Positions 1 through 64,000 of a DNA stretch of 64,000 nt are shown here, piece after piece (position 1 is the stretch's first letter; every line of letters begins with the position of its first letter). This DNA is from a virus. The stretch covers positions 1-64,000 of the IMG/VR virus record IMGVR_UViG_3300029268_000010. One strand, given 5' to 3'. The translations under genes were made by a program, and so were the position numbers. Below the pieces are notes generated by a model. That model was not told the DNA's origin and did no database searches. It was given only the letters and a program-made list of their open reading frames with translations.

Positions 1-172
1 ACATATATATCTTAAACTCCAAACTCCCTTAACATTATCCCTTTCCCCTTATATCTTTATTATATTACTATAAACACCTATATATCATAAATACTACATT
101 ACCTTATACACACATACGCTTACATAACCCAATTAACCCCATAGGTCTGTCCATATATGTGTGCATAGGGCA

Positions 173-202
173 ATAAAAAAAAGGGTTAATTGCTTAACCC
201 TT
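173..202 (-). terminator. Intrinsic terminator of the minus-strand gene
   Basis: Seen: a perfect 9-bp stem (AAGGGTTAA at 181-189, TTAACCCTT at 194-202) with a four-base loop. On the minus strand it is followed by a run of eight T (the A run at 175-182 on the plus strand, which overlaps the stem foot). It lies just past the stop of the minus-strand gene at 219-617, so it should end that transcript. The remaining bases 1-172 are AT-rich and hold no gene I can support. Confidence 0.8.
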
Positions 203-218
203 ATTAAATTACAGTTGA

Positions 219-617
219 TTAGTGAACGGTAAATTCAGCACCTGTCCACGAGGTTACAGCCGTACCTGTACACAGTTTTTGACGGTCTGATTCTTTGACA
301 ACGATTTCACCTAAATCACCGCACATAATCATTGTACCTTTCTTTCCTTCGGGATTAATCCTGAAGAACGGATTGCCATTAGACGACATCTTGGCAATGA
401 TTTGAGTAGGTTTCATTGCCCACGGTTCTGCTTCTTCTAACCAACCGATACGCTTACTTGGAACTTCGAACAGGTCAATAGATAACTCAATATCCTTTGC
501 CTTTGCACGTTTGCCTTTAATAGCAATTGCTTTAAAACTATCAACATAACTTGCATAGTTATTGTTGAATTTCGTTCTTAATTCCGCATCAGCGAAAAAA
601 TCATTTTCATTTTTCAT
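219..617 (-). CDS. Hypothetical protein, 132 aa
   Basis: Not recognised. It is the only minus-strand gene I support in the window. The product is soluble, with no signal peptide or membrane segment. A Lys/Ala-rich stretch (residues 33-42) is followed by a mixed beta-type sequence, with a Gly-rich portion at about 79-104. The ATG at 615-617 is preceded on its own strand by an A-rich leader without a Shine-Dalgarno sequence, as is usual in Bacteroidota. A hairpin terminator follows the stop. Being transcribed away from the rest, it probably belongs to a different (early or replication) module that extends leftward. Single-stranded DNA binding or another nucleic-acid role is possible, but nothing in the sequence proves it. 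Confidence 0.65.
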   Translation of the reverse strand: MKNENDFFADAELRTKFNNNYASYVDSFKAIAIKGKRAKAKDIELSIDLFEVPSKRIGWLEEAEPWAMKPTQIIAKMSSNGNPFFRINPEGKKGTMIMCGDLGEIVVKESDRQKLCTGTAVTSWTGAEFTVH

Positions 618-686
618 AATTTTGTTTTGTTTAATTAATAATTAATTTAACTATCGTAAACCTATCGGGGGGTTGTAGGGGGATGG

Positions 687-706
687 TTGTACTAGTGTGT
701 GTACAA
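687..706. repeat. Inverted repeat TTGTAC-N8-GTACAA
   Basis: Perfect 6-bp arms at 687-692 and 701-706 separated by eight bases. The spacing of arm centres is about 14 bp, so it could be a dimeric repressor operator. It lies between two divergent genes, one of which (920-1234) encodes a helix-turn-helix-like protein. Function is inferred only. Confidence 0.45.
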
Positions 707-710
707 TACC

Positions 711-763
711 TACGGGGGGTGATATTAAAGGGGTACGGGGGGTATTTGGTATGGGTATGGGGG
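711..763 (+). repeat. G-tract cluster with a direct repeat; possible G-quadruplex
   Basis: TACGGGGGGT occurs at 711-720 and again at 734-743, 23 bases apart. Between 730 and 763 there are four G runs (4, 6, 3 and 5) with loops of 3, 10 and 3 bases, enough for an intramolecular G-quadruplex on the plus strand. Two further G runs lie at 667-672 and 678-682. The phage is otherwise AT-rich, so such a cluster stands out. Confidence 0.5.
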
Positions 764-767
764 TAAG

Positions 768-788
768 GTGTCCACAGGTTGTGGATGG
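768..788. repeat. Inverted TCCACA/TGTGGA pair, DnaA-box-like
   Basis: TCCACA (771-776) and TGTGGA (780-785) form a perfect 6-bp inverted repeat with a three-base spacer. Extended, GTGTCCACA (768-776) matches the DnaA box TTATCCACA at 7 of 9 positions, and the opposite strand of 780-788 also matches at 7 of 9. This is either an operator or part of an origin. Two imperfect boxes alone do not prove an origin. Confidence 0.35.
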
Positions 789-890
789 GTGAAGTCTCGA
801 CGTATTGTCGGTAGATGAGCGCGCGGGGTTGTTATAATACAGAAATGTTGTCTCCAGCCGGGGATTTCCATACATTTATGTTGTGTTTCT

Positions 891-912
891 GTTAATAAGT
901 GGGTTAATAAGT
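891..912 (+). repeat. Tandem direct repeat GTTAATAAGT x2
   Basis: GTTAATAAGT is at 891-900 and 903-912, a 12-base period, ending seven bases before the ATG at 920. In this position it would sit in the promoter or 5' leader of the helix-turn-helix gene and could be an autoregulatory site. Purely inferred. Confidence 0.4.
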
Positions 913-919
913 TTAGGTA

Positions 920-1234
920 ATGGGTATTGAGGTGGATATAACAAATATGTTAACTTTGTCCAGGGAAAAACATACATTTATGATAGTTTATATAATTGAG
1001 AGGGGATGTGAGGAGCCGGTAGGGTGTAGGTTCATGAGCGACGTATCGGAGGTATTGGGGGTAAGTGAGGTGACGGTAGCCAGGTGGTTTAAGGTAGGGT
1101 GGAGGTACCGGTGCAATGATTATGATGTCAAGAAGGTGGTGATGTACGAGAGGAAGGTTGACAAGAATGATCTGGTGAGTACGAGGCCTATAAAGATAAA
1201 GGTAAACAAGACTGACATATTCGATGTATCATGA
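920..1234 (+). CDS. Small helix-turn-helix-like protein, 104 aa
   Basis: A soluble 104-residue protein. Residues about 38-60 contain the pattern FMSDVSEVLGVSEVTVARWF, which fits a helix-turn-helix: helix, G-V-S turn, recognition helix with T-V-A-R-W. The C-terminal third is Lys/Val-rich and basic. It is the first gene rightward of the divergent control region and overlaps the next gene by four bases (ATGA at 1231-1234), so the two are translationally coupled. Likely a regulator acting on the repeats at 687-785, or a replication-associated DNA binder. The coding strand here is strongly G-rich compared with the structural genes. The exact family was not recognised. Confidence 0.6.
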   Translation: MGIEVDITNMLTLSREKHTFMIVYIIERGCEEPVGCRFMSDVSEVLGVSEVTVARWFKVGWRYRCNDYDVKKVVMYERKVDKNDLVSTRPIKIKVNKTDIFDVS

Positions 1235-1473
1235 AAAAGACGATAGTATATAATCTGGAGAATGTACCTATGGGGGTGTCGCTGGCGACGATCCTTATGA
1301 CCTATGAGAAGACGGGGATATTGTTTTATAGCGGGAGGTCTTATAATGGGAAGAAGATTGACTGCCGGCCGTATCTCCTTGACAAGGGAAAAGGTAAGGG
1401 GAAGATATTGATAGATGTCAGCAGCGAGAAGGGCAAGAAGAAATATGAAGAAATCCTAAAAGACATACGATGA
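1231..1473 (+). CDS. Hypothetical protein, 80 aa
   Basis: Not recognised. A short, basic, soluble protein with a Gly/Lys-rich stretch (KGKGKG, near residues 53-58) and a Lys-rich C-terminus. It starts inside the stop of the previous gene (ATGA) and its own stop overlaps the next start (ATGA at 1470-1473), so three genes (920-1799) form a tightly coupled unit. The basic character is compatible with nucleic-acid binding, but no motif shows it. Confidence 0.6.
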   Translation: MKKTIVYNLENVPMGVSLATILMTYEKTGILFYSGRSYNGKKIDCRPYLLDKGKGKGKILIDVSSEKGKKKYEEILKDIR

Positions 1474-1799
1474 AAAGCATAGAAGAAAACCTGAAGTTGC
1501 TGAAGAACTTCATAGACAAGGTGGAACTATTGCGCAGGCACCAGAAGGCATGGTTCAAGGACAAGGGGAAGGATGATCTCAGGGCATCCATGGCTTTTGA
1601 AGCAGAGGTAGACAAGCTGATGGATACTGTCAAGGCATCGATCCCGGAGTTGCAGCTGGCGGTGGGCGGCGAGACCTTCAGGGTAGAGCATTTTCCTCCT
1701 GATGAAAATATAGGGGCAGCGAAGCCTTATCCGGAGCCCGGGGGTGTCAATGTGGTAGAGGAACCATGGAAAGAAACATTCGATGATCTTCCATTCTGA
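1470..1799 (+). CDS. Small helical protein with an SSB-like acidic tail (..FDDLPF)
   Basis: 109 residues. The N-terminal half is helical and charged (coiled-coil-like, residues 1-55). A Pro/Gly-rich linker (about 75-98) leads to the final residues ETFDDLPF. The terminal D-D-L-P-F matches the conserved C-terminal tip of bacterial single-stranded-DNA-binding proteins (DDDIPF/DDDLPF), which docks onto replication and repair proteins. There is no OB-fold-length domain, so this is not an ordinary SSB. It closes a three-gene coupled unit and is followed at once by a tRNA gene. Inference: it either mimics the SSB tail to recruit or block host replication proteins, or is part of the phage replisome. 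Confidence 0.6.
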   Translation: MKSIEENLKLLKNFIDKVELLRRHQKAWFKDKGKDDLRASMAFEAEVDKLMDTVKASIPELQLAVGGETFRVEHFPPDENIGAAKPYPEPGGVNVVEEPWKETFDDLPF

Positions 1800-1805
1800 T
1801 GTGAA

Positions 1806-1878
1806 GGGGATATAGCTCAGTAGGTAGAGCGGCACCCTGTTAAGGTGTTGGTTGTAGGTTCGAATCCTTCTATCCCCG
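1806..1878 (+). tRNA. tRNA-Asn (anticodon GTT)
   Basis: A full cloverleaf can be drawn. Acceptor arms GGGGATA (1806-1812) and TATCCCC (1871-1877) pair fully. The D arm is GCTC/GAGC (1815-1818, 1827-1830). The anticodon stem 1832-1836/1844-1848 has one G-T pair, and loop CTGTTAA gives anticodon GTT at 1839-1841. The T arm is GTAGG/CCTTC with one T-T mismatch and loop TTCGAAT. Discriminator G1878 is followed by an encoded CCA (1879-1881). Phage structural proteins here, especially the giant protein, are rich in Asn, which may explain why this tRNA is carried. Confidence 0.95.
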
Positions 1879-1900
1879 CCAATATAAAAAAGGAGTAATT

Positions 1901-2107
1901 ATGAAAAAACATGAAAGCAAGTTTACCTTCGGAGATCTTGTAGGACACAAGACCAATCCAACCATCAAAGGAATCATTACCAAGATCACGTTCTCTCAGG
2001 CGAATGTGGAATACAATATTTCCTGGAATAACGGCCAGACAGACTGGAGGACAGAAATAGAACTGGAGACATGGAAAGAACAAAAATGTACGGGTTTCAA
2101 AAAATAG
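1901..2107 (+). CDS. Small hypothetical protein, 68 aa, SH3-like beta protein
   Basis: Sixty-eight residues of beta-type sequence: an early F-G-D-L-V-G-H segment, a G-I-I-T-K-I strand, and a Y-N-I-S-W-N-N-G-Q-T-D-W segment. This resembles the small SH3-like barrel proteins common in phages (G-D-x-V near the start, W near a hairpin turn), but I cannot name the family. An AGGAG at 1890-1894 lies six bases before the ATG, one of the clearer Shine-Dalgarno sites here. It lies just after tRNA-Asn. Confidence 0.6.
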   Translation: MKKHESKFTFGDLVGHKTNPTIKGIITKITFSQANVEYNISWNNGQTDWRTEIELETWKEQKCTGFKK

Positions 2108-2118
2108 TATATTTGCAT

Positions 2119-2349
2119 ATGGATTCATTTCTGACTTACGAAGATCTCAAAGTGGTAATTTATTTTACCAAGGAATACGGAAAATATGGTCCGATGAATG
2201 ATATCTTTCTTACTAAGTTTCAGTTTGAGCTCTTGAATACATTTTTAAAAAAAGCATATCACATCAACGAATATGGATATATGGTTCATCTTGACTTATC
2301 CATGACAGAACAAGATATTTACAGAGAAAAAGAAATTTGTTTAAACTAA
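2119..2349 (+). CDS. Hypothetical protein, 76 aa
   Basis: Not recognised. A helical, soluble product with many aromatic residues (Tyr/Phe) and no export signal. I chose the ATG at 2119, which lies just after the previous stop (2107). An upstream in-frame ATG at 2071 would add 16 residues but would overlap the previous gene by 37 bases. A TATATTTG sequence at 2108-2115 sits directly before the chosen start, but it lacks a partner TTTG box. It precedes the GroES-like gene by 11 bases and probably shares its transcript. Confidence 0.5.
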   Translation: MDSFLTYEDLKVVIYFTKEYGKYGPMNDIFLTKFQFELLNTFLKKAYHINEYGYMVHLDLSMTEQDIYREKEICLN

Positions 2350-2360
2350 TAAGAGACACT

Positions 2361-2933
2361 ATGAACAATAAAGATTCACAAGGAAAAGACAATATGTTCT
2401 TTAATAAGGACACAGAAAAGATCAAACGGCCGTTAGCTCAGCAGATGAATAATTATGGGGCACCGGCTATTCTCTCAGCGACAGAGGAACAGTTGAAGTT
2501 GCAGTTGCCGGATATGGTAGAGATGCCTATCAACGAATTTGTTCTTCCGGATATTACGGAAGCGTTGACGAAAGACAGAGTTATTATAGCTCCTATTGCT
2601 ATTATGCCTACTGAGAAATCAGGACTTGTTGATCCGGGAGGAAAACAAATACGTAATGGATTTTTTATCAATCATCCATATCAGGGTATTGTTGTTGCCA
2701 TAGGTCCAGGCATTGGCGCTGAAAAAATAGAAGATGTAAAAGTTGGTGACCTTGTTTTTCTTGAATCTATTCCTACGCAATGGCATATGTACAACCTATT
2801 TATTATCAATGGTTATACTTATTTCCTCACACGCTATTCTAATATTATTGGCATTGCTTCCAAGATACATGTTAATAACTCAGTTGATAAAAAGATCTAT
2901 CTTACGAAGACGTATGTAGATTTCAGCCAGTAA
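2361..2933 (+). CDS. GroES-like cochaperonin (Cpn10), 190 aa
   Basis: Predicted phage cochaperonin that would replace host GroES as the lid of the GroEL chamber, probably for folding the capsid protein. Seen: the Cpn10 signature in order. D-R-V-I-I (72-76) is followed by the mobile-loop T-E-K-S-G-L-V (84-90), then G-I-V-V-A-I-G-P-G (109-117), V-K-V-G-D-L-V (126-132), and a C-terminal strand ending in I-I-G-I-A. At 190 residues it is twice the usual 95. The extra 65-residue N-terminal part (Lys/Gln-rich) and a C-terminal tail of about 25 residues have no counterpart in GroES. The ATG at 2361 is preferred to an in-frame TTG at 2337, which lies inside the upstream gene. Confidence 0.82.
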   Translation: MNNKDSQGKDNMFFNKDTEKIKRPLAQQMNNYGAPAILSATEEQLKLQLPDMVEMPINEFVLPDITEALTKDRVIIAPIAIMPTEKSGLVDPGGKQIRNGFFINHPYQGIVVAIGPGIGAEKIEDVKVGDLVFLESIPTQWHMYNLFIINGYTYFLTRYSNIIGIASKIHVNNSVDKKIYLTKTYVDFSQ

Positions 2934-2955
2934 CTTTGATACGACAATTTCAGAT

Positions 2956-3036
2956 ATGACTTGTATAAAGAAAAGACGGAAACTGAATACACGAAGCAAA
3001 GGCCGAAGACGGAAAAAGCCGTGTAGTAAGTGTTAG
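2956..3036 (+). CDS. 26-residue basic micro-ORF ending in CSKC
   Basis: An ATG-started frame of 26 codons ending in TAG. About half of its residues are Lys or Arg, with a C-terminal P-C-S-K-C pair and one further Cys at position 3. It lies between the GroES-like gene and the terminator at 3061, in the same orientation, in a 127-base gap with no other gene. There is no Shine-Dalgarno sequence, but that is common here. It could be a small nucleic-acid-binding or metal-binding peptide, or a chance frame. Confidence 0.35.
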   Translation: MTCIKKRRKLNTRSKGRRRKKPCSKC

Positions 3037-3060
3037 GATTGCATTTTCCATTTTTTATTT

Positions 3061-3090
3061 TGGAGTCCTCCTTGTTTGAGGACTTTTTTT
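3061..3090 (+). terminator. Intrinsic terminator
   Basis: AGTCCTC (3064-3070) and GAGGACT (3078-3084) form a perfect 7-bp stem with a seven-base loop, extendable by G-T pairs, followed by a run of six more T to 3090. It ends the plus-strand unit that includes tRNA-Asn and the GroES-like gene, and lies directly before the next promoter. Confidence 0.88.
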
Positions 3091-3091
3091 A

Positions 3092-3124
3092 TTTGCACAA
3101 TTGATTTTTAATTTTGTATATTTG
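3092..3124 (+). promoter_or_regulatory. Bacteroidota-type promoter TTTG-N21-TATATTTG
   Basis: TTTG at 3092-3095 and TATATTTG at 3117-3124 are separated by 21 bases, matching the -33 (TTTG) and -7 (TAnnTTTG) elements of Bacteroidota housekeeping promoters. It begins two bases after a terminator and lies 20 bases before the ATG at 3144. A second copy with the same spacing is at 19374-19406. Confidence 0.8.
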
Positions 3125-3143
3125 TCGAAAGATAAAGATCAAG

Positions 3144-3467
3144 ATGAAAGGACATCATTTCAAAGAAGGTGAAGAAGTAGCTCATAAAGAAATGCTGGCT
3201 CACAAGATGATCGTAAGAAAGATAGTAAGAAAAGTTGTTACGATCCCTGGCACTCAGAAAACGATGGACAAGTTCATTGGTCTGGAATGTGCCTGGTGGA
3301 ATGAACAAAAGAAATATGTTAAACAGATCTTTCACTCCCGCGAACTCGTTCCATGGGATATCGCATTAAAAGGGAGAGAAGAAGTAGTCAAATTTCTAAC
3401 TGGCGAAGCCGGAAGTAATGGCGACAACACACTCCCACGATCCGTACAACTCGAATCTGAGAAGTGA
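3144..3467 (+). CDS. Hypothetical protein, 107 aa, first gene of the rightward late unit
   Basis: Not firmly recognised. It has a beta-rich SH3-like pattern: an opening H-F-K-E-G-E-E-V-A-H, a basic central strand region (I-V-R-K-I-V-R-K-V-V), and W-W followed by a H-S-R-E-L-V-P-W segment. There is no signal peptide. The ATG at 3144 is chosen because a promoter -7 element ends at 3124; the longer reading from TTG at 3114 would start inside the promoter. It overlaps the next gene by 50 bases, so the two are probably translated together. Confidence 0.6.
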   Translation: MKGHHFKEGEEVAHKEMLAHKMIVRKIVRKVVTIPGTQKTMDKFIGLECAWWNEQKKYVKQIFHSRELVPWDIALKGREEVVKFLTGEAGSNGDNTLPRSVQLESEK

Positions 3468-4047
3468 TACAAGGGTAAAACCTCTTGTTCTCACGCGTGC
3501 CGGACAGATCCCGACACTTCCTAATCCATTACAACTAAAGATAGGTCAGGGTAACTGGAGACTTACTGATCTTGCCGACGGAGAATATGCCATAAATAAT
3601 GTTGATGATCTTTTCTTCTGGCGGTCCGGTGACCAGATCCTCACATTAAATATTGCCCATCAACATCTCCGGCTCCATGCACTTAATTCTACTTTAGATC
3701 ATACCTCCACAATAGTTACCGGTCATATGATGGATGCCGATGCCAACGGACTTCCTCATGATAGTGGACTTGCAACAGCAACGATACTTGCCTCATTGGT
3801 TATTACCGGAAAGATTCGCACAGGAAGATTAACTTTGCAGGCTGGTATTCCTTATGTAGAAGTTTTTACGGTAGGAGGTGTACCAACTCCATTGACAGCT
3901 AACTGGATATTTGTAGGAAGTCCTTATGCAATTAATGACAGACCATCAAAGGTAGATCCGGTTATCACTGCAAGGATAGCAGCAGGGTTTACGGCAACAA
4001 CAGTAAGAGATACAGTAATGGAATATACAGCAATCGATTTGATATGA
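3418..4047 (+). CDS. Tail-fibre-type virion protein, 209 aa
   Basis: Probably a fibre or other virion appendage protein. Seen: residues about 49-70 carry the pattern L-x-D-G-E-Y-A-I-N-N-x-D-D-L-F-F followed by a G-x-x-I-L-x-L strand. This resembles the small domain found near the N-terminus of many phage fibres (GE-A-I-N..DG-L-F..G-I). The rest is beta-rich, with a His-rich middle region. The only plausible start is the ATG at 3418, with GGAAGTA just before it, overlapping the upstream gene by 50 bases. Its stop overlaps the start of a 17-codon signal-peptide remnant (ATGA). Confidence 0.6.
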   Translation: MATTHSHDPYNSNLRSDTRVKPLVLTRAGQIPTLPNPLQLKIGQGNWRLTDLADGEYAINNVDDLFFWRSGDQILTLNIAHQHLRLHALNSTLDHTSTIVTGHMMDADANGLPHDSGLATATILASLVITGKIRTGRLTLQAGIPYVEVFTVGGVPTPLTANWIFVGSPYAINDRPSKVDPVITARIAAGFTATTVRDTVMEYTAIDLI

Positions 4048-4093
4048 AAAAACTTATAGCAATAGTATTCTTAATTTTTCTCTGCAATAACTT

Positions 4094-4097
<4 letters not shown>
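4044..4097 (+). pseudogene. Orphan 17-residue signal-peptide stub
   Basis: An ATG at 4044, overlapping the previous stop, begins MKKLIAIVFLIFLCNNL, a textbook secretion signal, and then meets TGA at 4095-4097. The stop overlaps the ATG of the GIY-YIG endonuclease gene. After that gene, a second and complete signal peptide ([13 protein letters not shown]..) starts the collagen-like gene. The simplest reading is that the stub is the old 5' end of a secreted protein gene, cut off when the endonuclease gene inserted. A genuine leader peptide is less likely. Confidence 0.55.
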
Positions 4098-7632
<3,535 letters not shown>

Positions 7633-7649
7633 TTCTAAAAACTAACAAT

Positions 7650-8270
7650 ATGAAAACAAAGACAACAAACTATGTAATGTTCGCAGTAGGAATTATAGGA
7701 ATACTTATTCTTATGATAACTGCTTCTTTTGGTCAGACTATTGACAAGCCAGTAATGAAAACCATAACCATTGATACTATGCAAAAGGTTGTTGTACCAA
7801 AAGCAGAAGTAGAATCACTAAAAGTTGTTGCTGATACCTCCGCAAAGGTTATCGAAGCTCAGAGCGATACTATTGCAGCACAACAGGAGGAAATAGCAAA
7901 ATTCAAAGATTATTTTTTTAATACCTTTTGGGGTGGAGTAAATCCTTATCTTTACTATACTGCTTTTATCTTTGCTTTTATGGCAGCGTTCTTTGTAATG
8001 TTGTTCCAGGTATATCATGGAATAGAAAATAAAGAGAATGGAACACCAACGGAATTTTCTTGGAAGATAGTATTCGGATGGAAGAGTGTATTAAAGTTTC
8101 TTGTAGCTTTTGTCCTTTCGGTATTTACTATTTATTATTCACTTTATTTTATGCCTTTCCTTGGTTATACTGGTGGTATAACAATGTTGTATGCTTCTAT
8201 TGTAGGTGCTAACTGGAAGATATTTGCAGGGAAGATAATTAACTTATTTAAACCAAAAGAAAAAGCCTAA
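7650..8270 (+). CDS. Multi-pass membrane protein, 206 aa
   Basis: Not recognised by family. Predicted hydrophobic segments lie at about 8-27 (may be a signal or anchor), 100-122, 147-170 and 173-190. Between the first two is a charged helix (about 50-95), probably periplasmic and coiled-coil-like. The C-terminus is basic (KPKEKA). It lies between the secreted collagen-like protein and a holin candidate, in the same orientation with short gaps, so a role in lysis timing or in guarding the envelope against a second phage is plausible. Confidence 0.6.
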   Translation: MKTKTTNYVMFAVGIIGILILMITASFGQTIDKPVMKTITIDTMQKVVVPKAEVESLKVVADTSAKVIEAQSDTIAAQQEEIAKFKDYFFNTFWGGVNPYLYYTAFIFAFMAAFFVMLFQVYHGIENKENGTPTEFSWKIVFGWKSVLKFLVAFVLSVFTIYYSLYFMPFLGYTGGITMLYASIVGANWKIFAGKIINLFKPKEKA

Positions 8271-8289
8271 GCCTATAATATTACAGGAT

Positions 8290-8547
8290 ATGGAAACATT
8301 AACTGTTAAAAACAAAAAAACCATGATTGATAATTTAATAGTATTTCTCGGACATAAACCATTCTATGGTTTTCTTGTATCTGCCTGTACTTTTGTTCTT
8401 GGCTGGATTCCTCCTATTGATGAAACAATGCAACATTTCTGGTTATTCATTTTTCAAATGTTTGCATTTATATCTACTGTAATTGTAGCAGTATTTACAG
8501 TTTGCTCAATAGTTCATCGGTGGAATGAAAAAAAGAAAAAGAAATGA
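8290..8547 (+). CDS. Holin candidate, 85 aa, two membrane segments
   Basis: A small inner-membrane protein. Seen: two hydrophobic segments (about 26-40 and 50-74) and a strongly basic C-terminal tail (RWNEKKKKK), the usual look of a class II holin that forms pores at the end of infection. It overlaps the endolysin-like gene by four bases (ATGA at 8544-8547), the classic holin-endolysin arrangement. The assignment rests on topology and position, not on a family match. Confidence 0.62.
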   Translation: METLTVKNKKTMIDNLIVFLGHKPFYGFLVSACTFVLGWIPPIDETMQHFWLFIFQMFAFISTVIVAVFTVCSIVHRWNEKKKKK

Positions 8548-9236
8548 TAGTACAGAAGATCATTGACAAGGTAATTGAGAAACTTAAAAAAAAGAAACCT
8601 ATGTTCTCCGAGTATCAAATGGTAAAACAATCAGTCCTTAAAAAAGGATATGTATGGAGAGAGCGTGGTGACTATGATGTTAATCTTATCTTTGTCCGTA
8701 TGTCGGATCATGTATCAAATATGATGGATGATAAGTGTTATATCAGTTATATGGCATTGGGAGTTGAATACTGCATACTTGTAGACTCCAATACTAAACC
8801 GGCACTCTACGGAGCTTTATATAATCCTGTAACAGTTAATGGAGTCACCGGTACTGCCTGCCTTATTCCTCAGCAAGTCCTTGAAGCACACAAATACATT
8901 AATAATCTCTGGAATGACACTTACAATCCATGGACACAACCTTACTTCCTTCAGATGCAACCATTGAAGATATGGAGGGATAACAACAGGAATGATATCA
9001 TAGATCATATGCAGGAAGAAGATGGGCCGGTATCTGACGGACTTTGTATTCATATTCAGGAAGAACCTCTCAGCGCCCCGGGAAAGAAACCTTGGAGTCT
9101 TGGTTGTGTAGGACTGCATAAACAGGATTTCAAAGATCAACTTGATCCTATAATGAAGAAAAGGGTTGCTGCCTATGGATTGCTAAATGACTTTACATTA
9201 CTTGAAAATTCCGACCTTTTAATACCTATAGAATAA
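8544..9236 (+). CDS. Endolysin candidate with an L,D-transpeptidase-like motif, 230 aa
   Basis: Predicted peptidoglycan-cleaving enzyme. Seen: after I-W-R-D-N-N-R-N-D-I-I-D (143-154, a calcium-loop-like segment) come G-L-C-I-H170 and W-S185-L-G-C188-V-G-L. The H...S-x-G-C arrangement is the catalytic signature of the YkuD (L,D-transpeptidase) fold, which some phage lysins use to hydrolyse cross-links. There is no signal peptide, so release would need the upstream holin candidate. The N-terminus is Lys-rich. Position directly after the holin candidate supports the call. It could also be a wall-modifying rather than a lytic enzyme. Confidence 0.65.
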   Translation: MIVQKIIDKVIEKLKKKKPMFSEYQMVKQSVLKKGYVWRERGDYDVNLIFVRMSDHVSNMMDDKCYISYMALGVEYCILVDSNTKPALYGALYNPVTVNGVTGTACLIPQQVLEAHKYINNLWNDTYNPWTQPYFLQMQPLKIWRDNNRNDIIDHMQEEDGPVSDGLCIHIQEEPLSAPGKKPWSLGCVGLHKQDFKDQLDPIMKKRVAAYGLLNDFTLLENSDLLIPIE

Positions 9237-9421
9237 TGGAAAAAAAATTAACCATATCTCAGGAAAAAGCAGTTGTGATTGATATCTATCATCATAAGGA
9301 ACAGATAAAAGCTATGGCAAGTCAAACAATTCGACAGTCAAAGAAAACCAATCGGGTTAAGATTAACGAAGCAGTTTGTAATGAAATAATACGGTTATCA
9401 CAATTAATAATCATAGAATGA
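9236..9421 (+). CDS. Small hypothetical protein, 61 aa
   Basis: Not recognised. A helical, basic, soluble protein with no membrane segment or lipobox. Its ATG shares one base with the stop of the endolysin candidate, and its end overlaps the start of the next gene by four bases. It is therefore certainly part of the lysis-cassette transcript. A regulatory role in lysis is possible but not shown. Confidence 0.55.
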   Translation: MEKKLTISQEKAVVIDIYHHKEQIKAMASQTIRQSKKTNRVKINEAVCNEIIRLSQLIIIE

Positions 9422-10029
9422 CACAAATTATCTGGAAGTTCATAGTAAAACACAAGTTATGGGTGATCATAGGAATATTGGTTGCCATAATATTCCTTCA
9501 ACGTTCATGCCAACATTGTGATCCTTGTCCTGAAGCAAAGACTGATACGGTTACAATAGTGAAATATGATACTGTAGAAAGAATAATCTATGTAGAGAAA
9601 CCTGTACCCTATCAGATCATCATTCCAGGCCCTACACAAATAGACTCAGCAAAATGCCAACTTCTCTACCGGCTTTACAATTCAAAGAACATCTACCTTG
9701 ATACATTACTGAATGATACCTCGGCATTTATTTCTGTCAGAGATACAGTATTCCAGAATCAGTTAGGTTACAGGAAACTTTACTTCGTCAACAAACGTCC
9801 TACGATCATCCAGACAACTACAACTACAATAGTGGGAGATACTACCAAAAAGAGAAATAAAGTATTTATAGGACTTGCATTAGGTCGCTGGACGGAAGAA
9901 TTTACACTTGGACCATCATTGATGTTGGTAACAAAAAAAGATCGCGCATACTCACTTCAATATGATCCTTTTTACAAATGTGCATATGGAACTATTTATT
10001 GGAAAATTAAACTTAAAAATAGGAGATAA
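9418..10029 (+). CDS. Membrane-anchored periplasmic protein, spanin candidate, 203 aa
   Basis: One N-terminal membrane segment (12-28) is followed by a Cys cluster (C31, C34, C37) and a long presumed periplasmic part. That part has Thr/Asp/Val-rich strands (about 40-75), a helix, a run of five Thr (134-138), and a C-terminal beta-type domain (V-F-I-G-L-A-L-G-R, then G-P-S-L). Position after the holin and endolysin candidates and a single-pass N-in topology suggest an Rz-like spanin that joins inner and outer membranes at lysis. No partner lipoprotein was found, so this is uncertain. Confidence 0.5.
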   Translation: MTQIIWKFIVKHKLWVIIGILVAIIFLQRSCQHCDPCPEAKTDTVTIVKYDTVERIIYVEKPVPYQIIIPGPTQIDSAKCQLLYRLYNSKNIYLDTLLNDTSAFISVRDTVFQNQLGYRKLYFVNKRPTIIQTTTTTIVGDTTKKRNKVFIGLALGRWTEEFTLGPSLMLVTKKDRAYSLQYDPFYKCAYGTIYWKIKLKNRR

Positions 10030-10034
10030 TTATT

Positions 10035-10286
10035 ATGATACAGTTGATAATATTACAATTTGGAGAAGAACATGGTGATCAGGAAGATACCGATCGCAGA
10101 GATGAACCTACAAAAAGGACAAAGAAATCATCTCGCGCAACAACTATCTGTGGATGTAAAAAATTAAGTAAAAGGCGTTCCTACAGGGATATCCATGGTT
10201 TCAGTAAAGGTCGTAATGGCAGACAGTCATGGACTACTGAATGGAGAGATCGTAATGGAATACCAGAAGAAGGTCCACGTCAATAA
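10035..10286 (+). CDS. Small charged hypothetical protein, 83 aa
   Basis: Not recognised. After a short hydrophobic start (M-I-Q-L-I-I-L) the chain is highly charged and Arg/Lys/Asp-rich, with C-G-C near residue 40 and a W-R-D-R-N-G stretch near the end; probably largely disordered. An AGGAGA at 10021-10026 precedes the ATG by eight bases. It lies between the spanin candidate and the gene before the terminase. Confidence 0.5.
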   Translation: MIQLIILQFGEEHGDQEDTDRRDEPTKRTKKSSRATTICGCKKLSKRRSYRDIHGFSKGRNGRQSWTTEWRDRNGIPEEGPRQ

Positions 10287-10293
10287 TTAGATT

Positions 10294-10872
10294 ATGCCTT
10301 TTGTAGAATTAATATCAGATAAAGTATCTTGGACGGAAGAAGGGTTAGCACAGAAAGAAGTGCTGGCCCTTAAGAAGTTTAAAGATAAGGATTTCTTACA
10401 GGATTTCGGAACCTATTTATATTGGGTTTACAAACCTTCCGGATTCTATGAGAATGAATTTCCTTCAACAAAAAAAGTTATGGTATGTGAACGACATATC
10501 AATAACAGGAAATGGGAAGAATTCGAAGATGTAAAAGAATGTAGAGAGATCATCAATCTTTATATAAAACTTTCTTATTCTCTTTCTGAAAGAGCATATA
10601 TGAAACTAAGATTGGATATCGAAGAATACTTCGATCATCTACATGCTATCCCCTGGGTAAAGAAATTAAAGGTTGAGGTCAATGTACCTATTGAGGACGG
10701 AACAATAACAGTTACTCAGAAGATCGTAGAGTTCAGTAATGCTGATGAAAAGTCAAAGACCATGAAACAGATGAATGATATCGTTGACTGGGAAGAAAAA
10801 CTAAAACTGAAGATCTTCAAAGAATCAAAAGGTAAAAAACACACTATCCGTTTATTTGACAGATCAGAATGA
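10294..10872 (+). CDS. Unknown protein directly upstream of terminase; small-terminase position, 192 aa
   Basis: A soluble, mostly helical protein, with an E/K-rich C-terminal third (about 145-180) that may form a coiled coil. It overlaps the large-terminase gene by four bases (ATGA at 10869-10872), the place where small terminase subunits usually sit. I see no clear N-terminal helix-turn-helix, so the terminase link is from position only. Confidence 0.45.
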   Translation: MPFVELISDKVSWTEEGLAQKEVLALKKFKDKDFLQDFGTYLYWVYKPSGFYENEFPSTKKVMVCERHINNRKWEEFEDVKECREIINLYIKLSYSLSERAYMKLRLDIEEYFDHLHAIPWVKKLKVEVNVPIEDGTITVTQKIVEFSNADEKSKTMKQMNDIVDWEEKLKLKIFKESKGKKHTIRLFDRSE

Positions 10873-13800
10873 AGTTTATAGATACATATCGTTTTTCTCC
10901 GGTCCTCACTGAAAATGATAAACCTTTTCAGGATGATTATTTTCATTTACCTCCGGAAGCAATAACAAAAGATTTTCTTGCAAAAGGATTCTATGATATT
11001 GATAATGAATGGTGGTTCAAACAACATACACGCTGCAGATACGGATTTACAGTTCCTAATGCTATTGATTTTGGAGGTGATGCTATCGTTGATGAAGTAG
11101 ATGCTTTCTGGAATGACAGTAAGATCCATGAACGTTACATAAAGGAATGGGATATTTTTGTTCCACCTAATTCAGTTAGCATTCCTCAGTATAATGTCAA
11201 TATCAAAAACCGGGAAGTATGGATCACTAACCGGCATTACTTTTATCTGAACTTTTGGAAGATATACGGTATTCCTCCTGATGCCCTTGAAAGATATAAC
11301 AAAGGACTTATCGAAGTAATAGCAAAGGAAAATGTTAATCCTAAGTTCCTCGATATGGATTTCCTTTTCTATATGCGTTTGAAGATGATGTTCGAGCAAC
11401 GCAAGGATGATAGTGAGTTAAAAGCCCGGCAGAAAGGATTTGAACAACCAAATAGTGAACCTATCCTTACCAATAAAGGTTGGAAAACAATGGAAGAGAT
11501 TAAGATAGGAGACCTTGTTGCCAATAAAAAAGGATCATATTCAAAAGTCTCTGATATATTTCCACAAGGTAATAAAGATGTATATGAAGTCGAATTACTG
11601 GATGGAAGAAAAACAAGATGTGGGATTAATCATTTATGGAAGGTTTATGATAAAGGTTTAAAGAAAAAGAGAGAAGTTGTATTAAGTACACAACAATTAT
11701 TAAATTATGGACTTACAGGAAAAGTTAATAAGAGGAAAAATGTATCATACCGTTTTGCCCTTCCAGAAATAGAACCCGTAGAATTTCAAAATCAAAACTT
11801 ACCTATAGATCCCTATCTTCTTGGATTATTACTTGGTGATGGAACTATTAATAGGGCATTGAAAATTTCATCAAAAGATCAAGAAATACTTAATTCAATA
11901 CAATCTATCCTAGGGTTAGATTATGAACTTAATTTTGATAAGGATTCAAATTGTAATTACCGTATTAAATTTTGGAACGTTCATGACAAGGAACAACATA
12001 AAAAATATAATAAAAATTGTTCTATTAAACTTAATCCACTGAAAGAAGAATTAAAAAAACTTAATCTTTTAAAGTGTTGTCATGATAAATTTATTCCTGA
12101 AATATATAAACATTCATCTATTAATCAACGATTGGAACTTATACGTGGTTTAATGGATACGGATGGTCATATATCACCTGATGGATGTATGGAATTTAAA
12201 AATTGTTCAAAACAACTTTCTTATGATTTAGTTTATATTCTGAGAAGTTTAGGAATTCAATGCAAAATAAAAGAGTTTCCAAGCCCTAAAGGATATTCTA
12301 ATTTCTTTAGGGTTTATATACGGACAACAAAATATAACCTATTCAAACTTACTAGGAAAACAAAATTATTTAAACCTGACAAGAATATTTATAAACGATG
12401 TCCGATTAAATCAATAACAAAATTGCCTTATCAGGAAATGTCTTCTTGTATTCTTTTAGATGATGAGGATCATATTTATCTTACTAAAGATTTTATTCCT
12501 ACACACAATTCCGAGAAACTCTCAGGAGGTATTGCAGCTTATAATTATCTTTTCATGCCAGCGTCACTTACCATTATCGCCGGTGGTATGTCTGATGATG
12601 CCGATAAAACATATCTTGCTTCTAAACGTGGACTTGAAAATCTTCGAAATACTCAGTTTTATAAAGAATACGAAAACTCTAATCTTGAATTTACCCATGC
12701 AGCAAATACAGGAGCTGAGATAAGAGCAATATCTTGTCGTGACAATACCCAGGCGCTTAACCGTTTTTCTCCTTTCTTCACTATCATTGAAGAAGGTGGT
12801 AAGTGGAAAAAGGATTCATTATTAGAAACACAGGAATTTGCTGAGTCTGCAACAAAAGCCGAAGGTATTAAGACCGGTTATAAGATTTATATCTACACTG
12901 GTGGAAGTATGGACATGGGCGCCGCCGATGCTGAAACAATTCATTACAATCCCGATCAGTTTAACTGTCTTAAGTTCAGGAATAATTTTGAGGAAGAAGG
13001 TGCTTGTAATGGTTATACAGGTCACTTCACCCCTTCATGGATGTATCGTATCATTGATAAAGACGGAAACTCTTTAAGAAGAGAATCACTTATTGATATC
13101 TATGCTGAGGAATCAAGAAAAAAAGCTGATAAGAAAATAACCTTCTGGACACAGAATCCTATTCATGCCTCTCAGGCATTTATGATACCTACAGGTGGTT
13201 TCTTTGGAGAGAGGATAATCAATATGCTTAATATCCGAAAAGCATTTATCAGAACGCATACCGAAGATCAGATTGAAGAAAGAGGAAGGTTAGAGTGGAA
13301 TAATCCAAAACTTCCATTTCAAGGTGTTCATTTTGTTACTGATCCCAAAGGTCATGTTATCCTCATAGAAGAACCACAAAAGGACAAACATGGAATAGTA
13401 TTAAAAAATCTATATAAACTCGGTACCGACTCCTATGATAAGGATGAAGCATTAACATCTACTTCAATGGGTAGCGTGAGCGTGTTTAAAGGATTCTATG
13501 ATGCCAACAGTACATACAAGAAGTATTGCATGAGGATCACCGAACGACCTGGGATATCCGAAGGAGGGAAAGATATATTCTATGAAGATACTGCCAAAGC
13601 GTGCATATACTATGGTGGTATAAACCTTATAGAGTGGTCAAATATTTTAATTTTTGAATGGTATGAGAAGAATGGTTTTGCTTCTTTATTAAAAGAAAGA
13701 CCAGACCTTGCCATGGCATCATCAGTAAAGAAATCAAAAGTATTCAATAAATGGGGTGTGGACCCTAATACCAAAATACATTGGCTCACAAAACTCAGAA

Positions 13801-14045
13801 AGCATTTGGAAGAACCACAAAGTATAGAAGAACTATACGATATGGAACAGATAACTGCTTTTGCCAAATTCAGATACAATCCTGGCAAGAAATACAACTG
13901 CGATATAACTATCGCCTCAGCACTCTGTATCGTTTGCTATGAAGATGAAATGATGTATGAAGTACAGACCTCTGATAAGGCAAATGATTTTGATGAAAAA
14001 CCAATAAGATATATAGAAAGAAACGGACAAATCGTAATGGTATAA
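10869..14045 (+). CDS. Terminase large subunit (ATPase-nuclease) interrupted by an intein, 1058 aa
   Basis: The DNA-packaging motor. Residues 192-547 are an intein; removing it joins K-A-R-Q-K-G-F (185-191) to S548-E-K-L-S-G-G, which restores the deviant Walker A (R-Q-x-G-F-S) of this terminase family. Walker B is F-F-T-I-I-E-E (636-642), and the coupling motif I-Y-T-G-G-S lies at 675-680. The nuclease domain starts at L-G-T-D854-S-Y-D, and a late acidic residue lies in N-C-D-I-T-I-A near 1018. The spliced product would be 702 residues, normal for large terminases. It is followed three bases later by the portal gene. Confidence 0.92.
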   Translation: MKFIDTYRFSPVLTENDKPFQDDYFHLPPEAITKDFLAKGFYDIDNEWWFKQHTRCRYGFTVPNAIDFGGDAIVDEVDAFWNDSKIHERYIKEWDIFVPPNSVSIPQYNVNIKNREVWITNRHYFYLNFWKIYGIPPDALERYNKGLIEVIAKENVNPKFLDMDFLFYMRLKMMFEQRKDDSELKARQKGFEQPNSEPILTNKGWKTMEEIKIGDLVANKKGSYSKVSDIFPQGNKDVYEVELLDGRKTRCGINHLWKVYDKGLKKKREVVLSTQQLLNYGLTGKVNKRKNVSYRFALPEIEPVEFQNQNLPIDPYLLGLLLGDGTINRALKISSKDQEILNSIQSILGLDYELNFDKDSNCNYRIKFWNVHDKEQHKKYNKNCSIKLNPLKEELKKLNLLKCCHDKFIPEIYKHSSINQRLELIRGLMDTDGHISPDGCMEFKNCSKQLSYDLVYILRSLGIQCKIKEFPSPKGYSNFFRVYIRTTKYNLFKLTRKTKLFKPDKNIYKRCPIKSITKLPYQEMSSCILLDDEDHIYLTKDFIPTHNSEKLSGGIAAYNYLFMPASLTIIAGGMSDDADKTYLASKRGLENLRNTQFYKEYENSNLEFTHAANTGAEIRAISCRDNTQALNRFSPFFTIIEEGGKWKKDSLLETQEFAESATKAEGIKTGYKIYIYTGGSMDMGAADAETIHYNPDQFNCLKFRNNFEEEGACNGYTGHFTPSWMYRIIDKDGNSLRRESLIDIYAEESRKKADKKITFWTQNPIHASQAFMIPTGGFFGERIINMLNIRKAFIRTHTEDQIEERGRLEWNNPKLPFQGVHFVTDPKGHVILIEEPQKDKHGIVLKNLYKLGTDSYDKDEALTSTSMGSVSVFKGFYDANSTYKKYCMRITERPGISEGGKDIFYEDTAKACIYYGGINLIEWSNILIFEWYEKNGFASLLKERPDLAMASSVKKSKVFNKWGVDPNTKIHWLTKLRKHLEEPQSIEELYDMEQITAFAKFRYNPGKKYNCDITIASALCIVCYEDEMMYEVQTSDKANDFDEKPIRYIERNGQIVMV
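11442..12509 (+). mobile_element. Intein with LAGLIDADG homing endonuclease; class 3 (W-C-T) signature
   Basis: A 356-residue protein intron in the terminase ATPase site. Start region: S-E-P-I-L-T-N-K-G-W-K then I-K-I-G-D-L-V. Block B-like N-H255-L-W257. The two LAGLIDADG motifs are L-L-G-L-L-L-G-D-G (near 317-325) and L-I-R-G-L-M-D-T-D-G (424-433). The end is S-C527-I-L-L-D, then I-P-T545-H546-N547, with S548 as +1 residue. Position 1 is E192, not Cys or Ser. Class 3 inteins lack a nucleophile at position 1 and use the block F Cys, marked by W (two after the block B His), C in block F and T before the H-N end; all three are present. The boundary at E192 is inferred from the restored Walker A. 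Confidence 0.85.
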
Positions 14046-14047
14046 CT

Positions 14048-16672
14048 ATGAATAACTCACAAGTAAACGAAAAGAAAACTGTTTCCAAAACATATCTGGA
14101 GGAAATGGGCCTTGATATTGCGACGCAAATCAAGAACTCTTCATTAAATAAAGGGAAAGATATTAAATGTTGGGAGTATTATAATGAATTCGAAAATAAT
14201 TCTGACTTTGACTATCTGAGAAAATTCGGTAATGATCCTAACAATACTTTTATCTTACCAGCGAAGGTAAGACATATTGGTATTCAAAGACCGAAGATAA
14301 ATAATATGGCGGGCACCAAGGCCCAACGTCCTTTTGTCTTTTCAGTATTTGTCGCTGATGAATTGAGTAAAAAGCAAAAACTTGATAAAAAACTCAAACT
14401 TTATTTTAAAAAGATAGAGCAGAAGATCAAAGAACGTAAATATACCATTGAGGATTCCTTACAGGAACTCCAGATGCAACGTCAGAATATACAGAACAAA
14501 GTTCAGTATATGCAGCAGGCGCTGGAACAGTCACAAGATCCAAAAGAACAGATGCAGTTACAATTGCAGTTACAGGATCTTGGTGTGATGATGCCGCGTA
14601 TAGAATCACAGATGCAACGAATAGAAAATGAATTTCTCGAACAGGAGATATTCACTGATCAGGAAATACAGAATATTGAACTTAAATTAAAGAGTGATTT
14701 TAAAGATACAAAGGAAATCATAGGACAGAAAATTCTTATTGGTCTTAGAAGATTACTAGGTATTGAAAGAAAATCAACACAAGCATTTATTGACAAAACA
14801 GTATCAGGAAAGGAGTATTTTTATGTTGACTATATCCCGGGCGAAAGACTTCCACGATTTGAACAAATCAATGACGTCAAAGTATATTACCCGAATGATC
14901 CGGATGCGGAGTATACCCACCAGGGTAGATGGGTCGCTATTGAATCAGAGTATTCTTATGAAGCACTCATCAGGAACTGGGGCGGGATGTTATCGCCTAC
15001 TGCCAAAAAAGAACTTGAAGAGATACGGTCCACTTATGGGTATAATGATAATACTTATAATTTTATAAGTGGCACAGGTAATAAAGCTGTTGATAATCCT
15101 TATGCCGGCACTCAGGTTGAAACTACAGGAAATGGTATCAATGTAAAACAGATATGGTTCAGGGTTGAAAGACCTGTCTATATGAAGTTCTCTCCTAATA
15201 AATTTACTGGTGACTTCTACAGGAAAGTTATTACTGATGATGATTTAAGGAAAGATCCTATCCAGACAAAAAAAGGAGAGAAAAAAGAAACCCGATATAT
15301 TGATGATGTCTACCAGGCAGTAGTGATTCATAATAAACATGTGGTTGACGTAAAACTTAAACCTTACCAATATCGCAATCCTGACAATCCTTCTTTTGTT
15401 CCTTTGCCTATTGTTGGAAAAACATTTAATTCCATAACTGACAGACCGTATTCTCTCATATGGTCCACGCGACATCTTCAGGATCAGTACAAGATATTAA
15501 CTTTCCAGAAAGAACTTCTTATTGCATTGTCAGGAGTGAAAGGACAGATTATTGACCTCTCACAGAAGCCAAGAGGTATGTCGAAAGAAGAACATGCATA
15601 CTATAAGAAACTCGGTAGGTTGTATATCGAAACTGTAGGACCCGATGGTAGACCCAAGAACATTTCCTATAATCAATGGAAAGATTATGATGATACCTTG
15701 TCTCCGGGAATACAGATAATTGACCAGATGCTTCAGCAGATAGATATGACCTGTACCTATACTATGGGATTAACACCTCAGTCTATGGGAGCTATGTCGT
15801 CAGGAGACCTTGTAGGAACGACAGAAATTGCAAGAGATCAGGCATCACTCACTACAGCAATACTTTATCATGAACATGATGAGATAGAAAGAATAGCCTG
15901 TGAATTACTTATCAATATTGCCATTCAACAGTGTTTCAGTGATGAATTCATAATGACTATCCTTGACAATAAGTTAGGTGCGGAAGATGTATCTATTCCA
16001 AAAGGATTGTTTAAGAATGTTGCTTTTGAGTTAGGACTTATCAATGCTCTGCAGGATGAACGTAATCTTCGTGAATTGAAGATGCTCTCCATAAAACAGA
16101 ATGACAAAGGAATGCTTCCTTTTTCTCAGTTAGTATCTATCTATAATACGGAGTCGGTAAAAGAACTGGAGAAGAAACTTGAATATTTCTCCAAGATGGC
16201 AGAAGATATTCAGGCAAAGAATATGCAGGCCCAAGGTCAGCAGGCGCTGGAAGTGGAAAAGGCAAAGATTCAGTTTGCTAAAGAATATGAAGCCGAAATA
16301 GCAAAACAGAGATTTGCCATCGACGAACAGAAGAACAAGATCCTTGAAGGACAGTTACAGATTCAGGCAGCACAGTTAGAGATGCAGCAAAAGACAGAAG
16401 CAGCTAAACTTGCACAGGAAAAACAGTTAAAGATGCTTGATATAGGCGCTGAAAGAGAAATTGAAGCAGCATATCTTCAGGAGCAGAATAGGGCAGCAAG
16501 GATGCAGGAACAGTTACAGGCAATAAAATTACAGATGGATTCCATCACTGAGTCATTAAATGCTTCCTTACAAGATAAAGATCTTATCATTGACAAACAG
16601 AAAGCTGATGATAAAAATGCTACTGAGATTAAAAAAGCAAAATCTGTTAAGAAAGAACGTAATAGGGTGTAA
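14048..16672 (+). CDS. Portal protein, 874 aa
   Basis: Expected to form the twelve-subunit ring at one capsid vertex through which DNA is packaged and released. Seen: position directly after terminase; a size large for portals but typical of crAss-like ones; a long Gln-rich helical insert (about 115-220); a central mixed region with W-S-T-R-H-L-Q-D-Q (about 474-482) and a following helix, compatible with the portal stem; and a long Gln/Ala/Lys-rich coiled coil at the C-terminus (about 710-830), as in barrel-forming portals. No other family fits. The start ATG is two bases after the terminase stop. Confidence 0.8.
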   Translation: MNNSQVNEKKTVSKTYLEEMGLDIATQIKNSSLNKGKDIKCWEYYNEFENNSDFDYLRKFGNDPNNTFILPAKVRHIGIQRPKINNMAGTKAQRPFVFSVFVADELSKKQKLDKKLKLYFKKIEQKIKERKYTIEDSLQELQMQRQNIQNKVQYMQQALEQSQDPKEQMQLQLQLQDLGVMMPRIESQMQRIENEFLEQEIFTDQEIQNIELKLKSDFKDTKEIIGQKILIGLRRLLGIERKSTQAFIDKTVSGKEYFYVDYIPGERLPRFEQINDVKVYYPNDPDAEYTHQGRWVAIESEYSYEALIRNWGGMLSPTAKKELEEIRSTYGYNDNTYNFISGTGNKAVDNPYAGTQVETTGNGINVKQIWFRVERPVYMKFSPNKFTGDFYRKVITDDDLRKDPIQTKKGEKKETRYIDDVYQAVVIHNKHVVDVKLKPYQYRNPDNPSFVPLPIVGKTFNSITDRPYSLIWSTRHLQDQYKILTFQKELLIALSGVKGQIIDLSQKPRGMSKEEHAYYKKLGRLYIETVGPDGRPKNISYNQWKDYDDTLSPGIQIIDQMLQQIDMTCTYTMGLTPQSMGAMSSGDLVGTTEIARDQASLTTAILYHEHDEIERIACELLINIAIQQCFSDEFIMTILDNKLGAEDVSIPKGLFKNVAFELGLINALQDERNLRELKMLSIKQNDKGMLPFSQLVSIYNTESVKELEKKLEYFSKMAEDIQAKNMQAQGQQALEVEKAKIQFAKEYEAEIAKQRFAIDEQKNKILEGQLQIQAAQLEMQQKTEAAKLAQEKQLKMLDIGAEREIEAAYLQEQNRAARMQEQLQAIKLQMDSITESLNASLQDKDLIIDKQKADDKNATEIKKAKSVKKERNRV

Positions 16673-16674
16673 TT

Positions 16675-18465
16675 ATGAAAAAGGGATTTTTTGTAAAGAA
16701 AAAAGGTAATGGTGGTTCAATAGAGCCAAAGCCACAAGAATTAATAGTTCCAATGCCTAATGCACTTGATAATATATGGAAGAGTGAAATGATTGAAAAT
16801 GCAAAACAACCTATTCAGATACCTCCAATAAATACCACACAGAATGTAGTTACTCCTGCAGAAATAAAAGATGAAAATGGTATTATAGATTATACTGGAC
16901 AATCTTTTGCAGATGCATTCTCAAAAGCAAGGGATCTTTCAGGAAATAGTACAGGTACTTTTAAATGGAATGGAAATACTTATGGTACTGAATATGCCAC
17001 TGAAGCAAAAAACGCTGGCAGACAGTATTGGATAGATCCAGATACGGGAGAAAATATTGTTGAATCTAAGTCTTCAATTCCTATTACTACTTCGAAAACA
17101 TATCCATGGATTCCTAAATCTTTTGAAAATAAATCAAGATTTTCAAATACTCTTCCTGGTGATGATATGCAATTAGAAGATACAAGTGATTGGGATCGGA
17201 TAGTAACAGAGAACAAAAAGATTAAAACTGAAGTAGATACTATTCCTATTCCTAAAAAAGATTCAATAATATCTCCTGATACTTTTAAGACAGAAAAGAA
17301 AACACCTCCTACTATCATAAAAGATGATACAGGAGAGTTTAAAATGGAAATAGCAGATAGTCTTGGTAATCCTCCTAAGATTGAAATTACTCCGGAAGTA
17401 ATAGATACTGTAAATAATTTCATCGATTCAAAAGGAGAAGATTATAAATATACACAAGAAGATCTTGATGAATTAAGTACACTTATAAATATTCCCAAAG
17501 CGTATTTAGCGTATTATGCAGCTACCAGAGGATCAAGTTTAATAGCAAGAGATATTCCTAAATTAATTAGAAATGCATTTGTTTCAAAATTAGGAACAAA
17601 ACCATTACCAACTCCAGAAATGCAATTTCCATCTAAGGTTTCTAAAGGAGAGACAAAATTATTAAAAGGAAATGCATGGAAAGTTTTTCGTAGAGGTATT
17701 CTTGAAAGTAATGATCCGGTTAAACCGATATCAAAATATAATATTAATTTGAATAAATATTTTCCTGGTTATAATACATATAATATCGGAAAAAAAACAA
17801 TTAATGCTAGTGTAAAGACTGCATTTAAAGCCGGTGATGTTATTGAGGCAGGCACACAAGCAGTACAAAAAGGAAGTACGAAAACCATTCAATCTATTTC
17901 TGAATTTACATCTAGCATCCTTAAAAATGCTTCAAAGATTAAAGCATCAAATATAATAGGTGTAGAAAGTAAGGTTGGAAAATATGTTTCACCTACATTA
18001 AAAGGAGGATGGAAAGTTCTTGGAGAAGTAGCAAGTAAGATCGCATGGCCACTAACTGCTGTTGAGATATTAACTATGGAAGGTAATAATCTTTCATGGG
18101 CAAAACAACAACCTTCTAAAATTCTTGCAGCTGGACGAGATGCAGAACGAGAAGGAAAATCTTATACTCAGGGAATGATTGAGTATTACAAACAAGTTAA
18201 ACCAGGACTATTACAAAGGGGAGAAACTGATATCATTAATCAGATAGAATCCAATATAGCATCTCATTTTTCTCAATATTCACAAGTGAAAAGAACTAAT
18301 CTTGGAGTACCGAAAGAGAAAAGTTCAATATCTAATACTGGTAAATTAATTTCGTGGGCAGATACATATGTACCAGAAACAAAGAAAGTGAATACCATAA
18401 AATCTTCGACAAAAACTAATGATAATAATTTAAATTATCAATGGAAAAATCAGGTAGTACAATAG
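16675..18465 (+). CDS. Hypothetical virion-associated protein, 596 aa
   Basis: Not recognised. A low-complexity, Lys/Ser/Thr/Pro-rich N-terminal half (about 1-250) is followed by a more hydrophobic helical half with small amphipathic or membrane-active stretches (about 275-300 and 440-460). Codon use is AT-rich, unlike the capsid gene downstream. It starts two bases after the portal stop and overlaps the next gene by 25 bases. It may be an internal virion protein; no enzymatic motif is visible. Confidence 0.5.
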   Translation: MKKGFFVKKKGNGGSIEPKPQELIVPMPNALDNIWKSEMIENAKQPIQIPPINTTQNVVTPAEIKDENGIIDYTGQSFADAFSKARDLSGNSTGTFKWNGNTYGTEYATEAKNAGRQYWIDPDTGENIVESKSSIPITTSKTYPWIPKSFENKSRFSNTLPGDDMQLEDTSDWDRIVTENKKIKTEVDTIPIPKKDSIISPDTFKTEKKTPPTIIKDDTGEFKMEIADSLGNPPKIEITPEVIDTVNNFIDSKGEDYKYTQEDLDELSTLINIPKAYLAYYAATRGSSLIARDIPKLIRNAFVSKLGTKPLPTPEMQFPSKVSKGETKLLKGNAWKVFRRGILESNDPVKPISKYNINLNKYFPGYNTYNIGKKTINASVKTAFKAGDVIEAGTQAVQKGSTKTIQSISEFTSSILKNASKIKASNIIGVESKVGKYVSPTLKGGWKVLGEVASKIAWPLTAVEILTMEGNNLSWAKQQPSKILAAGRDAEREGKSYTQGMIEYYKQVKPGLLQRGETDIINQIESNIASHFSQYSQVKRTNLGVPKEKSSISNTGKLISWADTYVPETKKVNTIKSSTKTNDNNLNYQWKNQVVQ

Positions 18466-19373
18466 AAAATCAAAATTCAGAATCTTCTTTTTCTTTAAAA
18501 CCAGAATACTTCAAAACATTTTTAAATAAATACATTGGTATTAATACAAATGATGATATTGAAAATCCTAGTTCATTACATGTTAAACGAACTAATTTAA
18601 GTGAAGGAATGAAAGAAGAATTCAGTTCAGTAAATTATATTGTTCCTGATAAATTTTCATATAATGCCAACGATCAATTAAGTGGATTTTCAAATCAATT
18701 CAGTCTTGAAAATGGAATGAATTATACTTATCTTCCTAACCAAAATAAAATAGATAATTTCACTGTATCAGGAAAATATGTTGTTGCACATCATTTACTA
18801 GATACAGATCTCGATAAAGCAACTCTTTCTAAAGATACTTTTAAAAATAGTCCAGACACAAATTATTATCCTATAATTAAAAAAGATGGTAATAATGTCT
18901 GGTTAACATATAAACAACTGAAGGATGTTACCAATGAAGATGAAATAGCATCGGAATTACGTCAATATAAGTTGAGTGATATTGATTTTGATTCCAAAAC
19001 ACAAGAACCGGGATATAGACCAGGACATTATGTTTTATCTACAAAAACAGGAATAGATACACAATTACACTTCGTAGATAAAGATTCTTATGGCAGACAT
19101 TCTGGTAATAATGTTGTGTTTATATTTACAGATAAAAAAGGAAATAAATATGCGAGAGATTTTTCGGGAACCATAAATGAAATAAAATCCGAAGGAGAAA
19201 AAATTGTTAAACGATATGATATCAAAAAAGATGATATTATTTTAGGTTATATGGATGCTGGAAGTTATAGTGTTGCCGAGTATTTTGATAATATAGAAAC
19301 ATATAAAAATCAAATTAAAGTAAGAAATTTACCTGGTCAGGTAGGTGCTGGATTGGCTATACCTACAAAATAA
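18441..19373 (+). CDS. Hypothetical protein, 310 aa
   Basis: Not recognised. The first 60 residues are polar and low in complexity. The C-terminal part (about 180-290) is an alternating beta-type domain with G-H-Y-V-L-S-T, then G-R-H-S-G-N-N-V-V-F-I-F, then D-A-G-S-Y-S. Two His and one Asp in these blocks could be catalytic, but I cannot match them to a known enzyme. It begins inside the previous gene in the -1 frame, which suggests translational coupling. A promoter for the capsid unit overlaps its end. Confidence 0.5.
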   Translation: MEKSGSTIENQNSESSFSLKPEYFKTFLNKYIGINTNDDIENPSSLHVKRTNLSEGMKEEFSSVNYIVPDKFSYNANDQLSGFSNQFSLENGMNYTYLPNQNKIDNFTVSGKYVVAHHLLDTDLDKATLSKDTFKNSPDTNYYPIIKKDGNNVWLTYKQLKDVTNEDEIASELRQYKLSDIDFDSKTQEPGYRPGHYVLSTKTGIDTQLHFVDKDSYGRHSGNNVVFIFTDKKGNKYARDFSGTINEIKSEGEKIVKRYDIKKDDIILGYMDAGSYSVAEYFDNIETYKNQIKVRNLPGQVGAGLAIPTK

Positions 19374-19406
19374 TTTGCTATTACATAATTAAAATCCATA
19401 TATTTG
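19374..19406 (+). promoter_or_regulatory. Bacteroidota-type promoter TTTG-N21-TATATTTG for the capsid unit
   Basis: TTTG (19374-19377) and TATATTTG (19399-19406) are separated by 21 bases, the same two boxes and spacing as at 3092-3124. It begins right after the stop of the previous gene and ends 21 bases before the ATG of the scaffold candidate. It probably gives the capsid genes extra transcript. Confidence 0.8.
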
Positions 19407-19427
19407 TCTCATTAAAAACCTAAAACA

Positions 19428-20609
19428 ATGTTTAGAAAAGAGAACTCAGAAAACAGATTATGGCATACCATTCTTCCCATAGGGATGATGGATGCTCCAG
19501 CAGATCAAGGTGCCGGAGGCGGTAAATCCACTCCAGTAGCTCAGCAGATTGAAAAAACCATAGAAGATCAGTTAGCGGTCAATTACGAAATCCCACCTCC
19601 ACCGCCTGAGAAAACTGACTCACCACTCCCTCCAGAAAAAAAAGACACACCACCTCCACCAAAAAATGATGCCCTTCCACCTCCGGTAAAAACCGATGCA
19701 CCCCCTCCGGCAAAAGTAGATACTCCTACTGGTTACAAACCAAGTAAATATTGGGAAAAGGTAAAAACCGGTTTTGAAGAAGCTAATGGTACTGATTCAT
19801 TTAAGTTACCTGATGGTATCACTGAAGAAAATGAACATGAAAAACTATTTGAATTTTTACAAGAAAATTATATTGGAAATCCAGAATTATTCATATCTCA
19901 ATTAGATCCCCGAGTTCAAAATATAGTTCGTTCTTCTTTAGAAGAGAACTTTGACTATGATACTCATGTTGCTCAGGCTAATAACCAGAATGCAATTTTT
20001 AATTTACCATCCGATCAGTTTATGAAAGTATTTCTTAAACAACAAAACGGAAAATCTGAAAAGAATCCCGATGGATGGACTGATGAAGATATCAATGTTC
20101 ATGTTGAAAAGATGGATAAGATTGAGAGGGATAAGCAAGTTTTGACTTTAAAAAATCAGATGAAAGTTGCGAAGCAACAAGAATTATCTGAAAAAAATAA
20201 AGTTAAAGAATCTGAGAACGAAAAGAATTTCCAGAAAATTTTATCAAAACAAGAAACAGATATTTCTACACTGATTGAAAGAAACAAGAGCAAGAAGACA
20301 TTTATGGGTATTGAATTCAGCGATGCTGAGAAAGAGCAATTCCTTAAAGATCTCCCTTCTCTTATTAAAATCAATCCAAAGACAAAAACTTTTCCATTGT
20401 ATGATATGTTGCGAAGCGACGACACATTGATGGAAATGGCTGCTGTGGTGTGGAAAGGAGAAAAAGGAGTTAGAGATCACATTGATGAGATTCGTGAAAA
20501 CGGAATTCAGAACGTATGGTCCAAACTAAGGTTAAATTCTATAAATGAAAGTGGGAGTATTATTGACAAACATCAACCAAATATTCCCGGCGATGAAGCT
20601 TTTGTATAG
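19428..20609 (+). CDS. Scaffold candidate, 393 aa
   Basis: Probable internal scaffolding protein for capsid assembly, judged by position directly before the major capsid protein and by composition. Residues about 50-105 are a Pro-rich linker (repeats of P-P-P-x-K-x-D). The middle and C-terminal parts are charged helices, with a Lys/Glu coiled coil (about 220-285). Acidic and helical scaffolds of this size are usual. There is no protease motif. It has its own promoter. Alternative: a minor head protein. Confidence 0.55.
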   Translation: MFRKENSENRLWHTILPIGMMDAPADQGAGGGKSTPVAQQIEKTIEDQLAVNYEIPPPPPEKTDSPLPPEKKDTPPPPKNDALPPPVKTDAPPPAKVDTPTGYKPSKYWEKVKTGFEEANGTDSFKLPDGITEENEHEKLFEFLQENYIGNPELFISQLDPRVQNIVRSSLEENFDYDTHVAQANNQNAIFNLPSDQFMKVFLKQQNGKSEKNPDGWTDEDINVHVEKMDKIERDKQVLTLKNQMKVAKQQELSEKNKVKESENEKNFQKILSKQETDISTLIERNKSKKTFMGIEFSDAEKEQFLKDLPSLIKINPKTKTFPLYDMLRSDDTLMEMAAVVWKGEKGVRDHIDEIRENGIQNVWSKLRLNSINESGSIIDKHQPNIPGDEAFV

Positions 20610-20652
20610 AGTTTGTAATAAAATAATTATGAACTAAAAAACTCTAAAAATC

Positions 20653-22128
20653 ATGCGTTACTTACCAGGTCAACCTAATGATATCGTAAATGAATCATTA
20701 ACCTCGTATTCTCTTACATCAAGAGCTATAAATAACCCTGATATTCTTCCGACAGTTTTTGAACTGCAGAATGAACAGGATGAAACACCGCTTACAACCC
20801 TACTGAATGTCAACGGTCTGAAAACAAACAAACTGTTTGACAACATGTATTCCAGTAATTACAGGGTAATGAAGTCAAACCACGTCCAGTATGCTATTGA
20901 GAATAGCGAAAAACGTAAAATGCGTCTGAAAGAAAACACTGATGGTGTTGTCTTCGTTTGTGATGCATACCCAACAGAACCCGGCCGGAATGGATCTATC
21001 GTTTATGTGTGGACAGATTCAAACAAAGGAACTTACAAAGATGTAATCGTTCTTGACGACCGCAGGACTCATATCTATGTCATTGACGATGAATTACCCG
21101 TCGAAACAAAAGGTGGCTGGCGTTACATGTGCCGTATGGTACAGTCACACCGCGAAGCATTCATTGATCTTGAAGTGCTCACCGACAATGCAGAATGCCA
21201 GATCGTTTACAACATGCATGAACAGGATTTCTCAGAAACCGGTCGTGAACCGATGTTCACTTTCGACGGATGGGGCCATGCATACATGACGCTGCAGAGG
21301 TACAAGATCAGCTGGTCAGGTACTGGTGCTGCTATGGCTGCCAATGACATCAAATGGACGAACCATTATGGCAATAAGACCTATCTTACTGTTGCCGAGG
21401 ACAAGATGTTCAAGATGGCTGCAAAAGGACATGAATACAATATCATATTCGGAAAAGGAACTGTTACCGAAGAAGGTGATGTTCTTATGCATGACAAGAA
21501 CAACCGGGAGATCATGGCTGGTGACGGTATCATGAATCAGGGCGATGGTGCTTATGAATATCCTTTCCAGGAATGGAATATCAATTTCCTTGACAGCATC
21601 ATGTCTGATCAGGATATCCGTTCAGGAAAAGACGGAAAGAAACAGGTTGCATACATTTGTTCCAGGACCGCACTGTTGAATCTGCAGAAGATGTTCCGCG
21701 AAGAAGGATTTATCACTATGAATAACAATGTTGTTGGTGATGGTTCTTCAAAAGGCATCAATAATGACTATGCTTATTACGAAATAGGTGGCGTCAGCTT
21801 TGTTCCCAAACTGTGGAAATACTTATCTTCCAGTGACAGGCCGACAAAAAGAGTAGACGGTATCTCTCTTGGCGAATGGGATGGTTATATCGTTCCTATG
21901 GGTCAGGATTCAAACGGAAACAACCAGATTGAACTTGTTCAGCTTCGCAAACCCAAACTCGGTACTGTAAAAGGTATTGATATGGTAGGTGCTGATGGTT
22001 CGATGGCAACATCCGTAGATGGATCGCATAAACACTTCCTCTTCCAGACGGGTGTTATCTGCCGCGCTAAGATCACTACCATTTTCAGGCCTTATCCATA
22101 CCAGGCTACTCATACTTTTTTTGCATAA
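20653..22128 (+). CDS. Major capsid protein, 491 aa
   Basis: Expected HK97-fold shell protein. Seen: position after the scaffold candidate, a size usual for crAss-like capsid proteins, a helical start and a long mixed alpha/beta body rich in Gly/Asp loops, with no membrane or enzyme motifs. Codon choice is richer in G and C at third positions than in flanking minor genes such as 16675-19373, which fits high expression. The ATG at 20653 follows an A/T-rich leader. The GroES-like protein at 2361 may help fold this product. Confidence 0.75.
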   Translation: MRYLPGQPNDIVNESLTSYSLTSRAINNPDILPTVFELQNEQDETPLTTLLNVNGLKTNKLFDNMYSSNYRVMKSNHVQYAIENSEKRKMRLKENTDGVVFVCDAYPTEPGRNGSIVYVWTDSNKGTYKDVIVLDDRRTHIYVIDDELPVETKGGWRYMCRMVQSHREAFIDLEVLTDNAECQIVYNMHEQDFSETGREPMFTFDGWGHAYMTLQRYKISWSGTGAAMAANDIKWTNHYGNKTYLTVAEDKMFKMAAKGHEYNIIFGKGTVTEEGDVLMHDKNNREIMAGDGIMNQGDGAYEYPFQEWNINFLDSIMSDQDIRSGKDGKKQVAYICSRTALLNLQKMFREEGFITMNNNVVGDGSSKGINNDYAYYEIGGVSFVPKLWKYLSSSDRPTKRVDGISLGEWDGYIVPMGQDSNGNNQIELVQLRKPKLGTVKGIDMVGADGSMATSVDGSHKHFLFQTGVICRAKITTIFRPYPYQATHTFFA

Positions 22129-22156
22129 TTATTAATTTTTAAAAAAAACATAACAG

Positions 22157-23236
22157 ATGAAGATCATAGATAAAAGAAAAATTCGACTTGTCGCAGTAGC
22201 AAGAAGGTACATGACAGACCCTTTTCCTGCACTGCCGGCACAGGCTTATGGAACATACCTTACTGGTCAGCATATCGATCCAAACAAACCGGAAACCCGG
22301 GGCAATTTGACGGTAGATGAAATGACTGGTAAGGCACCCATATCTGAAGAAAAAATGAAGAAGTTCGGAAGATACATTATTGATCCCAAGAAACATCTCC
22401 TTCTGGAGAATTTGCGTGAGTACGATTTATCAAAGTATGAAGATGGATCATATGTAAACCCGCGTGATGTTCAGCAGTTCAATTTCGCAAGGAATTTCTG
22501 TTCGAATGTTGCTCCGAACAAAACATCAGTAAACCCTTCCACTCATTCCTTTTATCTTGAAGATAAGGAAGCTGATGCAATCGCTTACAATACCTTTGAA
22601 GATAATGTCTTCGATGCTGAGGAACTGATAAGGAAGAACTGTCCTATTTCTGAATATAAGAATAAGGCCATGCTTCTTAATTATCGCGTACAGAACTATC
22701 ATCTTGATATTGAAGTTCTGAGCGACTCTCAGATAAAGGCAGAACTGATTAAGCTTTGTAAGAAGGAACCGCATCATGTTTTAGCATGCTTTGGTCCAAA
22801 GGCAGAAGAAGATCTTTATATATTAAAACTTGTCAATTATGGCATTCTTACCATGAAAGACGGATCATTCTTCGATGGCTCATACTTTGTCGGTGACAGT
22901 ATCGATAAGGTCAGGGAGTTCATTAAAAACCCTTTGGAGTCAAATAACAAATATGCCAACAAATGGGGAAGGTTAATACTTGAAAAGGACGGTAAGTTAC
23001 CTCCACAATCATTGAATCAGTCTATTGCACCTCCGTTAGATCCGGAGAACAAAAATCTAGCTGCTTCAACTTCAGATCCAAATATTGAGTTTTTCAAAAA
23101 GATGGGTTTACCCGAGTTACAGGAGTATTGTAGAAATAAAAAATATGCCAAAGCTGAGTTTGAAACATTTAAAGATGATGAAAACCAACTTCGTGAGTAT
23201 GTGTTATCGCGTTACTTGAGAACAGTAAAAAAATAA
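22157..23236 (+). CDS. Head/neck-associated protein, 359 aa
   Basis: Not firmly recognised. A soluble protein with a basic N-terminal helix, a central mixed domain, and a short C-terminal helical module (about 310-355: M-G-L-P-E-L-Q-E-Y-C then Lys-rich) joined by a Pro-rich linker. The module resembles small SAP/LEM-like helix-loop-helix domains but is not diagnostic. It lies in the capsid transcription unit, six bases before the next gene, so a head-completion or decoration role is likely. Confidence 0.5.
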   Translation: MKIIDKRKIRLVAVARRYMTDPFPALPAQAYGTYLTGQHIDPNKPETRGNLTVDEMTGKAPISEEKMKKFGRYIIDPKKHLLLENLREYDLSKYEDGSYVNPRDVQQFNFARNFCSNVAPNKTSVNPSTHSFYLEDKEADAIAYNTFEDNVFDAEELIRKNCPISEYKNKAMLLNYRVQNYHLDIEVLSDSQIKAELIKLCKKEPHHVLACFGPKAEEDLYILKLVNYGILTMKDGSFFDGSYFVGDSIDKVREFIKNPLESNNKYANKWGRLILEKDGKLPPQSLNQSIAPPLDPENKNLAASTSDPNIEFFKKMGLPELQEYCRNKKYAKAEFETFKDDENQLREYVLSRYLRTVKK

Positions 23237-23242
23237 TAACTC

Positions 23243-24010
23243 ATGGAAACCCTCGATACCTCCAGAAACGTTTATGATGCAGTGTTGTCACGCATTAAAA
23301 AGCAGTCCACAGGGATTTTACCTCCTATACCCGCTAATGAACTGATTAATGATGCACAGATAGACTGGATCGACTTTAAACTTGGAGAGATTGAGAAGAA
23401 CCAAAAACGCATTGATGATCTCAGGACCATCCGCATACTTCCGGCACCACAGATTGCCGCTGACGGTGCGACTACCTTTCTTCTGCCTGATGGTACTTCG
23501 GTAACAGATGCTATAACATTAGCTTTGCTGCCGAAGTATTTCAGGTTGTTAAATGTTGCATTCAGAATAACTTATGTTAATAATGAATGCGGTTTAACAG
23601 GGATTTCAGACTGGATATACAATGTCCATGTTATGAGATCTGATCAGAGGAATTGGATAATGACAAGTCCGCATCGTAAGCCCTCGGATTCAAAGATTTA
23701 CTATGAGATAATTGGAGAACATATTGTCATTGAGACAAACAGTTTTTCAACGGCTTATAGAGTTCGTCTTGAATACCTGAGACCGGCACGCATGTATTTC
23801 TACAATTATATAAATAATGGCAATACGGAACAGGCTTCTCCAGCTACTGATTATACTGGTGCTACTGCAGGGTCCATAAATCTTGAATTTCCTAATAAAC
23901 AGAAAGTTGAGATAGTGGACCGAGCTGCACAAATATACCTGGAAAGAATAAAAGAAGAACGTTACCGTACTTACTTACAGGAAGAACTAATAAAGATGCA
24001 AAATCAATAA
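23243..24010 (+). CDS. Neck/ring-type virion protein, 255 aa
   Basis: Probably a connector (ring) protein beneath the portal. Seen: an N-terminal helix, a beta-rich middle (strands around G-A-T-T-F-L-L-P-D-G and Y-R-V-R-L-E-Y-L-R-P), and a long C-terminal helix with I-V-D-R-A-A-Q-I-Y-L-E-R-I-K-E-E-R-Y. A terminal helix containing L-E-x-I...R-Y is typical of neck proteins in this phage type. It sits in the capsid unit. Confidence 0.55.
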   Translation: METLDTSRNVYDAVLSRIKKQSTGILPPIPANELINDAQIDWIDFKLGEIEKNQKRIDDLRTIRILPAPQIAADGATTFLLPDGTSVTDAITLALLPKYFRLLNVAFRITYVNNECGLTGISDWIYNVHVMRSDQRNWIMTSPHRKPSDSKIYYEIIGEHIVIETNSFSTAYRVRLEYLRPARMYFYNYINNGNTEQASPATDYTGATAGSINLEFPNKQKVEIVDRAAQIYLERIKEERYRTYLQEELIKMQNQ

Positions 24011-24038
24011 GTATTAACCATAAAACTAATTTATACTC

Positions 24039-25469
24039 ATGAAACATCATAATTTAAAAGACGTTCAGAGAGCATTTCTGATCAATACGTTAACAACTGA
24101 GGACTTCGGTGTTTATACCGATACTATAAAAGGAAAGAGCATCCTCAATATGAAAAGACTAGGACTCAGCATTCCTTTTGCCGGAGCCCATGGCAATCCT
24201 GTTGTCACAAAGGTCTGTTCAGATGATGGACAGGTACGCGTCGTTGGAACATTCCTTGACGATGTATGTCCTTGTGAAGAATGCCGTACCAACTACGGTA
24301 TACAGATCAACAAATATCCTGAGAAACCAGGTGTGTTCAACAGTCAGGCCGAAAGAAGTCTGAAAGGTTATGGCGGCGTTGACGCTGATCCTTTACAGTG
24401 CGTCTCTGGTCTTATCCCGGGAACCAAGATGGAAGATATGGTCGATGATATCATCAACCAGATCAATGCTGATATCGGATTCTCAAATCCTGATTCCGGA
24501 AGTGGTGCGCATGCAGGAAAGATGCATTACCTTACCGGATTTAATGCTGGCGATACTGTAACCATCAATGGAACAGCGTATACCGGAGCAACAAGAGCTT
24601 TGCTTATCGCTGCCATCAATGCCGGCACCGACGCTTTTGCTTTTGCTGGAACAATTGCTTCAACTCTTTACATAATTGCCAATGCCACTCCTACGACTTT
24701 TGTAGTGACTGCCGGTGGTATGATAGTTCATGGAAACTGGGGCATAGGACTCATTGCCAATGATGTTGACACTCCGATCGACATTACTTTCTCAGAAGAA
24801 GTAGATATCCATGGAACGACTGTTGTTATCCAGGAAGGTTTCTTTGCTTCTCTGACTCCTGAAGAAGTGTTTGCTGAATTCACCAATAAGGGCCATCATG
24901 GTTCTTTGACCGCAAACATATACCGCGAACTTCCTATCGAAGATGCTCATTACTGTAAATACAATGTTGAATGGAATGACACTGTTGACTCGCTCAACTC
25001 AGGTGCCAACAACCTTGAACATCGTGACGGTTCTATCCTTATATATATCAGGGAATCAGTTCTTGCAACCAATGTATGGGATGCCAGCAACCTGATGTGG
25101 GAATCTACGCAAGCCGGTTTTGCCGCTGACACAACCTTTGATGAACTCCTTGGCTTATGGGGTTACAACCCTGCAGTCACCGGTGATGCTACTGTCGTTC
25201 TGAGTAACAATGTCGCCAACGGCAACGGTGCCCTGAACATCATCCTGAACGGAACGTCTTATTTGTTCCCGATCTTCAACGGACAGACAGTAGATACTAT
25301 AGGACAGATTATGGCTGCTGTCTTTGCAGCACTGCCACAGTTTGCTGACTCAACATGGGATCTTGCAACTCGTACCCTGACGATCTCAGGACCTACAGAC
25401 ATTATCTCTGGAAGCGCTACCCTGTCGGGCGCCGCTACACTCCCGACCTTTACTTTTGCACTTGTGTAA
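24039..25469 (+). CDS. Abundant virion protein candidate, 476 aa
   Basis: Not matched to a named family. An N-terminal domain contains a Cys pair (C-P-C-E-E-C near 78-83). The middle has an Ig/beta-sandwich-like Gly/Ala/Thr-rich stretch (T-V-T-I-N-G-T-A-Y-T near 173-182). A second, similar beta module lies near the C-terminus (L-N-I-I-L-N-G-T-S-Y). Codon use is the most GC-rich of the unit, and a strong terminator follows, so it is likely made in high amount as an auxiliary capsid or tail-tube-like component. It is the last gene of the 19374-25539 unit. Confidence 0.55.
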   Translation: MKHHNLKDVQRAFLINTLTTEDFGVYTDTIKGKSILNMKRLGLSIPFAGAHGNPVVTKVCSDDGQVRVVGTFLDDVCPCEECRTNYGIQINKYPEKPGVFNSQAERSLKGYGGVDADPLQCVSGLIPGTKMEDMVDDIINQINADIGFSNPDSGSGAHAGKMHYLTGFNAGDTVTINGTAYTGATRALLIAAINAGTDAFAFAGTIASTLYIIANATPTTFVVTAGGMIVHGNWGIGLIANDVDTPIDITFSEEVDIHGTTVVIQEGFFASLTPEEVFAEFTNKGHHGSLTANIYRELPIEDAHYCKYNVEWNDTVDSLNSGANNLEHRDGSILIYIRESVLATNVWDASNLMWESTQAGFAADTTFDELLGLWGYNPAVTGDATVVLSNNVANGNGALNIILNGTSYLFPIFNGQTVDTIGQIMAAVFAALPQFADSTWDLATRTLTISGPTDIISGSATLSGAATLPTFTFALV

Positions 25470-25489
25470 GAGTTAGGCTTCGCCTGAAT

Positions 25490-25539
25490 GAAAGAAAAGG
25501 GGTGGTGGAAAAGTATTCTACTGCCCCTTCTTTCTTTTT
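25490..25539 (+). terminator. Intrinsic terminator of the capsid unit
   Basis: GGGGTGGT (25499-25506) pairs with ACTGCCCC (25520-25527), with two G-T pairs and a 13-base loop. The stem is prolonged by GAAAGAA (25490-25496) with TTCTTTC (25528-25534) across a two-base bulge. TTTTT follows (25535-25539). It lies 20 bases past the stop of the abundant virion protein. Confidence 0.82.
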
Positions 25540-25550
25540 ACATTTCAAAT

Positions 25551-25558
25551 TAAATTTG
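25551..25558 (+). promoter_or_regulatory. Possible promoter -7 element TAAATTTG
   Basis: An exact TAnnTTTG lies right after a terminator and eight bases before the ATG at 25566. No TTTG box is found at the expected distance, and the leader would be nearly absent, so this is weak. Something must drive the genes downstream of the terminator, which keeps it worth listing. Confidence 0.35.
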
Positions 25559-25565
25559 TATTTCC

Positions 25566-26246
25566 ATGACAAGACTGCAAATAATCGATGATATAATAGA
25601 AGGTTTGTCGGCATATAATGTGACCGACGATTCTATTTTTGACAGGGATTACATTGGCTATAAAGTTGATGTGATGCGTGAGACGTTGATCAGGAATGAC
25701 TATCCTGTAATTGATGATAAATACTATCAATCTATGTGTTGTATCGAGGTAGAATGTCTTGAACAAGGATGTACTATTCCGGGTCTTGGATTTATAGGCT
25801 CAGGGGATGTTATCTGGAAAGCAGAACTTCCTTCTCTTATGACTGATGTAGGATGGAAAGATATAAAGTTCCTGGGCATGCCTGATTATGTCAGTGAATT
25901 TATTCGTAAGACTCTTTCCGGATGGCAAAGCATAAAAGGACTTCTATATTCTACGCTGGAAGACATTTTTTATACTATCATAGGAAAAGATGCATATTTC
26001 AAAAACCTACCTACTGAGACAAAATTCATTTGCCTTATAGGACTTATCACTCAGCCGGCCAGCGCATGTTCATATGATCCTGATTCTGATTACCCTGTAC
26101 CTGATGTTATGAGACTTATCATAGCAGTAAAGAAAGATATATTATCCACTTATGGTATCATTCCGGATGTGCAACAGGACAGTTCAGGACAACCTATGGA
26201 GAATTCAATGAGTGGCTCAAAGACACAAGCAGCAAAAGGAAAATAA
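25566..26246 (+). CDS. Neck/ring-type virion protein, 226 aa
   Basis: Predicted connector or ring protein between portal and tail. Seen: an N-terminal helix (L-Q-I-I-D-D-I-I-E-G-L), then D-x-x-I-G-Y-K-V-D-V-M-R-E-T-L-I-R-N, and later a D-Y-P-V-P-D-V-M-R-L-I-I-A-V-K-K-D-I-L helix. The D-Y-P-[IV]..M-x-x-[IL]-I helix is a mark of crAss-like ring proteins. The tail end is polar. It is followed by the glycan cassette after three bases. Confidence 0.6.
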   Translation: MTRLQIIDDIIEGLSAYNVTDDSIFDRDYIGYKVDVMRETLIRNDYPVIDDKYYQSMCCIEVECLEQGCTIPGLGFIGSGDVIWKAELPSLMTDVGWKDIKFLGMPDYVSEFIRKTLSGWQSIKGLLYSTLEDIFYTIIGKDAYFKNLPTETKFICLIGLITQPASACSYDPDSDYPVPDVMRLIIAVKKDILSTYGIIPDVQQDSSGQPMENSMSGSKTQAAKGK

Positions 26247-26249
26247 TTT

Positions 26250-27344
26250 ATGATAAAGATGAAGATATTAAATGTTGTAGGCGCCAGGCCCAACTTTATG
26301 AAGATAGCACCTCTTATGAGAGAGTATGCTAAGAATGAAAATGATGCATATTTTGATCCATTACTTGTACATACCGGTCAGCATTATAGCGATAATATGT
26401 CGAAAGTATTTATTGATGAATTAGGAATCAATTCTCCTGATTTATTTTTAAGTATGAATCCTTTGATGAATTCTCAGGCAGAACAGGTAGCTGATATCAT
26501 GGTTAAATTTGAAAAAGTATGTGTTATTGAAAAACCAGATGCCGTTCTTGTCGTTGGCGATGTTAATTCAACAGTGGCATGCGCATTAGCAGCAAAGAAA
26601 CTGAATATCAAGGTTATTCATCTTGAGGCCGGCTTACGGAGTTTTGATATGACAATGCCGGAAGAGATAAACCGTATCATCACAGATAGCATTTCTGACG
26701 TGTTATTGACCTCCTGCCAGGATGGTAATGTCAATCTTGCCCGGGAAGGAAAAGACGTGTCAAAGATTCATTATGTAGGAAATATAATGATCGATTCTCT
26801 TTATTATAACCTGAAGAAGATAGAGAATTCAAATATCAGGGAGAGATTAAATCTGTTTGATCCTTTTATCCTTGTCACACTGCATCGTCCTTCCAATGTA
26901 GATGATAAAATTATACTGAGTAATATCATGCAGCGGTTAAGAGGTGTTTCCGAATACCTTAAAGTTGTTTTTCCAATGCATCCGCGCACAAAACATGCGA
27001 TCATTGACAACAATATTGATATAGGTAATATCATTATTACAGAACCATTAGGATATTATGATTTTAATAATCTTATGATGGCTTCAAAAGGAGTCATTAC
27101 AGATTCCGGAGGTGTTCAGGAAGAGACTACAGCTGTAAGGATACCTTGCCTGACGATAAGAAAGAATACAGAACGTCCTGTAACAATAAGGGAAGGCACC
27201 AATGAACTTTACGATGGGAATCTTGACAATATATATAGTTTTTGTGATAGAGTCATGCATAAGTCCTGGAAGATAGGTGGTACTGTAATCAACTGGGATG
27301 GTAATACTGCAAAGAGAGTCATTGATATTTTAAAAAGATTGTAG
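26250..27344 (+). CDS. wecB: UDP-N-acetylglucosamine 2-epimerase, non-hydrolysing, 364 aa
   Basis: Interconverts UDP-GlcNAc and UDP-ManNAc, the first step toward ManNAc or ManNAcA units in surface glycans. Seen: all hallmark blocks in order: G-A-R-P-N-F-M-K (11-18), H-T-G-Q-H-Y (41-46), V-G-D-V-N-S-T, H-L-E-A-G-L-R-S, P-E-E-I-N-R, H-P-R-T, D-S-G-G-V-Q-E-E and R-x-x-T-E-R-P. Length is that of the intact enzyme. A second ATG three codons in (26259) is an equally possible start. It opens a cassette of overlapping sugar-modifying genes inside the virion module. Confidence 0.95.
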   Translation: MIKMKILNVVGARPNFMKIAPLMREYAKNENDAYFDPLLVHTGQHYSDNMSKVFIDELGINSPDLFLSMNPLMNSQAEQVADIMVKFEKVCVIEKPDAVLVVGDVNSTVACALAAKKLNIKVIHLEAGLRSFDMTMPEEINRIITDSISDVLLTSCQDGNVNLAREGKDVSKIHYVGNIMIDSLYYNLKKIENSNIRERLNLFDPFILVTLHRPSNVDDKIILSNIMQRLRGVSEYLKVVFPMHPRTKHAIIDNNIDIGNIIITEPLGYYDFNNLMMASKGVITDSGGVQEETTAVRIPCLTIRKNTERPVTIREGTNELYDGNLDNIYSFCDRVMHKSWKIGGTVINWDGNTAKRVIDILKRL

Positions 27345-27363
27345 AACTAGAAAAAAGAAAATT

Positions 27364-27918
27364 ATGAACGAAAGATTAAGAAATGTCCATCAGGACAGAG
27401 AGAACTTAGTATTGGAAATGATAAAAGATCAGTTTCCGATAAAAAACATGCTTTATGTAGGTGCTTTCAGGGGTGCCTGCGCGCTAGTAGATATGTTCAA
27501 GACCAATAATCCTAGCATTAAAATTACACTTATCGAAGCTTTTGAAGATAGCGTGAACTATTTCAAACAACATAAATTATTTGACCGGGTAGTGCATGCA
27601 AATGTCGTTGACTGTCTGAGTCATTTTGAGCCTGCAGAATTTGATGCAGTAGTATGGTGGCATGGACCAGAACATGTAGAAAAGTTACAGTCCATATGTG
27701 CTATAAAAGATCTTGAAACACTAGCTTCAAAGATTATATTGATAGGATCACCATGGGGTAACAGACCTCAGAAAAATAACACCAATACCTTCCAGAATCA
27801 TGTCAGCGCTTTTGATATTTACGATTTTAATAAATTGGGATATCAGGATATAAAAACCATTGGTGGTATTCATCGGCCATCAAATTGTCTCATAGCAATA
27901 AAAAGATTAGGTATATGA
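27364..27918 (+). CDS. Class I SAM-dependent methyltransferase-like protein, 184 aa
   Basis: Probably methylates a sugar or small metabolite. Seen: a Rossmann-like start with M-L-Y-V-G-A-F-R-G-A (about 29-38, a weak motif I), an acidic strand end (I-E-A-F-E), and F-D-A-V-V-W-W-H-G-P-E-H-V, matching the usual post-motif block of this fold. Motif I is degenerate, so activity is not certain. Its stop overlaps the next start by four bases. Confidence 0.65.
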   Translation: MNERLRNVHQDRENLVLEMIKDQFPIKNMLYVGAFRGACALVDMFKTNNPSIKITLIEAFEDSVNYFKQHKLFDRVVHANVVDCLSHFEPAEFDAVVWWHGPEHVEKLQSICAIKDLETLASKIILIGSPWGNRPQKNNTNTFQNHVSAFDIYDFNKLGYQDIKTIGGIHRPSNCLIAIKRLGI

Positions 27919-28601
27919 GCAAGGAAATAGATGTTTGCGTCGTAACCTATAATCGGTTAAGTTATCTCCAAAAGTGTGTTTGGAGTATTATTGCTTCTAC
28001 ACGTCGGCCATACAGAATTCATGTCATTGATGATGGTTCTACTGACGGATCCAGAGAATGGCTTCAATATATGAAAGAGTCCGGAAAGATATTTAATTAT
28101 ATTTTCAATGAAGAGAATCTTGGATCCGCTGGTTCGCTGAATAAAGTCATAGACAGTACAGAAACACAATACATCACTGTGACCTTTGATGATATGTATT
28201 TTCATCGTGGATGGGATGAAACAGTCTTTGGTATTCTTCGTGACTATAAAGATTCAGGTCTTATCTCATTCTATAATTATCCTTTTACAAAATTTGATAC
28301 TAAGATTGATGATAGGGTATGGAAGGTTGTAAGGACAGGTATCGGGGCCGCTCTGATCAATAAGGAGTTATATGAAAAAGCAGGTAAGTTCATTCTTCCT
28401 TATGGACGAAAGATGGGATGGTTTACCACTCCGTTCTGTAATCGCTGCAATCATGTTGATATTCCAAGAAACAAACATTATGTTCCTGTAATGCCTTATG
28501 TAACGAACATGGACGAACCTCAGTGCCGATTAAATGAAAGAAATGCCCAGGGAGAATATATTGCTATGCGTCAAAAAGAAAAGAAAGGATGGGGGTTATG
28601 A
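27915..28601 (+). CDS. Glycosyltransferase family 2 (GT-A fold), 228 aa
   Basis: Transfers a sugar from a nucleotide donor. Seen: V-V-T-Y-N-R near the start, D-D-G-S-T-D-G-S (about 36-43), N-L-G-S-A-G-S-L-N, and a metal-binding-type T-F-D-D-M motif near 92. Length is right for a single catalytic domain; no membrane segment is present. The ATG at 27915 is used because it overlaps the previous stop (ATGA); a longer reading from TTG at 27885 would run into that gene. It overlaps the next gene by four bases. Confidence 0.88.
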   Translation: MSKEIDVCVVTYNRLSYLQKCVWSIIASTRRPYRIHVIDDGSTDGSREWLQYMKESGKIFNYIFNEENLGSAGSLNKVIDSTETQYITVTFDDMYFHRGWDETVFGILRDYKDSGLISFYNYPFTKFDTKIDDRVWKVVRTGIGAALINKELYEKAGKFILPYGRKMGWFTTPFCNRCNHVDIPRNKHYVPVMPYVTNMDEPQCRLNERNAQGEYIAMRQKEKKGWGL

Positions 28602-29155
28602 GATCACTTGATGAAATAGCTTTGACATATGTTACAGACAAGCGTGCATCTGCTCATAATTATCTGGAGAAATACGAAAGGTATTTTGGTCCGAGAAGAG
28701 ATTATGCAAAGATTGTTCTTGAGATCGGAGTGAAGTTCGGAAAGTCCATAGAGGTCTGGAAAGAATATTTTACTGAAGCTCATATTGTAGGTATTGACAT
28801 TGATCCTAAATGTAAAAGGCATGAAGGAGTGAGAAAATCTGTTTATATAGGAAACCAGAGTGATCTGTCATTCCTTAAATCAGTAATGGATGATACCGGT
28901 GCCCCTGATATAATCATAGATGATGGAAGTCACAAAGGAAAAGATATCCTTGCTTCCTGGCAGTTCTTATGGAACTTTTTAAAGCCCGGCGGCATTTATA
29001 TCATAGAAGATATATCAACTTCTTACAACTGGCCGAATAATACTGATTTCAGTGATGTACTTCCGGGAATACTACAGGGATTATTATCAAGAAAAGACTG
29101 TACTATTTTCAGTATGGAAATGTTCTTTAATCTTTTAATAATACGCAAGAAATGA
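28598..29155 (+). CDS. Class I SAM methyltransferase, macrocin/cephalosporin-type O-methyltransferase-like, 185 aa
   Basis: Predicted sugar O-methyltransferase. Seen: S-L-D-E-I-A-L-T-Y-V-T-D-K and H-N-Y-L-E-K-Y-E-R-Y-F at the start; L-E-I-G-V-K-F-G-K-S (SAM loop); G-I-D-I-D-P; I-I-I-D-D-G-S-H-K (metal and catalytic site); and L-K-P-G-G-I-Y-I-I-E-D, all in the order known for this family. I use ATG 28598, which overlaps the upstream stop (ATGA); ATG 28589 is also in frame. Confidence 0.82.
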   Translation: MRSLDEIALTYVTDKRASAHNYLEKYERYFGPRRDYAKIVLEIGVKFGKSIEVWKEYFTEAHIVGIDIDPKCKRHEGVRKSVYIGNQSDLSFLKSVMDDTGAPDIIIDDGSHKGKDILASWQFLWNFLKPGGIYIIEDISTSYNWPNNTDFSDVLPGILQGLLSRKDCTIFSMEMFFNLLIIRKK

Positions 29156-29727
29156 TAGCACACTACGATAAAAACCCAAATTCTGTAGCGTGGATGGATA
29201 ATCATTATTCTCGCGCAAAGTTCTCTCCGGAGAATGAAAGATTAAATGCATGGATGTTTCCATTACTTGAAAAGTATATTCCAAAGGAAGGAACTGTACT
29301 TGAAGTAGGATGTGGTTGCGGAAGGACCCTTGACTGGATATATCAGAAGAATCCTAATCTTAAACTTATAGGTACTGACGTTTCAAATGTGGCAATTCAG
29401 AAAGGTGCAGAATACTACAAGCATATTGAATTCATATGTGAAGACGCGGAATTTGCCGAACATAAAGATATTGACCTTGTAATTTGCTCTCAGACTCTTG
29501 AACATGTTGACAGGCCCAGCGAGGTAATGATCAATATGCAGTCCTGGTTAAAAGACAAAGGAGTATTATTTATTACTATTCCTTATCCGAGAAGTGTTCT
29601 TGATATGGGATGTAAGGTTCATTACTGGAGCATTTACGAACATGATTTTATCAGTATCTTTGGTAAAAATGTCATATGTTCAAAAATTGATAAAAATCAT
29701 TTGGCGGCAATATGGGAAAAGAAATAA
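29152..29727 (+). CDS. Class I SAM-dependent methyltransferase, 191 aa
   Basis: Seen: motif I V-L-E-V-G-C-G-C-G-R-T (about 49-59), I-G-T-D-V-S (acidic strand end), D-L-V-I-C-S-Q-T-L-E-H-V (motif IV block) and a following I-T-I-P-Y-P strand. This is the standard small-molecule methyltransferase fold. The substrate is unknown; neighbours point to a sugar or glycan. It overlaps the genes on both sides (4 and 16 bases). Confidence 0.85.
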   Translation: MIAHYDKNPNSVAWMDNHYSRAKFSPENERLNAWMFPLLEKYIPKEGTVLEVGCGCGRTLDWIYQKNPNLKLIGTDVSNVAIQKGAEYYKHIEFICEDAEFAEHKDIDLVICSQTLEHVDRPSEVMINMQSWLKDKGVLFITIPYPRSVLDMGCKVHYWSIYEHDFISIFGKNVICSKIDKNHLAAIWEKK

Positions 29728-30380
29728 TACATATAATTGCTACGCGATGTAATTATTCAAATGAAGATCTGTTCATAAAGAGATTTCCATACCTGATTAA
29801 TTGCGCTTATGATTGTTTGCTGCATCAGACATGTAAGAATTTCCAATGGATCATCATTACCAATAATGAAGGAGTGATAAATTGCAAGTTTGATTTTCCT
29901 GTTATCTTTTCTAAATCAAAGGAAGATTACAAGAAATACATTAATTTTCTTTCAACTGATTCTAATATCCTGCAGTCGAGACTTGACATTGACGATGCCC
30001 TGGCTCCTGAGTATGTTCAGAAGATGAAAGATATTGAATTTCCTGATAATAACTGTATCATTGATTTTTCGGGTTATCGTCTTGATGAACGGACCCAAAA
30101 AGTCATGAAAGACAAAAAATATAATCTTCGTGTTCCTTCTCCCTTTTTGAGTCTTTATACTCCGAAACAAGATACTGAAATCGAAAGTGTTTTTGATCAT
30201 CAGCATACACAGATGGCAAAACTCTATCCTCTGATAAAAAAAGATGATATGATGTGGTTTCAGATAATAAATCCTGATTCGGCACTTATGGGAAAGAGAA
30301 CTATTGAAGAAACGGAAAAAGGTGGATTTTCAGTAACAGATTATCCTGAATGGATAAATAGATATAGACATGAAAGATAA
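29712..30380 (+). CDS. Putative rhamnosyltransferase-type glycosyltransferase, 222 aa
   Basis: Seen: an N-terminal I-A-T-R-C-N-Y, R-F-P-Y-L, C-L-L-H-Q-T-C-K-N-F-Q-W-I-I-I and Q-S-R-L-D-I-D-D-A-L. The pattern of L-x-Q-T..F-x-W and R-L-D-x-D-D-A is that of the putative rhamnosyl transferase family. The D-I-D-D residues would bind the metal and nucleotide sugar. It overlaps the methyltransferase before it and the glycosyltransferase after it, so the cassette is one transcript. Confidence 0.75.
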   Translation: MGKEIIHIIATRCNYSNEDLFIKRFPYLINCAYDCLLHQTCKNFQWIIITNNEGVINCKFDFPVIFSKSKEDYKKYINFLSTDSNILQSRLDIDDALAPEYVQKMKDIEFPDNNCIIDFSGYRLDERTQKVMKDKKYNLRVPSPFLSLYTPKQDTEIESVFDHQHTQMAKLYPLIKKDDMMWFQIINPDSALMGKRTIEETEKGGFSVTDYPEWINRYRHER

Positions 30381-31902
30381 AGGTATAACAATAATCATTA
30401 CAGCTTACAGGGCAGAACAGTTCATAGAAGAAACGTTGAATTCAATCTATGCTCAGTCCTATTTCAAGGACAATGAAGAATTTGAAATTCTTATAGGTGT
30501 CGATGGATGCCGGTCAACCTACAATAAAATGTATGCGCTGAGAGGATCATATAGAAATATGAGAGTATTTGTTTTTAACAATAACCTTGGAACATATATT
30601 GTTAGGAATAGTCTTACTTCTCAGGCAAAATACAATAATCTTCTTTTCTTTGATTCTGATGATGTCATGTACCCTAATATGATACAGACGGTCATGGAAA
30701 CAAATAGTCAGTATATTACTTACTATTATCATAAATGGCAACATGATATCACTTCTAATGTAGGCAAACCTAATCCCGGAAGTTTCTTTATTAATAAGAA
30801 TCTTTTCGATTATTACGGTGGTTTTATGCCCTGGCGTTGTGCTGCTGACGCTGAAATTCACCAGAGGATGAAACGATGCGGTTGCAATTCTGTCGTTATC
30901 CAGGAGCCTATGTATAAGTACAGGGTGCACACTGAAAGTCTTTCTCATAAGAGAGATACCGGAGCTGCTTCTGAAATAAGGAAGAGTTATTGGAAGTTAC
31001 GTGATAATTTTGAAGAGTTTAAAGTTGCCAAAATTATAAAGACCACAAATTCTGATTATTTTGAGATCTTTAAAAATTCTGATAAAAAAGATATTCAGGC
31101 ATTTTTTCCAGGAAAGAAATTAGGAATAATTTATAATCTTTTCGACGAGATAGAACTTTTTAAGATAGCAGTAGAATATGCGCGGCCGGCAGTAGACTAT
31201 ATCTGTGTCACCTATCAGAATGTATCTTATAATGGTATTAAAGCCAAAAGAAACATATATTTTGATTTAAAGAAGATGAAACAGGAAGGATTGATTGATT
31301 ATATCATTCCTTATATTCCTAATACGGCGATCAAACCAAAGATGAATGAGATCCGGAAACGGAACATAGGAATAAATTACTGTCATAAGAATAAGTGCAC
31401 GCATTATATGGCCCTGGATTCTGACGAGATATTCAAGACAGAAGAACTTAAAAGGGCAAAGAATGAAATATTCTATAATGGTGCTGATTTTTCTGTATGC
31501 AAAATGATCACCTATTATAAAACTCCGACGACGATATTATTTCCTCCTGAAGAATATTATATTCCTTTAATCATCGAGATGGATGATCGTAGATTTACTT
31601 ATAAGTTTCAAAATGGATATTCTCTTGATTCAGGTCGTTCTATGCCTTTTTCACGTTGTCATGAGTTCGAGAGAGAAGATATCCAGATGCATCATTTTTC
31701 TTTCTGTATGAAGGATATGGAGTTGAAATTAAAGACTCAGCCCACTCCTATACGAGAAGAAACACTTGAGAAGATATTAGACCATTATAATAAGTTTGAA
31801 CCCGGAATGAAGGCTTTGACTAATAATGGTTATTTCCAAACAAAACAAGTTGAAGATAGTTATTTCCAAAAAAAGGAGGTAGAGAATGAACTTGTTAAAT
31901 AA
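30370..31902 (+). CDS. Two-domain glycosyltransferase, 510 aa
   Basis: N-terminal GT-A domain (about 1-220): I-I-I-T-A-Y-R-A-E, V-D-G-C, N-L-G-T, F-F-D-S-D-D. The second part (about 250-480) has another glycosyltransferase-like layout with I-Y-N-L-F-D-E-I-E near its start and M-A-L-D-S-D-E-I-F (about 350-358), so the protein may add two sugars in turn. The C-terminus carries a short imperfect repeat (G-Y-F-Q-T-K-Q-V-E-D then S-Y-F-Q-K-K-E-V-E-N). The DNA for the second copy contains an AAAGGAGG that serves as ribosome-binding site for the next gene. Confidence 0.82.
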   Translation: MKDKGITIIITAYRAEQFIEETLNSIYAQSYFKDNEEFEILIGVDGCRSTYNKMYALRGSYRNMRVFVFNNNLGTYIVRNSLTSQAKYNNLLFFDSDDVMYPNMIQTVMETNSQYITYYYHKWQHDITSNVGKPNPGSFFINKNLFDYYGGFMPWRCAADAEIHQRMKRCGCNSVVIQEPMYKYRVHTESLSHKRDTGAASEIRKSYWKLRDNFEEFKVAKIIKTTNSDYFEIFKNSDKKDIQAFFPGKKLGIIYNLFDEIELFKIAVEYARPAVDYICVTYQNVSYNGIKAKRNIYFDLKKMKQEGLIDYIIPYIPNTAIKPKMNEIRKRNIGINYCHKNKCTHYMALDSDEIFKTEELKRAKNEIFYNGADFSVCKMITYYKTPTTILFPPEEYYIPLIIEMDDRRFTYKFQNGYSLDSGRSMPFSRCHEFEREDIQMHHFSFCMKDMELKLKTQPTPIREETLEKILDHYNKFEPGMKALTNNGYFQTKQVEDSYFQKKEVENELVK

Positions 31903-32344
31903 GATAAAAGAAATTTATGATGGATGGAAGAACCTTGTAAATAAGAAGGTCACTATAGAAGATATTGCTCGGGTGAGAAAGAATATCTGCCGGACCAACA
32001 AATGTGGTTTTTACATGACAAAACCATATCGCGGATGTTCTGAGTGTATGTGTCCTGAAAGAGCAAAGATTCGTTCACTAAGAACTAAATGCCCGGAAAA
32101 CTATTTTGGGTATGCTCATGAATTAAAACTTTTATTAACAGAACAACTTCTTGATGATCTTACTAGGTTTCGCAAGAAACAAAGTGGTGATGTTATAATA
32201 TATTCCGATAAGGAATTTCGTATGGATTTTGATGTGAAGATGAAAGTTTGTACCTTTAGGCATTATCCGGAACAGGAACCAGTAAAATATTGGAATGAAT
32301 TATGTAGTTTCTATAAGTTAAAAATAGGTAAGAGATTATTTTAA
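31886..32344 (+). CDS. Cys-rich small protein, possible zinc binder, 152 aa
   Basis: Family not named. Eight Cys in all; five lie between residues about 35 and 69 in the arrangement I-C-R-T-N-K-C..G-C-S-E-C-M-C-P-E, with K-C-P following. This is a likely zinc-binding knuckle. The rest is helical. An AAAGGAGG at 31872-31879 precedes the ATG, unusually strong for this genome. It sits at the end of the glycan cassette but may instead serve the virion genes that follow. Confidence 0.55.
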   Translation: MNLLNKIKEIYDGWKNLVNKKVTIEDIARVRKNICRTNKCGFYMTKPYRGCSECMCPERAKIRSLRTKCPENYFGYAHELKLLLTEQLLDDLTRFRKKQSGDVIIYSDKEFRMDFDVKMKVCTFRHYPEQEPVKYWNELCSFYKLKIGKRLF

Positions 32345-32823
32345 TGGCTTGTCAGATCGTAATAGTAGGTGATATGCAAGTTAAAAGCTTGTCAGGTATA
32401 AAGAAATGGTTTTATACCCAGGAACGTCACTGTTATACAAGAAAGATAAGATTAATGAAACCTTGCATTTCTTGTAAAAAGAAGAATTCTACACGACTCT
32501 TATGGTATTACGAAGTAGTTATCGATGGAGAGACTTATCAGCTTCATGAATCATCTGTTGTTCTCTATGATCAACCAATAATGCTTAATCCTATTAAATG
32601 GGGAGATAAATCAGAAGAGAATACGATTCATAAGGATATCTATGAAGATTCCGAAAAAGATGAAGATTATCCGGCCAATGGAGATTATCAAGGTTATATG
32701 AAAAAGAAACTAGGTCTTGTCCAAAGTAATAAACCTGATTTCGATGGTGATACCTGGTTGCAAAATACACAGACGAAGATTATCAGGCAAGGAGGAACCA
32801 AAGATGGTGACACGACTGTATAA
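32344..32823 (+). CDS. Hypothetical protein, 159 aa
   Basis: Not recognised. It begins with a hydrophobic V-I-V-G-D-M and has a C-I-S-C pair near residue 42, a beta-type middle (L-W-Y-Y-E-V-V-I-D-G), and an acidic, probably disordered C-terminal half. It shares one base with the previous stop and overlaps the next gene by 20 bases. Confidence 0.5.
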   Translation: MACQIVIVGDMQVKSLSGIKKWFYTQERHCYTRKIRLMKPCISCKKKNSTRLLWYYEVVIDGETYQLHESSVVLYDQPIMLNPIKWGDKSEENTIHKDIYEDSEKDEDYPANGDYQGYMKKKLGLVQSNKPDFDGDTWLQNTQTKIIRQGGTKDGDTTV

Positions 32824-33280
32824 ATCGCAATACGGATATATGCGTTATAAAGTCAGATATTTTGATGATATCATTTCAGATACAGAGCCTTTATTCAAAG
32901 GAAATAAAAGATTCAAGAATTACAGAGAACTATTAAAAGGTATAAATCGTAGAGGTCACGAAGATAATAATCGTATTGTAAAGAGAATCTGCAGTACATT
33001 TCTTAAATTAATGATGCATGATCTTATCTTTAAAAATTATCGTTTTCAGATGCCTTTATATAATTTTTGTTCTTTGTACATTGGATATAAAAAATTCACT
33101 AATACAGAGTTTAAATATAATATTAATACTGGAGGTCCTTATTATATTGCCCGTTTTGAATACACTAAAGAAGGAAGAAATAGGATTCACAACACAATGT
33201 ATTATCCATGGCTTTCAAAAGGATATTATAAGATATTAATGGAAGAAGTAAACAAAGGTCACAAATATTCAAATATATGA
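32804..33280 (+). CDS. Hypothetical basic protein, 158 aa
   Basis: Not recognised. Rich in Lys, Arg, Tyr and Asn; helical in the first half, beta-type in the second. I chose the ATG at 32804 because AAGGAGG lies at 32789-32795, eight bases before it. An earlier in-frame ATG at 32717 would lie deep inside the upstream gene. It overlaps the next gene by four bases (ATGA). The basic character suggests binding to DNA or RNA. Confidence 0.5.
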   Translation: MVTRLYKSQYGYMRYKVRYFDDIISDTEPLFKGNKRFKNYRELLKGINRRGHEDNNRIVKRICSTFLKLMMHDLIFKNYRFQMPLYNFCSLYIGYKKFTNTEFKYNINTGGPYYIARFEYTKEGRNRIHNTMYYPWLSKGYYKILMEEVNKGHKYSNI

Positions 33281-33924
33281 CAACAACAGTAATAGATCCG
33301 GATTGGATCACCGTCGATGTAATAAAACAAATGCTCTCTTCTCGTTTCAAAACGAAAGAATGGCAGGAACAGGAAATACTTGAATGGTGCATGGAAGTTG
33401 AGACTATGCACCTTGTTGATGTAGATACCTTTGCTAAGTTTGTGGAAGTATGTATTCCGGTACAGAATAAACGATTCAGAAAACCATGTAATCTTTATCG
33501 TTGGCTTGACATATATTCTTCCGCTGGAGATCCTCAAAGCAAAGTAAATAATGATACAAGGTCATTAACAGCCTGGGTTAAACTCGATGATGATTTTACT
33601 GGTGATTATGTTTACGTTAATTATATAGGAACAAAAGTTGATGAACTGACAGGGCAACCACTGATCAATAGATATCATCGGCTTGCATGTATGTTCTATT
33701 GTGCTCAGCAGGCTTTTATGGAAGAGTCAATGCTTGGTATATTCCCTGCACAGGCATATCAGTTGCTTCAGGATGGTTATTCTGCAGCTTGTTATAATGC
33801 AGCTGATCTGGAAGCATATCGTAATATGCAACGTCAGGACTTTACCAATCTTTCAATTATACAGGGTAATGCGTTACCGCGCATAGGAAACCTTACATTG
33901 TATCAACAAGGAATGGGAGAATAA
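33277..33924 (+). CDS. Neck/tail virion protein, 215 aa
   Basis: Probably a ring or hub protein directly before the muzzle gene. Seen: an N-terminal helical part, a central P-C-N-L-Y-R-W-L-D-I-Y (about 69-79), then Y-V-Y-V-N-Y-I-G-T-K-V-D-E-L-T-G-Q-P-L-I and a C-terminal Ala/Tyr-rich helical region. The Y-I-G..D-E-x-G-x-P-L-I segment is familiar from crAss-like neck proteins. The stop is two bases before the muzzle start. Confidence 0.58.
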   Translation: MTTTVIDPDWITVDVIKQMLSSRFKTKEWQEQEILEWCMEVETMHLVDVDTFAKFVEVCIPVQNKRFRKPCNLYRWLDIYSSAGDPQSKVNNDTRSLTAWVKLDDDFTGDYVYVNYIGTKVDELTGQPLINRYHRLACMFYCAQQAFMEESMLGIFPAQAYQLLQDGYSAACYNAADLEAYRNMQRQDFTNLSIIQGNALPRIGNLTLYQQGMGE

Positions 33925-33926
33925 TT

Positions 33927-36900
33927 ATGCAACAAATAAATCAATTTCTCAAAGGTTTGATATCTGATATTGATGTTTCAAAAAGAACATCAGAATATTG
34001 GACATTTCCTTCAATGAATATCAGAGTCTATAATAAGAAGGGCCAGGGATTCATTGTTACTTATATTGAGGGTAGTACGAAAGTTGATTCATTTGGAATT
34101 CCTATTGGAAGCGGTGAAGAGTTTTCGATAAAATCCGGATATAAAATTCTTGGAGCATGCGAATATAATGGCGTAATTTATATATCTTCATATAATGCTT
34201 CAGTAAGTGTTGACAAGGGAGAAATAGGTTGTTTCCCTAGTCCAAATATTCTTGATTTCAGTAAACCAAATGGTGCTCCCGGCACTCCTGATGCTCCACC
34301 TATTGGCTACAATATTCAATTTGAAAGGATATACAGAACATTACGAAATTTTACAAATACCACTGATCCTACCGGAATTGAAACTACAGTTCAACGTGAT
34401 CCATTAAATACCACTCTTTTTGGATGGGATATTGAAAGATATGTCGACATGTTTGCAGCTGAGAGTTATGATGGATCTCTTGATTTTTACCTTTGTGATT
34501 ATAAAAATCCAAATAGAGTAGTAAACTCAGGATTTCATTATAATACAGGAATTGCCAACAATAGATTGTATTGGAATAATGATTTCTTTGGATCGCTTAA
34601 TCAGGTACAAACTACTTTTGCAGATGCTTCGGCTCAGTTTATTGGTTTGCTTCCTAATGGTGATGAGAAATGTGGGTTATATTTTCTTCACTTTAGATAT
34701 TGTGATAATAATTTAAATACAACTCCTTTTATTTTAGAATCAGGGCCTATACAGGTTCATATAGGCGATACGACTACTTTAAATACTGTAATGGGTGGAG
34801 AAGATACTTATAATTCTCATAAACAAATCCATTTCAAAGTTATTAATCCCGATCAGTCTTATCAATATATAGAGGTTGCTTTCGTAAGATATTTTTCAGA
34901 TAGTTCCGGAGTACAAATACATGAAACATGGCTTATAGATTGGAGATATCCCATTGTTTCTGGAGCAGATGTAGATATTCTTATCACTGGTAATGAAGCT
35001 TTGTTAACAATTACAGATGCAGAAATAATTGAAAGAAGTCTTATTGAAAGAACTTGTCGGTCACATACCCAAATTGCAAATTATTATTTTGGTGGAAATT
35101 GGAAAAGTTCTCGTACTGATCATCCGGCACTTGTAGAATTCTTTAAAAGAGTACAAGTTTCCTATGATGATAGTTTGGAAAAAAATGTTAATACTCCTAT
35201 TAATATTAATGAACCTTCAGCAAATTATATTCCTTATCAAGACGTTTATCTTACATATGATGATGTAGGATATTTTAGAGGTGAACCGTATGCTTTTGGT
35301 GGATTTGTTCGATTAAATGATATGCAGTATTCAAGTGCATATCCTTTACGCGGATGTGATCAATTTGATGGACAAATACTTGGTACTACACAAGATAATT
35401 ACAATGGTGTTTATCGGTTTCCAAGAACAACAAAATCACCTTGTATGTCTGCTATTGATAGGATAAGGATATTGCGTGTTAGAATGGATTTTACAGATGC
35501 TTTAGCATGGCTTCAGACAAATCCTACTGATCCTAATGTAATATGGTTACGTTATAATGTAAAACATATATTTCTTGCCAGGGCAGAAAGAAAACCTACA
35601 TTAAAATGTCAAGGTGTAGCGATAGGTGGAGCTCAATCATATTCAGAACATTTTCCATATTCTACTTATGAATGTTCTTATAATTGGTGGGATCCATTTA
35701 ATAGTCATTTAAAGACACTTCAAAATATTTGGGTAAAAGCGGATGATGCACTTCAAATACCTACACGATGGGATAATCAAGATGTCGTGACACATTTAGA
35801 TGAAGTTGGATTATCAGGTAAACATGGACAACCACTTGTGAAATTTACTGGTGCTGGTAATGAAGCTCAGAATCCATTTAAAGGATGGGCCGATAACTCA
35901 ACGAATGTTGCGGGTAATGTTTGTAATCCGGCAGGAGCAGCGAATTCTACTTATATGGAATTAGTTATTCCTATTTATCGTGCATATATGCCAATGTTGT
36001 ATTATAATTATAATGGAGGTAATACAGATTGGAGATATTTTAGTTCAAGATGGTTCATTCAACCAAAGAAATATGGTGTTTTCTGTCCAGATCATTTATT
36101 AAATAGAAATCTTGATATTTCTGATATTGAATATATTCAACGTGTAGCAAAGACTGCGCATAATTTTGTTGAACCAAATCCTGGTTCATACGATTATTGG
36201 TTTTTTGGATATCCACCTTATGGTTTTGCAAGTTATGATGATGTAGTTCCATATAAATATATTAATGAAATGCAATATGGAAAATATATTGATAGAGTTC
36301 TGCCTGGATTCTTATCTTCAAATGTTGTAGGAAAAGAAGATGTTGGCAGGGATGGATTACATCGTGTTCCTTCATATCCTACTGCTCTTGGTTTTGTTAA
36401 TGAGACATATGATATTAATGATATTAATGGAAATAATACTTCTCATCAAAATTGTCTTTTATATGCTTATGATAGTAGTAATAAAAGAGAATGGTCAACA
36501 AGAAATCTTCGAACAGCTCCATTTATTGCTATTGAAGAAGATGCAGATATACCAGGCATAGTTCAGGATAATTATAATCTAGATATAGTAAATCTTTATT
36601 CTAAAAGACCTGAAGATCTTAATTCCAATCTTGCGACCTGGTATGCTGTAGGTCCTCAATTACAATATTATAAAATTTCAGAAGCTATTCCTTTTGTTAA
36701 TCAAAGTGGAAATTATATTTTTCCGGTAACTCAATTATTAGGTCGCGGTGATTGTTTTCTGCAAAAAACATTTTTCAAACAGGCTACATGGGATCCTTCA
36801 GGATTTAAAGGTGATGCTGCAGATTCCGTAGGTGCCGGATGTGGTGGTACTGGTGATGGATTCCCTACTCATTTCACAAATGATACAGGTCCTGTTTTTG

Positions 36901-38552
36901 ATGCTACTGTATCTATTGCGGATAGAGTTCGGTATTGTCATGGTGTTGTCTTGGGTATTGTCACTGAGAATGCAGTCAATTCTGCTATGCGACACATGGA
37001 CAATGTTAATGCTTACAGTCCTCAGTTCTATCCTATGGCTGTTCCAGACTGGGCTCTTTATCCATTATCGTATGAAGGTTATGAATCTTTTCTTTATAAT
37101 CATGGATATCATCGGCAATTATCAATCGATATCTTTTTGGGATATGATTCAAATCTTCCGAATACTCAAAATACAATAAAGAAAACAAGAATTCGTCATA
37201 GTCCTAAAAAAGTTCCTTTTGCTTATGTTGACAATTACAGAAATCTTCAAATCAATGATTACAAAGATTTTGATTTACAGTTTGGACAGATAATGTCTAT
37301 CGAACATATTGAAGAAACACTTATTTCTATTCAGGAAGGTGCAATTAATGAACATTATATTAATGAGGAAGCATTAAAGGCCCCAACAACGGCAGGAGAA
37401 CTTACACTTGGTCTTGGTCCAATACTTTCGGATAAGATAAATATATTGGCATATTATGGAACACAGCATCAGTGGTCAATATGTAAAGGATTTACAGGTA
37501 TCTATGGGTGGGATTGGAAGAAAAGAGTATTGTGGAAAGTTAAAGCTGGCCAGACTGCTATTGGTACAAGATCTATGGCGGTACAATCTCTTTCTCAGGA
37601 AAAAATGATTGATAAATGGTTATTCGATTTTTCTAATTCAATAAATACAAGGACGGATATTCTTAATCAATTAAAAGATACTCCAGCGAATGGAGAAGGT
37701 ATTGTCGTTGGTTATGATCCGGAAAATCATGAGATACTATTCACATTAATTAAAAGGCAACTTTCTCATTATGTATGGCAGTGGAATACTGTTACTGCAT
37801 GTTTTACTTCTTGGATGAATACTATGGGTTATTTACAATCAGATGTTGAAAACTTACCAATAACTGAGTATGTCAATGGAATGACAATGGTTTCGGGGCA
37901 ACTATATTTTGACACTGATCATAACTATATTTTTATCTATTACAAAGACAGCGGCCAGCGTTGCCACGTTCATGCAAGAGCTGTATATGAAGATCTTTCA
38001 AGGACATTAATCTTTAATGAGGACCTTGATTTTTTTACTTCTGAACTAGGTGTTAATAATTATTGGTACGGATATATCAATCGTGACTTTTTCAGTGCTG
38101 AAAGTAATCGTGTTTATTTACATAACAAAGGTCCGATATGTACTTTTAATAATAATATTTTTGTTCCAGCTCAGATATCAATTATTATAAATGGTGTAAT
38201 TGGAGAAACGGAAAATTATTCTGCAATATCGAAACTTTATACATGGGTACTTTGTGAATCACAGAATACTCCTTTTTCGCGAATTGATTATGAAACTACA
38301 TATCAAGCATCAGCTGCCCCGGGAGATACTTTTGATGATTTCCAAACGCCAATAAATTTCTGGAGAAATCCTATTCATCATGAACATAAATGGAATTGGC
38401 CCGTAAATGTTCAAACTTCTGCAAATAATGATGAGTTCATTACTGGATCAGAAATGCGTGGAGAATGGATAAAGATCACTTTGACGTATGCAAAAAGAGT
38501 ACAGGGGTGGATTAAGAATATAATTACTACTTTTATATCATCAAATTCATAA
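33927..38552 (+). CDS. Muzzle / tail stabilisation protein, 1541 aa
   Basis: Expected to form the main body of the short tail through which DNA and cargo proteins leave. Seen: the opening M-Q-Q-I-N-Q-F-L-K-G-L-I-S-D-I-D-V followed by S-M-N-I-R-V and a G-x-x-x-x-I-E-G-S-T block, which is the start typical of P22-gp4-like stabilisation/muzzle proteins in crAss-like phages. The rest is beta-rich, Tyr/Asn-rich, without enzymatic motifs. Size and position after neck proteins and before cargo-type proteins fit well. Confidence 0.75.
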   Translation: MQQINQFLKGLISDIDVSKRTSEYWTFPSMNIRVYNKKGQGFIVTYIEGSTKVDSFGIPIGSGEEFSIKSGYKILGACEYNGVIYISSYNASVSVDKGEIGCFPSPNILDFSKPNGAPGTPDAPPIGYNIQFERIYRTLRNFTNTTDPTGIETTVQRDPLNTTLFGWDIERYVDMFAAESYDGSLDFYLCDYKNPNRVVNSGFHYNTGIANNRLYWNNDFFGSLNQVQTTFADASAQFIGLLPNGDEKCGLYFLHFRYCDNNLNTTPFILESGPIQVHIGDTTTLNTVMGGEDTYNSHKQIHFKVINPDQSYQYIEVAFVRYFSDSSGVQIHETWLIDWRYPIVSGADVDILITGNEALLTITDAEIIERSLIERTCRSHTQIANYYFGGNWKSSRTDHPALVEFFKRVQVSYDDSLEKNVNTPININEPSANYIPYQDVYLTYDDVGYFRGEPYAFGGFVRLNDMQYSSAYPLRGCDQFDGQILGTTQDNYNGVYRFPRTTKSPCMSAIDRIRILRVRMDFTDALAWLQTNPTDPNVIWLRYNVKHIFLARAERKPTLKCQGVAIGGAQSYSEHFPYSTYECSYNWWDPFNSHLKTLQNIWVKADDALQIPTRWDNQDVVTHLDEVGLSGKHGQPLVKFTGAGNEAQNPFKGWADNSTNVAGNVCNPAGAANSTYMELVIPIYRAYMPMLYYNYNGGNTDWRYFSSRWFIQPKKYGVFCPDHLLNRNLDISDIEYIQRVAKTAHNFVEPNPGSYDYWFFGYPPYGFASYDDVVPYKYINEMQYGKYIDRVLPGFLSSNVVGKEDVGRDGLHRVPSYPTALGFVNETYDINDINGNNTSHQNCLLYAYDSSNKREWSTRNLRTAPFIAIEEDADIPGIVQDNYNLDIVNLYSKRPEDLNSNLATWYAVGPQLQYYKISEAIPFVNQSGNYIFPVTQLLGRGDCFLQKTFFKQATWDPSGFKGDAADSVGAGCGGTGDGFPTHFTNDTGPVFDATVSIADRVRYCHGVVLGIVTENAVNSAMRHMDNVNAYSPQFYPMAVPDWALYPLSYEGYESFLYNHGYHRQLSIDIFLGYDSNLPNTQNTIKKTRIRHSPKKVPFAYVDNYRNLQINDYKDFDLQFGQIMSIEHIEETLISIQEGAINEHYINEEALKAPTTAGELTLGLGPILSDKINILAYYGTQHQWSICKGFTGIYGWDWKKRVLWKVKAGQTAIGTRSMAVQSLSQEKMIDKWLFDFSNSINTRTDILNQLKDTPANGEGIVVGYDPENHEILFTLIKRQLSHYVWQWNTVTACFTSWMNTMGYLQSDVENLPITEYVNGMTMVSGQLYFDTDHNYIFIYYKDSGQRCHVHARAVYEDLSRTLIFNEDLDFFTSELGVNNYWYGYINRDFFSAESNRVYLHNKGPICTFNNNIFVPAQISIIINGVIGETENYSAISKLYTWVLCESQNTPFSRIDYETTYQASAAPGDTFDDFQTPINFWRNPIHHEHKWNWPVNVQTSANNDEFITGSEMRGEWIKITLTYAKRVQGWIKNIITTFISSNS

Positions 38553-38556
38553 AATT

Positions 38557-39510
38557 ATGGCAAATTCAAATAGGTGGAAACACTGGGTAAGAAGTATCGG
38601 TACGGGTCTCGGTGGTGTTATTGGTGCTGTTGCTGGCGGTGGATGGAATTTTGGTGTTGGTGCTGTTCCCGGATTTCTTGCAGGCGTAAGTGTCGCATCT
38701 TCAATAATGGGTGCTGCATTACCTGATGAAAGTATATGGGATAAGAATGTTTCGGTTGCTTCTACTGATCCGTATGCAATAGGAACAAGTGTCGGACAAA
38801 GACAAAACCGTATTGGTAAAACTGGATCATGGAAAGATCCTAATTCTACTTATGATACTATATCAGGAGTTGTTGGTCTTGCCGCCGGAGCTCTCGGTGC
38901 CACTGGAGTGGGTTCTGGTATTTCACTTGCCGGAAATGGTGCAAGTGGCGCTTCAAATATTGCCAACGTTGCCGGAACAACTGCAAGTCATTGGTCTATG
39001 GGAACAGGTGCTGTTGAAAATGCACCCAAGATGGCCGGAATGCTATCCGGTATCTCTCAACCTACAAATATTGTTATGGAAGGTGCGAATGTTGCCGGAA
39101 CTGTAGGAGAGGTTACTCCTATGGTTGATCAGGTGGCAAATATCGCAACTAAAACTGCACCATTTGTTAAGACTGCAAAATCTGAATTGAATACATTATT
39201 GAAAAAACCTAGTACTTATAAAGATCTTTTAAGTACCGTTCAGAAGATTCCATCAATTACCGATAATACTAAGAAAACAGGATTTAATAGTAATGTTGAT
39301 TTAAATGTAACTCCTGAATCTATGAATGCAGCTTATCAGAAGCCGGCAGTACTTAATGTTCCACAAGGAATACAACAAACAAATTCTTTATTCAAAAATA
39401 ATTTTTCTCCGATATCACTTCCTGGTTATACTGGCTTTCAAAATAAGAAAGCTGATCAGGGAATGAACGCGTTACTTGAATATTATTCAAATATGTATAA
39501 TATAAAATAA
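38557..39510 (+). CDS. Gly/Ala-rich internal virion (cargo) protein, 317 aa
   Basis: Probably packed in the capsid or tail and ejected with DNA. Seen: a hydrophobic Gly-rich stretch at 15-55 (G-T-G-L-G-G-V-I-G-A-V-A-G-G) that could insert into membranes, a second Gly/Ala-rich stretch at about 105-140, and a Lys/Thr-rich helical C-terminus. No catalytic motif. It starts four bases after the muzzle stop. Confidence 0.6.
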   Translation: MANSNRWKHWVRSIGTGLGGVIGAVAGGGWNFGVGAVPGFLAGVSVASSIMGAALPDESIWDKNVSVASTDPYAIGTSVGQRQNRIGKTGSWKDPNSTYDTISGVVGLAAGALGATGVGSGISLAGNGASGASNIANVAGTTASHWSMGTGAVENAPKMAGMLSGISQPTNIVMEGANVAGTVGEVTPMVDQVANIATKTAPFVKTAKSELNTLLKKPSTYKDLLSTVQKIPSITDNTKKTGFNSNVDLNVTPESMNAAYQKPAVLNVPQGIQQTNSLFKNNFSPISLPGYTGFQNKKADQGMNALLEYYSNMYNIK

Positions 39511-39519
39511 ACTGACGAT

Positions 39520-40689
39520 ATGCCACTATTACCTCCTTTTCCTGGAAGTATGCCTGCTCCAACAGATGAAGAATATTGGACAAGCGCTACTGATCCAAAA
39601 CAGATTTACAAGAAAGATAAAACAGGTGCTTATTCTTGGGTAAAAGACTATGATCAAAAAACAGATTTAAGTAAATTGACATGGACTCCTGTTACTGATG
39701 CGACTTCTTTGGCTGCTATGAAAAATATGGGAAGTAAAAATTTTCCTGTTTATACACCTCCTACGACTACTAAAAAAGAAGTTCTTGCTAATGAATGGAC
39801 TGATGGTGAAGATATCAATATGACCGATGCGCAACCAAAGTTTATTGCAGATGAATCAGGAACAGTAAGTCCAAATATACTCAGTACTGGTAATGAGTCT
39901 GCTGTTACAAGAAACAAAAATACTGAAAAATGGGAACCCAAACCTACTTTTTCCGGACCATCAGTTGCGCCTACATGGCTTGACAATTGGTATGAAAGTT
40001 TACAGAAACAACATGCGGAGGCAAAAACATACAATGATGTAAAAACTATTGGTGATGTTGCAACAGGTGGACTTGCTTATTTATCTAATGCATTTGCAAA
40101 GAAAGAAGATCTTCCTGCCCCTCCAATGTCTATCCCCGCCGTTTATGGAAATATCTATGGATCAGAAAAAGGTCTTGTTGACAATGCACTAGCATTATCT
40201 CTTGGTACTGCAAATAAAGTCTCCAGGGAACTTGGCAAACCTGAATATATAGGATCTAATCTTGGTACAATGATGGACGCGCAGGCAAAAGCATATGCCG
40301 GTATTGCACAAGATGTTTCTACTATTGATCAGGCAAATAGAAAAAGTGTTGCAGAAGCAGATACCGCAAATAGTTTAGCTTCTTATACTACTGAGGTGGC
40401 TAATAATGCTGCTCTTAAAGAAACCGGATTAATGCGTTCTCAGACTATGGCTGCACAGTTGACTGCTAATAGTAAGATGATCAATGATAGAATTAAAAAT
40501 AAATTCGAGATTGATGAATCAATGAATCAACAGACGATGTATTATAATCTTATAAAGAATGGTGCATCTACAGAAGAAGCTCTTGCGATGATGAAATTGA
40601 TAGCTCCAAATCTTGTTACTGAAACTGCAGAAGAAGATTATAAAACCATTTATGATAAAGACGGTAATATTACAGGTTATACAGGTTAA
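39520..40689 (+). CDS. Internal virion (cargo) protein, 389 aa
   Basis: Not matched to a named family. A Pro/Thr-rich N-terminal half, probably disordered, is followed by an Ala-rich helical region (about 190-320). Composition and place between the muzzle gene and the giant polymerase-bearing gene fit an ejected protein. The gap to the previous gene is nine bases. Confidence 0.55.
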   Translation: MPLLPPFPGSMPAPTDEEYWTSATDPKQIYKKDKTGAYSWVKDYDQKTDLSKLTWTPVTDATSLAAMKNMGSKNFPVYTPPTTTKKEVLANEWTDGEDINMTDAQPKFIADESGTVSPNILSTGNESAVTRNKNTEKWEPKPTFSGPSVAPTWLDNWYESLQKQHAEAKTYNDVKTIGDVATGGLAYLSNAFAKKEDLPAPPMSIPAVYGNIYGSEKGLVDNALALSLGTANKVSRELGKPEYIGSNLGTMMDAQAKAYAGIAQDVSTIDQANRKSVAEADTANSLASYTTEVANNAALKETGLMRSQTMAAQLTANSKMINDRIKNKFEIDESMNQQTMYYNLIKNGASTEEALAMMKLIAPNLVTETAEEDYKTIYDKDGNITGYTG

Positions 40690-40701
40690 AAATTTAATGT
40701 T

Positions 40702-42894
40702 ATGGCAATACTTGATGCTTTAAAAGACGGCCAGCCGGAATATCCATTATACCAACCTGACTCATGGGAATTCAAAGCTCCCAAGGGTTTACTTACTTAT
40801 GCTGCACTTATGGGCGGTTCGAGTACATCGAAATCTGGAAGTAGTAAAAAAGGTGCAAAACCATTTCCGGGCATGGAAGGACAACATCAATATGTGACGG
40901 AAAAAAAACAATTATTTGATGAAGAGGTTGCTGATGTTTCAAGTAGATTGATGTCTGGAATGAAAATGAGTGGTGATCCATTAGGATATATAAAAACTGA
41001 CGAAGGAAAGGCGCTTGTTGAAGAACTTACAGTACTTAATAGAAAGGCTACAAAACTTGCTGAAAACAAACAATTCACAGAACAGAATTATGAAGCATAT
41101 GTAAAAAATGAAGCAATAGTAAATAGTACAAAAAAGTCCGGTGGGCAGTATGACTACAATCCTACGACAGGACAATATACCGGTATTATTACAAAAAAAG
41201 ATGGATCTTTTGAAGAAGTCAGTGCTTCAGATGTTGCTACTTTATGGTCAAATGGTGCCATACCTATTACTGTTCAAGACAAGAATGATCTGATCAATAA
41301 ATATTACACTGCTGATGCAAATGGGGTGATTCGTAAACCACAGTTTTCTACCGGTTTTGATAGTTCTGCAGACTGGACTACAAAAATGACATCATATCTT
41401 GAAAGATTAAAGACTACTTCTGGTGGTGACCTTGGATTCGCCGCACAAGATGTTGATGTAGGAACAGATGTCTATGGAAATCCAAATAAATATGTATTTA
41501 AACATGGTACTTATGAAGGTAATTATTCTGCTTGGTTAACAACTCATGGTGCCGGAGTAAAGAATTTATTGGAAGGTGATGATCTTGCCAGTGCAAAAGA
41601 AGCATATAATAGAGATTTATGGAATGGAGATCCCGATGCGTGGGAATATGAAACCAAACAAAATGCACAAGGACAGGATGAATATATTGAAGATGAAGAT
41701 GCAATGCATGGATTAAAGTCTACTAAAAGAACATTTGATGAATGGTTAGAACAAAAAATTATTGAACAGAAAACAGGATTACAAACTTATAAACCCTCTA
41801 TTGGTTATACTACAATGGATAATCCAAATGCTGCAGGCGGTGGTGGTGGAACTGGTGATAATGTTAATTATTGGGAATTATTAGAATATGATCAGTCGAA
41901 AAATCTTTTAGGAGAAAAAAATCTTGATTGGAAAACAGGAGTTTTGGATTTGGGTGAAGTTGCTGCTAATTTAAGTAAGGTTAATGGATTGACGTCTACT
42001 TCTGCTAGTTATTTGTTAAATCAATATAAAACTGCTGCAAAAGAAAAACTCAAAGCTACAGGATATTCTGAAACATCAATTACTGATGATATGATTAATA
42101 AAACTGCATGGAATTTAGTTTCGGCTAAAGATCAGAAAACAATTATAAAAGGAGTTATTTCAGCACAAACACAAGCAAAAACAGGAGAAGAATATACTGC
42201 TTTAGCACGTATGTATCCAGGATTAACTGTATGGAATCCTTTTAATTGGAAATTATATAAAGATGAAAAAAATCAGATAACAACTGCATTAATGGTAGGA
42301 CCAGAAAATGTTCAGAAATATGGGGCTGATATTATTCAAACAAGTATAAGGACAGATGTTCAAGTTAATAATGGAATTACTTTTGATAAAGTTTCCAAAC
42401 ATAATCCTGTTGGTGTTGGCATGACAGCCATAACAGATTTTACTGCTACTAATAAAAAAGAACCAATGATTATTAAAGCAGAATCTCAATTTGTACTTAA
42501 TGGTAAACCCTATACAAATGTTGTTGTATTGGTAGATAAATCGGATGCAGCTTTAAGTAAATTAAAAGGATATTTACCAAATACTAGTGGAGAATTAGAG
42601 TTAGTAGATTATACTGATCCAAGAATTAAACAATTTATAAAAGATGGATCGTTTCTCGAAACGTTTGGTTTAAATGTAGGTTCGTTAACAGCTGAAGAAG
42701 GTTTAATGTTAACTACTAATGGATATACCGCAGCTTCTGATGATTTTTATATGGTTCCATTAACTATTGATGGAGATTGGGTAAAAGATCAAAAATGGAC
42801 AACTGCTGGTTCCAGTAAATTATTTACTGCTATTGAAAGTGGATTTATAAATAATATGGCAACTGATGTTGAAAGTGATATTACTACTAAATAA
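40702..42894 (+). CDS. Internal virion (cargo) protein, 730 aa
   Basis: Not matched to a named family. A Ser/Lys/Gly-rich segment near 40-60, long polar helical stretches, a Gly run (G-G-G-G-G-T-G near 376-382) that looks like a linker, then a mixed alpha/beta C-terminal half. No enzymatic motif seen. It lies eight bases before the giant gene and is the third consecutive cargo-type gene. Confidence 0.55.
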   Translation: MAILDALKDGQPEYPLYQPDSWEFKAPKGLLTYAALMGGSSTSKSGSSKKGAKPFPGMEGQHQYVTEKKQLFDEEVADVSSRLMSGMKMSGDPLGYIKTDEGKALVEELTVLNRKATKLAENKQFTEQNYEAYVKNEAIVNSTKKSGGQYDYNPTTGQYTGIITKKDGSFEEVSASDVATLWSNGAIPITVQDKNDLINKYYTADANGVIRKPQFSTGFDSSADWTTKMTSYLERLKTTSGGDLGFAAQDVDVGTDVYGNPNKYVFKHGTYEGNYSAWLTTHGAGVKNLLEGDDLASAKEAYNRDLWNGDPDAWEYETKQNAQGQDEYIEDEDAMHGLKSTKRTFDEWLEQKIIEQKTGLQTYKPSIGYTTMDNPNAAGGGGGTGDNVNYWELLEYDQSKNLLGEKNLDWKTGVLDLGEVAANLSKVNGLTSTSASYLLNQYKTAAKEKLKATGYSETSITDDMINKTAWNLVSAKDQKTIIKGVISAQTQAKTGEEYTALARMYPGLTVWNPFNWKLYKDEKNQITTALMVGPENVQKYGADIIQTSIRTDVQVNNGITFDKVSKHNPVGVGMTAITDFTATNKKEPMIIKAESQFVLNGKPYTNVVVLVDKSDAALSKLKGYLPNTSGELELVDYTDPRIKQFIKDGSFLETFGLNVGSLTAEEGLMLTTNGYTAASDDFYMVPLTIDGDWVKDQKWTTAGSSKLFTAIESGFINNMATDVESDITTK

Positions 42895-42902
42895 TTATTA
42901 AT

Positions 42903-45900
42903 ATGCCTATAGACGAAACTATAAAAACTGAACCGGTAAATATAAATTTTAGAGATAAGACTTTTTCTAATAATTTAGATTTTGCTTCACGATTATTAAA
43001 GGGTGATGATCTTGGTGACATCTGGCATGAGAGTAATAATTATGATGCTGAACCCGTATTATATTCTAAGGAATCTTTAGCAAAAAAATATCCTACTGTA
43101 GATCCTACTAAATGGGATGAAATATATCCAGAGATAGAAGCACAATACGATCTTTATAAAAAAGGTCAGTTTACAGCCGGACAAACTAATAAATTTTGGT
43201 TACCAATAACTGAGGGTACTTCAACGGCTATGCGTAAGTATCAACAGACCTCAACTCCTTTATTAAGACCTACTATACCTACAATAGCGTATACTCCATT
43301 TGGTGAAATTCCTCTTATGCATGATGATGAGGCAGCTACTAACGTAGGAATGGTTATGACAAAATCAGGTCTATGGGAACCTCTCAGTACTGACAAACCA
43401 CTCAATAGGATGAAAAGAATGTATGGAGATATGATAAATACTCCATATACTTATTGGAAAGAATCTGAAGATAATGAGTTCATTAATGGTGATGAGATAA
43501 AACTTGCAAGTTGGCTTGGTGACAGATCACTGACTTCTAATTTCTTTGGATCTCATGTCAGGGGAACAATAAGTGGTGTAATGAAATTCGCTTCTGGAAT
43601 TGGTCAGTTAATTGATGTCGCCGGGGATTCTTATAAATCATACGATTCACAATTAAATGCATTACAGAATTTCAATAAAGCTTTTTTTACTACCAATAAA
43701 GATAAATTTGGTGGAGAAAATAAAGATATCCTCTGGACTGATAGAGTTGGCAATAATTGGACTAACTGGGCTAATCAACAAACCAGGCAGAACAATGATG
43801 AGAAAGAAGGATATTTTAACGATTTAAATGCTTTCATATTTGGAACGTTCGATGGTGTTGGACAGATGGCCCCGTTGATTGCTTCATCATATCTTGTAGG
43901 TGCCGGTTCGCGTGGACTTCTTGGGTTTTCAAAAGCTTCTAGTCTTGCTAATAAAACGTCGATGGTTTTAGGATCTGTTGAGGCTGGAGGTATGTTCAGA
44001 CAGGAAATGAAGAAATTGGGAATCCCTGATACTGAGTCCGCGAAATGGTGGGCTCCTTTTGCTGTTGCTACATATCTCTCTGAGAGTATATTTAGAACAA
44101 ATGTTGTCCAGAATATATGGGGTAGGGATATGAAGAATTTGGTACTCCCTGCTATTCGTCAGAATTTAAAAGAAGCAGCTATTAAAAAAGGAACTTCTGT
44201 TAATGGACTTTCCAATGAAGTGAAAGCTGGTATCTTTAAAAAAGCATACAACACTTTTATAAAGAGTCCTGATAGTTGGTTAACAAAATTAGCCAGTAGT
44301 AAAAATGTAGCAGTAAGAGGTTTTGCTGGTGGTGTAGAAGAAGGTTCTGAAGAACTTGTAGAAAATGCAATGGATATGGGTATTGCTTATACTTATAATT
44401 CGTTGGCATTTGCAAGTGCTTTAAATACTAAAAGTCGTTTTGATGGTGTTACCTGGACAACAGGTACGGATCGTGCCGGAGTTGAAAGATATTATAGAAT
44501 CGAACCTACTGGTGCCAAGAAACAGATTGATGAGGAAAAATGGCAAGCTGAACAGGATGAATATGAATTTTCAAATGCAGTAATAAAAGGAGAAAAGAAT
44601 CTAAGCGAAGAATTTGGATGGACTGATGCTCCTGCAGCTTTTTTTAGTACATTCATATTGCTTGGTATGGGAAAGATAGTTGGTGTCAATAAAGGACAGA
44701 ATGAAAAACGTACTATTCATAAAATAGCTTATGATATAGCAAAGAATCCTTCATTGAAACAAAAGTATATGGAGGTTACTCAATCTCATATTCCCACAGG
44801 AGAGTTTGGTTATACCCATATTGATGAGAATGGTGTTACTATTAAAGAAGAAGAAAAAGGAACCGTTCTTTCTCAGGCACAAAAGAATCATGATTTATTC
44901 TGGCAAGATGTAGATCTTATTACCAATATAATTCAGGAAGGTGAAATGACAAGTCCTGAATTCACTGCTAAGATGATGGGTGAAAGTACGATGATCCTTG
45001 ATGCAATTAATTTGAAAGTTAAATTAAAATCATTAGCAGTAGATCTGCAGAAAGTGCGTGCCAATGATCCTAATGTAAAAAATCTTACCGAAGAAGGAAT
45101 ACTTGCTGAGATCGATCAGAAGCAGAAGGATTACGATTATCTTACAATGTCCAAGACAGATTATACTTTAAAATATGGTACATCCAAAGAGACGGAAGTC
45201 ATAGAAGAAGGAATGAAGAAAAAGAAACTTCCAGCAAAAGAAGGAAAAACTTCTTGGGCTTATACTGAAAGGTTTCTTAATTTTATGGAAATGGATAAGT
45301 ATCGTGATAAATTTGTTGAAGATTTAGCAGCTGCAAAATATCAAAAATTATTAAAGAAAGTAGAAAAAGGAGAGGCAACACAAGCAGAATATGATGAAAA
45401 AGTAAATACTTTTAAGGCTGAGAAAAAAACAGATTTATTAAAAAATGGTCACAAAAATGGATGGTCTACATTTTATGCTATTTATGCGAATCCATTATTA
45501 ACAGGAGGAATGAATGCTATCGATTTATTCTTTAATGATTCTGAAGAATTCAAATCAAATATTACTGAAAGAATTGCAGCGATAAATGAAGAATTTAAAA
45601 AATACAACCAAACTGATACTACTGTTCTTACTGATAAATTAACAGAACTACAGAATACATTGAATACTGTTTTAGGTTCAAAAGGTTCTCATAATATTGC
45701 AAATTTTGAAAAAGGTAAATTAGAAACTTCGGATGTAAAAGCTATTACCGATAGTTATCAAGATCTTATTAATAGTGTTCATGAGGTTGTGAATATTGCC
45801 AGGGCAACTCCGAATCTCGATGCTAAAGTCAAATCATCAATAACTTCTTTACTTGGAACATTCCAGACTATGAGTGATGAGGCAAATAATCATCTTGTAG

Positions 45901-48900
45901 GGGAATTCGAAAATTATCAAACACAGAATACAAAAGGTCTTTCTCCGGAAGCTATTGCAAAGAAACAGGCAGTATTGGACAATGAAGGAAATATTGATTC
46001 CATACTTAAGTCATTTGAAGCAATGGATGAAAGTATAGCAATTGGAACACAAAATTTTGCTAATCCAATTAATCAGATTAATAATTTTGATGAATTAACT
46101 TCTGAGTTACAACAAAAATTAAAACATGAAGCTTTTGTTGCTTTCATAAACAAGATCGCTGGTGGTACTACATTAGAAAATTACAAAAAACTTGCTGCTG
46201 AAAAAGTTACTGTTGAAAATCCCGGAGTGATATCTGCGTTAATGCAGAATTCCTTAAATGGACTAAATAGATTAAATTATTTCTTAACACGTCTTGGTAT
46301 TCATATAGATACTCTTGAAAAAAATCCTGATTATGTTGAACATGCTCTTACATTTGGTGATGAACAATTACAGATAAGTGCCGAAGAGAGAGATATATTA
46401 AAAAATATTATCAGAAATAAAGCTATTGAAGTTAATGATGTTAAGGTATGGGCCGAAAGTCATGTTGCAAGTAAGGAGACATCACAATTCAAAGAAGCCT
46501 GCATGCGCCTCGATCATAAACGTATGGTTATAGAGTTTGCTGCATTACAGAATCAACCAAGTGTTAGTCTTGTCGATATAGATGATTTCCTTAGTAAGAA
46601 TGGATTGACAGGAAAGAATGGCATCCAAATGATATTTGATGCTTTTACTGATGATAGTCAGACTGCTAAAACAGAAGGTAAAAAAGGAAAGGCAATAAGT
46701 CTGTATGAACAATTAGATAAATTGGTAACCATACAACTTGACAATCTATGTAAGGATTCAAAAGTTGTTTATGATTATATTCTTGACAATTTAAAGAAAC
46801 CTGATTTCGCTAATAATGGTTATGATTTCCTCAATGAATTTAACTCAGGAACATTTATAGAAAGTGAACTGTTAAAATATGGTGGTACTTTTTCCAGAGA
46901 AGAAATGGAAAAGAAAGGTACTAATCCTGAAAAAGCACAGAAATGGTGGTTAATTGTTACAATGACCGCAAGACTGCATTTATTTGGGCAAGTACAGAAA
47001 GATGGCAAAACCCGTTATACATACTCTCAGGCACGCCAAGCTTATCGTGACGTCCTTAAAACAAAAAAACAGAAAAAAATCAATGACAAGGTTGCTACTA
47101 TAGCACAGGAGGATCTCATTACACATATGGTAATGTTTTCAATGACTCCTAATGCCAATACTGATTATGTAAAAATATTAAGTATAGCTGGAAATTATAT
47201 ACCAGGTACTTTGGTTGTTCGTGGTTTCGGTGGTGCAGGGAAGAGTACGGTTGTTATGTCAAACACAATTGAAACAGTAGCAACCCTTCGCGATAAAAAA
47301 GTGAAAGTATCTGTTTATTCTACTAACAATGCACTAGCTAAACAGCATTCTGATAATCTTGAACTTTTAAAACAGTTAGGTGTGGTAGATTACAAAAGTT
47401 TATTGATGCCTGATTTAATGAATAAAGTTGCTGATTCATCGATTGCTGATGATGTGGATTTAGTATTCATTGATGAAGCAAGTCAGTACGGTGATCAGAT
47501 CTATAATGAATTGCAAAATGATATTCTAAAGGATAATAAACGCCCTGTCATAATTTTAGGTGACGATACTCAAATGATCCCTGAAGATAATGCAAAAGGT
47601 GGCTCTACATTCTTTACCGGTCTCCCGCGCATGAACATGATTGGGGAGAGAACACTTCCGATTGTAGAGGTATTTAGGACTGGTGTTGAGATATTGTATC
47701 AGTTACAGTCTTATTTGCGTACTACAAAGCGATTGTCAACGGAACAGATGGATAACATTATTCTTCCTGGTGCACTTCATACAAGTGATTCTAACTATGG
47801 TTACAAACACAGGCAAAATATTGATCAGGTTATTGAAGATTTTATTAATACTGTCAAGAACGATCCTGGTGCAGTAGCAACTGATGTTTTACTTATATTC
47901 TTGAATTATAAAGATTATACCGATGCTATTGTCAGTGGAAAATATGCTACCCAATTACAGAATTATCTTCCTTTTATTAAGTTTTTGACATATGATATGC
48001 TCAATCCGGATCTTACTGTTTCCGGTTTATCATCCAAAAAAGTATATTTTGCATGTGATGTGTTTCATGATGATAGAATGGATATAAGCGATTCTGATAA
48101 AAGAAATGTGTTTATTCGTTCTTTACTTACTGCTAGTTCCCGGGCTGTCAATTTCTTTGAAATGGTAGGACCTGATTTCCTTTATAATCCACAGGAACTT
48201 GATTGGATTCCTGGCATGGTAAATGTATCGCAAGATCCTATTATAAAAGCTGCAGAAGATTTAGCGCAACAACAGATAGACAGAAATAAAGCAATAACCC
48301 GATTAGATAATATCGTTGGTCCAAGTACCTATAAGGATATTGTTAATCCTCCACCGGTATTTTCTTTTAATCGTAATCTTGATTTGCAGAATGAACCAGA
48401 AGTTCTTGTAAAAGTACAGGAAGAGATTGAAAGGATAAAAGCAAATGTGCGTGATGCGAAAAAAGTAAGTGCAACTTCATTTGTTAATTGGTCGTCGACA
48501 GTTAATGTAGAGAACCAGGCACGAAATAAAGTCTTTGTTGCCGCTTTACGTTATAATATGTCGTTGGACTATGGTAATTTTACGGAAGAACAGCAGAATG
48601 AATTTCTCAAATATTTAAATGATTCTGCTAAAGAATATTCTAGTCTAGTAGGTATTGATGAAGCATATCGTTTTGCAAAATCAGTACTTAATTCGTTGTA
48701 TTTTACCAATGAGTTAACATCGTTAATGAGTAATCCTTTGACTTTAATAAACCCAGTTATATCCTTTGGTGATATCCAGGGCATGCCTGCAATGGTAAAA
48801 ATAGTAGGTACACATGAGGTCAATGGAAAGATAGTACCGATAGTAGATATTATCGATTTTTGGTTTACCAAGTCTGCAGTAAAGGGTTACGAAACACAAC

Positions 48901-51900
48901 AGGTTGAAAAGATGGCCGCTTATGCAGCATTATTAACTGCTAATGGTTATCATATCAATAAAACAGTTCTTTATAATGTAGTTGAAACAACGGTCAATGG
49001 AAGAAATGATGCTACCTATGGTGGTACTTTTGTACTTAATGAAGATGAACTTTCAAAAAGTATAATTACTATGACCGGTCCTTCTAAAATGAATATTGCC
49101 AGTAGTATTCCATTCAATGACAAAACCATTCTTGTTTCCGAAGAAGAATACATGGAAAATGAGAGAGTCATTATTGATGATAAAAATACAAAGTATGCAG
49201 TAGGCAATAGATTTTATTCTCCAAAAGACAATATAGTTTATAGAGTTGATTCTTTAACCCAAACAGGTGTAAAGACTCCAAAGATTGCTGTCTGGATGAA
49301 GAATAATAAAAATGACAATGTAGAGAAGTTTACTTATCGTCAAACAGAGAATTTTTTACCTTATGATCCACAGAATCCTCCGTTATGGAAGTCGTCAGCT
49401 GTTCGTTTCAAAAATGAAGGAACTTTTTATTCCAGTAATGCCCATACATTGGTATTAGGATTTCAGGGTTGGGGCGTAGATCCTTTGGAGAAATTACTTC
49501 CGACATATAGAAAAGGTTATTGGGATATCAAAGACGTTTTTGGAGATATACATAATCCTTTCCTATCTATTAAAAATGATATTTCTGCTACTATTGATGA
49601 TAGGAGTAAGAATTATATAATGAGAGTTTATCAGAATCTCCCATTCTTACAAATTGATACCGATGGAAATATTCTTCCTATTATTGGTAATACTGGTTAT
49701 GCTGTTACTGTTGAGTTGAATGACAAACAAATAGATAAACTGATTAAAAATTTACCTATTTTAAAGAAATATGGCATTAATGATATCGATACATTTAAAA
49801 GATATGGATTTCATATAATTGGTTCTCTTGGAAAACCTGATATCAATTTTAAAAATAGTGACGGAACAAGAAATTATGTTTCTGATGTTGATATTGATGC
49901 TTTCATAAAAGGAACAAAGACAACAGAAGAAATATTTAAAAATGCATTTGCTGGAGATCCTGATGCAGAATTACGCAAATTAAACATTGAATATAATACT
50001 GAATTACTAAATAACATACGTGTTGGTATGCAGAATAATGGCATTGTAAGTACTAATGTCACTATGAAAAACAGAGAATTAAATGTTAGTTTTAGTAATA
50101 ACAATAAATCATATAAAGATTTTGAAGAACAAATGGATTTCCAGGGTTTGACTGTTGAAGGTAAACCTAAAGCAGAACAACAAGCTGGAAAAACACATTT
50201 CTATGTTACTGTAAACAGAGGAAAGCAACAAGAGAATGTGTCAATACAATTCGATAGCCGCGAAGTTGATTCAGCGTATATTCTTGGTACAATAATGAAA
50301 AATTATGATGATAATAAACTTATCATCAAAGAAGTATTGGACCGTATAGAGGAATTGATGAAAGAGGAAGCTCCAAAGAATTCCACAAAAGAAGAAATTG
50401 AAATTTTCGAAGAGAAGAAATTAAAAGATGCCGGATCTAATGCAAGTCAATTATGGAAAACATTAAGAACTACTGAATTTTATCAGTTTCTTATGCATAA
50501 TAAGAGTGTTCTAAAGAAGAATTCTGAGTTTGATAATTATATGAATATCGGAAAGAAGATCACATTCAAAGGACAGTCTACAGAATATAAAATGAAAAAT
50601 ATTTCCAGGACTCTTGAACGTATAAGAGAAATGGCAGAAAAAAATAGTGTTAAGTTTTACATGACCGCATTTGATCTTGATAAAACTACTGGTGAAAAAA
50701 TAGTTCGTACCGAAAATCTTGTTACTAAAGTTTCATCAATATCACAAAGAGAATTTCATGTATCAGTACCCAAAAATATAAAGAGTAAACCGGCGCCAGC
50801 TTCTACTTTTGCTCCATTTAAAAGAATTGATGGTGAGTTTACGGATGATGATCTGATTGAAGAATCGTTGATGCGTGCAGAACTTTATAATCTTATAGGT
50901 AATCTTGTCGATACAAAATTATTTGTAGATCCTAATGGTTTTGTGCTTTCTAATGATGGTGTTAATTTGTGGGGGGCCGTAAGGGATGGATTAATTGAAA
51001 TAAGTACGGTAAGAGGAAGGGTTCATAAGGCAGTAGGAAGACATGAGGCAATACATTTTATCTTGCATTATATGGTAAGACCTGAAATGCGGGAGAAGAT
51101 CATTGCTGATGCCAGAAATCAAATGGTAAGGAAAGGATATAAGGACTTATCATATATTGGAGTTCATGAATATATAGCAAGTTTATTTGAAACTAAACCG
51201 ATTAGAAAAGCTACTACTATTTTAGAAGAATATCTTCGTAAGTTCGTGATGTGGGTTACTCGCGTTGCTCAGCAGTGGGGTTTATACAATAATCATCTTA
51301 ATGCATTCATGTATTCTGCAAGAAGTGGTTATTATCGTGATCAGCCGGCAATGAATCAGAGTGATGGTTATACTTTTGAAATGCGTCCTAATAATTACTA
51401 CAATTCTTTGGATATGAAAGAACTTGTAGATAATGTTTTCCCTGGTGATGCAAAAAGAATGGCTACTATTTTTAAATTAATTCCTGATTGGAAAAATTTC
51501 TCATCATTTGGAAGGAATTTGAAACACTATAATCTTACTTATGGCATGCAGTTATTGGCTATGAGAACATTATATCGTGAACTTGATGAATCATTACCTA
51601 CAAATGTTACTGTACGTGTAAGAGAGATAACCAATGAAGAAACACAACAAACTGGTAAACTTTATAATTATTTCGAAGGTAATGTAAATGACATGTCTCC
51701 GAATGTTCTCAGTATTGCTGTTGTGAATAGAAGAGAATCTGAGATGAATGATAATGCCATTGAACGATATATCATTAATAGGTTTGCTCAGCAACCAGAA
51801 GTGATGTATTCATTAATGCAAGATCTATTTGAGAATATTGACGTTGAAAGAGCAATTAATTTAACATTTTCTGATTCTAAAAATTCTCCTACAGGTAATA

Positions 51901-54900
51901 AAGGAACCAATGTGATTAAAAGGGATAATGAATTATTTGATCCAATGACATCACAATCTCCCATGTTACGTAAAATCCTTTCGTCACTTACTTATTATAG
52001 TCACAAAACAGGTGAAAGACAACACAAATTCATCAGAGAGGCTACTTTGCAATATATATTAATTGATACTGTTGCTACTTTAAAACAAAAAGGAACTAAT
52101 CCTACTATTGCGGAGATTATTAAATCTATGCGTGGGGAGTTAACAAAGAAGTCCGTAAATACAGAACATAAAAATATCATTTATAGTTTCCTTCATGAAT
52201 TTGGTGAGGAAAATAATGGTTATGAAGTCGAAGATATCATTACCAGGGATAACGAAGAATTAAAAACCAGTTTTGCTGACTGGGGAATGGTGTATTTTAT
52301 CGAACATGCTGAAGATTTGAAACAGGCATTTCCTGATATGAAGGAAAGGATCAATGATAAAGTATATGAGGCCAGGGCAATGCTTAATGGAATAGTTTCT
52401 TATTATCAGTCATTACAAACACTTGCAGCTATAAAAGGAACTGTCAATAAAGATGGCAGTATAGATTTTGAAGAATTTGGTAAGAATCTTGAGAATGTAG
52501 TAAAAGCTGATTTAAGAAAAATAATGCGAGATTCGGTTCTTACTTCTGATAAATCTACTATTGCTAAAAGAATTAGTGAAACTTTTATTGGTCCAAAAAG
52601 AAGATATGTATTTCATAAAAGTACAGGAAAGAATCCTGTTATGGGATTGTATGAAGTATCTACTGATAGATTAATAATATCTACAAGTACATGGAGAATT
52701 GCTGCAGTAGATTATAATGCAATATCTGAGTTTTTAGGTTTATCTAAAAGATTATCTGATAGTGAGGTTCTTGGTACTGTCAATAATCAAACACTTGGTC
52801 AACAGTTTTTTTATATGGTGGCCGGTCTTGCTGTTTCGTCTGCAATTAGTACAAGTGCAGATTTAGCTTTTAAAGACGTTGACGAAAACAAATTGTTATT
52901 AGTCGATGATAAGGGCGTCATTATTCCTAACAAAGATTATATAAGAGAAATAGAAACTCAGGTAAACAGTAAATTAGGTGTTGATGATAAAGGGAAAAAG
53001 ATAACTTATATGAATTTTCCTGAGTTAAAGGAATTACTCGATACGTACTATAAAGACAATGGATTTCAAGCAGAAGATATAAAGAAAATTGAAGTTGGTG
53101 AGAATATCATTAATCTAAAGATGAAACTTTATATTCCTGATCAAATATTTACTTTCTTCAAAGAAATAGCAAAAGGACTTATTTATGAAGGTCGTTATGA
53201 TAATAATAGGATGATCATGAATGTTGACGATGAACCTGTTTATATTCATATATACAGTTCTTTGTTTGCTGAGTTATGGAATTCTGGATCATCACAGACT
53301 GTTGCTAATATACAGACTCGTATTAAGACAGAAGATACAAAAGGATCCCCGTTATATTCTATTGAAAAAGATAAAAAAGGGAAAACCACTATTGTTTACA
53401 ATAATGCCGCATTAAATGGTAAATTAGGATGGGAACCATATGCCCGTAATTTTGGATTAGAAAAAGTATTTAAGGCATCACAGTTTAAGAATATGACTAT
53501 AAAGGATGTTCTTTCTTATATGATTGAGTTGACTGATGATTATATGAGTAACAAAACAACATCTGATACTTATCCTGTAATGTTTGAAACATTTTCTGAT
53601 AAGAATTTCTCTCCTATACTTCCGACTTATGCTATGGACCAGGGAAACAAAATCAAATTATTTAAGATTGAATACAATGATGAATTAGGTAAATTTCAAT
53701 ATATAGTTGATGAAACTCATATGGTAAGTATCATTGATGATATTGTACGGTATTATGATCGCGTTAGAAAATTAGCAAATAAAGACATAATGCGTGAATT
53801 TAAAATGTCTACTGCAGAATTCAATAATTACATATCTACAATAAGTCCTAATAGTTCTGCTGGAATGGATGTACGTTTTCGTTTAGAGGAAAATGTTCAT
53901 TTTGTAATAAAAGGTAATACTTTTTTACCAGGAAGAGCATTTGCTTCTGATAATGTTTACAATGAAGCATTTTCACAGAAATGGAATGCCGAAACAGAAG
54001 GTGGTAAATACAATTTAATAAGGAAAGCACATCATGATCAATTTTTGAATTTCGGTAAGTTGATAAATGAAAGTGGATATGTATTACCCAAACAAATTCT
54101 TTCTAAATTTTCTCATTTCGGAATATATCAGCAAGAAGTGGATGAAGAAACAGGTGAAACATTAAATATTACACTTGCACAGTTATATGCTGAAAGAAAA
54201 TCGACTCTTAAAAAATTAGATCTTCAGATAAAAGAAGAACAAAATCCTGATGTAAAAAACACTCTTATAATTAAACATTCTACTGAGAAAATCAGATATA
54301 ATGAATTAATTAAAACATTCAATGAAGGTATTGCTGAGAAAAACTTCATGATGCCTTCTGTTAAAAAATCAATACTTCATGGAGAAACTTCAATTGAAGG
54401 AGAATGGCATCCATTTCTTGAAACAATGTACTGGATGTTCCATATGATGAATGAAACAATATCTCCATTATACAGGGGTCCTTCTATTTATTATCAGGAT
54501 ATCACTGATTTCATTAAAAGAGCTGCAGGAGATAATGCACCGGGTACTACAATGGTCGCCCAGGATGGCAATGGCATAGGTTCTAAAATGAATTTTATTG
54601 CCTTTAATGATATTCCCGGGTTCAATGAATTATTTGATGAAAAGACAGATCCATATCATGATTTACATACCAATGGTTTTGTTCCGGCAAATCCAGTAAG
54701 TTATAAAATGATGCAGCACTCTTCTGGTGATGCTATTGGAAATATATATCAGGGAGCTTTGAAACCTGTATATAAGTACTACGATCCTATTAAGAACAAA
54801 GAAGTATATCTTAAAATGGCAATGATGCCCATTACGTTCAGTCAGTTTAAGAATCATATTTACTATCAGACTTTAATGAGAACATTCCTTGGAGAGAAAT

Positions 54901-57900
54901 ATTGGAATGAATATAATGAGAGATTATTTGAAAATAAGGAATCTTATAGTGCTGCTGTTGAGGAAATGGCAAAAAAAGCATGGGAGTTTAATCCTGACGG
55001 AAGTACCAATAGAGAAAAAATGGTTGATTTTGCGGTTCACAGATCCGCATATAAATCAGGTGTGACTAAATTAAAAAATTACACTACTGATGTCAATGGA
55101 AATGTCATAGCAAATCCAACATTTAATAGTTCAGAGAACAAACAAGAAGTATTTACTGAACATTTCAGAATACAGACCATTACACGCCAGGAAACTATCG
55201 ATACACAGAAAACCCTTCCCACACAGATATTGTCCGCATTAGGGGCTTTGGATCATAACCAGAAACTTATTACAAGGATAAATGCTGCTCTTTCAGGTTT
55301 TGCTACACTGGTTAATGATGAAGTATCAAAAACATTGGGTAATGATATAGAACATTCTAAAGCAAGAATAGCGCTTTTATCAAAAATAGGCAAAAGGAAT
55401 ATTGGTATTTCTACGCAAGCTACCAAATATGGTAAATTAATGACCACTCTTGGTATTCATCCTGATGTATTGCAGAATAAACATGTTAACAATATCATTT
55501 CCTACATTAATGATTACATAAAACCTTCCATGCCCGGACAATCTTATGTCCAATTGCCACATATAGGTAATATTTTCCGTAATAAAAAAACAGGACAATT
55601 ATTCTTGGCTCAGGATATTGGTCTTGGAAACGATTCTGTTATTCATCCAGAATATGATAATATAAAATTGAAACCTGGCACTTATTTATGGAATGATGGA
55701 ACCAATTGGAATGAATTCACACATGATAGGGATCAGTTGGGTAATATTACTAAAACCGCGTATGATAAATTCAAAGAATTAGCTGAGGCAAATCCTAATT
55801 CAATAAAGTATCGTCCTGCAGATGTTGTTATGCCCTTTCAGTACATGAATAAATTTGGACTTACAAAAGATATGACTTTGCAGCAAGCAATGACATTAGG
55901 ACCCAAGGAAAAGATCAGCATGTACGAAACCGGTGTAAAAGCAGAAAGAAGAACTGTTACTGATACTTTCAACTTCCTTAATGAATTATATCTTAATTAT
56001 AATGCTTTTGAAATTCGTGATAGTCTTCCTGCAGCAATAAAGGAAGAACTTAAAAAGCGACTTGATGAGAATAGTGTATTAAAAGGAAAGATTAAAGAAA
56101 GACATTTAGATAAAGTTACAAAAGAAGTTGAGAAGAGGTTTTTCTTACAAGAAGCAGATAGTAATAATGCTGAACTTGTAAAAAAGAATACTGGAGAGAA
56201 GATGCTCGCTATTCAGAATAAATTAGATCATCTTTTATTATCTGATATTAATGCTACTTTGACTGAAATGGCAAAATACTATACTTCCTTCAATGATGCA
56301 CTTGATGTTTATCTTGTACGTATTCCTACAACAAATGCTTCGCTGGCTTCATTAGGAAGAATTGTAGCATTTGAAAATGATTTGGACAACGCAATACTCA
56401 TATCGTCTGAAAAGAACATTCTGGATGGTTCCGACTACGATATCGACCAATTATCTGTTTATTTTAGGGCAGTAGATAAATATGGTACAGTAAATACCAG
56501 TGATCCTGATAAGGTCATGGATGATAAGAATGCTTTATTCAAAGCATATCAGAATATGATATTTGATTCCGTTCAGGAATACTATCATAACATCAAGAAT
56601 CATCCAATGGTACTCGGTAAAATTGATCTTACCAATATTAAAAATAAAGCAAAGGTTGTTACTGATGCAACAGAAATGCACAATGCTGATATTTCTACTA
56701 CTTTGGTGGCTAATGTTGTTAATTTCCTTGGTGGTGCTATGGTGGGATATTTTGCTAATCAGATGAATTTTACTTTTAAATTACTGCATGTTCCTTTAAT
56801 AACTCAGAGAGATTCTAATGGTAAAGTTGTTAGGAGAGGCAGAACAGATCAGTCTACAGAAACAAAGATGTTTGATTTATCGCTTGGTGCTATATTTGAT
56901 GAATCACAGATCCCTGGTATGGCAGATTTTATCAATAACCTTGTAAATGCTTCTACTGATAATGCGAAACTTGCCGGGGCTATAGGTAAGTTAAATGCAA
57001 ATCAGGCTACGGCCGGTGTTGTAAATGGAGCTACACTTGTTGGATTAACCGTTGAAGAGAAATTAAAAGGATTAACTATTGAGGATAAGGTTTTAGCAAT
57101 AATAAATGATCCTATCATTAAAGAAGCTTCAGCTGTTGTTTTGAATTCTATGGCAGTTACTACAAAAGGTGGTAGAAAATTTATGTGGAATGTTCTCAAG
57201 GCAAAATTAAAAAAAGGAGAACAAAAATATACTGTAGAAGAAATTGCAAAAATCAATGATTATATTAAGTTTGCTTATATCGGAGAACAGGTTCGTAGAT
57301 TTGGTGATATAGTAAAGATCCAACAGGAATTTGATGTTAATCCAGAAGATTTTATTAGGCAGAAAAATAATATTGAGAAAGCATTAGGAATGTCAATGGG
57401 TGACTTCCTTGCAAAAATAAAAACTATTCGTCTTGACGGTTATTCTGTAAATGATCAGATGAACTGGCTTAAAAAGAGTTTTCCTAATAGTTTTAATGCA
57501 TCAACTAGTGGCAAATCAAATATTGAGAATGAGTTACAAATGCGTTCGATGATTAATATTCCTATGGTTGTTGCACAAATGCCCAATCTTGTTTCTTATG
57601 TACAGGCAGCATATAATATTGATAATTTTTTAAGTCAAACATTTACTGTTTATAAAGACCAGACGGTTTTGAATAATCTTCTGCGTTTAACAGGAAGGGA
57701 TATATTAACATTTGATAACGAGATAAAAACATTCTATGATGAGTATAAAAAGTATGTGGAAGGTTTATTTATTTCTGAGAAATATAACAATGTAAATATG
57801 TCTATTAAGGATGTTGAACAACATATTTTTAATTTAGGTAATGTAAAAGAAAGAACACATTTTGCATTGTTAATTCCTTATTTTGTTCAGGAGCTTAAGA

Positions 57901-60900
57901 AGGATGATATGTATAAGAGGAATGAGTTTGTCAATAATCTTGATATTATCAATTTAAAAGGTACTCCATTTAACTATATTGGATTTCCTAATACTATTGA
58001 AATGGATGATTACAGAAAGACTCAGTTCTCAAATGATTTCGAAAAATTACCAAGAGATATTCAGAGGATATTTAGAGCATACCAGATAATTACATACGGT
58101 TTTAAATATAAAATGGGTAGTTATAATGAGGTAACAGATATTGAGAATGAGTTAATGTTTTCTGAGTGGATTGACAAAAAAAACATGAATGATATAATAA
58201 AGGATCCTATTAATATTGTTCGTGAATTAACTTCAAAGAATGCAGTCCTTGTTAATACTTCTATTGAACATAGAAGTAATAATAATATTGTTTATTATAG
58301 GTGGAATTTTGATCCTGAAGAGACTCCACAAATAATGGAAAATGATTTTCCGTTATCTTCGCCATATCCAAGGTTTATGAATTCTTATACTGGGAAAGTA
58401 ACCGCTATGAATAATCCAGTAACAAGAAATGTTAATGTTGATGAGTTAATTGAATTGGATGAAAATGGCATAGAGAAAAAGACCAGGATAAGATCTCATT
58501 ATTCAAATGGAATTATAAGACGTGCAACTTATAACAACATGATAGAGAATCAAGAAATAATAAAATCACATTATTTGATTGAAGGAAATCATGAAGCACA
58601 TCCTGAGAGATATGCTATAACTACCGACGGTACTCTTGTTAAAGTATTTAAAGATTCTTATACTTCATGGAGTATGCAGAAATTGGCTGGTGTTTCAACG
58701 AAAGTAAATCCATCAGTTCCATTAAGTGCTGTTAATAGTAAATCATCGATTGATGTTATTAATTATATTGTTGATAAGATCCGCTTAGCATTTCCTAATG
58801 TAACTATTGAATATGTTGATAATTCTACAACAGAATATTCGGAATATATCAGTTATGTTAAAAATGGAGTTGTTTACCTGAATAGTGATAAGATTAATAA
58901 TGATACTGCGCTACATGAAATAACACACATTTTTTTAGATACTTTAAAGTATACTAATTTTGAACTTTATAATGTATTAAGAAATAAAGTTATTGATCTT
59001 ATTCAGACTAATGACGCTGTTGTTCTGGCTATGATGGAAAATGAACATTATGCAAACATGAATGATGAAATGTTCATAGATGAAGTTATTTCTAACATTG
59101 TCGGGTTTAATACTTATGAAAAAGCAATAGGAACATTACTTAATCAGGGTGTAAAGAATGCTCAGGAAGCAAAGAATTTTGTTGAAAAGTTCATTGATAG
59201 CATTAATGATTTTTGGAACTGGGCAAAACGTCTTGTTCTTCGTTTATTTGCTGTTAAATTAAGTAACAATATTCTTTCAAAGATAACTCCTAATAGTACT
59301 ATAAGGGAAATATCAGAGGCCATAGCAAGAGAATTACTTGCAGGCAATACTATTAGTTATATTACAAGTAATAAACTTGCTAATTTAAATTCGGCAGTTA
59401 GACCATCAGTATCTTTGGCAACGAGTGTTTCTGATATAGCCGAGAATCTTATTAATGTGAAAAATCTCAAAGAGTATGAGGATTTTGATTTTGGTGAAAA
59501 AATAAAATATTTTAGAAGGAAATTAAAAATTTATAAAGGCATCCTTCCAGCAAAATATTTAGGTATTGCAGTAGACTTTAATAAAATTGATGTTAATCAG
59601 TGGGATGATGAGATTGGTAAGATCATTAAAGAATACGATACAAAAGTTCCTAAGTTGGTTGATAATTTATTGATATTACTTGGAAAAGAAAAAGGTTCTG
59701 TAAGCAAATCAATAGATATATTCGGAAAAAATAAAAATGGAGATGCGTTGTATAAAGAAGATGTACTTGACAGGTTCCTGCATCAAATAGCATATTCTCC
59801 AGCGACTAAATATATGCGTTTTAGTTCTCTTGCAAATGATCCTCAGTTCTCCCATCTTTATGATGAAAGATTTAAAGGATTTGATCCTATAATTGGAATT
59901 GAATCTGTCGGTGACCAATTAGTATTGTCCATATTTGATATAACCAATGAACAAATATATAATCCGGCAATAGGTAGTGAGGATAAGAATATTCTCTCTA
60001 AGTTCATTACAGATAAGGAGGCAAGACGTAACTCTATTACAATGTCAAATACCAAAGGTGATGTAAGGAGTTTAATGATAGGATTGCTTACAAATCACCT
60101 TAAGAAATCATTTAGTGGTGTCCGTATTTTCCATTCTGGTGTTATTCAATTAACCCCAGGATATAGTATAATGAATGTAGTATTTAACAATGACCTTGCT
60201 ATGAATATGCTTAACATAGGAAAACAAGGAAAGTTCATGAATAGTATAACTGATCCTTACATTCGGGAAATGTTCTTAAAAGACAATATATATATTGCTG
60301 AACAGGACTATGAAGATTCACTAATTAATTTCTACAATAATTTTAAGGATATATATTACAAAAACGGATTACAGGAATTTAGGGAAAGTAAAGTTAGTCC
60401 AGTGGATATTTCTGAAAAAGTAAGAATATTAAATTACAGATTAAGTGAACTGATTAAAAAATCTAATTTAACTTATATCGATAACAGAGAACTTTATCTA
60501 TTGATGAAAACTATTCTTGATTATAATAAATTGAAAATTACAGATTGGCAGTTCAATATAGGAAATGATATTGATACTATGCAAAAAATGTTGAAACCGC
60601 AGTTCAATATAAGTAATGAAAATATTCAGGTTATCTACAATAAAATGATGGAAACATCATATAGGATCGTGGACCGAATAATGAAAGACTACAAAGAAGA
60701 TTTTAATGTTTTACTTGTTAAACTCATACAAAAATTTGAAAGTACAAATGGTAAAATTGAAGGTTTCACGCATGATGTAGTTGCCAAAATCTTCGGTAAA
60801 ATGTGGGTTGAGGTAAAAACTATTGACGAGACAGGACAGGAATTTATGATGAAACCTGGTTTTATATATTGGACAAAGAATGATAATGAAGATCCATTAT

Positions 60901-62960
60901 TTGCTTCGCTGGCCCGGGAAAATAATATTGATGATGATTTAATTGAAGCCGGCAGGCAAATCGTTGAATTTGTCCATAAGCAAATGGTAGAAAATGTAAA
61001 ACATAGTAGGTTTATGAATGGCAGATTCTATACAAAAGATGTTTATGGTAATCTGAATAATAAAAAATCATGGACACCTTATACCAATGAAGATGCAGAA
61101 TATGACCTTATTCATAATTCTAGTTACCGGAAAGGTATGATACCTGTTATGTATCAGACAGCGGGAGAAATGGCTTCAGAAATGACTTTTAAATCATTAA
61201 AAAAAGCGTGGAATAAAAAAGTAGTAAATATTACTGATACATTTAGTTTGCTTGACGAGAATCTTCATGATCGTAATATGAAAGAAGAACAATTGGCTAC
61301 TCAATTACGTGATACGTTTTTCTATCAGATAGGTCTTGACCAGATTGATACCAACAGTCATTACGGAAGTGAAGGAAGAATGAATTTGATGGGTATTCGT
61401 TATGATGAGAATGAAGATAGATATGTTGTTGATAATGCAAAACGTAATTCACAGTTAAGTCTTGATCTTGAAACTATAGTAAATTACTTTATGATTTCTA
61501 GTATTCGTAAAGTAGAATATGAATCGACTACTCTCCCGATAATGAACGCTATGAAATTATATCTCAAAGATGTAGAAAATAGTTCAGGAGAATCTACTAA
61601 AAGTGTTATTGATTATATTGATTTGATGATATCGGGTTCTATTAAAGGAGAAAGGAAAAAAGTATCTGGCAAAATTCCTGGTACATCTTGGGAAATAGAT
61701 CCTGTTACATCAATGTTACAAACATGTGGTGGTACTATTGCTTTGTTCGGCAATATTAACGTTGGTATGACGTCTGCAATGATTAATGGTTTGCTGGCTA
61801 TGGTAGAAGGTATTGCTAATACCTGGGTTGATAGAGGAATGCCTAATGCTGCAGAAATGGCAAAAGCAACACGTTTATTCTTCAGTGACTTCCATAAAGT
61901 ATCTCAACTAGCAATGATGTATCAGACAGTACAAATGACTGATTACGATCTTGCTCAAAACAGATATAGAACAAAAAGTAAGAAACACGTATGGTCAGAA
62001 TTTGTAGGCCATTGGTTTAACTGGGCATCGGATATGTTTGCCCGTTCAGTTATAATGACAGCACAAATGTTACATGACGGTACTTACGATGCTCATATTT
62101 ATAATAAAGAAACTGGTCGTGTTGAATTTGATGAAAATCTTTGTAGTAGATTTGAAGGAGAAAAAGGTAAAGCGATAAGGAAAGTAGTAGCTGATGATCT
62201 TATTTTTAATGGAAGAATGAAAGCCGGTGATAAATTACCATTGGCATATCATTCTATAGAAACAAGAAAATTAAAAGAGATTGCTGATCAGTATATCATA
62301 GGTGCTTATGATGATAAGGTAAGAGCAATGCTTGGACAGTATCTAATGGGAAGAATGTTTATGATGTTCCATCAATATGTTACTGTCAGAATGGAGAACG
62401 CTTGGTCAAAAGGTGCTTGGTTAAATGAAATGGGAAGATTTGTCGCAGTGAAGGATAAAAATGGAGAGTATGTTGCCGAGTGGCAGCGACTATGGGTAGA
62501 AGGATATACTACTATGATTTTTAGGAAAACAGGAGAGTTAATAAATGCTGTTAGAACTAAGGATTTTGAAAAATTTAAAACATGGAATGATACAGATAAG
62601 TATAATCTATATAAAACTCTTGCTATGGTATCTGTTTTTGTTATAGGAACATTATTGTATAATGGTCTTGTTGATAGGAAGGGTGACGATGATGATAAAA
62701 AGATGTTAGGCTTTATTCCTAAATTAAATTTAATACCTGAATATAGATTATTAATGAATTGGAGATTTTCAACCAATGGTATATTTATAACTCCAAGTGT
62801 TATAGAAATGTTAGATAGTCCATGGGTGGTTATAGACCTTGTAAACAGAGCTTTCTTTACAAGATATGGAGAATTAAAATTATCCAATGCTGTAAATCTT
62901 ATTCCAATGAAAAGATCTGTGGAATCCACAATAGAACCAATAACGGGAATTAATGAATAA
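42903..62960 (+). CDS. Giant multidomain virion protein: SF1-type helicase, two zincin motifs, DxDxD RNA-polymerase motif, 6685 aa
   Basis: Likely a packaged, ejected protein for early infection. Seen in order: residues 1-700 contain Gly/Ala hydrophobic patches and G-G-V-E-E-G-S-E-E-L; a helical region runs to about 1400. A helicase core follows with Walker A G-F-G-G-A-G-K1447-S-T, Walker B F-I-D1524-E-A-S-Q, G-D-D-T-Q (1553-1557), and L-L-T-A-S-S-R-A (about 1741-1748). Zincin 1 is H2714-E-A-I-H with E2756 in H-E-Y-I-A. The polymerase-type double-psi-barrel motif is G-S-D4511-Y-D4513-I-D4515-Q-L-S-V, after V-R-I-P-T-T-N-A-S. Zincin 2 is H5338-E-I-T-H with E5394. A hydrophobic helix lies near 6572-6590. 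The frame is unbroken over 20 kb with normal stops. Confidence 0.8.
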   Translation: MPIDETIKTEPVNINFRDKTFSNNLDFASRLLKGDDLGDIWHESNNYDAEPVLYSKESLAKKYPTVDPTKWDEIYPEIEAQYDLYKKGQFTAGQTNKFWLPITEGTSTAMRKYQQTSTPLLRPTIPTIAYTPFGEIPLMHDDEAATNVGMVMTKSGLWEPLSTDKPLNRMKRMYGDMINTPYTYWKESEDNEFINGDEIKLASWLGDRSLTSNFFGSHVRGTISGVMKFASGIGQLIDVAGDSYKSYDSQLNALQNFNKAFFTTNKDKFGGENKDILWTDRVGNNWTNWANQQTRQNNDEKEGYFNDLNAFIFGTFDGVGQMAPLIASSYLVGAGSRGLLGFSKASSLANKTSMVLGSVEAGGMFRQEMKKLGIPDTESAKWWAPFAVATYLSESIFRTNVVQNIWGRDMKNLVLPAIRQNLKEAAIKKGTSVNGLSNEVKAGIFKKAYNTFIKSPDSWLTKLASSKNVAVRGFAGGVEEGSEELVENAMDMGIAYTYNSLAFASALNTKSRFDGVTWTTGTDRAGVERYYRIEPTGAKKQIDEEKWQAEQDEYEFSNAVIKGEKNLSEEFGWTDAPAAFFSTFILLGMGKIVGVNKGQNEKRTIHKIAYDIAKNPSLKQKYMEVTQSHIPTGEFGYTHIDENGVTIKEEEKGTVLSQAQKNHDLFWQDVDLITNIIQEGEMTSPEFTAKMMGESTMILDAINLKVKLKSLAVDLQKVRANDPNVKNLTEEGILAEIDQKQKDYDYLTMSKTDYTLKYGTSKETEVIEEGMKKKKLPAKEGKTSWAYTERFLNFMEMDKYRDKFVEDLAAAKYQKLLKKVEKGEATQAEYDEKVNTFKAEKKTDLLKNGHKNGWSTFYAIYANPLLTGGMNAIDLFFNDSEEFKSNITERIAAINEEFKKYNQTDTTVLTDKLTELQNTLNTVLGSKGSHNIANFEKGKLETSDVKAITDSYQDLINSVHEVVNIARATPNLDAKVKSSITSLLGTFQTMSDEANNHLVGEFENYQTQNTKGLSPEAIAKKQAVLDNEGNIDSILKSFEAMDESIAIGTQNFANPINQINNFDELTSELQQKLKHEAFVAFINKIAGGTTLENYKKLAAEKVTVENPGVISALMQNSLNGLNRLNYFLTRLGIHIDTLEKNPDYVEHALTFGDEQLQISAEERDILKNIIRNKAIEVNDVKVWAESHVASKETSQFKEACMRLDHKRMVIEFAALQNQPSVSLVDIDDFLSKNGLTGKNGIQMIFDAFTDDSQTAKTEGKKGKAISLYEQLDKLVTIQLDNLCKDSKVVYDYILDNLKKPDFANNGYDFLNEFNSGTFIESELLKYGGTFSREEMEKKGTNPEKAQKWWLIVTMTARLHLFGQVQKDGKTRYTYSQARQAYRDVLKTKKQKKINDKVATIAQEDLITHMVMFSMTPNANTDYVKILSIAGNYIPGTLVVRGFGGAGKSTVVMSNTIETVATLRDKKVKVSVYSTNNALAKQHSDNLELLKQLGVVDYKSLLMPDLMNKVADSSIADDVDLVFIDEASQYGDQIYNELQNDILKDNKRPVIILGDDTQMIPEDNAKGGSTFFTGLPRMNMIGERTLPIVEVFRTGVEILYQLQSYLRTTKRLSTEQMDNIILPGALHTSDSNYGYKHRQNIDQVIEDFINTVKNDPGAVATDVLLIFLNYKDYTDAIVSGKYATQLQNYLPFIKFLTYDMLNPDLTVSGLSSKKVYFACDVFHDDRMDISDSDKRNVFIRSLLTASSRAVNFFEMVGPDFLYNPQELDWIPGMVNVSQDPIIKAAEDLAQQQIDRNKAITRLDNIVGPSTYKDIVNPPPVFSFNRNLDLQNEPEVLVKVQEEIERIKANVRDAKKVSATSFVNWSSTVNVENQARNKVFVAALRYNMSLDYGNFTEEQQNEFLKYLNDSAKEYSSLVGIDEAYRFAKSVLNSLYFTNELTSLMSNPLTLINPVISFGDIQGMPAMVKIVGTHEVNGKIVPIVDIIDFWFTKSAVKGYETQQVEKMAAYAALLTANGYHINKTVLYNVVETTVNGRNDATYGGTFVLNEDELSKSIITMTGPSKMNIASSIPFNDKTILVSEEEYMENERVIIDDKNTKYAVGNRFYSPKDNIVYRVDSLTQTGVKTPKIAVWMKNNKNDNVEKFTYRQTENFLPYDPQNPPLWKSSAVRFKNEGTFYSSNAHTLVLGFQGWGVDPLEKLLPTYRKGYWDIKDVFGDIHNPFLSIKNDISATIDDRSKNYIMRVYQNLPFLQIDTDGNILPIIGNTGYAVTVELNDKQIDKLIKNLPILKKYGINDIDTFKRYGFHIIGSLGKPDINFKNSDGTRNYVSDVDIDAFIKGTKTTEEIFKNAFAGDPDAELRKLNIEYNTELLNNIRVGMQNNGIVSTNVTMKNRELNVSFSNNNKSYKDFEEQMDFQGLTVEGKPKAEQQAGKTHFYVTVNRGKQQENVSIQFDSREVDSAYILGTIMKNYDDNKLIIKEVLDRIEELMKEEAPKNSTKEEIEIFEEKKLKDAGSNASQLWKTLRTTEFYQFLMHNKSVLKKNSEFDNYMNIGKKITFKGQSTEYKMKNISRTLERIREMAEKNSVKFYMTAFDLDKTTGEKIVRTENLVTKVSSISQREFHVSVPKNIKSKPAPASTFAPFKRIDGEFTDDDLIEESLMRAELYNLIGNLVDTKLFVDPNGFVLSNDGVNLWGAVRDGLIEISTVRGRVHKAVGRHEAIHFILHYMVRPEMREKIIADARNQMVRKGYKDLSYIGVHEYIASLFETKPIRKATTILEEYLRKFVMWVTRVAQQWGLYNNHLNAFMYSARSGYYRDQPAMNQSDGYTFEMRPNNYYNSLDMKELVDNVFPGDAKRMATIFKLIPDWKNFSSFGRNLKHYNLTYGMQLLAMRTLYRELDESLPTNVTVRVREITNEETQQTGKLYNYFEGNVNDMSPNVLSIAVVNRRESEMNDNAIERYIINRFAQQPEVMYSLMQDLFENIDVERAINLTFSDSKNSPTGNKGTNVIKRDNELFDPMTSQSPMLRKILSSLTYYSHKTGERQHKFIREATLQYILIDTVATLKQKGTNPTIAEIIKSMRGELTKKSVNTEHKNIIYSFLHEFGEENNGYEVEDIITRDNEELKTSFADWGMVYFIEHAEDLKQAFPDMKERINDKVYEARAMLNGIVSYYQSLQTLAAIKGTVNKDGSIDFEEFGKNLENVVKADLRKIMRDSVLTSDKSTIAKRISETFIGPKRRYVFHKSTGKNPVMGLYEVSTDRLIISTSTWRIAAVDYNAISEFLGLSKRLSDSEVLGTVNNQTLGQQFFYMVAGLAVSSAISTSADLAFKDVDENKLLLVDDKGVIIPNKDYIREIETQVNSKLGVDDKGKKITYMNFPELKELLDTYYKDNGFQAEDIKKIEVGENIINLKMKLYIPDQIFTFFKEIAKGLIYEGRYDNNRMIMNVDDEPVYIHIYSSLFAELWNSGSSQTVANIQTRIKTEDTKGSPLYSIEKDKKGKTTIVYNNAALNGKLGWEPYARNFGLEKVFKASQFKNMTIKDVLSYMIELTDDYMSNKTTSDTYPVMFETFSDKNFSPILPTYAMDQGNKIKLFKIEYNDELGKFQYIVDETHMVSIIDDIVRYYDRVRKLANKDIMREFKMSTAEFNNYISTISPNSSAGMDVRFRLEENVHFVIKGNTFLPGRAFASDNVYNEAFSQKWNAETEGGKYNLIRKAHHDQFLNFGKLINESGYVLPKQILSKFSHFGIYQQEVDEETGETLNITLAQLYAERKSTLKKLDLQIKEEQNPDVKNTLIIKHSTEKIRYNELIKTFNEGIAEKNFMMPSVKKSILHGETSIEGEWHPFLETMYWMFHMMNETISPLYRGPSIYYQDITDFIKRAAGDNAPGTTMVAQDGNGIGSKMNFIAFNDIPGFNELFDEKTDPYHDLHTNGFVPANPVSYKMMQHSSGDAIGNIYQGALKPVYKYYDPIKNKEVYLKMAMMPITFSQFKNHIYYQTLMRTFLGEKYWNEYNERLFENKESYSAAVEEMAKKAWEFNPDGSTNREKMVDFAVHRSAYKSGVTKLKNYTTDVNGNVIANPTFNSSENKQEVFTEHFRIQTITRQETIDTQKTLPTQILSALGALDHNQKLITRINAALSGFATLVNDEVSKTLGNDIEHSKARIALLSKIGKRNIGISTQATKYGKLMTTLGIHPDVLQNKHVNNIISYINDYIKPSMPGQSYVQLPHIGNIFRNKKTGQLFLAQDIGLGNDSVIHPEYDNIKLKPGTYLWNDGTNWNEFTHDRDQLGNITKTAYDKFKELAEANPNSIKYRPADVVMPFQYMNKFGLTKDMTLQQAMTLGPKEKISMYETGVKAERRTVTDTFNFLNELYLNYNAFEIRDSLPAAIKEELKKRLDENSVLKGKIKERHLDKVTKEVEKRFFLQEADSNNAELVKKNTGEKMLAIQNKLDHLLLSDINATLTEMAKYYTSFNDALDVYLVRIPTTNASLASLGRIVAFENDLDNAILISSEKNILDGSDYDIDQLSVYFRAVDKYGTVNTSDPDKVMDDKNALFKAYQNMIFDSVQEYYHNIKNHPMVLGKIDLTNIKNKAKVVTDATEMHNADISTTLVANVVNFLGGAMVGYFANQMNFTFKLLHVPLITQRDSNGKVVRRGRTDQSTETKMFDLSLGAIFDESQIPGMADFINNLVNASTDNAKLAGAIGKLNANQATAGVVNGATLVGLTVEEKLKGLTIEDKVLAIINDPIIKEASAVVLNSMAVTTKGGRKFMWNVLKAKLKKGEQKYTVEEIAKINDYIKFAYIGEQVRRFGDIVKIQQEFDVNPEDFIRQKNNIEKALGMSMGDFLAKIKTIRLDGYSVNDQMNWLKKSFPNSFNASTSGKSNIENELQMRSMINIPMVVAQMPNLVSYVQAAYNIDNFLSQTFTVYKDQTVLNNLLRLTGRDILTFDNEIKTFYDEYKKYVEGLFISEKYNNVNMSIKDVEQHIFNLGNVKERTHFALLIPYFVQELKKDDMYKRNEFVNNLDIINLKGTPFNYIGFPNTIEMDDYRKTQFSNDFEKLPRDIQRIFRAYQIITYGFKYKMGSYNEVTDIENELMFSEWIDKKNMNDIIKDPINIVRELTSKNAVLVNTSIEHRSNNNIVYYRWNFDPEETPQIMENDFPLSSPYPRFMNSYTGKVTAMNNPVTRNVNVDELIELDENGIEKKTRIRSHYSNGIIRRATYNNMIENQEIIKSHYLIEGNHEAHPERYAITTDGTLVKVFKDSYTSWSMQKLAGVSTKVNPSVPLSAVNSKSSIDVINYIVDKIRLAFPNVTIEYVDNSTTEYSEYISYVKNGVVYLNSDKINNDTALHEITHIFLDTLKYTNFELYNVLRNKVIDLIQTNDAVVLAMMENEHYANMNDEMFIDEVISNIVGFNTYEKAIGTLLNQGVKNAQEAKNFVEKFIDSINDFWNWAKRLVLRLFAVKLSNNILSKITPNSTIREISEAIARELLAGNTISYITSNKLANLNSAVRPSVSLATSVSDIAENLINVKNLKEYEDFDFGEKIKYFRRKLKIYKGILPAKYLGIAVDFNKIDVNQWDDEIGKIIKEYDTKVPKLVDNLLILLGKEKGSVSKSIDIFGKNKNGDALYKEDVLDRFLHQIAYSPATKYMRFSSLANDPQFSHLYDERFKGFDPIIGIESVGDQLVLSIFDITNEQIYNPAIGSEDKNILSKFITDKEARRNSITMSNTKGDVRSLMIGLLTNHLKKSFSGVRIFHSGVIQLTPGYSIMNVVFNNDLAMNMLNIGKQGKFMNSITDPYIREMFLKDNIYIAEQDYEDSLINFYNNFKDIYYKNGLQEFRESKVSPVDISEKVRILNYRLSELIKKSNLTYIDNRELYLLMKTILDYNKLKITDWQFNIGNDIDTMQKMLKPQFNISNENIQVIYNKMMETSYRIVDRIMKDYKEDFNVLLVKLIQKFESTNGKIEGFTHDVVAKIFGKMWVEVKTIDETGQEFMMKPGFIYWTKNDNEDPLFASLARENNIDDDLIEAGRQIVEFVHKQMVENVKHSRFMNGRFYTKDVYGNLNNKKSWTPYTNEDAEYDLIHNSSYRKGMIPVMYQTAGEMASEMTFKSLKKAWNKKVVNITDTFSLLDENLHDRNMKEEQLATQLRDTFFYQIGLDQIDTNSHYGSEGRMNLMGIRYDENEDRYVVDNAKRNSQLSLDLETIVNYFMISSIRKVEYESTTLPIMNAMKLYLKDVENSSGESTKSVIDYIDLMISGSIKGERKKVSGKIPGTSWEIDPVTSMLQTCGGTIALFGNINVGMTSAMINGLLAMVEGIANTWVDRGMPNAAEMAKATRLFFSDFHKVSQLAMMYQTVQMTDYDLAQNRYRTKSKKHVWSEFVGHWFNWASDMFARSVIMTAQMLHDGTYDAHIYNKETGRVEFDENLCSRFEGEKGKAIRKVVADDLIFNGRMKAGDKLPLAYHSIETRKLKEIADQYIIGAYDDKVRAMLGQYLMGRMFMMFHQYVTVRMENAWSKGAWLNEMGRFVAVKDKNGEYVAEWQRLWVEGYTTMIFRKTGELINAVRTKDFEKFKTWNDTDKYNLYKTLAMVSVFVIGTLLYNGLVDRKGDDDDKKMLGFIPKLNLIPEYRLLMNWRFSTNGIFITPSVIEMLDSPWVVIDLVNRAFFTRYGELKLSNAVNLIPMKRSVESTIEPITGINE

Positions 62961-62979
62961 TTATAAAAAATAAATCACT

Positions 62980-64000
62980 ATGGCAGTAAGTTTTTTAATG
63001 ACAACGGATAAGGACCTCAATTGTGGTTATATCCATATTGCAGATGCTACCGTTTACAGTTCTGCATTTCCTGACCGCGAAGAAGATTATGCCCGGGCGT
63101 GGTGGGTCTTTGAAGATGGTGCTTTCTATGATGCCAACCTTTCCAATGAAAACGATTGGGATGTTTCAGTGTCAAATAATCACACTTATACTATCTATGG
63201 GTTTCTTGTCGCTGTATGGATTGCAGGAACATATGCCGACGGATGCATAGTATATTATGGTGGTTCTTTCTATGTTAATGATACCGGAGCTCCGATAGGA
63301 CCAGGAGAGATACCCGGAGTATCAGGTAATGGATGGACTGTTTTAACCGATACGTCAGGGGATTTTAATGACTTCTATAATAGCGGATGTGTCCAGATGG
63401 AAGATGCAACTGAAATTATAGATTGTCCTGACTATACCCTTCAGAAACAGTCTTGTTATGTTCACAGGCTTTGTGACAATTCCGGATCGGCATTGATAAA
63501 GCAAGTTACCATCATGGACTATGAAGGAACGGTTATAGATACAGTATATATTGATCCTGCGACAGCTACCTGTTATGATATTGACATTACGGCAAGCGGT
63601 GATGGTGTATATCCTATACAGATTCAGACAGGAAATATGATCTCCGGGGAGTTTGTCTCCGATGGAACCGATTCTTCATGGATGGTGATTTATGAATATT
63701 GTGCCTATGAAAACTGTACGTGGTTTACTATTGACAAGATTCTTTGCTCCAGTGACCCCTGCGCTGAGATCTGCGACCCTTGTAATCCTAATACGGTAAA
63801 TCAGCAGACCAAAGACAGACAGACCTTAAATCAGCTTATAGCCACTTTTGGAAGTGTCATGGCAATGATCCACGTAGAACGTATAAGATATCTTGGTATC
63901 TTTGACTGGAATACAAGCAGATCGACTTATGTTACCAAAATAGGTATGATGCTCAGAAAAGTAAAAGAACTTGCTGTAAGATGCGGTTTATGTTATGGAC
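62980..64000 (+). CDS. Virion-type protein, 5' part only (340 codons to window end)
   Basis: An open frame from ATG at 62980 runs to the end of the window without a stop. It begins MAVSFLMTTDKDLNCGYIHI and is beta-rich and aromatic, with many Cys residues. A compact cluster lies near 260-280 (C-S-S-D-P-C, then C-D-P-C-N-P-N), followed by a helical portion. Codon use is GC-richer than in the giant gene, which suggests high expression. It is probably a structural (tail or appendage) protein; the family is not recognised. The C-terminus lies outside the window. Confidence 0.6.
   Translation, partial: MAVSFLMTTDKDLNCGYIHIADATVYSSAFPDREEDYARAWWVFEDGAFYDANLSNENDWDVSVSNNHTYTIYGFLVAVWIAGTYADGCIVYYGGSFYVNDTGAPIGPGEIPGVSGNGWTVLTDTSGDFNDFYNSGCVQMEDATEIIDCPDYTLQKQSCYVHRLCDNSGSALIKQVTIMDYEGTVIDTVYIDPATATCYDIDITASGDGVYPIQIQTGNMISGEFVSDGTDSSWMVIYEYCAYENCTWFTIDKILCSSDPCAEICDPCNPNTVNQQTKDRQTLNQLIATFGSVMAMIHVERIRYLGIFDWNTSRSTYVTKIGMMLRKVKELAVRCGLCYG

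Follow-up and report, generated by a model that had tools for sequence, protein, structure and literature searches.

Class 1 inteins carry a nucleophile at position 1. Class 3 inteins lack a nucleophile at this position and are recognised by a Trp at B:12, a Cys at F:4, a Thr at G:5 and a Ser or Thr at +1 (PMC7891396, PMC5222942, PMC3196547). The Cys at F:4 alone is also found in some class 1 inteins (PMC3196547). One compilation of class 3 inteins has 1701 members (PMC7891396). Class 3 inteins in the large terminase subunit (TerL) of mycobacteriophages and TerL inteins in the P-loop have been described (PMC5050341), and inteins in the TerL of crAss-like phages are also published (PMC7886860).

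The window, the whole stretch of 64,000 nucleotides analysed here, encodes an intein that resembles these systems in part. The class 3 inteins in mycobacteriophage TerL, DnaB and Gp206 (MP-Be DnaB and MP-Catera Gp206; PMC5050341, PMC3196547) are about 30% identical to it. Common features are the W-C-T triad, the absence of Cys1, a LAGLIDADG endonuclease and, for TerL, the insertion in the ATPase domain. The classic mycobacteriophage site TerL1-a falls within the P-loop, where it separates the Lys position from the Thr after it, and the intein of the window enters at the equivalent point. The TerL types are unrelated, however, with a junction G-F^S in the window (^ marks a splice junction) instead of G-K^T, and Glu1 instead of the usual Ala. 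In Crassvirales, the Delta-group and other crAss-like phages also have TerL inteins (PMC7886860), and those of cr111_1 and DAC15 are W-C-T inteins at the P-loop. They start with Ala, unlike the intein of the window, and share only 31-36% identity with it; the window phage itself has only distant relatives among named Crassvirales. Among structurally characterised inteins, Mycobacterium chimaera DnaB1 (PDB 6RIX, 6RIY; PMC7664689) has the same Hint fold, Cys-His-Thr active site and block B Trp, but this mini-intein lacks an endonuclease and sits in a bacterial helicase, whereas the intein of the window has an endonuclease and resides in TerL. PI-SceI (PDB 1EF0, 1VDE) is the best fold match and also carries a LAGLIDADG endonuclease within its Hint splicing domain. 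It differs as a class 1 intein of the yeast V-ATPase with an extra DNA-binding region and 16-18% identity. With this locus, class 3 gains a member with well-defined limits that lies outside the sets from mycobacteriophages, helicases and named Crassvirales.

The TerL gene is located at 10869..14045 on the plus strand and comprises 1058 amino acids in one open frame including the intein. The extein parts match PHROG 6681 'terminase large subunit', and the next gene, directly downstream, codes for a portal protein (PHROG 6547). The nearest named relatives of both proteins are from Crassvirales, with about 21-27% identity (TerL about 26%). On these similarities, the source phage is related to crAss-like phages but divergent from them. 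The IMG/VR virus record of 90,515 bases holds one copy of the intein. IMG/VR searches with the single TerL or intein of the window found 0 and 1 loci, and alignments were used as queries instead. The window also contains an unusually long single open frame of 6685 amino acids (42903-62960, plus strand). For this frame, Pfam yielded only a weak AAA_30 match at residues 1437-1558 (9.4e-5, below the gathering score).

The N-extein covers residues 1-191 (10869..11441, plus strand) and the C-extein residues 548-1058 (12510..14042, plus strand), opening with the +1 Ser. Insert-free TerLs were retrieved with an alignment of the C-extein. These proteins are 36-38% identical and read K(S/A)RQKG(F/Y)SE at the insertion point, which fixes the junctions at F191^E192 and N547^S548. 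The empty sites of L176 (KSRQKGFSEFGAC), L179 (KARQKGFSEFIAC) and L185 (KARQKGYSEKVAG) align with ARQKGF and SEKLSGG on the two sides of the insert; on the window gene, the corresponding flanks are AAAGGATTT and TCCGAGAAA. Across the insert, the window reads KARQKGF^EQPNSEP...FIPTHN^SEKLSGG. The class 3 intein spans 356 codons at 11442..12509 on the plus strand (E1-N356, that is, E192-N547 of the open frame). An earlier note had placed it at 11442-12509 from the sequence, with an excision restoring R-Q-K-G-F-S, and the intein-free relatives confirm these boundaries independently. E192, H255, W257, C527, T545, H546, N547 and S548 were all read from the open frame at the positions the note had given.

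In intein numbering, the key residues are E1, H64, W66, C336, T354, H355, N356 and the +1 Ser. Position 1 is a Glu (11442..11444, plus strand), which aligns with the Ala1 of most class 3 inteins and does not offer the Cys, Ser or Thr that initiates splicing in class 1. In block B, His B:10 (H64/H255) is followed two residues later by Trp B:12 (W66/W257) within H64-L-W66 (11631..11639, plus strand). The block F Cys (F:4 or C2:4, C336/C527; 12447..12449, plus strand) is the predicted initiating nucleophile and is invariant in the alignments. Block G ends with Thr G:5, His G:6 and Asn G:7 (T354-H355-N356 or T545-H546-N547; 12501..12509, plus strand). The +1 residue Ser548 (12510..12512, plus strand) is the predicted second branch point and, at the same time, the P-loop Ser that is invariant in intein-free TerLs. 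The signature goes beyond coincidence: across 11 aligned phage inteins, H64, C336 and N356 never vary, and W66 and T354 hardly do. Alignment with known class 3 inteins from phages, IMG/VR and GTDB placed the W, C and T inside blocks B, F and G, at B:12, F:4 and G:5, and the triad recognised before holds. Related inteins from IMG/VR, GTDB and phage records formed 84 clusters at 70% identity, a biased census recruited by similarity to endonuclease-bearing class 3 inteins; 82 of them have W-C-T, the remaining two FCS and WCS. F-C-S replaces the triad in L003 from Lactobacillus phage LfeInf, where the intein ends with SHN and the gene is annotated as an endonuclease.

Class 1 inteins of related TerLs (the second inteins of L203 and L019, and that of L255) have Cys1 and an Asn at F:4. 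In a tree of the splicing columns with the diagnostic columns removed, the intein of the window grouped with W-C-T inteins and the three class 1 inteins were placed across a 97% branch; this tree has few columns, is poorly resolved and includes only these three class 1 controls. The TerLs L203 and L019 each have two inteins: the P-loop one is of class 3, and the other, of class 1, lies near the C-terminus in L203 (NFDR^CIAEG) and before the TGG C-motif in L019. L255 has only a class 1 intein, also before TGG. Some W-C-T inteins (L029-L033, L048 and L055) start with a Cys (SAGK^CQPLYAK), so that both the class 1 and the class 3 nucleophile are present. Their sister L088 has Ala1.

The AlphaFold2 model of the intein, with ten extein residues per side and 60 relatives as input, has a mean pLDDT of 91.5 and a confident splicing domain and LAGLIDADG endonuclease. 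In a Foldseek comparison with the PDB, PI-SceI was on top (E 3.9e-19), and matches included gp41-1 C1A/F65W/D107C, an engineered WCT form (6RIZ, E 1.7e-6), and the class 3 MchDnaB1 (6RIY, E 6.4e-5). A search of the PDB with a short C-terminal query gave no match. The endonuclease has two motifs with a catalytic Asp: LLGLLLGDG with D133 (residues 126-134; 11817..11843, plus strand) and LIRGLMDTDG with D241 (residues 233-242; 12138..12167, plus strand). A Pfam match to LAGLIDADG_3 (E=2.9e-11) and the fold similarity to PI-SceI and I-DmoI agree with the type suggested by the earlier note.

The insert has a GC content of 28.1% compared to 36-37% in the exteins, and a GC3 of 16% compared to 31-33%. 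The lower GC is consistent with an acquisition. Composition is weak support, since equally GC-poor DNA occurs at two further places in the window. A region as GC-poor as the intein is located at 18143-19500 around an ORF at 18441-19373. Its GC minimum for a stretch of 1068 bases is 26.7%, starting at 18377.

The insertion interrupts a conserved loop. Its first part, KARQKGF (11421..11441, plus strand), continues with the Ser at 12510-12512. The motif K-x-R-x-K-G-(F/Y)-S, a Glu-Glu and a G-T-x-G are all invariant or nearly so in 13 intein-free TerLs. The Glu-Glu pair (12789..12794, plus strand), invariant in the alignments and part of TIIEEGG, is a putative Walker B, and G-T-x-G a putative C-motif. 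The TerL profile found no sequence-level relative in the PDB, and folds were compared instead. The model of the intein-free L176, which is 38% identical, has a strand (136-141), the K-x-R-x-K-G-(F/Y)-S loop and a helix (147-161). It matches T4 gp17 (3CPE, E 8e-14) and other TerLs; together with PHROG 6681 this assigns the protein to TerL with a P-loop ATPase. By this strand-loop-helix order and the T4 gp17 match, the modelled insertion loop is a deviant P-loop with Phe at the canonical position of the Walker A Lys. The insertion in a Walker A loop proposed earlier stands for the P-loop, given the T4-gp17-like fold, but the Walker A sequence is not the canonical one. The gene carries a mobile element in the very loop with which the packaging motor binds ATP. 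The interruption should disable ATP binding until splicing, and packaging presumably waits for it.

These observations point to a class 3 intein with a LAGLIDADG endonuclease that homed into the Phe^Ser codon pair of the TerL P-loop and restores the loop by splicing (probability roughly 0.93). The proposed steps follow the established class 3 pathway (PMC5222942, PMC4031507). Homing would have taken place in a phage related, at a distance, to crAss-like phages. The precursor is predicted to fold after translation and to splice. With the block B His and T545 activating it, C527 at F:4 would attack the F191-E192 bond and form the block F thioester. The N-extein would then be transferred to Ser548. 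Cyclisation of N547 would allow the exteins to join as ARQKGF-SEKLSGG, bringing back the ATP-binding loop and restoring ARQKGFSEKLSGG. We infer both the start at C527 and the dependence of packaging on splicing. The endonuclease may cut intein-free TerL alleles at the site, and repair would copy the intein in.

Other readings concern the junction, the chemistry and the integrity of the intein. The junction was originally chosen so that a plausible TerL motif reappeared, with no empty-site sequences as a guide, and the intein might start with F191 or Q193, turning Glu1 into an artefact. The empty-site TerLs keep the Phe or Tyr of RQKG(F/Y)SE in the extein, and a misplaced junction was rejected. 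Glu also aligns with the Ala1 of inteins initiated by A-Q-P, and the F^EQP junction recurs in L015, whose intein occupies the same site and is 52% identical, and in L022. The chance of a misassigned position 1 is close to nil. A class 2 route, with Ser+1 attacking the N-junction directly and C527 being incidental, would agree with the lack of a nucleophile at position 1. In the known class 2 inteins, however, which are orthologues of KlbA, F:4 is an Asp and the +1 residue a Cys (PMC4031507). The Cys at F:4, the Trp at B:12, the Thr at G:5 and the W-C-T inteins as nearest relatives led to rejection of the class 2 route, which is very improbable.

A decayed class 3 intein with cleavage only or without splicing would leave the phage record with a non-functional TerL. 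Decay is known from a class 3-like Arthrobacter intein, which is a pseudogene (PMC3196547), and splicing is a prediction here. Yet no damage is seen in any catalytic residue, in the two LAGLIDADG motifs or in the reading frames of the exteins, and the sister inteins at the same site are intact as well. TerL is normally essential. Decay is improbable, though less so than the class 2 route, and a splicing class 3 intein is preferred.

Glu1 had been regarded as an uncommon variant. Position 1 of the 84 clusters is Ala in 61, Glu in 12, Pro in 5 and Asp in 2, with Gln, Cys, Ser and Gly in one each. Glu is a minority state, as stated, but its rarity was overstated: it is the second most common residue. 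With positions 1 and +1 left out of the tree building, Glu1 requires at least 7 state changes. Seven inteins, that of the window included, form a 95% clade; each of them occupies the homologous TerL site, and five have Glu1. L203 has a further Glu1 at this site. By these comparisons, Glu1 is a recurrent minority state among related inteins and nothing unique. Of the 12 Glu1 clusters, 8 have Ser+1; of the 61 Ala1 clusters, 56 have Thr+1. The raw Fisher test for Glu1 and Ser+1 (p 3.5e-5) takes no account of relatedness and is not counted as evidence; the paired tree test was not significant, with only four usable pairs. The pairings raise the thought that position 1 of class 3 inteins is more than an inert placeholder and that its residue is adapted to both insertion site and +1 nucleophile, which we consider unlikely. 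If so, Glu1 could act in the N-junction step or fit the intein to the G-F^S loop of the terminase. Sister inteins at the homologous terminase site vary between Glu, Ala, Pro and Gln at position 1. These variants are a set for testing the role of a non-nucleophilic first residue in class 3 splicing. Pro1 inteins have a Gly at -1 (G^P) in four of five clusters (L059, L073, L143 and L162), and K^A is found at P-loop sites. Glu1 class 3 inteins are also present in L117 and L123, on contigs labelled Candidatus Shapirobacteria and Falkowbacteria. Their junction sequences (AYGK^EQPYSEP) are identical in these two assemblies of different lineages.
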